Shown: positions 1 to 40,834 of the stretch, one piece after another | How the letters are laid out: the number at the start of each line of letters is the position of its first letter | Position numbering within the stretch: position 1 is the first letter of the stretch | Origin: Candidatus Solincola quzhuomuensis | Lineage (GTDB): Bacteria; Actinomycetota; Geothermincolia; Geothermincolales; RBG-13-55-18 | DNA length: 40,834 nt | Direction: 5' to 3' | NCBI GenBank assembly: GCA_015711855.1 | Contig: JACVJF010000014.1 | Location: 1 to 40,834, forward strand | Position numbers and translations under genes: made by a program | The notes under the pieces: model-generated | Told to the model about the DNA's origin: nothing | Database searches by the model: none | What the model saw: the letters and a program-made list of their open reading frames with translations, nothing else

Positions 1-150
1 CTCCAAGGGCCCCTCCCGCCCCTGCACCCTCCTATCCGGGCGGATGATAATCAGGAGGACGATCAAGCCGACCAGCGCGAGCGCCGCCGCCGACCCCGCC
101 AGGATGAGGGACTTCTCAACTCCGCGACCTCTCCGCTCTTCGAAGGGCAT
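1..150 (-). CDS. Partial CDS (N-terminal 50 aa), single-TM protein, runs off the window
   Basis: Minus-strand ATG at 150..148 preceded by GGAGGTG; reads MPFEERRGRGVEKSLILAGSAAALALVGLIVLLIIIRPDRRVQGREGPLE with no stop to the window edge; one hydrophobic segment. Confidence 0.55.
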   Translation of the reverse strand, partial: MPFEERRGRGVEKSLILAGSAAALALVGLIVLLIIIRPDRRVQGREGPLE

Positions 151-228
151 CCTCGCTTCACCTCCGCACCCCACCCCGCCGATCCCCACTCTCCGGCTTT
201 CCCGTTACGGCGACCGTTCCCCGCGGCC

Positions 229-1062
229 TCAGGCGGCTATGTCCTCGGGGACCTCCTCGGGGACCTCCTCCTCCAGCCATTCCTGCATGTGCCGCAACCA
301 TTCCTCCAACTCCTCGAGGTCCGTTCCCTCGGGAAAATTTCCCTCGGGAAAATCATTCCAAAATTCCGGCAGGCCGAGATCATCGGGACCGATTTCCGTT
401 CTCCCCTCGCCACGGAAGAACCTCGAAACGGCAAGGTCGGGCAGAGGGTCTTCCGCCAGATACCACCTCCCGTCTTGCCTGGTCATGCGAAAACGGACGG
501 GTTCCTCGCCCAGATCCGTCTCGGTCTTCATGCCCAGGACCGAGACGACCAGGGTGCCGGAGGTGGTGACCACGGAAGCGTCATGCACCCCTTTCCTCTC
601 CAGCTTCAGTCCCACGTCCTGGAACTCCACTTCCATAAAATGGAATCCAAGCTCCAATAACTTTCGAGGGTCGACGCCCATGTTCTCCCGGAGCAGACCG
701 TCCTCGGAGAAAAATCTCCCTTCGGCGAAGCAGCCCAGGTAGGAATCGACGTCCTTCTCCTCCAGGGCCCGCATGTACCTGTAGGCCAGGGACAACGGGT
801 CGTCCGACTTCGCTCCCCTCCACGAGAGCAGGTAAAGGATAAGGAGGGTCGCAGCGGCGGCGATCGTCAGGCATCCCACCGCGCCCGCCAGCAGGGCCAG
901 CCGCCTTCGTCCGCGAACGGTCCTTGCGGGAGCTGGCGGAGCCTCCGCCGGAACTCTTGGGAGGGGCACGTAAGTTTCCTCTCCGGTCAGGCAGGCGCCG
1001 CAGTACATGCAGAAGGAGGCAGTCTTTTCGACCTCCCTGCCGCAGCGGACACAGTAAATCAT
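229..1062 (-). CDS. Zinc-ribbon plus single-TM protein of unknown function (start moved to ATG at 1062)
   Basis: N-terminal CxxC...CxxC zinc ribbon (MIYCVRCGREVEKTASFCMYCGACL), TM segment, then a DUF4878-like extracytoplasmic domain. The ORF-track start at 1083 is TTG; ATG at 1062 is more likely. Confidence 0.8.
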   Translation of the reverse strand: MIYCVRCGREVEKTASFCMYCGACLTGEETYVPLPRVPAEAPPAPARTVRGRRRLALLAGAVGCLTIAAAATLLILYLLSWRGAKSDDPLSLAYRYMRALEEKDVDSYLGCFAEGRFFSEDGLLRENMGVDPRKLLELGFHFMEVEFQDVGLKLERKGVHDASVVTTSGTLVVSVLGMKTETDLGEEPVRFRMTRQDGRWYLAEDPLPDLAVSRFFRGEGRTEIGPDDLGLPEFWNDFPEGNFPEGTDLEELEEWLRHMQEWLEEEVPEEVPEDIAA

Positions 1063-1174
1063 GTCCTCACCGGTCGATCCCAACCCCGCATCATTCCATC
1101 AACCGCTTCTCACCGCTATTCCTTTTTAGTAGAAGGTCGGCCGCATCCTGGAGCTCCCGGCAAAACATTCCGGC

Positions 1175-2635
1175 TCAACCGCTCTCCCGCAACAGGCGCT
1201 GGAGGATCTCGTTGACCATCTGAGGATTGGCCCGGCCCCCGGACCTGCGCATAACCTGGCCCACTAGGAAACCCAGAGCCTTTTCCTTACCCTTCCGGAA
1301 ATCCTCCACCACCTTGGGATTTTCTTCCAATACCGCTCCCACCAAGCGCTCCAGTTCTTCTTGGTCGCTTATCTGGGTGGCTCCCTTCTCCTCCACTATG
1401 AGGCGGGGATCGCGCCCGCTCTCGAGCATCTCCTGGAAGACGCTCTTGGCCAGGGTGACGCTGACCGTCCCCTTCTCCACGAGGTCGATTAGTTCCGCCA
1501 GCTGAGAGGGGGTGACCTTGACCTCCGGCACCTCCATACCCCTCGCGTTGAGATAAGCGGAAAGCTCTCCCATCATCCAGTTGCTGACCGCCTTGGGCGG
1601 AGCGCCCGCGGAAACGGCGCCCTCGAAGAAATCCCCCATGGCCTTGGACGAGGTCAAGAGGGCGGCGTCGTGGGCGGGCAGTCCGTATTCCTCCCGGAAA
1701 CGGCGCCGCCTCTCCGCCGGGAGCTCGGGCAGGGAGGACCTCACCCCCTCGACGAAACTGCGGTCCAGAACCAGGGGAACCAGATCCGGCTCCGGGAAGT
1801 AACGGTAATCGTAAGCGTATTCTTTGGTCCGCAGGGGCGTGGTCACGTTGGCGTCCGCATCCCAGTGACGGGTCTCCTGGACGATCTCCCCACCGCTATC
1901 CAGGATATCGCGCTGGCGGGATATCTCGTAGTCCAGGGCCCGGTAAAGGGCCCGGAAGGAGTTCATGTTCTTGATCTCCGTCTTCACCCCTAAGCAGGAC
2001 GAGCCCCTCGGACGCAGGGAGACGTTGGCGTCGCAGCGCAGGCTACCCTCCTCCATCTTGCAGTCGGACACCTCGAGGTGCTCCATGATGCTCTTCAGCT
2101 CCTGCATGAAGATGCGAGCCTGCTCCGGGGTGCGTATATCCGGTTCGGTGACTATCTCCAGGAGGGGAACCCCGGCGCGGTTGAAGTCCTCCAGGCTGTA
2201 CTCCGAGCCGTGAATCCGTCCGCTCTCGCTGGCGTGCAGCGTCTTCCCGGTGTCCTCCTCCAGATGAACCCTGGTGATGCCCACCCGAAAGGGACCTTCC
2301 TCGCTCTCCAGCTCCAGGAACCCGCCGACCGCCAGGGGCAGGTCGTACTGGGATATCTGATAATTCTTGGGCATGTCCGGGTAGAAATAGTTCTTGCGGT
2401 GGAAAACGCAGCGGGGAGCTATCTCGCAGTTCAGGGCCAGCGCCAGCCGGGTGGCCAGCTCCACCGCCCTCCTATTGAGCACGGGAAGCACCCCGGGGAG
2501 GCCCAGGCATACGGGGCAGGTCTTGGTGTTGGGCTCTCCCCCGAAGGAGGCGTCGCAGGAGCAGAACATCTTGGAACGCGTCTTCAGCTCGGCGTGGATC
2601 TCCAGGCCGATGACCGCCTCGTAATCGCCCATCAT
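1175..2635 (-). CDS. gatB: Aspartyl/glutamyl-tRNA amidotransferase subunit B
   Basis: Characteristic GatB sequence [21 protein letters not shown]...[21 protein letters not shown]-terminal GatB/YqeY tail; overlaps the gatA stop. Confidence 0.97.
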
Positions 2636-4101
2636 CCCACCCCCCTACCCGCCTTCGGCCTCTCCCGGAACCCGATGGCCACCTCCAGGGCGCTTGCCAC
2701 CCGCAGGAGCGTGGTCTCCTCCAGCACCCTACCCATGATCTGCAGGCCCACGGGCAAACCGTCCTCCAGACCGCAGGGCATGCTGATGGCCGGGATCCCG
2801 GCCAGGTTTACGGGAATGGTGCATACGTCGGAGAGATACATGGCCAGGGGATCCTCCACCTTCTCCCCCAGGGCGAAGGCCGGCGTGGGGGAGGTGGGGC
2901 TGACCAGTACGTCGTAGCGCTGGAAGGCTCGCCGAAAATCCTCCACGATCAGGGTCCTGATCTTCTGGGCCTGTCCGTAATAGGCCTCGTAATAACCGGC
3001 GGAAAGGGCGTAAGTGCCCAACATTATGCGTCTCTTGACCTCCGCGCCGAAACCCTTCGCCCTGGTCTTACCGTACATCTCCAGCATGTCCTTTCCCTCC
3101 ACGCGCAGTCCGTAGCGGACCCCGTCGTAGCGGGCCAGGTTGGAGCTGGCCTCGGCGGGGGCGATAATATAGTAGGCACTCAGGGCATAGTCGAGATGGG
3201 GGAGGGTGGTCTCCTCCACTTCCGCTCCCAGTTCCTGGAAAATCTCCAGGCTTCGCTCCATGGCCTTCCTAACCCCCGGGGTAAGTCCTTCCTGCACGAG
3301 TTCCCGGGGCACCCCTATCCTCATCCCCCGCACTCCTCCGTCCAGCGCCGCCAGGTAGTCGGAGGGTTCCACGTTAAGCGAGGTGGAATCCCGGGGGTCG
3401 TGACCGGCGATGAGGGCGAGCAAAAGGGCGCAGTCCCGCACGTTCCGCGTGATGGGTCCCACCTGGTCCAGGGAGGAGGCGAAGGCTACCAACCCGTACC
3501 GCGAAACCAGCCCATAAGTGGGCTTGAGGCCCACCAGCCCACAGAAGGAGGCCGGCTGGCGTATGGAGCCGCCCGTGTCCGAGCCCAGAGCCCAAATCGC
3601 CTCCCCGGCCGCCACCGCCGCCGCCGATCCGCCGCTGGATCCACCGGGAACGCGCCCCAGGTCCCAAGGATTCCGTGTGGGCCCGAAGGCGGAGTTCTCC
3701 GTGGAGGAACCCATGGCGAACTCGTCCATGTTGGCCTTTCCCATCATGGTCATGCCCGCTCGCTTCAGGCGGCTCACCACGGTGGCGTCGTAAACCGGCA
3801 CGTAATTCTCCAGGATGCGCGAACCGCAGGTGGTGCGTATGCCCTTGGTGCACAGCACGTCCTTGACCGCCAAGGGGATTCCCGCCGCGACTCCGGGGTC
3901 CTCGCCCGCGGCCAGCCGATCGTCGGCGGCCCGAGCGGCCTCCTCCGCGGCCTCCAGGGTGAGGGTTATATAGGAGTTGACCTTCCTCTCCACTTCCTCG
4001 ATACGATCCCGAACGGCGCGGAAGACCTCTAAGGCGGAGACCTCCCTCCGGCGTATCATCTCTTTTAATTCCCATGCCCCTTTTTCGTGAAGTTCTTCCA
4101 C
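2632..4101 (-). CDS. gatA: Aspartyl/glutamyl-tRNA amidotransferase subunit A
   Basis: Amidase signature [36 protein letters not shown]; full-length 489 aa. Confidence 0.97.
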
Positions 4102-4117
4102 CTCATTCCCCCGCTTC

Positions 4118-4798
4118 CTAGACCTCCGTTTTCTGCCTCGTCCTCACCGTCACCGCCCTGGCCAAGATCAGGGCTCCCACCAACCAGGCCAACTCCACCA
4201 GGGGTATCCGGGAACCGAACCAGTTCCTCGCTCCCAGGACATCGCCCAACACGTTGGCGCATAAAAGAAACAGGAGAGCCGCCAGAACGATACTCACCCG
4301 CCTCCCTTCCCTCTCCCTCCCCTCCCGTCGCAGGACCTGAAGGAGGGCAAGGATATGGAAAAGGGCCAGTACGGCATAGAAGAGCATAGCCGCCGCGTTC
4401 ACCAGGACGGGTGGCGAACGGATCTCGAGGACCCATGTGTTTCCGTTATGGCTGAAAGCCTTGTCCCCGTTGATCAGGACGGCAGCCGCAGCGAACTGGA
4501 GGGGGAGAGACCAGAAAAAGAGGGTGTGATCGGAGTTCCTGGCGAAAGAGCGGGCGAACAGGAAGACGAAGAAAGAGCTCATAAGGGTCAGGACCATGGC
4601 CATCTGCCGGAAGGAAAGGCTTATGGTCAGGTCCCGCAACCACCAGGATACGGCGGAAAAAACGGCGGAAAGGGCTCCGGCGATGACCCACACCAGGAAC
4701 CACAGACCTATCTCGCCCCTTTTTCCCGCATGCCTGTGGAACCACGCAGCCACTCCCGTCAGGACGGCGGCGGTGAGCAGGAGCAGGTAGGGGCCCAC
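4118..4798 (-). CDS. Polytopic membrane protein (about 7 TM, resembling the N-terminal 7TM region of some histidine kinases)
   Basis: 226 aa, very hydrophobic with repeated TM-length segments; sits between gatC and gatA with short spacers. Confidence 0.7.
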
Positions 4799-4814
4799 TT
4801 GATCCTCCCGACCG

Positions 4815-5096
4815 TCAGATTATCCTGGGCACCAGGAAATAGCCCCCTTCCCGCCGCGGCGCATTGGAAAGGGCTTCTTCCTGGGAAAGGCCGGGCATAA
4901 CCTCGTCTTCTCGCATGACGTTCTTCAAGGGGACCACGTGGGAGGTCGGTTCCACGTCCGCGGTGGGGAGGGACTTGATCTTTTCCGCGTGTTCCAGGAC
5001 CTGGCCCAACTGCCGGGTGAACCGCTCTTTCTCCTCCTCCGACAGCTCCAGGCGCGCCAACCAGGCCACGTATTCCACGTCCTTTTCGTCGATCAT
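4815..5096 (-). CDS. gatC: Aspartyl/glutamyl-tRNA amidotransferase subunit C
   Basis: MIDEKDVEYVAWLARLELSEEEKERF...NVMREDEV typical GatC; RBS GGAGAAGGGG upstream. Confidence 0.95.
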   Translation of the reverse strand: MIDEKDVEYVAWLARLELSEEEKERFTRQLGQVLEHAEKIKSLPTADVEPTSHVVPLKNVMREDEVMPGLSQEEALSNAPRREGGYFLVPRII

Positions 5097-5176
5097 GATC
5101 CCCTTCTCCTTTTCGTCTCCTTCATCCTCCGGTCAGCGAAAAGACCCTTTTTTTGTTCCCGGGTCTCGGGAGCCCC

Positions 5177-7250
<2,074 letters not shown>

Positions 7251-7398
7251 GGGAAGGGCGAGCTATCCGGGCCCAGGCTGCCCTCTGAAAGGTGAAAAGG
7301 AGGAGGTCTCCGCGCCTCAAGGCCGACGAGAAAGATTGCCCGCCTAGAGATGGTTCCTCAGCAATCCGGAAGGCAGGCTCCCGGCTTCGGGTGTGCGT

Positions 7399-8130
7399 TC
7401 AGACCTTTTCCAATCGGAGGTCGCCCTTCACCCCCAGTCGGCTTCCCATGATGAGAAGACACCCGTGCACGCCCTCCAGCGCGTTAACCCTGTCCAGGGC
7501 CTCCTCCATCCTCCCCGGATCCTTGGCCAGGTTACCCAGCAGTGTGGCGGCGGCGTCCGCCAGGGAGGCGCTTTCCGCCACCACCAAGGCCGCGTCGGCC
7601 CTCCCGGCACTGTAGGAGGGCCCCACGGTGGCCGAGGAGGTGCATATGCCTATCCCTTCAGGAGGAGTGGGAGGGACCACCAGGGCCAGCTTGCCGCTGA
7701 GGGGCGATTCTCCGGCGAAGACGCCGATGCGGACCTTTCGGGTCGCGAGCAGGAATATGTCGCCGCCGTTCTCCACCATTACCTCGGGAGATAGGGGAGC
7801 CAGGTCCCTTCCCACCATCTCGGCCACCGCTCCGGCCACCGCGGCCATGGGTCCCACTCCCGTTTTGAAAGCGGCGGAGGCCATCCGCCTGATTATCTCG
7901 GGGACCTCGCCAGAAACGTCGTAAGGCCGGTAGGTGGTACGAAAAAGCGGCTGACGAGTTATGAACTCCTCCAGCTCGCTCCGGTGGCGGGAAAGCGACC
8001 GGTAAGCCTCCTTGGAGAGGTCCCGGCGCGCCCAGATGAAAAGGTCGCTTTCCTTCAACCTCACTTGGAAGGATACGAGCCCGGCGGCCTTCGTCTCCTC
8101 TCGGTAAAAGCGGTGTATGTACTCCCTCAT
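7399..8130 (-). CDS. UPF0280 family protein (ApbE-like fold family)
   Basis: MREYIHRFYREETKAAGLVSFQVRLKESDLFI...YDVSGEVPEIIRRMASAAFKTGVGPMAAVAGAVAEMVGRDL...ENGGDIFL matches the UPF0280 pattern. The ORF starts at 8241 but homologous sequence begins at M38. Confidence 0.8.
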   Translation of the reverse strand: MREYIHRFYREETKAAGLVSFQVRLKESDLFIWARRDLSKEAYRSLSRHRSELEEFITRQPLFRTTYRPYDVSGEVPEIIRRMASAAFKTGVGPMAAVAGAVAEMVGRDLAPLSPEVMVENGGDIFLLATRKVRIGVFAGESPLSGKLALVVPPTPPEGIGICTSSATVGPSYSAGRADAALVVAESASLADAAATLLGNLAKDPGRMEEALDRVNALEGVHGCLLIMGSRLGVKGDLRLEKV

Positions 8131-8294
8131 CGACGTCTCCGTTTGGGTCCCCTCTTCGGTCGAGGACCTTTCACCGGCAACATGCGTCTCCCCCTCTATC
8201 CAACCGATATCCACTAGGTGAACAGAGGGATTTCCCGACACGCGCCGGGGACAAAGAGCGGTCGCGCCGGGTCTTCCGGGAGGGTTATCGACGC

Positions 8295-8522
8295 CTATTC
8301 TTCCTTGCTTTTACGGTCCTCCTCCCCGGCCTTGCGCCTGGTGATGACCACCAGGGTGACTACCGCGGCCAGGATGGCCAGCCATATAGCGGCTATGGTG
8401 ACCACCAGCCGGACGGGACTTCCCCCTCCACTTTCTCCTTCCTGCCGGGCAAGTGCGGGACCCATGCTGCTGAGGAGGAAAAAAGCGACCAGGACGACCG
8501 CCACCAAGGTCCTCTTACCCAT
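8295..8522 (-). CDS. Small secreted/membrane protein (signal peptide plus one TM)
   Basis: MGKRTLVAVVLVAFFLLSSMGPALARQEGE...VVTIAAIWLAILAAVVTLVVITRRK; GGGGGTG ribosome-binding sequence just upstream of ATG 8522. Confidence 0.65.
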   Translation of the reverse strand: MGKRTLVAVVLVAFFLLSSMGPALARQEGESGGGSPVRLVVTIAAIWLAILAAVVTLVVITRRKAGEEDRKSKEE

Positions 8523-8575
8523 ACACACCCCCACGTACTACTCGCTCGTCAACCGGACTATTCCCCTTCGCAACC

Positions 8576-8998
8576 CTAAAGGAGCCTCATGATGAGCAGG
8601 AAGACGAGGGTCACCGCTATGGCCAACGCTCCCAGGGCGAGGTCGCGGTTGAGGCGCTGCATGGCCTCGGGCAAGAGGCGCCGCGTCTCTCGACGAAGCC
8701 TCCTCCAGTCCCTTCGCAACCCGACCCTGGCCCTCTTTTTCGCTTTGGCGTACCTCCACCCCCCCTCGATCAGGAAAGCTTGGAACCATCTGGCGGCGCG
8801 CGTGTACCAATACTCCACCTTCGTTTCCTTGGGCACGCGCAGGGAAAAGGGGTCGAATTTGAAAAGCTTCAACTGGAAAAGGTCGGAAGCGGCCGCATAC
8901 AAGATGACCGCGATCCCGGCCATGGCGGCGACGAAAGCGGCGAAGATGTCCCTGGCCAGATCGTTTTCCATGGCCACCATCCGAATCGCGTTCACCAT
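8576..8998 (-). CDS. Small membrane protein homologous to the C-terminal arm/TM of the adjacent NuoL/MrpA-like subunit
   Basis: 140 aa, N-terminal TM, basic amphipathic region, C-terminal TM. C-terminal LALGALAIAVTLVFLLIMRLL vs IAVGALVIAVSLTLFLIMRLL in the neighbouring 714 aa protein (14 of 21 identical by eye). Confidence 0.7.
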   Translation of the reverse strand: MVNAIRMVAMENDLARDIFAAFVAAMAGIAVILYAAASDLFQLKLFKFDPFSLRVPKETKVEYWYTRAARWFQAFLIEGGWRYAKAKKRARVGLRRDWRRLRRETRRLLPEAMQRLNRDLALGALAIAVTLVFLLIMRLL

Positions 8999-9119
8999 GC
9001 TCCATCCCCGTCCTTCAGCTTGGACCGAGTACCGAAACCTTGGTCCTTCCCTCCGGTCCGCACAAGGAATTTCTTTACTATAAGAAAATATATACGCCCT
9101 ACGCCCCTGCCGCCTTCGC

Positions 9120-11264
9120 TCACAGGAGCCTCATGATCAGGAAAAGGGTGAGCGATACGGCGATCACCAGCGCTCCCACGGCGATGTCTCCTTGATACTC
9201 TCTAATCCTGGGCATGAGTTCCGCGCTGGCCTCCCGATAAGCCCTGACCGCCGCCTCCCGGATAAAGGATGCCGGCCGAGAGGTCAGAGAGGGATAAACA
9301 ACCTCCCTCACCGTCGTCACCACGGCCCTGGCCCCCTTCTTGCAAGCGGTCACCAAACCCTCCTTCAGCGGGGCGTAAGCGCGTTTTCCCCACCACAGAA
9401 CCGCCAGGGAACTCCGCGCTCCCCGCAGGTACCAGAAATCCACTCCTAACCAGCGGGGAAGCCGGAAGCGGAAGACGTCCGGTCCCACCCGCCGCCTGCC
9501 CAGGATATCGGGCCAAGCACCCAGGAAGAACAGGCTTAAGCCTATGGCCAGGGGGACGAATATCTCCTTCACGTTTGACCAGAGAAAGATGGGTGTCCGT
9601 GCCAAGTGCTCCACGTAATGGACTTCCAGGCCCGGTACCGTCCCCGTCGCTGGACCGATGAGCCTCCGCAGCAAGATGCCGGGAAAGAGGCCGTTGAAAA
9701 GCACCCCGCCTGCCAGGATACCCGCGCCCAGGAGCATCCACGTCGGCGCTTCCCTCACCTCCATCAGGTGATGGGCTCGCTCCGGAGAGGGCCGGCGGAA
9801 AAAGGTGTAGTAGGTCATCTTGGTTATGTAGGCGATGGTCCCTCCGCTGGTTATGATGAACATGACCTCCGCGGCCTTCACCCATCCCGCCGTGGCCAGG
9901 TGAGCTCCTTCCGCCAGATGGTGAGACTCCAGGATGGCGTGATGTAGGAGGGTCTTGGAAACGAACCCGTTGCCCAAGGGAATACCCATGATCCCCAAGG
10001 CGGAAATGCACCAGAAAAAGGTGGTCAGGGGCATGCGCTTCCAAAGGCCTCCCAGCTTGAACATGTCCAGCTCGTGGGCACAATAGAGCACGGAGCCGGC
10101 GGCCAGGAAGAAACATCCCTTGAACAGAGCGTGGTTGATGATGTGGTAAAGGCTTCCACCCATGCCCATGGCCCCTTCTCCGCCCAGAAAACCCAAACAA
10201 CCTATCCCGAAGAGTATGTACCCCATCTGGCTGACGCTGGAGTAGGCCAGGGTACGCTTGATGTCCGTCTGTACCAGGGCTAGGAGCATGCCCGTGAACA
10301 TGGTGGCCACGGCTATCCAGATGACGGCGAAACCCAACATGCGCACGTCGGCGGCCAGGCCTCCCGCGGCATGGACCATCGCCTCGTTCCCATGGGTCAC
10401 CGCGGCGTGCCCCGCCGCCGTGTGGGACACCGGAGCCTGTAAGAAAGAGAGCACCGTGCGCAGGATACCGTAAGCCCCGGCCTTGATCATCACCCCGGAG
10501 AGGAGGGCGCTGGCCGGGGAGGGAGCCGCCGGGTGGGCATCGGGAAGCCACACGTGCAGGGGGACCATGCCCGCCTTCACCCCGAACCCCGCTATGAGGA
10601 GCACCACCGCCACCACCTTGAAGGGGCCGCCAAGCCAGGCGCTTCCCGTGAGGGGCCGGAAGGAAACGGTCCCGGCGTATCCCAAGTACAGAAATATGCC
10701 GCCGACGAGGAGCAGGCCGCCGATCACGGTCAGGGATATGTATTTGGCGGCCGCATCCCGCGCCTTCCTGGTCTCGGAGTGGATGACCAGGAGATAGGCC
10801 AGGAGGCCCATGGCCTCGAAGAAGAGGTACAGGCTGAAGAAATCCCGTACCGTGAAGACGCCCAGCGTCGCCGCTTGGGTGAGGAGCATGAAGAGGAAGA
10901 AGCGGGTCCGTTTGTGCTCGTGATCCATATACCGGAAGGCGTGCAGGGCCGCGGCGAACCACAAAAGAGAGGCGAAGAAGGCGAAGAAGGCGCTTACGGA
11001 ATCCACCTCCAGGCCGCAGGAAAACCGCTCTCCCAGGCGCATGAAACCGAGGTCGAAATAAACCGGACCCCGTCCCAAAACTCGGGAGAGCATGGCCAAG
11101 ACCACCACCAGCGTGGCGCCGGTGGAGACAACCGCCGTCCAGTTGCGCAGCCGCGGTCTTCGCTCTCCCGCGGCCAAAGTCCCCAATCCTCCCAGGAGGG
11201 GCAGGGCCAAAGCCAGGGCGGGGAGGATGGAGTAGGCCAGTATGGTAACCTTTTCCTCGTGCAA
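9120..11264 (-). CDS. Proton-translocating NADH dehydrogenase/Mrp antiporter-like membrane subunit (NuoL/MrpA/HyfB-like)
   Basis: GVKAGMVPLHVWLPDAHPAAPSPASALLSGVMIKAGAYG antiporter-family motif; multi-TM; C-terminal arm plus extra TM. Start codon would be TTG. Confidence 0.85.
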   Translation of the reverse strand: MHEEKVTILAYSILPALALALPLLGGLGTLAAGERRPRLRNWTAVVSTGATLVVVLAMLSRVLGRGPVYFDLGFMRLGERFSCGLEVDSVSAFFAFFASLLWFAAALHAFRYMDHEHKRTRFFLFMLLTQAATLGVFTVRDFFSLYLFFEAMGLLAYLLVIHSETRKARDAAAKYISLTVIGGLLLVGGIFLYLGYAGTVSFRPLTGSAWLGGPFKVVAVVLLIAGFGVKAGMVPLHVWLPDAHPAAPSPASALLSGVMIKAGAYGILRTVLSFLQAPVSHTAAGHAAVTHGNEAMVHAAGGLAADVRMLGFAVIWIAVATMFTGMLLALVQTDIKRTLAYSSVSQMGYILFGIGCLGFLGGEGAMGMGGSLYHIINHALFKGCFFLAAGSVLYCAHELDMFKLGGLWKRMPLTTFFWCISALGIMGIPLGNGFVSKTLLHHAILESHHLAEGAHLATAGWVKAAEVMFIITSGGTIAYITKMTYYTFFRRPSPERAHHLMEVREAPTWMLLGAGILAGGVLFNGLFPGILLRRLIGPATGTVPGLEVHYVEHLARTPIFLWSNVKEIFVPLAIGLSLFFLGAWPDILGRRRVGPDVFRFRLPRWLGVDFWYLRGARSSLAVLWWGKRAYAPLKEGLVTACKKGARAVVTTVREVVYPSLTSRPASFIREAAVRAYREASAELMPRIREYQGDIAVGALVIAVSLTLFLIMRLL

Positions 11265-11280
11265 CCTCTTACCTCACGGC

Positions 11281-12795
11281 TCAGGGAAAGATTGCCTTGG
11301 CCACCTTGCTCACCAGGGAGTAGGGAAAACCGGGCACGTTGCTCCAGATCCCCACGATGATCACCAGGGCGGCCAGGACGACCACCGGGATGACCAGCTT
11401 GTGGTCGGCTTCCTTCCCGAAGACCAGCTTGGGATGATGCCGCTCACCGTGTTCGTCCAACTCGTCGCCCTCCCACCGGAAGAAGGCGGTGTAGACGATG
11501 GGGAGGAAGTAGGCCGCGTTCAGCAGGGCACTGACCAGAAGTATGACGATGTAGACGGGCAGCCCAGCCTCCAAGGAGCCGCTTCCCAGGAGCCACTTGG
11601 TGATGAAGCCCACCGAGGGGGGCGTGCCCATCATGGCCAGAGCGCACACGGAAAAACATATCATGGTTATGGGGAGCTGGTAACCGACGCCCGCCATCTC
11701 GCTTATGTTCTTCTTGCCCGTCTTCACCAGGATCACCCCGGCGCAGAGGAATAGGCAGCCCTTCATGAGGGCATGGTGGGTGAGGTGCATCACGCCTCCC
11801 AGGGCGCCGTCATGGGCCAGCATGGCCAGACCCAGGATTATGTAGGAGACCTGTCCGATGCTGGAATAGGCCAGCCGCCTCTTCAGGTTGTCCTGGGTAA
11901 GGGCGAAGACGGAGGCCACCACTATGGTGATACAGGCGGCGATGGCCATGACCACGTTGACCTTCAACTCCCGCATCAGATCCACGCCGAACACGTTGAA
12001 ACAGACTCGGATTATGCCGAAGGCCCCCGCCTTGAGGATCACGCCGGAGAGCAGGGCGCTGGCCGGGGAGGGAGCCGCCGGGTGGGCGTCCGGCACCCAT
12101 CCGTGCAAGGGCATGATGGCCGCCTTAACCCCGAACCCCGCCAGGTAGGTGAAGAAGACGGTCATCAAAGCGGCACGGCTGGCCGTCTCCAGGCTCAAAA
12201 CCCCGTATTTCCCGAACCCCAGTTGCCCGTCTCCCCAGAAGTAATGGGCCACTATGGCGAAGAAGAGCACCGTGCCCGCGGCGATGGCATACACCAGATA
12301 CTTGTACCCCGCTCGACGAGCCACGGTGGTCTCCTCGTGGATGATCAAGGGATAGGAACCGAAGGTCATCATCTCGTAGAAGATGAAGTAGGTGAACATG
12401 TTGGCCGAAAAGGCACAGCCCAGGATAAAGGACTCGCACAAAGCCATGAAGGCGAAGAATCGATTGTGTTTGTGATCGATATAGCTTATGGAATAGATCG
12501 TGGCCAACATCCAGAGGAAAGACAGGATGAGGGCGAAGTAATATCCCAGGGTGTCCACGTACAGCCTTATTTCCAGGTTCTCCACCACGCTGGCCAGGTT
12601 AATGGTATACCTGTTTCCGTCCAAAACGGACGGCAGCATGGAAAGAACCACCCCGAAGGTGGCCAGAGAGCCCAGCGAGCATAGCCAGAGGCGCAATCTC
12701 TGTGCCCGCTTGGGAAAGACGAGTATGGCCACCAGCGTGGTCCAGGGCAAGAGGATGGCTATCAGCGGAACTACCGAGAATTTGCTTTCCGGCAT
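11281..12795 (-). CDS. Proton-conducting membrane transporter subunit (MrpD/NuoM-like)
   Basis: GVKAAIMPLHGWVPDAHPAAPSPASALLSGVILKAGAFG; 504 aa, polytopic. Confidence 0.88.
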   Translation of the reverse strand: MPESKFSVVPLIAILLPWTTLVAILVFPKRAQRLRLWLCSLGSLATFGVVLSMLPSVLDGNRYTINLASVVENLEIRLYVDTLGYYFALILSFLWMLATIYSISYIDHKHNRFFAFMALCESFILGCAFSANMFTYFIFYEMMTFGSYPLIIHEETTVARRAGYKYLVYAIAAGTVLFFAIVAHYFWGDGQLGFGKYGVLSLETASRAALMTVFFTYLAGFGVKAAIMPLHGWVPDAHPAAPSPASALLSGVILKAGAFGIIRVCFNVFGVDLMRELKVNVVMAIAACITIVVASVFALTQDNLKRRLAYSSIGQVSYIILGLAMLAHDGALGGVMHLTHHALMKGCLFLCAGVILVKTGKKNISEMAGVGYQLPITMICFSVCALAMMGTPPSVGFITKWLLGSGSLEAGLPVYIVILLVSALLNAAYFLPIVYTAFFRWEGDELDEHGERHHPKLVFGKEADHKLVIPVVVLAALVIIVGIWSNVPGFPYSLVSKVAKAIFP

Positions 12796-12937
12796 CGACT
12801 ACCCCCTTTGTCCGCTCGCGGGGGGCTCGCCTCGTCTCCGAGAAGACCGGCCCCCGAAGTCTCCATCCGGATCGTATCTTCGTTCCTTTCGGTCATTTAT
12901 GGTATTTTCTACCAAATTCTCCACCCTCCTCGTCCGC

Positions 12938-14422
12938 TCATAGAAGAAACGCCGCCGCCTTCAAAAGGGACGGTATCACCAAATAGGAGAATATCCCGAA
13001 GAACAGGGTCCCCAGGGATAGCATCCATACCGGCGTCAGCATGCTCGGGGGAGCGTCGTTCCAGCTATCTTCCCATGCTCCTTCCCTTCCCGCCTGGAAG
13101 AACATGTAATATATAACCCGGAAGCAATACACTGCGGCCAGGATGCTCCCGATAAGAAGGACGCAGGCATAAAGCCATTTCTCACCTCTCACGTTTCCCA
13201 GGATGAGGTACCATTTGCTGATGAACCCCGCCGTGGGGGGGATGCCTATGACGGAGATGGAAGCCAGGGCGAAGGCGAAACAGGTCCAGGGCATTTGGCG
13301 CCAGGCGCCCTTTAGTTCCTCTATCCGGCGGTATCCTTTCACGTAGATGAAATTTCCCGCGCAGAGGAAGAGGCAGGCCTTGGCCAGTCCGTGATCCAGC
13401 ATATGGTACACGGCGCCGGTAAGGCCCTCGGCGGTAAAGGCGGTCAGGCCGAGGAAGATGTATCCGATATGGCTGATGGTGGAATAGGCGATCATCATCT
13501 TGAGGTCCTTCTGGAGTATGGCCATTATCCCTCCGTAGAGGACCGCCGCGGCGGCAGCCACTCCCACTGCGTCCGCCGTGCCCCCTATGAGATCGGCGGC
13601 CCCTCGGGGGAAGACGGAGAAGGTTATGCGCAAGAGGGCGAAGGCGCTCACCTCCACCAGAAGGCCGGAAAGGAGGGCGCTTATGGGCGAGGGGGCGATG
13701 GAATGGGCGTCGGGCAGCCACATGTGCAAAGGGAAGAGGGCCGCCTTCACCCCGAACCCGATCACGAAGAGTATGTAGGAGACCGTAAGCACCTCCGTGT
13801 AGCCCGATTCGGCGATGCGCTGCGCGAGGTCGGCCATGTTCAGGCTACCGGTCGCGGAGTAGAGAAAGCCTATGGCTAAAAGCACCATTATGGAGGAAGG
13901 GGCCCCCATGAGCACGTACTTGAAGGCAGCTCGTACCGCGTTGCGGTTCCCGGTGATGGCCACCAGGGCATAGGAGGACAAGGCCAGTATCTCCATGAAG
14001 ACGAAGAGGTTGAATATGTCCCCCGTGGCGGCGAACCCCAACATGGCCCCGGACATGAGCAGGAACAGTACGAAATAGGCGGTCCTTCGGCCCCGGCTGA
14101 CCTCCTTGGAGATGTAGTGACGGGAGAAGACCAGGGCCAAAAGGGTTATCCCACATATCGCCAACATGAGGAAAAGCCCCACGTAATCCACGCGTATCTC
14201 GATCCCGTGAGGCGGCTCCCATCCTCCCAGGTGATAGCTGAGATACCCGTCGGAAGGTATCCTCCCCAGGAGCAGAAACCCCAATACGGTGGAGAAACCC
14301 AGAGGCAGAAGGGCGACGTGGGGGACCCAGCTCTCGCGGAGGTAGCCCAGGAAAGGCAGCAGGACCGCCCCCAGCAAGGGAACGGTGATCATGAGTATGG
14401 GGAAATGCCTCCAGGCTCCCAC
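12938..14422 (-). CDS. mnhD: Mrp antiporter subunit D-like (MnhD/MbhH-like)
   Basis: GVKAALFPLHMWLPDAHSIAPSPISALLSGLLVEVSAFALLR; position after a MnhC homologue; GTG start overlapping the upstream stop. Confidence 0.85.
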   Translation of the reverse strand: MGAWRHFPILMITVPLLGAVLLPFLGYLRESWVPHVALLPLGFSTVLGFLLLGRIPSDGYLSYHLGGWEPPHGIEIRVDYVGLFLMLAICGITLLALVFSRHYISKEVSRGRRTAYFVLFLLMSGAMLGFAATGDIFNLFVFMEILALSSYALVAITGNRNAVRAAFKYVLMGAPSSIMVLLAIGFLYSATGSLNMADLAQRIAESGYTEVLTVSYILFVIGFGVKAALFPLHMWLPDAHSIAPSPISALLSGLLVEVSAFALLRITFSVFPRGAADLIGGTADAVGVAAAAAVLYGGIMAILQKDLKMMIAYSTISHIGYIFLGLTAFTAEGLTGAVYHMLDHGLAKACLFLCAGNFIYVKGYRRIEELKGAWRQMPWTCFAFALASISVIGIPPTAGFISKWYLILGNVRGEKWLYACVLLIGSILAAVYCFRVIYYMFFQAGREGAWEDSWNDAPPSMLTPVWMLSLGTLFFGIFSYLVIPSLLKAAAFLL

Positions 14423-14808
14423 TATCCCCTCTCCTCCCGCTCCGCTGTTTCCGATTGTTCTTCCTCGCGCATGAGGCGATCAACGTCCAATGTTCCGTAC
14501 TGACGGTACAGGAGGATGACCAGGGAAAGGGCCAGCGCGGTGACGCTAACCGCCACCACTATCCCGGTAAGGATGAGTGCCTGGGGCAGTGGGTTGACCA
14601 TGCGGGAGGGATCGGCTTTACCCACCCGGATGGGGGCCATCCCTCCGTCCAGATACCCCAGCGATATGAAGAAGAAGAAGACCGAGGTCTCCATGATGTT
14701 CAGACCGATGAGCTTCTTGACGATGTTGCGGCGCACGATGACCGTGTAAAGCCCTATACAGAACAGGACCATCGCCGCTACGTAATGATAGTTATGAAGC
14801 AGTCGCAA
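14422..14808 (-). CDS. mnhC: Mrp antiporter subunit C-like (MnhC/NuoK-like)
   Basis: IGLYTVIVRRNIVKKLIGLNIMETSVFFFFISLGY...NPLPQALILTGIVVAVSVTALALSLVI is the typical MnhC/NuoK pattern. Confidence 0.88.
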   Translation of the reverse strand: MRLLHNYHYVAAMVLFCIGLYTVIVRRNIVKKLIGLNIMETSVFFFFISLGYLDGGMAPIRVGKADPSRMVNPLPQALILTGIVVAVSVTALALSLVILLYRQYGTLDVDRLMREEEQSETAEREERG

Positions 14809-15538
14809 TCTCCTCCTCCCGTATCATGGCGAAGAGGATGGAGGTGAGGACCATGGCCCCTCCCAGGCCGATGCCCACCTCCACCAGGATGGTCAGCCAC
14901 ACCACCAGAGACGGTTGAAGGCCCGGCGCCACCTTCGGCCAGGCATAGGTCAGGAACTCCCCCCCGCCCAGAAGACCCAGGGCTCCTACCAGGAAAAACC
15001 CCATCACTGCCGCCCCCTCCAGGGCCGCTCTGATCCTCTGAGGCACGCGACGAGAGGATTCGGCGAGTCCGAAAATGGTGGTGAAGACGATCATGCTTCC
15101 TCCGATTATCGCCCCTCCCTGGAAACCGCCTCCAGGAGAGGACTCCCCGTGGAAGATGGTGTAAAGGGAAAAGAGCAGGATGAAGGGTACCATAAAGCGC
15201 ACCATAGTCCTCACGATGGTGGAGGAAACCACCTCCGAGCGGTCCACGAAGCCCTCTATGGCTCCCCTCCTCTCCCTCCCCAGCACGGCCAGCACCGCGG
15301 CCAGGGCGCAGAATATGACCGTCACCTCCCCCATGGTGTCGTATCCCCGGTAGTTGAGGATGATTCCGGTGATCACGTTTTCAGTGTGCGTCTCCTCCTC
15401 CGCGTTTTCCAGGTAACGGGGGATGACGTGGGTGGCGGTGGGGTTAGCCGGATCCCCCATGGGGGGCATATTGGCCACCACGTAAAGGAGTAGCGCCGCC
15501 AGTGCGGCTATGAAGAGCAGGGAGACGGTCCTCTTCAT
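14792..15538 (-). CDS. MbhE-MnhB (MbhF)-like fusion subunit
   Basis: Start at internal ATG MKRTVSLLFI. N-terminal half has the MbhE/MrpA-C-terminal-like NYRGYDTMGEVTVIFCALAAVLAVLG; C-terminal half has the MnhB-like LFSLYTIFHGESSPGGGFQGGAIIG. Confidence 0.82.
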   Translation of the reverse strand: MKRTVSLLFIAALAALLLYVVANMPPMGDPANPTATHVIPRYLENAEEETHTENVITGIILNYRGYDTMGEVTVIFCALAAVLAVLGRERRGAIEGFVDRSEVVSSTIVRTMVRFMVPFILLFSLYTIFHGESSPGGGFQGGAIIGGSMIVFTTIFGLAESSRRVPQRIRAALEGAAVMGFFLVGALGLLGGGEFLTYAWPKVAPGLQPSLVVWLTILVEVGIGLGGAMVLTSILFAMIREEEIATAS

Positions 15539-15780
15539 TCCTCCTCCCTCCTCCTGGTCTTGAAGATGGTCACCACGAAGAGCACCGTGGTCACGCCCGC
15601 TCCCACCGCCGCCTCGGTGAGTGCCAGGTCGGGAGCCTGCAGGCGCTGCCACATGAGGGCCATGATCAAGCTGTACACGGAGAAGATGATCACCGCCGCC
15701 AGCAGATCCCTGGCGGTTACCGCCAGGATGGCGGTGGTCAACAAAAGGACGATCAGGGCCAGGTTAAGCGCCGTCCCCAC
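15535..15780 (-). CDS. MbhD/DUF4040-like hydrogenase/antiporter subunit
   Basis: GTG start at 15780 read directly (GTG GGG ACG GCG CTT AAC); VGTALNLALIVLLLTTAILAVTARDLLAAVIIFSVYSLIMALMWQRLQAPDLALTEAAVGAGVTTVLFVVTI. Confidence 0.82.
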   Translation of the reverse strand: MGTALNLALIVLLLTTAILAVTARDLLAAVIIFSVYSLIMALMWQRLQAPDLALTEAAVGAGVTTVLFVVTIFKTRRREEE

Positions 15781-16114
15781 TTTTCGCCCCCTCGTCTTGC
15801 CTCCTCCAGTAAGGTATGTCCCTGCGCAACGCCGAACGGCCGATGGCATGACCGCAGGTGGCGCTGGAAAGAAGTAGAAAGCAGGCAATGAAGATCAGCT
15901 TTAGGAGATCCCAAGACCATCCGCTGTACACGGCCATCCCCACGATCACCGAGCAGGCTCCCAGGGTGTCGCATTTGGTGGAGGGATGGAGGCGGGAAAA
16001 TATGTCCGGCATGCGTAAAAGTCCCGTGGTCCCCAATATGAAGAAGAAGGTCCCTATGCAGCAGAAGATCCCGGCGACTATCTCTTTGGCCGTCAACTCT
16101 CCGCCTCCTTCCAT
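15764..16114 (-). CDS. mnhG: Mrp antiporter subunit G-like
   Basis: IVAGIFCCIGTFFFILGTTGLLRMPDIFSRLHPSTKCDTLGACSVIVG is the MnhG signature. Confidence 0.9.
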   Translation of the reverse strand: MEGGGELTAKEIVAGIFCCIGTFFFILGTTGLLRMPDIFSRLHPSTKCDTLGACSVIVGMAVYSGWSWDLLKLIFIACFLLLSSATCGHAIGRSALRRDIPYWRRQDEGAKSGDGA

Positions 16115-16368
16115 CCCTCGGCCTCCAGATACCGGGACACGGCCACGGTGACCACGAAGAGCAGCAGGGCATAGACGATGGCCACGTCCAGGAAATAGTT
16201 CTCGGCCAGGATAAAGGTGACCAGGATAACCACCACCAAAGTCTTGGTGCCCACGATGTTAACGCCCAGCAATCTGTCCTGGGTGGTGGGGCCTACCGCC
16301 GCGCGGTAAAGGCAAATCACGGCGTTGAGGCTGATGACCAGGGCCACGGCGGTGAGGAATTCATCCAC
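16093..16368 (-). CDS. mnhF: Mrp antiporter subunit F-like
   Basis: VALVISLNAVICLYRAAVGPTTQDRLLGVNIVGTKTLVVVILV...FLDVAIVYALLLFVVTVAVSRYLE is the MnhF pattern. Confidence 0.9.
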   Translation of the reverse strand: MDEFLTAVALVISLNAVICLYRAAVGPTTQDRLLGVNIVGTKTLVVVILVTFILAENYFLDVAIVYALLLFVVTVAVSRYLEAEGWKEAES

Positions 16369-16915
16369 CTTTTCTCACCTCCCCGTCCCTTCTGACCCCG
16401 AACAGCCAGGCCACCAGTCGCTCCAGCCCGGCCAGCCCTTCCTCGTGATAAGGGCACAGACAGTGGACGTTGAGGAGGTCTCCTCGGAGCTCTACGGTGA
16501 CCGTGCCCGGGGTAAGGGTGATGGAGTCGGAGAATACGGTGCGGGGCAGGTCGCCGGGCAGGTAAGTCCGGTATTCCACGATGCGGGGGTCGATGGGAAG
16601 CCCGGGGTTCAGGATGATGCGAGCCACGTCGAGGTTGGCCTTGACGATTTCCCAGATGAGCCTGAGCATGAACAGGGGTAGGCGCAGGAGCACCGCGGGC
16701 GTTATGTGCGGGTCCAGGGCCCGACCCAACAGGGAAACGGTCAGAGCGGCCACCGCTGCGGAGCATATCGCCCCCAACAACATCTCGTGCAGGGCCAAAG
16801 AGGCAGTGAGGATGATCCAGAAGAGGATCATGATGACGAAAAGTAGACCACGTCTACGGAACGCCTTTGCCGTTCCCAATATCCTCTCCCCTAGGACCGC
16901 AGACAACCAGTTCAA
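16361..16915 (-). CDS. mnhE: Mrp antiporter subunit E-like
   Basis: RLPLFMLRLIWEIVKANLDVARIILNP...YRTYLPGDLPRTVFSDSITLTPGTVTVELRGDLLNVHCL is the MnhE pattern; TTG start at 16915. Confidence 0.88.
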   Translation of the reverse strand: MNWLSAVLGERILGTAKAFRRRGLLFVIMILFWIILTASLALHEMLLGAICSAAVAALTVSLLGRALDPHITPAVLLRLPLFMLRLIWEIVKANLDVARIILNPGLPIDPRIVEYRTYLPGDLPRTVFSDSITLTPGTVTVELRGDLLNVHCLCPYHEEGLAGLERLVAWLFGVRRDGEVRKGG

Positions 16916-17063
16916 CCCATCGGAGACGATTTAAATTGGAGAAATTTTAGCATAACCCCCGACGAGCGGAAAAGAGGACGGGCCGGCTTTCTCATATCAT
17001 GAGCTGCATCCACGGGTCCTTCCCATCGGCCTTGTAGGCGGAACGGCGGCTTTGGTCGACGTC

Positions 17064-17702
17064 TCAAGACTCTCCGGTCGTCTCGCCCTTCTTCCTCCTG
17101 CCGAGCAGCGCATAAAGTGTCAACGCCACCGCCAGCACGACCAGAAGACCCCAGCCCAGGGCGTCGATCACTCGGTCGATGGTCCTCCAGTTGGCCCCGA
17201 AGAAGTAGCCCAAAGAAACGAAGAGCGTCGTCCATATGGAGATCCCTCCCAGATCGTAACCCAGGTATTTCCGAAGCGGCATGGCATGGAGGCCAGCGGT
17301 GAGGGGGATGAAGGCGTCCACCCCGGAGAGCATCCTCCCCACCAGGACGGTGGCCGCCCCGAAGCGACGGAAATAACGCTGTCCCCTTTCCATGTTCTTG
17401 CGGATACGGGGACGTTGGCCATACCTCTCCACGATCTCCGTTCCCACGCGGATACCGATGAGGAAGCCCAGTAGGTCCCCCAAAAGAGCGGCTACCGCGG
17501 CCGTAGCCGCCACCATGAACACGTTCAGTTCACCGTGGGCGGCATAGAAGCTGGCCAGAAGGACCACCGTGGTCCCGGGGGCCACCCAGCCGGTGAGGAA
17601 AAAACTCTCCAGGAAAACTCCGCCGAAAACGAGGGCATATCCCCAGTAGGAGAAGAGGGGCATGAAGAAATCCAGAAGCCTGTCTATGAAGGATCCCTGC
17701 AT
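17064..17702 (-). CDS. DedA family membrane protein
   Basis: LFSYWGYALVFGGVFLESFFLTGWVAPGTTVVLLASFYAAHGELN...GDLLGFLIGIRVG...RRFGAATVLVGRMLSGVDAFIPLTAGLHAM. Confidence 0.92.
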   Translation of the reverse strand: MQGSFIDRLLDFFMPLFSYWGYALVFGGVFLESFFLTGWVAPGTTVVLLASFYAAHGELNVFMVAATAAVAALLGDLLGFLIGIRVGTEIVERYGQRPRIRKNMERGQRYFRRFGAATVLVGRMLSGVDAFIPLTAGLHAMPLRKYLGYDLGGISIWTTLFVSLGYFFGANWRTIDRVIDALGWGLLVVLAVALTLYALLGRRKKGETTGES

Positions 17703-17890
17703 GAAAACACCTTTCCTTATCGCTTAACAGCATTATAAGTGCTTATTCCCCCGCATGCCGCGGCGATCCCTTCAGGAAGGGAGCCGCCTCACCCACCAAG
17801 GGCGAGGAAGATCTTCCGGATCGGACCTGCTTGGACGAGTCCCCGCGCTGGGCGCAGGGCGCTACCGGCACCCGCGCGAGGGGAAGGCGG

Positions 17891-17918
17891 AAAAGAAAAG
17901 ACCGGGTTGACCCCGGTC
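17891..17918 (-). terminator. Rho-independent terminator downstream of the acyl-CoA ligase
   Basis: Minus strand GACCGGGGTCAACCCGGTC hairpin followed directly by TTTTCTTTT. Confidence 0.8.
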
Positions 17919-17948
17919 CGAAACGCTGGGCCTGACCGGCCGTCGGCC

Positions 17949-19463
17949 CTATTCGGACTCCTCCTCGATGAGGTCCTTGAGGATCTGGCCCGAAGGGTCC
18001 TTCTTGAAGGACTTGACGAAGACCACGAACTTAGGGGTCTTGTAGTAGGGAAGCCTCTCCTCGCAGTACTGCAGCACCTGTTCCTCGGTGAGGTTGGATC
18101 CCGGCTTTTGCTTCACGTATGCCTTGACCTCCTCCCCGAGGTACTTGTTGGGGATGCCCACCACCGCCGCCTCGGAGATGAGGGGGTGAGACATCAGTAT
18201 CTCCTCGATCTCCCGCGGATAGATGTTGAACCCGCCCCGGATGATGAGGTCCTTCTTGCGGCCCACTATAAACAGGTAGCCGTCGCCGTCCATGTACACC
18301 ATATCCCCGGTGTAGAGCCAGCCGTCCTTGAGGACCTTCGCCGTCTCCTCGGGCTTGTTGTAATACCCTTTCATCACGTTGGGACCGCGGATAACGAGCT
18401 CCCCCACCTCGCCCGTCTCCAGCTCCTTGCCCTCCTCGTCCACCACCTTGACCTCCACGCCCTCGGCGGGAACCCCGATGGAACCCAATTTGTAAGGACC
18501 TTCCAGGGGCTGCATGGTCACCAGGGGAGCGGCCTCGGTAAGACCGTATCCCTCGTAAATGCGAGCTCCCAGCTCGTTGTTCCAGCGCTCCATGACCTCG
18601 CGCGGGAAAGGTGCGCCTCCGCAGGTCCACAGCCGCACCGACCCCAGGTCGTACTGGTAGATGAGGGGGTGGTTGAGGATGTACACGTACATGGTGGGAA
18701 CGCCCATGAACACGGTGACCTGCTCGTGCTGGAGGGACTTGAGCACCTCTCCCGGGATGAAGGACTCGTGGAGTACAATGCTGCATCCCGCGTAGATGGA
18801 GGCGTTCATCACGCAACTCTGGCCATACGCGGCGAAAAAGGGCAACACCCCCATGACCACGTCCTGAGGCGTGAGTTTGCAGAGCTTGGCCACCGTCGCC
18901 GCGTTCCAGATGAGGTTTCCGTGAGTGAGCATGCAACCCCTGACCACCTTGGAGGAAGTCGGTGCGTAAAGGATGGCCGCCACGTCGTCGTCCTCGCGGT
19001 CCACGCCGCGGAACTCTTCCGACTTGCCTTCCAGGAGTTTCTCGAACTGGATTACTCCCTCCAGTTCCGGGGCCTCGCTCACTATGATGCGGCTTATCTG
19101 CGAACACATGGACTTCTGGAGGTCCTTCACCATGTCGTCGAACTCGAAGTTGGTGATCAGGGTCTCCACCATGGAATCGCAGACTATCTTCTCCACTTCC
19201 TCCGCCAGGCACATGTAGCAGAGGGGGACCACCACCGACCCCAGGGCCAATACGGCGTAGTAGGAGACAATGAACTCGGGGACGTTGCGCAGGAGTATGG
19301 CGACTTTGGAATTCTCATCTATTCCCAGATCCCGGAAGGCATTGGCCAGACGGTTCACCCGGGACAGGAGCTCTCCGTAGGATATCGTCTCGTGCCCGAA
19401 GTACAAGGCTGTGGCCTCGGGATTTCTCTCCGTCGTCCTCACGAGATTCTGGTATAGATTCAT
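17949..19463 (-). CDS. AMP-dependent synthetase/ligase (long-chain acyl-CoA ligase-like)
   Basis: YEGYGLTEAAPLVTMQP, GWLYTGDMVYMDGDGYLFIVGRKKDLIIRGGFNIYPREIEE and the C-terminal PSGQILKDL lysine motif. Confidence 0.92.
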   Translation of the reverse strand: MNLYQNLVRTTERNPEATALYFGHETISYGELLSRVNRLANAFRDLGIDENSKVAILLRNVPEFIVSYYAVLALGSVVVPLCYMCLAEEVEKIVCDSMVETLITNFEFDDMVKDLQKSMCSQISRIIVSEAPELEGVIQFEKLLEGKSEEFRGVDREDDDVAAILYAPTSSKVVRGCMLTHGNLIWNAATVAKLCKLTPQDVVMGVLPFFAAYGQSCVMNASIYAGCSIVLHESFIPGEVLKSLQHEQVTVFMGVPTMYVYILNHPLIYQYDLGSVRLWTCGGAPFPREVMERWNNELGARIYEGYGLTEAAPLVTMQPLEGPYKLGSIGVPAEGVEVKVVDEEGKELETGEVGELVIRGPNVMKGYYNKPEETAKVLKDGWLYTGDMVYMDGDGYLFIVGRKKDLIIRGGFNIYPREIEEILMSHPLISEAAVVGIPNKYLGEEVKAYVKQKPGSNLTEEQVLQYCEERLPYYKTPKFVVFVKSFKKDPSGQILKDLIEEESE

Positions 19464-19563
19464 GTTTCATCTCTCCCGTATCTACCCTCTCCTACGGCCC
19501 TTCCGGGAACATCGTCATCCCGTTTCCTCTTTCCACTCCCCGATTCCCTCCCGGTCGGCTATT

Positions 19564-19591
19564 ATTCTACCACCCGGAGCTGCTACGTAAA
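19564..19591 (-). promoter_or_regulatory. Candidate sigma70-type promoter for the acyl-CoA ligase
   Basis: Minus strand TTTACG (19591..19586) - 16 nt - TAGAAT (19569..19564) in the 156 nt gap between fdhA and the ligase. Confidence 0.4.
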
Positions 19592-19619
19592 ACGCACAGC
19601 GACCCTTTTTCGACCAAAG

Positions 19620-22349
19620 TCAATCCGAGGACACGAAACTCATCCGCTCCATGTCCGGTCCGGTGACTATGCGTACCGCCGCCACCTTGAGTTCCGGTAT
19701 CTTGGCCACCGGATCCAGAGCCGGGTTGGTAAGGGCGTTGGCCGGTGACTCCCCGAAATGGAAGGGGATGAAAACCACTCCCGGGGGCACCTTCTCCGTG
19801 ATCCTGGCCTTGACCTTTATGGCCCCGCGTCTGGATTCCACGGCCACCTCCTGCCCGGCGATCACCCCCAGCTTCTCCGCATCCTCGGGATTTATCCACA
19901 CCCGGTTCTCGGGAACCAGCTCGTTGAGGGGCTTTATGCGCCGGGTCATGGTGCCGGTGTGGTAGTGGACGAGCAGCCTTCCCGTGGTGAGGACCAGCGG
20001 GTATTCCTCGTCCGGCTCCTCGGCCGGAGGCTTGTAATCCACCGGACTGAACTTTCCCTTTCCCCTGGTAAATTTATCCACATGGAGTATGGGAGTCCCA
20101 GGATGGTCCGGAGAGGGGCACGGCCAGCGCAGCTCTCCGAGCTCCTCCAGCCTCTGGTAGGAGATCCCGGCATAGGAGGGGGTCAAGGAGGCTATCTCCT
20201 CCATCACCTTGGCCGCCGTGACGTCCCCCATGTCGTAACCCAGCCGCGCCGCCAGCTGGGCGATGATCCACGAATCCTCCTTCGCGTCTCCTGGCGGTTC
20301 CACCGCCTTCCGTACCCTCTGCACCCGGCGATCGGTGTTGGTGAAGGTGCCTTCCTTCTCGGCGAAGGAGGCGGCGGGCAGAACAACGTCCGCGTAGCGG
20401 GCGGTCTCGGTCAGGAAGATATCCTGGACCACCAGGAAATCCACCTTCTCCAGTGCCTCCTTAAGGTGCTTGATGTCCGGGTCGGATAGGAGCGGGTTCT
20501 CCCCCATGATGTAGAGCATCTTGACCTCGCCTCGGAGAACGGCGTCCATCATCTCCACGACCGTTAGTCCCGGGTTCCCGGGAAGATAGTCCACCCGCCA
20601 GGCCTTCTCGAACGTCTCCCTGACTTGGGGATCGGACACGGGCCGATATCCGGTGAACACGTTTGGTAAGGCCCCCATGTCACAAGCTCCCTGCACGTTG
20701 TTCTGACCCCGCAGTGGGTTCACGCCCGCTCCTTCCTTGCCCAGGTTCCCGGTGAGCAAGGCCAGGTTGGCCAGAGAGAGGACGTTATCCACTCCGGTGG
20801 TGTGTTGGGTGATGCCCATGGCGTAGACGATGGCCGCGCGTTCGGCTCCGGCGAAGGTCCGCGCGGCGCGCCTTATGTCCTCCGCGTCCACCCCACAGAT
20901 CTTTGCCACCCTCTCCGGCGGGTACTGCTCCACCACCTTCCTGAACTCCTCGAAGCCCTCGGTGCGCTCGCGGATGAACTCCTCATCCGCCAAGCCCTCG
21001 GAGAGGATGACGTTCATCATCCCGTTGAGCAGGGCCACGTCGGTGCCCGGACGATGGCGGATCCATTGGTCAGCGTAATAGCAGAGACGTATATGCCGGG
21101 GCTCGGCAACGATGAGCTTGCAGTCGTTCTTCATCACCGCCCGCTTGATGCGCAGCCCCACTATGGGATGCCCTTCCGTGGTGTTCGAGCCTATGACCAA
21201 GATGCACTCAGCCTTCTCCAGATCGTCGATGGAATTGGTCATGGCCCCGCTTCCGAAAGCCGTCGCCAGACCGGCGACCGTTGAGCTGTGTCATAAACGG
21301 GCGCAGTGGTCGACGTTGTTGGTGCCGACCACCGCGCGGGCCAGCTTCTGCAGGAGGTAGTTCTCCTCGTTGGTGCACCGTGCGGAGCTGAGGAAGGCCA
21401 TTCCGTCCGGTCCCTTTTCGTCCAGAACCTTATGGATGCGGTTCGCTATCGCTCCCAAGGCCTCTTCCCACGTCACCGGAACCAGTTCTCCGTCCTTCCT
21501 CAACAAAGGGGTGGTAAGGCGCTCAGGATGATGGACGAAGGCATAACCATAGCGTCCTTTTACGCACAGGTTTCCTTGCCCCGGTCCCACCATAACCGGC
21601 GAGGAGACCTCGACGATCTCCCCATCGCGCACGTGAAGGTCTATCTGGCACCCACAACCGCAGTACGGACAAGTGGTGCGTACTTTTTTCACCTGCCAGG
21701 GCCTACCCTTTCCTTTGGAGGGTATGGAGATGATGGCCCCGGTGGGGCAGGTGGACACGCACTGCCCGCAGAACTCGCAGGGCGTCTCGGTTAGGGGTCG
21801 GTTATAGGGGGTCCCGGGCACGGCTTCGAACCCCCGGTTGACGAAATCGTAGACCCCTACTCCCTGTACCTCGCGGCATATGCGGATACAACGCCCGCAG
21901 AGGACGCACTTGTCGTAGTCCCGCTCGATGAGGGGATTGTCGGCCAGCACCTCGTAATGGTGTTGTTCCCCGGCGAAACGGGTGTCCTTTACCCCGTACT
22001 CGTAGGCCAGGTCCTGGAGCTCACAGTTGCCGGCGCTCTCACAGGTCATGCAGTCCTTGGGGTGGTCCGAGAGCAGGAGCTCGATGATGGTGCGCCGGAT
22101 GCGCCGCAGCTCCTCCGTGTTTGTGCGCACCACCATGCCGTCGGTCACCCTGGTGGCACAGGAGGGCAGGAGTCCCCGTGCGCCCTCCACCTCCACGATG
22201 CAAATGCGGCAGGCACCGTAAGGCTCCATGCGTCGGTCGTAGCAGAGGCTGGGGATGCGTATTCCCGCCTCCCGCGCCGCCTCCAGGATGGTGCGGTCGG
22301 AGGTGGTGACCACGTCCACGCCGTCTATGCTCAAGCGTACCTGCTCCAT
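19620..22349 (-). CDS. fdhA: Selenocysteine-containing NAD-dependent formate dehydrogenase alpha subunit (in-frame TGA at 21293..21291)
   Basis: ORFs 21291..22349 and 19620..21242 are in the same frame. Junction reads V D H C A R L (TGA) [19 protein letters not shown], aligning with the Sec active site of FdhF-type enzymes. N-terminal [2Fe-2S], His-Cys3 and 2x[4Fe-4S] motifs, then the molybdopterin domain CPYCGCGC. Confidence 0.93.
21262..21278 (-). promoter_or_regulatory. Bacterial SECIS-like hairpin within fdhA
   Basis: Minus strand GTCGCC-GGTCT-GGCGAC: perfect 6 bp stem, GGUCU loop starting 18 nt after the TGA. Confidence 0.88.
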
Positions 22350-22359
22350 CCCGACCTCC

Positions 22360-24144
22360 TCACTCCGCGTAGATGGCCTCTTCCGGACAACGGCTGAGGC
22401 AGAGCTTGCACCTTATGCATACCTCGGGATCGATGAAATGCGGTTCCTTCTTCTCGCCCGAGATGGCCCCCACCGGGCAGATCTTGGCGCAGGCACCGCA
22501 ACCGGTGCATATCTCCCGGTTGATCCTCACCGTTATCAGGGCGGGGCAGACGCCCGCCGTGCACTTATGGTTGAAGATATGGTCCTCGTACTCGTTGCGG
22601 AAATAACGGAGGGTGGTGAGGACCGGGTTGGGTGCCGTGCCTCCCAGAGCGCAGAGGCTGGCTGCCTTGATGTCCGCGGCCAGGATCTCCAGCCTCTCCA
22701 GGTCCTCCGGCTCCCCCTTCCCCTCGCAGATACGGGTGAGTATCTCCAGCATGCGCTTGGTCCCCAAACGGCAGGGAACGCACTTCCCGCAGGACTCCGC
22801 TTGGGTGAAGGACAGGAAGTAGCGGGCCAGGTCCACCATGCAGGTGGAGGAATCGGCCACGATCATGCCGCCCGATCCCATGATGGCTCCGGTGGCGGTG
22901 ATGGCCTCATAGTCCACCGGTGTGTCCAGGAGGCTGGCGGGAAGACATCCGCCGGAGGGCCCCCCCAGCTGCACGGCCTTGAACTCCTTTCCTTCCCTCA
23001 CACCACCACCCACGTCGAATATAACCTGTCGCAGGGTATAACCCATGGGGACCTCGGCCAATCCGCTGCGACGGACCTTTCCGGCCAGGCAGAAGACCTT
23101 GGTCCCCTTGCTCTTCTCCGTTCCCAGCTCGGCGTACTTGTCCCCCCCGTTGGCGATTATCCAGGGCACGGCCGCCAAGGTCTCCACGTTGTTGATGTTG
23201 GTGGGCTTGCCCCACAACCCCTCGTTGGCCGGGAAAGGAGGCCTCGGCCGAGGCATGCCCCTCTTGCCCTCGATGCTGGCTATGAGAGCGGTCTCCTCGC
23301 CGCACACGAAGGCGCCGGCTCCTTTCTTGATCTTGATGTCGAAGTTCCAGTCGGTACCGAATATCCTCTCTCCGAGGAAACCGCGCTCCCGACAGGCGGC
23401 GATGGCTTTTTCCAGCCGCTTCAGGGCTAAGGGGTATTCCGCCCGACAGTAGATATATCCCTGGGAGGCCCCGATGGCGTAGCCGGCTATGATCATGCCC
23501 TCGATGACGGCGTGCGGGTCTCCCTCCAGGACGGAGCGGTCCATGAAGGCCCCCGGGTCGCCCTCGTCGGCGTTGCACACCAGGTATTTCTGATCCCCCT
23601 TGGCCTTACGGGCGAATCCCCACTTGGTCCCGGTGGGGAAGCCGGCTCCGCCGCGACCCCGTAAGCCGGATCTGCTCACCTCGTCGATGATCTGCTCCGG
23701 GGTCATGGTGGTCAACGCTTTCCGCGCCGCCTCGTACCCTCCCACGGCGATATATTCATCAATGCTCTCCGGGTTGATGTTCCCGCAGTTGCGCAGGACT
23801 ATGCGGTGCTGGTTGGCCAGGAAGTCGCCCTCCCCGGCGGTGGGGTCGTCGCTTCGACGCACCACCCAGTCCTCCAGCACCTCTCCGGCGGAAACGGCCT
23901 CCAGTAACTGGGGTACCTTCTTGGGGGTCAGGTCGCCGTAGACCACTGACCTCCCCTCGGGATAATGGACCTCCACTATGGGCTCCCGGAAGCAGAAGCC
24001 CATACATCCGGCGATGTCCAGTTCCAGGTCGTACTTCCCCGCGGAGAGCTCCCTCTCCAGCGCCTCCTTCACTGCCGCCGCCCCTGCGGCAATGCCGCAG
24101 GTGCCGTAGCCCAGTACCAGTTTGGTCCTCCCGTTCCCGTTCAT
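22360..24144 (-). CDS. NuoF/HydB-like NADH-binding flavoprotein subunit of formate dehydrogenase
   Basis: N-terminal thioredoxin-like domain, SGLRGRGGAGFPTGTKW, NADH/FMN motifs GAGAFVCGEETALIASIEG, ESCGKCVPCRLGTKRM, two C-terminal 4Fe-4S motifs. Confidence 0.94.
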   Translation of the reverse strand: MNGNGRTKLVLGYGTCGIAAGAAAVKEALERELSAGKYDLELDIAGCMGFCFREPIVEVHYPEGRSVVYGDLTPKKVPQLLEAVSAGEVLEDWVVRRSDDPTAGEGDFLANQHRIVLRNCGNINPESIDEYIAVGGYEAARKALTTMTPEQIIDEVSRSGLRGRGGAGFPTGTKWGFARKAKGDQKYLVCNADEGDPGAFMDRSVLEGDPHAVIEGMIIAGYAIGASQGYIYCRAEYPLALKRLEKAIAACRERGFLGERIFGTDWNFDIKIKKGAGAFVCGEETALIASIEGKRGMPRPRPPFPANEGLWGKPTNINNVETLAAVPWIIANGGDKYAELGTEKSKGTKVFCLAGKVRRSGLAEVPMGYTLRQVIFDVGGGVREGKEFKAVQLGGPSGGCLPASLLDTPVDYEAITATGAIMGSGGMIVADSSTCMVDLARYFLSFTQAESCGKCVPCRLGTKRMLEILTRICEGKGEPEDLERLEILAADIKAASLCALGGTAPNPVLTTLRYFRNEYEDHIFNHKCTAGVCPALITVRINREICTGCGACAKICPVGAISGEKKEPHFIDPEVCIRCKLCLSRCPEEAIYAE

Positions 24145-24662
24145 TCTTCCTTCTCCCCGCTCTCTCCCATGTACTTCTTGAGGACCTTGCGCACGTTGGC
24201 CGGTTTCAGTTTACCGTGGGTATCCTCGTCCACGATCATGATGGGCGAAAGCGAACAGGCGCCCACGCACATCACCGATTCCACGGTGAACTTCCGATCC
24301 GGGGTGGTCTCACCGTCCCTTATGCCCAGGATGTTGTGGATCTCCTCGGAGATCAGCTCCGCGCCGGCCACGTGGCACGCGGTACCGTGGCAAACCCTGA
24401 TCAGATGCTCGCCGATGGGCTGGAGGCGGAACTGGGTGTAGAAGGTGGCCACTCCGTAGAGCTGGCTGAGCTGGTAACCGGCCCCCTTGGCCAGGGCGCG
24501 CATGATCCTTTCGTCCAGGTATCCGTAGGCCTCCTGGGTGTCCTGCAGGAGAGGTATTAAGGCTCCTTTCTCCCCTCGGTAACGCTCCAGTATCTCCTGT
24601 AGGGGCCCTAGATCGTCCACATCGGCGAAGCGTTGGGAGCACTTACAAGTCTCGCCCTCCAT
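24141..24662 (-). CDS. NuoE-like [2Fe-2S] subunit of formate dehydrogenase
   Basis: IPLLQDTQEAYGYLDE...LYGVATFYTQFRLQPIGEHLIRVCHGTACHVAGAE...CVGACSLSPIMIVDED: Cys pattern of NuoE. Confidence 0.94.
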   Translation of the reverse strand: MEGETCKCSQRFADVDDLGPLQEILERYRGEKGALIPLLQDTQEAYGYLDERIMRALAKGAGYQLSQLYGVATFYTQFRLQPIGEHLIRVCHGTACHVAGAELISEEIHNILGIRDGETTPDRKFTVESVMCVGACSLSPIMIVDEDTHGKLKPANVRKVLKKYMGESGEKEE

Positions 24663-24698
24663 CGTCCTTCCTCCTCGAGATGGGTATCCGCCTTCACC

Positions 24699-24791
24699 CT
24701 AGGCCTCGCCGCGCATCCCCGGCATACCGGGCACCGGGATACCGCCGGGAAACCCGGGGAAGCCGGCATCTCCTCCGGGGATTCCCTCCAT
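24699..24791 (-). CDS. Possible small Gly/Pro-rich ORF (28 to 30 aa), in frame after the acsE stop
   Basis: ATG at 24791..24789 reads MEGIPGGDAGFPGFPGGIPVPGMPGMRGEA then TAG (24701..24699). No homology known to me; no strong RBS. Confidence 0.25.
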   Translation of the reverse strand: MEGIPGGDAGFPGFPGGIPVPGMPGMRGEA

Positions 24792-24836
24792 CCGGCCGTC
24801 CGATGACGCCCGGGCGCGACGAAAGCCGCGCTTCGA

Positions 24837-25724
24837 TCAGAGTTCCAGATAGGAATGGGCGTAAAGGGTCTCCTCGGTGAGTACCTTCCAGGTCTTGAGG
24901 AGCTTGACCACCGTGGGATCGCTCTCGTCCACTTCCTCGCCCTTCACGATCTTCTCCACGATCTGGTATTCCTCGTTCTTGTTCACCACGCCCATCAGCG
25001 CCTCGTCGTTGGGATCCACGATGGCCGCCGTAAGCCCCTTGGCCATGAGCACCGCTAAGAGGGTGCGGTTGAGCAGGCTGCACAGCTGGGGGTCGGGCAC
25101 GCCGTTGGAGACGTTGGAAAGGCCCACCACCGTTCCCGGCTGCGGGTCAAACTCGGCGAAGACACCCTGGAGCATGTCCATGGAATCGATGAGGGCGTGT
25201 ACTTGGTCCTGGGTCACGGCGATGGGGAGGACGATAGGGTCGATGAGCAGCTTGTTGAGGGGTATCCCGTACTCCTGGGCGGCCATGATGATGTTGTAAG
25301 CGACCTCCACCCTCTCGTTGGCGTCGCGCGGCACGTTGCCCTGGGCGTTGAGGACCAACCCCACTACCCAAGCGTCGTGCTCCACGGCCATAGGCATGAG
25401 CCTCTCGATGCGCTCCGGCTGGGAGGATATGGAATTGATCATCACCTCGCGGTCCTTGACCGTCTCCAGGCCGGCCTTCATGGCCTCGATGTTCATGGTG
25501 TCCAACGCCAAGGGGACGTCGGTCACTTCCTGGACCGCCTCCACCACGAAGCGCATCCGTTCCGGTCCTTCCTTGGTGGCCGGGCCCAGGTTGATGTCCA
25601 ACCAATTGGCCCCTCCCTCTACCTGTAGGAGCGCCATCTCCTGGATGGGCTTCTTGTCGTACTCCTTCATGGCCTGGCCGATCTTCTTCATCATCACGTT
25701 GACCTTCTCGCCGATGATCAGCAT
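24837..25724 (-). CDS. acsE: 5-methyltetrahydrofolate:corrinoid/iron-sulfur protein methyltransferase
   Basis: MLIIGEKVNVMMKKIGQAM...LQVEGGANWLDINLGPA...VPLALDTMN...NSISSQPER: pterin-binding MeTr pattern; context among acs genes. Confidence 0.92.
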   Translation of the reverse strand: MLIIGEKVNVMMKKIGQAMKEYDKKPIQEMALLQVEGGANWLDINLGPATKEGPERMRFVVEAVQEVTDVPLALDTMNIEAMKAGLETVKDREVMINSISSQPERIERLMPMAVEHDAWVVGLVLNAQGNVPRDANERVEVAYNIIMAAQEYGIPLNKLLIDPIVLPIAVTQDQVHALIDSMDMLQGVFAEFDPQPGTVVGLSNVSNGVPDPQLCSLLNRTLLAVLMAKGLTAAIVDPNDEALMGVVNKNEEYQIVEKIVKGEEVDESDPTVVKLLKTWKVLTEETLYAHSYLEL

Positions 25725-26662
25725 TTCCTTCCTCCTTGGTCGCTCTCGCGGTCGACGACTTTCCGCCCTTCCTTACCTTTATTTTCCATCAATTCCCTCG
25801 CCCGGTAGGAACTGCGTACCAGGGGAGCGGAGGCCACCGCGGGGATGCCCGCCTCCTCCGCCTCCTCCTTCAGTTCCGCGAACTCCTCCGGCGAGAGGAA
25901 CCTCTCCACTTCCAGCTGCTCCCTCCCGGGGCGCAGGTACTGGCCGATGGTGAGCATATCACAACCCACGGCGGCCAGGTCCCGGAAAAGTCTCCGCAGC
26001 TGCTCCCTGGTCTCGCCCAACCCCACCATTACCCCGCTCTTGGTCCGTACCCCGGGGTCGTACGTCCGGGCGAGCTCCAGCAATCTAAGGGACCTCCGAT
26101 AATCGGCACCGGGCCTCACCCGAGAATAGAGCTCCTTAACCGTCTCCAGGTTGTGATTCAGGACCTCCGGTCGTTCCTCCAGGACCAGCATCAAAGCTTC
26201 GGCATCTCCCCGGAAATCGGGTACCAGCAACTCGATCGTCGCCCCCGGGAGACGCTCGCGCAACTGCTGCGCCGTGGCGGCGAAATGCGAGGCGCCGCCG
26301 TCGGGCAGGTCGTCCCGGGTGACGCTGGTCACCACCACGTGGCTCAACTTCAGGGCGGCGGCCGCCCTGGCCACCCGCTCCGGCTCCTCCGGGTCCAGGG
26401 GTTGGGGAACCCCTTTGGGGACCCCACAGAAGGCGCAGTTCCTGGTACAGATACCACCCAAGATCATGAAGGTGGCCGTGCGCCTGGAAAAACATTCCAT
26501 ACGATTGGGGCACTTGGCGCTGCGACACACGGTGTTCAACCGGAGGTCTTCGAGGAGGGTCTCCACCTCTCGCAGATCGCTTCCGGCGAGGACGGGGTGG
26601 TAAAGCCACCGGGGCATGCGCGTCCGATAATGATCTCTCCCCGCTTCCGCCAACCTCGTCAT
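25718..26662 (-). CDS. lipA: Lipoyl synthase (radical SAM)
   Basis: N-terminal cluster motif CRSAKCPNRMEC and radical SAM CTRNCAFC; HVVVTSVTRDDLPDGGASHFA; SGVMVGLGET. Confidence 0.95.
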   Translation of the reverse strand: MTRLAEAGRDHYRTRMPRWLYHPVLAGSDLREVETLLEDLRLNTVCRSAKCPNRMECFSRRTATFMILGGICTRNCAFCGVPKGVPQPLDPEEPERVARAAAALKLSHVVVTSVTRDDLPDGGASHFAATAQQLRERLPGATIELLVPDFRGDAEALMLVLEERPEVLNHNLETVKELYSRVRPGADYRRSLRLLELARTYDPGVRTKSGVMVGLGETREQLRRLFRDLAAVGCDMLTIGQYLRPGREQLEVERFLSPEEFAELKEEAEEAGIPAVASAPLVRSSYRARELMENKGKEGRKVVDRESDQGGRKC

Positions 26663-27723
26663 GCGTTTTCCTCCGAGGAATCGCCGGCAGTCTTTCCGCG
26701 CAGGGCGGCGGAGACCTCTGCCGCCAGGCGGTAGGCCCTCTCCGCCCGCTCCTCGCTAACCCCCTCCAGCCCGCAGGAGGGGGTGATCATAACCCTTTCC
26801 CGCAGGAGGTCCTCGTCCACGCCGCGGGAGGCCAAAAGGGTCACCCCTTCCTCGAAACGACGCACCAGGTCCTCGACTTCCTCCCCGTCCACCGCGGCGG
26901 TGTTGGGAACCAGCCCCCAGGCCAGTATGCCGCCTCCCTCGAGGAAACGGTTGAGCTCCTCCGGGTAGAGGGCCAGACTATCCATGTATCCGTAGGCGTC
27001 GAAGCTCACCACGTCCAGTCCGGCCCGGAAGAGCAGCGTCCAGTCAGTGTTCCCGCAGCAGTGGGCCCCGGTCAGGCACCCCAAGCCCTCCACGCACCCC
27101 CGTATAGAATCCACTACCTGGTCGCGTCCTACGCTGACCAGGGCGGATCCCACCGATACAAGGTAGGGTTCGTCGAGAAAGATGAGCACCTCCTCGCAGG
27201 CCCCGGTATTCCGCAAAAATCCCTCCATCCAACGGGCTTTCAGATTGAGCAGCTTGACCATCACCTCGGCCATCTGGTCGTCGTAGAGGATGGGCCGTTT
27301 CCCGCGATCCAGAACCGCAAGACCGAAGCTGACCGGCCCGGTCACCTGTCCCTTCAAGAGAGGATACCTCCTCCCCTCCGCGGCCACCCTACGCCTCAGG
27401 GCATACAGCCCCGAGGCGTAATCCTCGCTTACGGCCGCCCATTCCAGGTCATCCTCCAAATAGGCCCTGAGGACCTCCTCCATCTCCGCCAGGAGGTCGC
27501 GACCGGTATCGCAGAACACCCTGCGGCCCGCCGGGTCCACCACCACGCCGGGAAGCCCCTCGCTGTATTGGGCGTACATGTTCTCACGGAAATCTCGCCT
27601 GGGGAGCTGCGGCCAGGCAGGTGCCTCCGTGAGGTGCCTGAGGGTAAGGGCACAGGCCTCCTCCGCGTCGCGATGGGGGAGGCTACCGATGGCCGTGGCC
27701 GTGAAAGACGGCCGGAAGGTCAA
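26659..27723 (-). CDS. MetE C-terminal-domain-like (core-MetE/UROD superfamily) methyltransferase
   Basis: ATAIGSLPHRDAEEA N-terminus typical of MetE_C/UROD-fold proteins; candidate zinc ligands in GAHCCGNTDW and ITPSCGLEG; lacks the MetE N-terminal domain (354 aa). Confidence 0.75.
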   Translation of the reverse strand: MTFRPSFTATAIGSLPHRDAEEACALTLRHLTEAPAWPQLPRRDFRENMYAQYSEGLPGVVVDPAGRRVFCDTGRDLLAEMEEVLRAYLEDDLEWAAVSEDYASGLYALRRRVAAEGRRYPLLKGQVTGPVSFGLAVLDRGKRPILYDDQMAEVMVKLLNLKARWMEGFLRNTGACEEVLIFLDEPYLVSVGSALVSVGRDQVVDSIRGCVEGLGCLTGAHCCGNTDWTLLFRAGLDVVSFDAYGYMDSLALYPEELNRFLEGGGILAWGLVPNTAAVDGEEVEDLVRRFEEGVTLLASRGVDEDLLRERVMITPSCGLEGVSEERAERAYRLAAEVSAALRGKTAGDSSEENA

Positions 27724-27878
27724 TCCTCAGCCCTCCTCGTGGAATCCCCGGACCGGTTCCAAACCGCCCTTCCGATACCCCGCCTTGGTTGGGGGCACAT
27801 GTCCCCCCGGCGGCTATCGGAGATTCTCAATCAACCGCCCACAACGGCGGGGCGAGGCGGTCACGGGCTTTTTATCGA

Positions 27879-27903
27879 GGGGGAGGCAGCGATCGCCTCC
27901 CCC
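27879..27903 (-). other. GC-rich hairpin just downstream of metF
   Basis: GGGGGAGGC-7 nt-GCCTCCCCC perfect 9 bp inverted repeat 8 nt past the metF stop; no following U-tract. Confidence 0.7.
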
Positions 27904-27910
27904 TTTCGCC

Positions 27911-28849
27911 TCACATCTTGGTGATGTCCACCCCGGCTTCTTCCAGTATCCGGGGGACCACCGACTCCTTGCCGATGGCCATGATGTGCACGCCGTCGCA
28001 CAGCTTCTCGTCGATGCACTGGCGGATCTGGCGGGCCATGATGCGTATGCCGGTAGCGAGCCTCTCCTCCTTGGGAGCGTCCTCCATCTCCCGCGCCAGG
28101 GATTCCGGCACGAAGACGCCGGGGACGTTGGCGTTCATGTACTTGATCTGTCCGGGGCTGGTGAGGAGCACCAGGCCGCAGCATATATACACCTTGTCAC
28201 TGATCTTGCGCGCCTTCTCCATGAAGCGCTTGAAGTTGTCCATGTCGTATACGGCCTGGGTCTGGAACCATTGTGCCCCGGCCTCGATCTTTTTCTCGAA
28301 CTTGAGCATCTGGGGCTCGATGGGCACGGCTTCAGGGGTGACGATGGCCCCTTTGAAGAACTTTACTCCGCCCTTGAGCTCGTTGCCCCCGGAATCGCGG
28401 CCTTCCTCCATGTTGCGGATGAGCTGCAGGAGCTGCACCGATTCCAGGTCGAAGACCGCCTTGGCCTCCTTGTGGTCGCCCACGGGGATGGAGTCTCCGG
28501 TGAGGCAGAGCACGCTGCGGATGCCCCGAGTGTAGGCGAAGAGCAGGTCGGCCTCTATGGCCAGGCGGTTGCGGTCCCGACAGGTCACCTGTAGGTTGGG
28601 TTCTCCGCCCAGTTCCTTGATGAGTATGGCCGTCCCCAGGGAGGGGTAGCGCATCACCGAGGACTGGTTGTCGGTGATGTTCATGGCGTGTACCTTGTCC
28701 TTGAGCAGGTTGATGTGCTCGATCATCTCGTCGATGTCCGTGCCCTTGGGAGGCCCGATCTCCCCGGTGACCAGGAACTTTCCGGATTCGAGTATCTCCT
28801 GTATGGAGGGCTTGGCATGTTCCTTGATGAGCACTGTCATCTCACTCAC
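27911..28849 (-). CDS. metF: Methylenetetrahydrofolate reductase catalytic subunit (MetF, MetFV type)
   Basis: Paired with MetV; FLVTGEIGPPKGTDIDEMIEHINLLKDKVHAMNITDNQSSVMRYPSLGTAILIKELGGEPNLQVTCRDRNRLAIEADLL is the MTHFR pattern. Confidence 0.92.
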   Translation of the reverse strand: MSEMTVLIKEHAKPSIQEILESGKFLVTGEIGPPKGTDIDEMIEHINLLKDKVHAMNITDNQSSVMRYPSLGTAILIKELGGEPNLQVTCRDRNRLAIEADLLFAYTRGIRSVLCLTGDSIPVGDHKEAKAVFDLESVQLLQLIRNMEEGRDSGGNELKGGVKFFKGAIVTPEAVPIEPQMLKFEKKIEAGAQWFQTQAVYDMDNFKRFMEKARKISDKVYICCGLVLLTSPGQIKYMNANVPGVFVPESLAREMEDAPKEERLATGIRIMARQIRQCIDEKLCDGVHIMAIGKESVVPRILEEAGVDITKM

Positions 28850-29507
28850 CCCCCTCGCCCTTCTTCTCGAAGATCACTCGTCCGGGCTTCATGTTGGCTT
28901 GCCAGTTCTTGAGACCGTAGATCTTGCGGAAGCGGTCCAGTTTCCCCATCTTCTCCAGCTGGTTGTAGATGAGGGTCCAGCCGCAATCCTTCTCCTTGCT
29001 GGTCTCGCACTTGCCCTCGTCCGTGCCCCCGCAGGGCCCGTTGAGGATGCCCTTGTGGCAGCGGGTCACTGGGCAGATGGCCCCGAAGTCCTCCAAGACG
29101 CACTCCCCGCACAGGGAGCACTTCTCCACGAAATGCCCGTGGCGCTGGATGTTGCCCAGGAAGACGGTGTTGCAGGCGGGATGGACCGACTTTTCCGTGG
29201 CCTCGCGTACCGACTGCACGCCGGCGCCGCAGCACATGACCAGGAAACCGTCGGCGGCCTCCACGGCCTCCTTGTTCTCCCGGAACTTGCGCTTGGTGTT
29301 CAGCTCGTGGCATACCTCCTCGTACACCACGGTCCCGGTGACCGTCTTGCCCTCGGCCTCCAGCTTGGCCTTCATCTCGGCCACCTGCTCCTCGCCGCCC
29401 GTCTCGCAGGTGGTGGCGCAGGAACCGCAGCCGACGATGAAGACCTTGTCCTCGCCCTCGAGTTCCTTGAGCACCTCCTCGAAGGGCTTCGACGTGGTGA
29501 TGATCAT
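28842..29507 (-). CDS. metV: Methylenetetrahydrofolate reductase C-terminal-type zinc/iron-sulfur subunit (MetV)
   Basis: VGCGSCATTCETGG and Cys-rich CSLCGECVLEDFGAICPVTRCHKGILNGPCGG; overlaps the metF start. Confidence 0.9.
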   Translation of the reverse strand: MIITTSKPFEEVLKELEGEDKVFIVGCGSCATTCETGGEEQVAEMKAKLEAEGKTVTGTVVYEEVCHELNTKRKFRENKEAVEAADGFLVMCCGAGVQSVREATEKSVHPACNTVFLGNIQRHGHFVEKCSLCGECVLEDFGAICPVTRCHKGILNGPCGGTDEGKCETSKEKDCGWTLIYNQLEKMGKLDRFRKIYGLKNWQANMKPGRVIFEKKGEGGE

Positions 29508-29589
29508 CTTATGCGTTCCTCCTCCGTCGTCCGTATCTTACCGCATGTCTTATCTCCAACCCGCAGTGTTCGCTCCCTCCTACCCTGAT

Positions 29590-30939
29590 TCAGGTGGTGG
29601 AGAACTGGCGCAGGAATGCGGGTATGTCCGCGGCTTCCCTGGTCCCGATGACGATCTCCCAGTCGGGGAGCTCTTCCTCCAATTCCCCGGATATCTGAGC
29701 CACGTAGCCGGGTATGATCAGCTTGCGGTGCTTTACCTTGTCGGCAATCCCCGAGGTGTTGATGAACTTGGCGATGGTCTCGGGCACGAACTTTCCCGCT
29801 GCCCAGGCGGTGAGCACCGACTGGCCGTCCACGTCCACCACGCCCAACCAAGCCGGGATCTTGCTCCCCTCGATCTCCCCGGAGACGATGAAGTAGGTCA
29901 GGGAGAAGTTGGTGGTCACCAGCACCGGGCTGTTCTCGTCGGGGTTGCCGATCTCGTAGAACTTGGAATCCACGGCCATGGGGCGCTGGGGATCGGTGTA
30001 GATGTTGAGCGTGAGCACCAGCAGCGGATACATCCTCCACTGTTCGGCATGGGAGAGGATGACTATCCCGCCGTACTTGCAGATGTACATGGCCGCGAGC
30101 GCCGTCTCGTAGAGATCGTCGTCGGTCTCCTCGCAGGGGAAGGTGATGGTGGGGAAGCCGAAGGGGGCGAATTTCTGGTTGAGCGCCGCTCTCCGGATGG
30201 CCACCAGGTCCTTGAAGGTCTCCTTGGGCTTGCGCGGCGAGGGGTCCAGGATCAGGTCCTTGAGTCCCATACCGACGAGCTTTTCGGAGAGCTCTGCCAA
30301 CTTGTCCAGATCGTCGGCCTTAACCGCCAGGGGGAGGTCCTTCTCCTTGGCCAAGGCTCCCATGGCCTCCACGTTGGCCTCGGTGGCTGCGTAGAGGAGC
30401 GGTCGGGAATCGCCGGCCACCTCGAGGGCGGCCTTCATGACCTCCACGTCCTCGGTCATGAGGATGAGGGGCTTGGAGGTGGCGCCCTTCACCTTCTCCA
30501 CCAGGGCCTTGAACTTGGCGGCGTCGCCGGAAGCGCATTTCACGGCGACGGTTCCCACCTTGAGGATGACGCCCACGCGTTCGTGTTCACACTCCTTGGC
30601 CTGCTTGAGCAGCTCGTCCACCTTGGCGTCGTCCATGTCGTCGCTAACCAGCACCCCCAGGACCGTGGGGTTGAAGAAGGTCTTCTCGTGGCGGAAGAGG
30701 ACCAGTTCCTCCCCCACCTTGAAGGCCTCGTCGCCCACCCCGATGGTGACCCCCCGGATGGGCGGGGCGGCGGCCTCGGCCAGCTCGGCTCGCACCTCGT
30801 CGGTCACGTAGGGACAGTCATCGAGGTTGGCCTGCCCGGCGGCCAGCTTCATGGCGAAGGCCAGGCAGGTAGGGAACCCGCATTCCTTGCAGTTGGTCTT
30901 GGGTAGCTTCTTGAAGATATCCAAGCCCGAAAGTCCCAT
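29590..30939 (-). CDS. acsC: Corrinoid iron-sulfur protein large subunit
   Basis: MGLSGLDIFKKLPKTNCKECGFPTCLAFAMKLAAGQANLDDCPYV 4Fe-4S motif; 449 aa; CFeSP gamma-type sequence. Confidence 0.95.
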   Translation of the reverse strand: MGLSGLDIFKKLPKTNCKECGFPTCLAFAMKLAAGQANLDDCPYVTDEVRAELAEAAAPPIRGVTIGVGDEAFKVGEELVLFRHEKTFFNPTVLGVLVSDDMDDAKVDELLKQAKECEHERVGVILKVGTVAVKCASGDAAKFKALVEKVKGATSKPLILMTEDVEVMKAALEVAGDSRPLLYAATEANVEAMGALAKEKDLPLAVKADDLDKLAELSEKLVGMGLKDLILDPSPRKPKETFKDLVAIRRAALNQKFAPFGFPTITFPCEETDDDLYETALAAMYICKYGGIVILSHAEQWRMYPLLVLTLNIYTDPQRPMAVDSKFYEIGNPDENSPVLVTTNFSLTYFIVSGEIEGSKIPAWLGVVDVDGQSVLTAWAAGKFVPETIAKFINTSGIADKVKHRKLIIPGYVAQISGELEEELPDWEIVIGTREAADIPAFLRQFSTT

Positions 30940-30995
30940 CTCTAACTCCTTCCTACTAAATCAGCGGTCCTCCCACCTGTTGTATATCCGGTAAA

Positions 30996-31021
30996 GGGGG
31001 AGGGTGCGGTGCCCCTCCCCC
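30996..31021 (-). other. GC-rich intercistronic hairpin between acsB and acsC
   Basis: Minus strand GGGGGAGGG-8 nt-CCCTCCCCC followed by TTT; starts 8 nt past the acsB stop. Confidence 0.7.
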
Positions 31022-31028
31022 CTCATGC

Positions 31029-33209
31029 CTACATGAGCATGGGCTCCATGGTCAGAGCGGGATGGCCCACCTGCTCCAGCCAGGGAAGGATCTCCTCCTC
31101 GGTGGTGCCCACGTCCTCGTCGGCGATCTTGTTGATGAAGTCGGGGTCGCCGATCTCCTCGCAGCGCTTCTGAAGCTGTTCCTTAAGGGTCTCCTTGAGC
31201 TCCTTGGGCATCCACACGATGCGCTGGAATCCTCCGTCGGCGGAGATGAACTTCTTGGAGGTGATGTACACCTTCCCGATGCCGATGAAGCCCGGCGTCT
31301 GCTGACCGCCGCCCACGGAGTTGGCCAGGGTGGAGAAGGTCATACCGCAGGGGGTCATGCCCTTGTGCTCGCGGTTGACGATCATCACCCCGTTGCACAT
31401 GGGTAGGAAGGCCACGATGCACTCGAAGCAACCGCAGGAGGTCATAGGGTCCTCCATCATGGAGTACATGGTCACTCGCTGCGTGTTGCCGCCGGACTTC
31501 TCCTTGACGAACTCGTTGATGGAGGGCCATACGCCCTTTACCGGGTCCTCCACGTCGCCCTTCTTCACCGGCTGGTTGGGGCCCGTGGGATCGATCTCGT
31601 AGGCCGCTTTTCCATCCAGCCAGTTGTAGGCCCCGCACAGCCCCAGTCTCTCCGGGGAGATGATGCATACGTGCGTGGGGGCGAAGGACTGGCACAGGGT
31701 GCAGGAGTAGAAGGTGTCCACCGACTCGTCGGTCATGCCCGCCGTCTTCTCGTCGCGGTAACGGTAGGCCTGACGGGCGATGGCCAGCCACTTCTCCACG
31801 TCCTCGAGGTTGGTGTAGATGGTCACCTGCACCTTGTCCACGATGGAGGGGAAGTCGTTGAGCAGCTTGGCGTGGATGATCTCGCCGTAGTGGCGGATCT
31901 TGAACCCCTTGGCCTGGGCCTTCTTGCTGATGCGCGTCCAGACGATGTCGCGCTGGCCCATGTGCCAGATGCCCTCGGCTCCGTTGATGAGGTGGTGTAT
32001 TTGGCGCTCCAGGATGGACTCGAAGTCCTCCTGCATCTTGCGCCCGGCCACCTCCACCACTATGCCCAAGGGAAGGGCGCCGCCCTCCTCGACGTCGTCG
32101 ATCTCCGGGCCGACCACCTCGATCTTCCCGTCGGTGACCTCGTCCATCTCCCGCATGCGCACGTACTCGAAGGCCGGGGTGATGTTCCCGCCGAACTGCA
32201 CGTACATGTCGTCCTTGCGGATGACCTCGCCCTCGAAAGCGGGGCCGTAGGCCATGGGGATGGGGATCTCGGTGATCTGGATCTTGAGGCCGCGCACCTC
32301 CACGCACTTCTGGACGATCTCCTCCTCCGGCACGCCGCCCACCACGTGCTCGTAGGTGCACACGCCGGTGGGCAGGATATCCGGGATGGGGGTGTTGGCG
32401 ATGGTGGGGAACCCGTAGTTGATGGCCCCCGCGGCGTAGGCGTATTTCTGCTCGTCCACGTAGTCCAGGGCCAGGACGAAGGCGAAGATGCGGTTCTTGT
32501 TGTAACGCAGCACCTTCTTGAAGTCACCCGGCTGGGCGCCCCCGAAGGACATGGCGGCGCGGGCGGCGAAGCCCAGGGAGTAGACCGCCGAGGACATCTC
32601 CTTGCCGTAAGGCACGATGCGGGTGTCCCATCCCAGCTGGCGGTCCACCTGCTGCAGCTGCTCGGCGATGGATACCCCGTCCACGTGCCCGGAGATCCAC
32701 ACGTATAGGTTCTTCTCCAAAAGCTCCACCACTATCCTATCCGCCATCTCCGGGGTGGAGGCCCGGCCCACCAAAGCGCAGAATCCCGGGGCCGTGCCGT
32801 CCACGAACTCCACCCCGCGCTCGCGCATGATGACGTCGTCGGCCGCCCCCAGCCAGAGGTCATCCACCGGGGGGTTGGTGGCGTACTTGCAACCCTCGAT
32901 GATCTCCCCGGCGAAGAGGGTGGCCACCCCGGCGTCCAGGGCATGTCCCAGGTAGGGCACCCAGTGCCTTTGTTTTGGTACCGGCGGCAGGAGGTCCTTG
33001 GCGTATTCCAGGACCTTGTCCATGTCCTCCAACTTTTGCACCGGGATGCCCGTGAGGGCGTAGATGATGGGTAGGTAGTAACCGGTGTTGGGGAACTCCA
33101 CCTTCGCGGTGGCGCCGACGGCCTCCTTGGTCTCGGCGAGCATGCGCTCGGCCTCGGCCACCTCCTTGTGGGCCCCTTTGATGGCTGCGGCAGCGATAAT
33201 CCTACTCAT
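31029..33209 (-). CDS. acsB: Acetyl-CoA synthase (CODH/ACS beta subunit)
   Basis: A-cluster ligands CTLCQSFAPTHVCIISPERLGLCGAYNW and SCGCFEC; 726 aa, bacterial-type with N-terminal domain. Confidence 0.97.
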   Translation of the reverse strand: MSRIIAAAAIKGAHKEVAEAERMLAETKEAVGATAKVEFPNTGYYLPIIYALTGIPVQKLEDMDKVLEYAKDLLPPVPKQRHWVPYLGHALDAGVATLFAGEIIEGCKYATNPPVDDLWLGAADDVIMRERGVEFVDGTAPGFCALVGRASTPEMADRIVVELLEKNLYVWISGHVDGVSIAEQLQQVDRQLGWDTRIVPYGKEMSSAVYSLGFAARAAMSFGGAQPGDFKKVLRYNKNRIFAFVLALDYVDEQKYAYAAGAINYGFPTIANTPIPDILPTGVCTYEHVVGGVPEEEIVQKCVEVRGLKIQITEIPIPMAYGPAFEGEVIRKDDMYVQFGGNITPAFEYVRMREMDEVTDGKIEVVGPEIDDVEEGGALPLGIVVEVAGRKMQEDFESILERQIHHLINGAEGIWHMGQRDIVWTRISKKAQAKGFKIRHYGEIIHAKLLNDFPSIVDKVQVTIYTNLEDVEKWLAIARQAYRYRDEKTAGMTDESVDTFYSCTLCQSFAPTHVCIISPERLGLCGAYNWLDGKAAYEIDPTGPNQPVKKGDVEDPVKGVWPSINEFVKEKSGGNTQRVTMYSMMEDPMTSCGCFECIVAFLPMCNGVMIVNREHKGMTPCGMTFSTLANSVGGGQQTPGFIGIGKVYITSKKFISADGGFQRIVWMPKELKETLKEQLQKRCEEIGDPDFINKIADEDVGTTEEEILPWLEQVGHPALTMEPMLM

Positions 33210-35146
33210 CAGATCTCCAACTCCCTTCTCATGGCCATGTCGAAGAGGACCCGTTCGCGCTTGGCCATGATGCCCAAGGCCTCGCGCTTGCTGTCGATGT
33301 GGCTGAGGATCTTGCCCACCATCTTCTCCGGGTCCGGCTCGAAGTCCCAGGTGTTCTTGAAGAGCTCACCGTACTTTTTGAAGAGGAAATCGGTGACGTT
33401 CTTGGAACCCATGGTCGGCCACTTCACGCCGAACACGGTGTACACGCCGGAGGCCACGAAGTACTCCCCGATGGCGATGGCCTTCTCGCTCATCCATTCC
33501 GGCGCGCACCCGGCCACCGGTAGCTCGCTGATGTCGTCTCCCAGGCCTCCCTCGTGGACCATGGCCGTGCAGGCGATGAGGATACGGCTGTTGTCCACGC
33601 AGGACCCGCAGTGCAACACGGGCGGGATGCCCACCGCCTCGCAGATCTCCCACAGTCCCTGGGGGCAGATCTCCCGGGCCACCTCGGGGAGCATGAGTCC
33701 GGCCTTGGCCACCGACTGGGCTGCGCACCCGGTCATGACCACCAGGCAGCCGTTGGCGATGAGCTCCTTGACCACGCGCACGTGTATGTCGTCGTGCTTC
33801 ACGCGCGGGTTGTTGCACCCCACCACGCCCACCACGCCGCGGATGCGGCCGTCGATGACCCCGTCGTTGAGGGGCCGGTAGGAGGCGCGGAAGCGGCCGC
33901 CCAGCATGTAGTTGATGTACTCGTGGTTGAACCCGGCGATGAGGGACTCCTGGACGTCGGGGATGCGCACCTTCCCCCGCTTGGGGAAGTTCTCGATGGC
34001 TGCGGAGACGATCTCCTTGGCGATGTCCAGGGCGTGGTCCTCATGGAACTCGATGTGCCGGGCGTAGGGCATCTTGGCCTTGGGAGAGGTGGTGATGATG
34101 TCCGTGTGCAGGCAGCTGGCGATCTGCCCGATGCCCTGGTAAACGCATTGCACGTCCACCACCATGGCCTCCACGGCGCCGGTGAGGAGGGCCAGTTCCT
34201 GCTGGAGGACGTTGCCCGCCACCGGTATGCCGTGGCGGGTGAGGACCTCGTTGGCCGTGCAGCAGATGCCGGCCAGGTTGATCCCCTTAGCTCCCACCGC
34301 TTTGGCCTTCTCCTGCATCTCCGGGAGGCTGGCGGCCAGGACGATCATCTCCGAGAGGATGGGTTCGTGCCCGTGGACGATGATGTTGACCTCGTCCTCC
34401 TTGAGCACCCCCAGGTTGATCTTGGCCTCCAGGGGTACAGGGGTCTGGAAGAGTATGTCCTGGAGCTCGGTGCCGATCATTGATCCGCCCCATCCGTCGG
34501 CCAGGGCGGTGCGGGCGCAGGCCATGAGGATGTTCTCATAATCCTGGTCCACGCCGATGGAGGTGCGGTGCATGAGCTCCACGACCTCGCGGTCTATGCC
34601 CCTGGGGAACACTCCCAGCTGGCGCCATATCTCCTTCCGCGGCTCGGGAGCCCTCTGGGCGAAGGCCAGCTCGCCCTCTTGCTGCCCGAACATGGCCAGG
34701 CACCGCTCGCCCACTTCCAGGGCGATGTCGTTGATCTCCCGGTCCCCGATCTCCACGCCGAGATCCGCGGCCACCTCAAGTAGCTTGATGCGGTCCTTGA
34801 TCTCGTAGTCCTTGGCCTCGCCTTTGGCCGCCAAGATCAAGGTCTCGGCCACGGCGCGCCCGTGGTCGGAGTGGGCGGAAGCGCCGCCGCAGACCATGCG
34901 GGCGAAGTTGCGGGCCACGATGGTGTCCATGGTGGCCCCGCATACCCCTCGGCTCTCCTCGGGCTTCTTGGGGTTGATGCGGCAGGGTCCCATGTTGCAG
35001 ATGCGGCAGCAGCTACCCGCCTCCCCGAAGGCGCAGCCCTTCTGCTGTTCCACGCGGTCGAAGGCGGTCTCTTGCCCTTCTTCCTTGGCCTTCCTGAGCA
35101 TCTCCAGCGTGGCTTCGCACGCCGAAAGTTCCTCGAATTCTGCCAT
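33209..35146 (-). CDS. acsA: Anaerobic carbon monoxide dehydrogenase catalytic subunit
   Basis: GCAFGEAGSCCRICNMGPCRINPKK, GVVGCNNPRVKHDD, MTGCAAQSVAKAG, HCGSCVDNSRI. Start moved from 35329 to ATG 35146 (RBS GGGAGGAAG). Confidence 0.96.
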   Translation of the reverse strand: MAEFEELSACEATLEMLRKAKEEGQETAFDRVEQQKGCAFGEAGSCCRICNMGPCRINPKKPEESRGVCGATMDTIVARNFARMVCGGASAHSDHGRAVAETLILAAKGEAKDYEIKDRIKLLEVAADLGVEIGDREINDIALEVGERCLAMFGQQEGELAFAQRAPEPRKEIWRQLGVFPRGIDREVVELMHRTSIGVDQDYENILMACARTALADGWGGSMIGTELQDILFQTPVPLEAKINLGVLKEDEVNIIVHGHEPILSEMIVLAASLPEMQEKAKAVGAKGINLAGICCTANEVLTRHGIPVAGNVLQQELALLTGAVEAMVVDVQCVYQGIGQIASCLHTDIITTSPKAKMPYARHIEFHEDHALDIAKEIVSAAIENFPKRGKVRIPDVQESLIAGFNHEYINYMLGGRFRASYRPLNDGVIDGRIRGVVGVVGCNNPRVKHDDIHVRVVKELIANGCLVVMTGCAAQSVAKAGLMLPEVAREICPQGLWEICEAVGIPPVLHCGSCVDNSRILIACTAMVHEGGLGDDISELPVAGCAPEWMSEKAIAIGEYFVASGVYTVFGVKWPTMGSKNVTDFLFKKYGELFKNTWDFEPDPEKMVGKILSHIDSKREALGIMAKRERVLFDMAMRRELEI

Positions 35147-35214
35147 GTCTACACTTCCTCCCGTGAATCGGTCTCGGGTCCTTCTCGGACCCATTTCGTC
35201 CATATATGCCAAGC

Positions 35215-36156
35215 CTACCCGGAAAGGTCGGCGATGAGTTGCTTCACCAAGCGTATGGATTCCGGATGGCGCAGTACCAGGATGTTCGCGCCGGCCAGGA
35301 GGAGGGCCACCGCGGTCACCGTCTCCCACATGATGCCGCGCTTCTCGGCATCACCCCACTCGGGGTATTCCTCCTCCGGGCTCTTGGCCTCCTTGGTCTT
35401 CCAGGCCTGGAAGCCGATGTTGGCCAACATGGGCATCTGGGTCATGGAGTCGTCCTGGAAAAGGCCGGCTATCTTTAGGCGCTCCATCACCGAGTAGGTG
35501 TATTCCAGGCCGTAGCCGAGGGCCCCGGTGGTGGGGTCGATGACCAGTTTTTCCGCCTCCATGCCCAGGTTGGTGAGGAGGATGTTCAGCTGCTTGGCCA
35601 GGTTGACGTCGATGGGGGTCATGCCGGAGACGGTCTGTTTGTAACCGATGGCCGGCGCCCCCACCTTCTTGAAGTTGTCCTCCTTGGCCGGTCCGATGAG
35701 CAGGTTCTTGCCCTCCGCCTTGGTGGAGACCACGCGGGCGATCTCGGCGTCCTTCTCCACGTCCTCCGTCCCGTATACGATTAACGGGACCTTGACCGCT
35801 TCCTCCACCTTGAGCACCGTCTCCGCCGCCTGCTCGGCGGGAGCGTCGGTCCCCTTGGGATCGGTGGAGGACAGGAGGAGGAAGACGGCGTCGGCGCCCC
35901 ATTCCTCCACGGCCTTCTTGGCCCAGGCCACGGGATCGTTCTTGACCTCGCCGAGGGCCTTCTCCAGCGCGGGTACCAGCTCGCCCGGCTCGTCCATGAC
36001 CTCGGCGGCCACGAGGGGCTTGTTGGGCATCTCGCCCTCCCAGAGGTAGAAGGGCAGGCAGTTCTCCCCTCCCACCTTCCTGGCCTTTTCACCGACCCCC
36101 AGTTCTACCTCGCGGATCTTGCCCTTGGCCGTTTCCGTCGGTAGGGTGAATGCCAT
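35215..36156 (-). CDS. acsD: Corrinoid iron-sulfur protein small subunit
   Basis: CFeSP small subunit pattern; start at MAFTLPTETAKGKIREVELG with AAGGAG RBS. Confidence 0.93.
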   Translation of the reverse strand: MAFTLPTETAKGKIREVELGVGEKARKVGGENCLPFYLWEGEMPNKPLVAAEVMDEPGELVPALEKALGEVKNDPVAWAKKAVEEWGADAVFLLLSSTDPKGTDAPAEQAAETVLKVEEAVKVPLIVYGTEDVEKDAEIARVVSTKAEGKNLLIGPAKEDNFKKVGAPAIGYKQTVSGMTPIDVNLAKQLNILLTNLGMEAEKLVIDPTTGALGYGLEYTYSVMERLKIAGLFQDDSMTQMPMLANIGFQAWKTKEAKSPEEEYPEWGDAEKRGIMWETVTAVALLLAGANILVLRHPESIRLVKQLIADLSG

Positions 36157-36232
36157 CTCACTACTCCTTTCCGATGTCCAAATCACCAGTTAGTATGATA
36201 TTTCCAGCCTCCATCGAGGACCTTGATTCCCA

Positions 36233-37171
36233 TCATTCCAGACCGTGCTGCAGCTTGCAGGCCCGCAGGGCGTTCTTCATTAGCATGCGGTTGGTCACCG
36301 ACCCCACGCCTCCGGGCACCGGGGTGATGGCCTTCACCATGTCCTTGACGGCGTCGAAGGAGACGTCGCCCACCGTCTTGGTCTTGGGCTTGCCCTTCTC
36401 GTCCAGGACCGGCTCGCCCTTCTCGTCCAGGACCTTGACCCGGTTGATGCCCACGTCCACCACGATGGCCCCCTCCTTGACCTGATCCGGACCGATGAGG
36501 TCGGGCTTCCCGGCGGCCACGATGAGGATATCCGCCCCTTTGGTATGTTTTTCCAGATTGCCCTTCATGCTGGTGAAGACGTGGCAGACGGTGGTGGTGG
36601 CGTTGCGGTTGAGCATGAGGAAGGCCACCGGCTTGCCCACGATGTTGGAGTGGCCCACCACCACGATCTCCGCGCCCTCGTAGAAGTCCTTGGGATCCAT
36701 CTTCTCGTATTCCCGAGCGTAGCGATCCAGGATCTCCACCACCGCTGAGGGCGTGGCCGGGGGGAAGGTGGGCTCGCCCAGGGCCAGCTTGCCCATGTTG
36801 AAGGGGTGGAAGCAGTCGATGTCCTTGTTCACGTCGATGGAGTTGATCACCGCGCTGTCCGAGATGTGCTCGGGGAAGGGTCGTAGGGGGAGGATGCCGG
36901 AAACCGCCTTGTCGGCGTTGAGCCGCTTGACGATCTCCACCACTTCCTCCTCGGTGACGTTCGCCGGCGGGTTCTCGTTGAAGTAGTTGAAGCCCGCCTC
37001 CTGGCAGAACTTCTCCACCTGTCCCCTATACATACGGGCTCCGAAATCGTCCCCGACCAGCAGGGTGGCAATGCCGGGGGTTATCCCCTTGGCCTTCAGG
37101 GCCTCCGTCTCGGCAACGATCTCCTTCATCAGCTCCTCGCCGATGGCGACGCAATCGATGACCACGGTCAT
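36233..37171 (-). CDS. folD: Bifunctional methylene-THF dehydrogenase/methenyl-THF cyclohydrolase
   Basis: GIATLLVGDDFGARMY...VVVGHSNIVGKPVAFLMLNRNATTTVCH...VVDVGINRV...ITPVPGGVGSVTNRMLMKNAL. Confidence 0.93.
   Translation of the reverse strand: MTVVIDCVAIGEELMKEIVAETEALKAKGITPGIATLLVGDDFGARMYRGQVEKFCQEAGFNYFNENPPANVTEEEVVEIVKRLNADKAVSGILPLRPFPEHISDSAVINSIDVNKDIDCFHPFNMGKLALGEPTFPPATPSAVVEILDRYAREYEKMDPKDFYEGAEIVVVGHSNIVGKPVAFLMLNRNATTTVCHVFTSMKGNLEKHTKGADILIVAAGKPDLIGPDQVKEGAIVVDVGINRVKVLDEKGEPVLDEKGKPKTKTVGDVSFDAVKDMVKAITPVPGGVGSVTNRMLMKNALRACKLQHGLE
36392..36434 (-). repeat. Tandem duplication within folD (two copies, 24 bp period)
   Basis: 19 nt gcccttctcgtccaggacc repeated exactly at 36392 and 36416; encodes VLDEKGEP/VLDEKGKP. 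Confidence 0.9.
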
Positions 37172-37315
37172 ATGCCTCGCTCCTTTCCCTTTTCCGAAGG
37201 GGGTCCCTCCCTTCCTCCCACCTTAACTTCCGTCTTCCACCATGCATCTCCCGCCACACCTGGTCCGCATCTGCGGATTCGCGCGAAGGGAACGGGTGAG
37301 GATCGGATTCCGTCC

Positions 37316-37942
37316 CTAACCAAGCTTCTCGTAAGTAAGCCTCAGCACGCGCTCCCGCAAGCGGGCGGTCTCCTCGAGTATCTCCTGGATTCGTGTCCAG
37401 CGGGCTCCGGCGAAATCCCTGTCCTCGATGGCGTTCACGTTTATCTTCACGTTGAGGGCCGCGCTCTGGGCCGCCGCCTCGGCGAGGAGGACGGCCACCC
37501 CAGCGTCGCTCACCGCCCCCACATTCCCAATCTCCGCCGCCGTTTCCGAGAGGCGGGCCACCTGCAGGCACTTCTCGGCGATCTCGAAAGGTACCTCGGT
37601 GGCCTTCTTGAGGGCTTCCTGGATGCGGGCGGCACGCTCCGCCTTCCGCTCTTCCGTATCGCGGGGGAGCTTGTAGGCCTCGGATACGTCCGCGTAGACC
37701 TCGGTGTCCTTCTGAAGGAGAACCTGCAGGTCGGCGCGCAACCCCTCCGAATCCCGCAGCAGATCCTCCACGCGGTCCTGGACGCCGGCGTACTTTTCCT
37801 TGCCCAGGGTTAGATTGGCCACCATGGAGACGAGGGCCGCTCCCACGGCCCCTACCAACGCAGAAGCGGAGCCTCCACCGGGCTCCGGCGACCTGGAGGC
37901 GAGCTTGTCCAGGAATACGACCATGGGCTTCTCTACGTACAT
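37316..37942 (-). CDS. fchA: Methenyltetrahydrofolate cyclohydrolase (FchA, formiminotransferase-cyclodeaminase family)
   Basis: MYVEKPMVVFLDKLASRSPEPGGGSASALVGAVGAALVSMVANLTLGK is the typical FTCD_C sequence; internal ATG chosen as start. Confidence 0.88.
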   Translation of the reverse strand: MYVEKPMVVFLDKLASRSPEPGGGSASALVGAVGAALVSMVANLTLGKEKYAGVQDRVEDLLRDSEGLRADLQVLLQKDTEVYADVSEAYKLPRDTEERKAERAARIQEALKKATEVPFEIAEKCLQVARLSETAAEIGNVGAVSDAGVAVLLAEAAAQSAALNVKINVNAIEDRDFAGARWTRIQEILEETARLRERVLRLTYEKLG

Positions 37943-38029
37943 TGTCAGACCTCCCCGGTCCAAATCCAGATTATCGCACTTCTTCCCGCACAATTCCACC
38001 TTTTCCGACAAATACCCGCCTCATACCCC

Positions 38030-38797
38030 CTATTCCTCAAGGGTCCTCAGATAGCGGGACAAGATGTCCTCCACCGCCCGGCGAGCCGGGCTCTCCGGGG
38101 GAAGGTCGGTGATAGCCCTGCCCTCTTCGTCGAGGCTAACGACCAGGGGGTCCTCGGGGACCACTCCGGCCAATTCCAATTTCCCTTCCTCGGCGATGGT
38201 CCTCAGGTTATCCGGCAACCCGTCCCTTACCCTGGATACCACCAGGGCCATGCGGCGGATGTCCAACTTCAGCTCCCGAGCCAAGTCCCTGATGCGCAGG
38301 GCGGTGCGCACTCCCCGCACGGTGGGGTCGGAGGCGATGAACATCACGTCCACGCCGCGGGTCGTACGGCGGGAGAGGTGCTCCATCCCGGCCTCGTTGT
38401 CCATCACCACGTACTCGTACTGTCTGGTCATGATGTCCAGGTAGCGCCGGAAGATGTTGTTCAGGTAGCAGTAACAACCCGGGCCCTCCGGCCTTCCCAT
38501 GGAGATGAGGTCGAAACCCCTCTCCTCCACCAGGGCCTGCCGTAGCATGGTCTCCACCCACACCTCCTTGGACATACCGGCGGGTATGCGGGAGACGTTC
38601 TCCGTGAGGTATTCCCGCACCGCGCCGATGGTCTTCTCCGCGTGGGTTCCCAGGGCCTGGTCTAAGTTGGCGTTGGAGTCGGCGTCCACGGCCAGCACCG
38701 CCTTACCCGTGGTGCGCACCAGGTAGTCCACGGCCAGGGCGGAGAAGGTGGTCTTCCCCGTCCCTCCCTTGCCGGACACGGCGATGACGACGCTCAT
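38030..38797 (-). CDS. cooC: CODH nickel-insertion/maturation ATPase
   Basis: MSVVIAVSGKGGTGKTTFSALAVDYL deviant Walker A, AVDADSNANLDQALG; adjacent to CODH/ACS genes. Confidence 0.92.
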   Translation of the reverse strand: MSVVIAVSGKGGTGKTTFSALAVDYLVRTTGKAVLAVDADSNANLDQALGTHAEKTIGAVREYLTENVSRIPAGMSKEVWVETMLRQALVEERGFDLISMGRPEGPGCYCYLNNIFRRYLDIMTRQYEYVVMDNEAGMEHLSRRTTRGVDVMFIASDPTVRGVRTALRIRDLARELKLDIRRMALVVSRVRDGLPDNLRTIAEEGKLELAGVVPEDPLVVSLDEEGRAITDLPPESPARRAVEDILSRYLRTLEE

Positions 38798-38798
38798 G

Positions 38799-40784
38799 TC
38801 AACCCGCCTCCCCGGCGGAAGCGACCTCCCCGCTCGCATAGTGCACCTTCCTTCTGGCCTCCAGCTTCTCCTTGACCGAGGGGAAGGCCTCCAGGTTGGT
38901 GTGGGGGAAGAAAAGGGCCGACAGGTAGTGCTCCATGAAAGCGGGGTTCATGGAAAGCTCCAGGTAGGTCATCTGACGGGCGATCTCGTTGGCCTTCTCC
39001 AGCATGTCCTTGGAGAGGGCGGAAAGGTGGGCTCCCAAAAGGGAACCGTTGCCCACGAACTTCATCTTTTCGTACCCGATGTCCGGGAGGAGGCCTATGT
39101 TCACCGCCTTATCCACCTCCAGATAGCGCCCGAAGGCCCCGGCGATGAGCAGCTCGTCGATCATGGAGACGTCCATGTCTACCGAGGAGAGGAGTATCTC
39201 GATGCCCGCATAGACGGCGGCCTTGGCGCGCATGAGGTTGTCGATGTCCACCTCGGTGATGACGATGTCCCGCCGGGTGGCCGAGTCCTCGGCGCGCACC
39301 AGCACGTACTCCGCCCCCCCTTCCGTGGCCCGCACCCGGTCGGTGGGGAGGTCGGTGTTTATCTTTCCCTTCTCGTTGATGATCCCGGTCATGAACATCT
39401 CGGAGAGGGCGTCGATCAACCCCGAGCCGCAGATCCCTATGGGTCTGCGATTGCCCACGGTGATGATCATGGGCTCGTAGTTCCCCGGGTTGATGCGCAC
39501 CTGCTCGATGGCCCCGCGGGTGGCTCGCATACCGTGCTTCACCCCACCTCCCTCGAAGGCTGGGCCCGCGGAGCAGGAACAGGAGAGCATCCATTCCCGG
39601 TTACCCAGGACCATCTCTCCGTTGGTCCCTATGTCGATGTACAGGGTGAGCTTGTCGGTGTTGAAGATGCCCGAAGCCAGCATCCCGGCCACGATGTCCC
39701 CGCCCACATAGGAAGCCACGCAGGGTATGGCGTACATATAAACCCCGGCGGCGATGCGCAGCCCGATGTCGCTGCACTTTATCCAGGGAAAGAAGGTGGC
39801 CGACGGTATGTAGGGCTCCTCGCGGATGTACTTGGGGTTTAGGCCCAGGAGGAGGTGGGTCATGGTGGTGTTTCCCGCCACCACCAGATGGGTTATGTTG
39901 CAGTATTCTATCCCCGCCTGCTCCACCAAGGTCTTGATGAGGTTCCAGATGGTCCCCACCACCACGGACTGCAGCTTGGCCAGCCCAGTGCCGCGGGTGG
40001 CATAGATGATGCGGGTGATGACGTCCTCGCCGAAGGCCACCTGGGCGTTGTAATCTGAGGCCCGCGCGGTGACCTCGCCGGTGCGCAGGTCGATGAGCTC
40101 CGCGGAGATGGTGGTGGTGCCCACGTCGATGGCGATGGCCGACTGGCGCTCCGTGGTGTCCCCTTGTTCGATACGTACGGCTCGGAGCTCCTCCCCGCTG
40201 TCCAGGACGGTCACCGTTATGTCCCAGTCGCTCTGTCGCAGCATGTTGGGGAGCCGTTGCAGAACCGGGTAGTCGATGACCACGTCGCGCAGCCCCGCCT
40301 CCACGGCCAGTGCTCGCTTGACGCGTTCGGCGTCGCTGACGTTGTCGTCGAGGGTGGGAGGGGGGAGGATGAGATGGACCTTGCGTATGGAGGGGTTGAG
40401 CTCCCAATGGGGGAGCCTCTTTTCCCAGTCGGCGGCGGACAGGAGGTGCCCGTGAGCGGGCACGGGTTCCTTGCGCTCGAATATCCTCTTGTCGCCGATG
40501 CGGGATTCGATGGGAACCCTCACTCGTAGGTCGGAAATCACCTTGGTCTGGCAGGCCAGGGCGTATCCCTGGGTTATCTCCGACTCACTGAGCTTGGGAT
40601 TGGGTTCCCTCTCCACCTCCCCTTCTTCGACCACCACCCGACACTTGCCGCAGGACCCGGAACCACCGCAGGAGGCGTTGACGTGCACGTCGGCATCCAT
40701 AGCCGCCTTAAGGAGGTTCTCCCCCCTGGGCACGACGATGTACCGGTTATCGGGCAAGAACAGTACTTTGCAGCTATCCTCCAA
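38799..40784 (-). CDS. ASKHA-domain [2Fe-2S] protein, likely reductive activator of CFeSP (RACo-like)
   Basis: N-terminal ferredoxin motif CGGSGSCGKCRVVVEEG...YALACQT; actin-like ATPase motifs AIDVGTTTISAELIDL, YIDIGTNGEMVLGN, CSAGPAFEGGG; in a CODH/ACS cluster. Confidence 0.9.
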   Translation of the reverse strand: MEDSCKVLFLPDNRYIVVPRGENLLKAAMDADVHVNASCGGSGSCGKCRVVVEEGEVEREPNPKLSESEITQGYALACQTKVISDLRVRVPIESRIGDKRIFERKEPVPAHGHLLSAADWEKRLPHWELNPSIRKVHLILPPPTLDDNVSDAERVKRALAVEAGLRDVVIDYPVLQRLPNMLRQSDWDITVTVLDSGEELRAVRIEQGDTTERQSAIAIDVGTTTISAELIDLRTGEVTARASDYNAQVAFGEDVITRIIYATRGTGLAKLQSVVVGTIWNLIKTLVEQAGIEYCNITHLVVAGNTTMTHLLLGLNPKYIREEPYIPSATFFPWIKCSDIGLRIAAGVYMYAIPCVASYVGGDIVAGMLASGIFNTDKLTLYIDIGTNGEMVLGNREWMLSCSCSAGPAFEGGGVKHGMRATRGAIEQVRINPGNYEPMIITVGNRRPIGICGSGLIDALSEMFMTGIINEKGKINTDLPTDRVRATEGGAEYVLVRAEDSATRRDIVITEVDIDNLMRAKAAVYAGIEILLSSVDMDVSMIDELLIAGAFGRYLEVDKAVNIGLLPDIGYEKMKFVGNGSLLGAHLSALSKDMLEKANEIARQMTYLELSMNPAFMEHYLSALFFPHTNLEAFPSVKEKLEARRKVHYASGEVASAGEAG

Positions 40785-40802
40785 GCGACGTCCTCCGCGT
40801 GG

Positions 40803-40834
40803 TCAGAAGTCCTTTCCGGTCGATGCCCCGGTCC
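40803..40834 (-). CDS. Possible C-terminal fragment of an upstream gene
   Basis: Frame reads TGASTGKDF then TGA at 40805..40803; too short to assign. Confidence 0.25.
   Translation of the reverse strand, partial: TGASTGKDF

Follow-up and report, generated by a model that had tools for sequence, protein, structure and literature searches.

Does the TGA codon in the middle of an apparent formate dehydrogenase (FDH) gene of Candidatus Solincola quzhuomuensis end the protein, or is it read as selenocysteine (Sec)? The window, i.e., the whole stretch of 40,834 nucleotides that was analysed, contains two open reading frames (ORFs) which follow each other in one frame, on either side of this codon. 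A preliminary description of the DNA had taken them for a single selenoprotein gene, fdhA. The analysis favors the same answer, with a probability of about 0.97: the locus is one fdhA gene, which encodes the catalytic subunit of a Mo/W formate dehydrogenase that NuoE/NuoF-like partners connect to NAD(P)H, and its UGA 353 is read as Sec. The features of the gene are the following.

19620..22349, minus strand: fdhA, Sec-containing formate dehydrogenase alpha subunit, 909 residues, with a predicted Sec 353
21291..21293, minus strand: in-frame TGA, codon 353, at the position of the Mo/W ligand according to the alignment and the homologs
19620-19622, minus strand: terminal stop TGA of fdhA
22354..22361, minus strand: Shine-Dalgarno-like GAGGAGGT before the ATG of fdhA, overlapping the stop of the preceding gene (direct reading)

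The gene starts with the ATG at 22349, behind GAGGAGGT. Standard calling gives two ORFs, as had been expected: 21291-22349 (minus strand, 352 aa) and 19620-21242 (minus strand, 540 aa counted from the first ATG). They are in one frame, the TGA at 21291-21293 is all that separates them, and the coordinates and peptide context first given for this arrangement were correct on re-reading. Read-through of this codon yields a product of 909 residues; the only TGA inside its frame is codon 353, and a second one ends it. No stop interrupts the 556 codons that directly follow TGA 353, and the ATG at which the 540-aa ORF seems to begin encodes an internal methionine of fdhA. In a profile search the product matches TIGR01591, the formate dehydrogenase alpha family, with 906.1 bits (cut-off 666.25), and its domains are, in order, Fer2_4, NADH-G_4Fe-4S_3, Molybdop_Fe4S4, Molybdopterin and Molydop_binding.

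A scan of the window found 36 in-frame TGAs with at least 60 open codons on each side. Inspection of this list and of the family matches showed that, of the 36, only the TGA of fdhA connects two parts of a single recognisable protein; among the in-frame TGAs of the window with long flanks there was no other convincing Sec gene. A megablast search against plasmid records gave no match.

Comparison with twelve homologous loci (at least 78% identity) shows that dN stays much below dS on either side of the TGA. For the closest congener, which is 92% identical, dN/dS is 0.043/0.81 before the TGA and 0.057/0.53 after it. The second half of fdhA is thus unlike a pseudogene or an untranslated stretch.

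The codon at the site was collected from two sources, named genomes that span many phyla and 118 genomes of relatives. Of 126 distinct homologous nucleotide contexts, 95 have TGA and 31 a Cys codon (TGC or TGT), and none has a codon for another residue (0/126), which agrees with the earlier statement that homologs have Sec or Cys here. Chance and base-calling error are ruled out, since the 95 contexts that share this TGA come from many phyla. A sequencing error, which the preliminary description had named as a possible objection, is also excluded, because independent genomes have the TGA too; one congener has two copies of the gene (L105 and L139), the nearest relatives at 92% and 91% identity, and both carry it. 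Another member of the same family, 82% identical (L109), has TGC at the site, though its genome (G012) retains tRNA-Sec and SelB. Two FDH paralogs from the window's own genome (G000), at G000:C41:406-3069 (L134) and G000:C15:22061-24079 (L135), also have TGC at the catalytic site. The first of these Cys paralogs retains GTCGCCGGTCTGG, a probable SECIS remnant, and paralogs similar to the two carry TGA in several relatives.

In an ungapped alignment with E. coli FDH-H (1aa6), codon 353 falls on residue 140, which is known to be Sec and a ligand of Mo, so that the stop is indeed at the catalytic position, as first proposed. The structure 9t1s has X, a non-standard residue, exactly at FdhA position 353, and 7qv7 and 6tg9 have Cys there. 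Among solved structures, the best relatives with almost full-length coverage are alpha subunits of FDHs, e.g., 9wxb and 6tg9. The product had also been called FdhF-type. This holds for the catalytic site but not for the whole protein, which is not a bare FdhF: it is of the long FdhA/FdsA type, with a NuoG-like N-terminus and NuoE/NuoF partners. The genes for these partners and other neighbors are listed below.

22360..24144, minus strand: NuoF-like FMN/NAD(P)H-binding partner subunit with an extra ferredoxin domain (Complex1_51K, NADH_4Fe-4S, Fer4)
24141..24662, minus strand: NuoE-like 2Fe-2S partner subunit (NF005722, 151.8 bits, above the cut-off)
24837-25724: methyltransferase-like gene
25718-26662: LipA

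The NuoF-like gene reaches 514 bits with TIGR01959, below the cut-off of 559, and is above the cut-off for NF010120. The NuoE-like gene also matches the formate dehydrogenase gamma family NF004638, with 123 bits, below the cut-off. The two genes overlap by 4 bases. The operon is NuoE-NuoF-FdhA, with the NuoG-like iron–sulfur N-terminus on FdhA, and it lies within a Wood-Ljungdahl cluster; besides the methyltransferase-like and LipA genes, this cluster holds those of MetF and its DUF5981 partner, a CdhD-type protein, ACS, CODH subunits, FolD and a RACo-type activator. Between the LipA and MetF-type genes there is an ORF of 354 aa (window 26659-27723, minus strand), which has no Pfam domain and gives a weak methionine-synthase-like match (21 bits).

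The preliminary description had deduced that the genome must encode selA, selB, selC and selD, and all of them are found in the same assembly.

C45: tRNA-Sec with anticodon TCA, 81.8 bits
C45, adjoining tRNA-Sec: SelB, 374 bits
C45 and C67: SelA, broken by a contig break, the C-terminal part at the end of C45 and the N-terminal part at the end of C67 (349 and 307 bits)
G000:C67:1731-2654 (L137): SelD, 380 bits

The gene order on C45 and C67 would fit a single operon, selD-selA-selB-selC, that the break between the contigs has divided. SelD has an in-frame TGA of its own, in the active-site motif SGUAAK, and is itself a probable selenoprotein. Among the relatives, tRNA-Sec or SelB occurs in 36 of the 38 genomes that have a TGA-type FDH, versus 2 of the 9 that have only sense-codon FDHs (p = 2e-5); in this tally, made by hand, a TGA-type FDH is one that is at least 50% identical and spans the site, and in the more distant ones the TGA is presumed to lie at the site. 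Neither tRNA-Sec nor SelB was found in the draft assemblies G061 and G117, which have a TGA-type FDH. Together with the 909-residue TIGR01591 product, the purifying selection on both sides and a site that holds only Sec or Cys, this machinery argues for the proposal of a single selenoprotein gene.

The RNA behind the TGA can form a hairpin of the bSECIS type, a feature absent from the preliminary description.

21238..21296, minus strand: bSECIS-type element, matching Rfam SECIS_3 over its full length with 44.6 bits (E = 1.2e-9), below the gathering score of 63
21262..21278, minus strand: apical hairpin of the bSECIS, GUCGCC-GGUCU-GGCGAC, with the loop at 21268-21272, from covariation and loop conservation

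The SECIS_3 score is also under the gathering score in every Sec relative that was tested. When 15 homologs were compared, the scores were 36–54 bits for Sec members and 25–39 bits, or no match, for Cys members. The folding energy of the single fdhA sequence is no better than that of shuffles (z about 0), so that stability alone lends the hairpin no support; covariation and codon bias were used because the folding energy failed to separate the hairpin from shuffled sequences. The stem GUCGCC/GGCGAC is paired at 99.4% over 28 distinct sequences, with compensatory changes at columns 21:33 (C-G/G-C/U-A) and 24:30 (C-G/A-U). The covariation is 0.443, versus 0.161 ± 0.023 after shuffling, and the slid controls are all worse than the real stem. 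The two covarying pairs connect third codon positions, so that the protein sequence does not account for the covariation. Of the 95 TGA contexts, 94 have the loop GGTCT, versus 5 of the 31 Cys contexts (p = 7e-21), and the Gly+7 codon is GGT in all 94 TGA homologs compared versus 9 of 30 Cys homologs (p = 5e-17); both p values are nominal, since the sequences are related. These patterns indicate that the hairpin behind the TGA is under a constraint at the RNA level, which is mostly absent behind Cys.

If the TGA were a genuine stop or a sequencing error, fdhA would be a pseudogene or two truncated fragments. This would fit the outcome of standard ORF calling and a hairpin whose stability is not unusual, but it is very hard to reconcile with a TGA that 95 distinct homologous contexts share at this codon, with purifying selection that is similar before and after the codon, with the Sec machinery of the genome and with an RNA-level constraint confined to TGA homologs; we give this explanation almost no weight. 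It is just as improbable that two polypeptides are made, the second by re-initiation at the internal ATG (21242), and assemble into the enzyme. This in-frame ATG is the 17th codon past the TGA, but a methionine is found at +17 in 31/31 Cys homologs too, where no break exists, and its invariance there shows that the ATG at 21242 encodes an ordinary Met. Moreover, a split at this point would leave out the conserved segment HSSTVAGL as well as the metal ligand.

The TGA could also be translated without Sec, if a changed code or a suppressor tRNA made UGA 353 a codon for Cys, Trp or Gly. Cys does occupy the site in homologs, and the genome has an unusual tRNA-Cys with the shape of a tRNA-Sec; however, the anticodon of this tRNA-Cys is GCA, which reads UGC and UGU. 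TGA terminates fdhA itself and the NuoF-like gene, which argues that the code is not reassigned, and a dedicated tRNA-Sec(TCA), SelB and a bSECIS are present. The likelihood of such a decoding seems negligible, and the reading of UGA 353 as Sec is kept in what follows.

Established knowledge of FdhA and SelB suggests how this gene would work. The hairpin, which starts about a dozen bases past the UGA, would recruit SelB carrying Sec-tRNA-Sec, and the ribosome would insert Sec 353 at the UGA with no stop. Sec 353 would then ligate the Mo/W atom. Electrons would pass along the iron–sulfur chain to the NuoF-like flavin subunit, and the same knowledge points to the coupling with NAD(P) and to the direction of the reaction: the enzyme would supply formate from CO2 (or oxidise formate) where the methyl branch of the Wood-Ljungdahl pathway, whose genes lie alongside, begins.

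The closest known counterparts are the Sec-containing FdhA of Clostridial/Moorella type, which belong to NAD(P)-dependent FDHs, have a similar length and have TGA at the same codon. The Moorella mulderi homolog (L075) is 53% identical over residues 1–894, with TGA at the site. Moorella FdhA is also found in a Wood-Ljungdahl context. The present gene differs from this type in its Actinomycetota host and its NuoE-NuoF-FdhA operon, the choice of W or Mo and the preference for NADP or NAD being unreadable from sequence. The structure 6tg9, FdsA from Rhodobacter capsulatus, matches residues 4–896 with 794 bits and likewise has NuoE/NuoF-like partners, but it has Cys at the ligand position. E. coli FDH-H, or FdhF (1aa6), shares the catalytic domain; unlike FdhA, it is devoid of the N-terminal iron–sulfur domains, and it is part of formate hydrogenlyase.

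The Wood-Ljungdahl pathway, with fdh, has already been described in deep-branching uncultured Actinobacteria (PMC7325909). The clusters of the classes UBA1414 and RBG-13-55-18 contain CODH/ACS, MetF, FolD and fdh, as here, and ligA and lipA are both in the gene list of a figure of that paper and in the window. Neither selenocysteine nor selenium occurs in its main text. FdhA is the most widespread bacterial selenoprotein, found in 822 organisms (PMC5029168), and selenoproteins of Actinobacteria, as well as the replacement of Sec by Cys in FdhA with remnant SECIS structures, are already described (PMC1794560). The fdhA gene of this uncultured actinobacterium is therefore a further example of a well-known type.

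The sequence evidence settles a question of annotation: in this actinobacterial lineage, the enzyme with which CO2 reduction begins is, as predicted, a selenoprotein. For such a gene, automatic calls give two pieces, and reconstructions of the pathway may score it as missing or broken. The supply of selenium is then a likely factor in the carbon metabolism of the lineage. In the surrounding lineage, a single genome may hold this enzyme in both a Sec and a Cys form, which is a useful set for the study of Sec-to-Cys replacement.

The unusual tRNA-Cys (GCA) is located at G000:C74:11574-11662 (L002:1501-1589) and passes the Rfam cut-off for tRNA-Sec, with 58 bits. Inspection of the alignment shows that it has U73, a variable arm that is long, and an acceptor stem of 8 bp in which pairs covary. 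Its anticodon does not read UGA, and it has thus no bearing on the conclusion about fdhA. This extra tRNA-Cys was found in 16 of the 98 Actinomycetota genomes searched, including that of the window (the others are L154-L168). Such a tRNA-Cys was reportedly described by Mukai et al. in 2017. It resembles the selC* tRNA-Cys known from Firmicutes, Thermodesulfobacteria, Nitrospirae and Proteobacteria, a list in which the review does not name Actinobacteria, and in the members L160, L161 and L163 the T-stem contains an additional A, similar to the bulge that the review describes (PMC7609411). A pattern search of the own genome had suggested that it is the only tRNA-Cys of the lineage, an idea that was dropped: the relatives have an ordinary tRNA-Cys too, beside tRNA-Gly(gcc). 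The ordinary one was not found by pattern in the G000 assembly, probably because of an assembly gap.

In a relative (G032), a second selB-like gene (7792-9672, L211, 371 bits) lies about 35 bases behind the tRNA-Sec-shaped tRNA-Cys (C16:7670-7757). This genome also carries ordinary selB and tRNA-Sec, and the arrangement is like that of the selC*-selB* pairs which have been reported in deltaproteobacteria. The structure of the tRNA-Cys and this second selB directly behind it are the two observations from which one could imagine that the tRNA shares the Sec hardware, SelB or SelA handling both Cys and Sec at hairpin-marked sites, and that FdhA sites would switch between Sec and Cys according to the selenium supply; we regard this as very unlikely.
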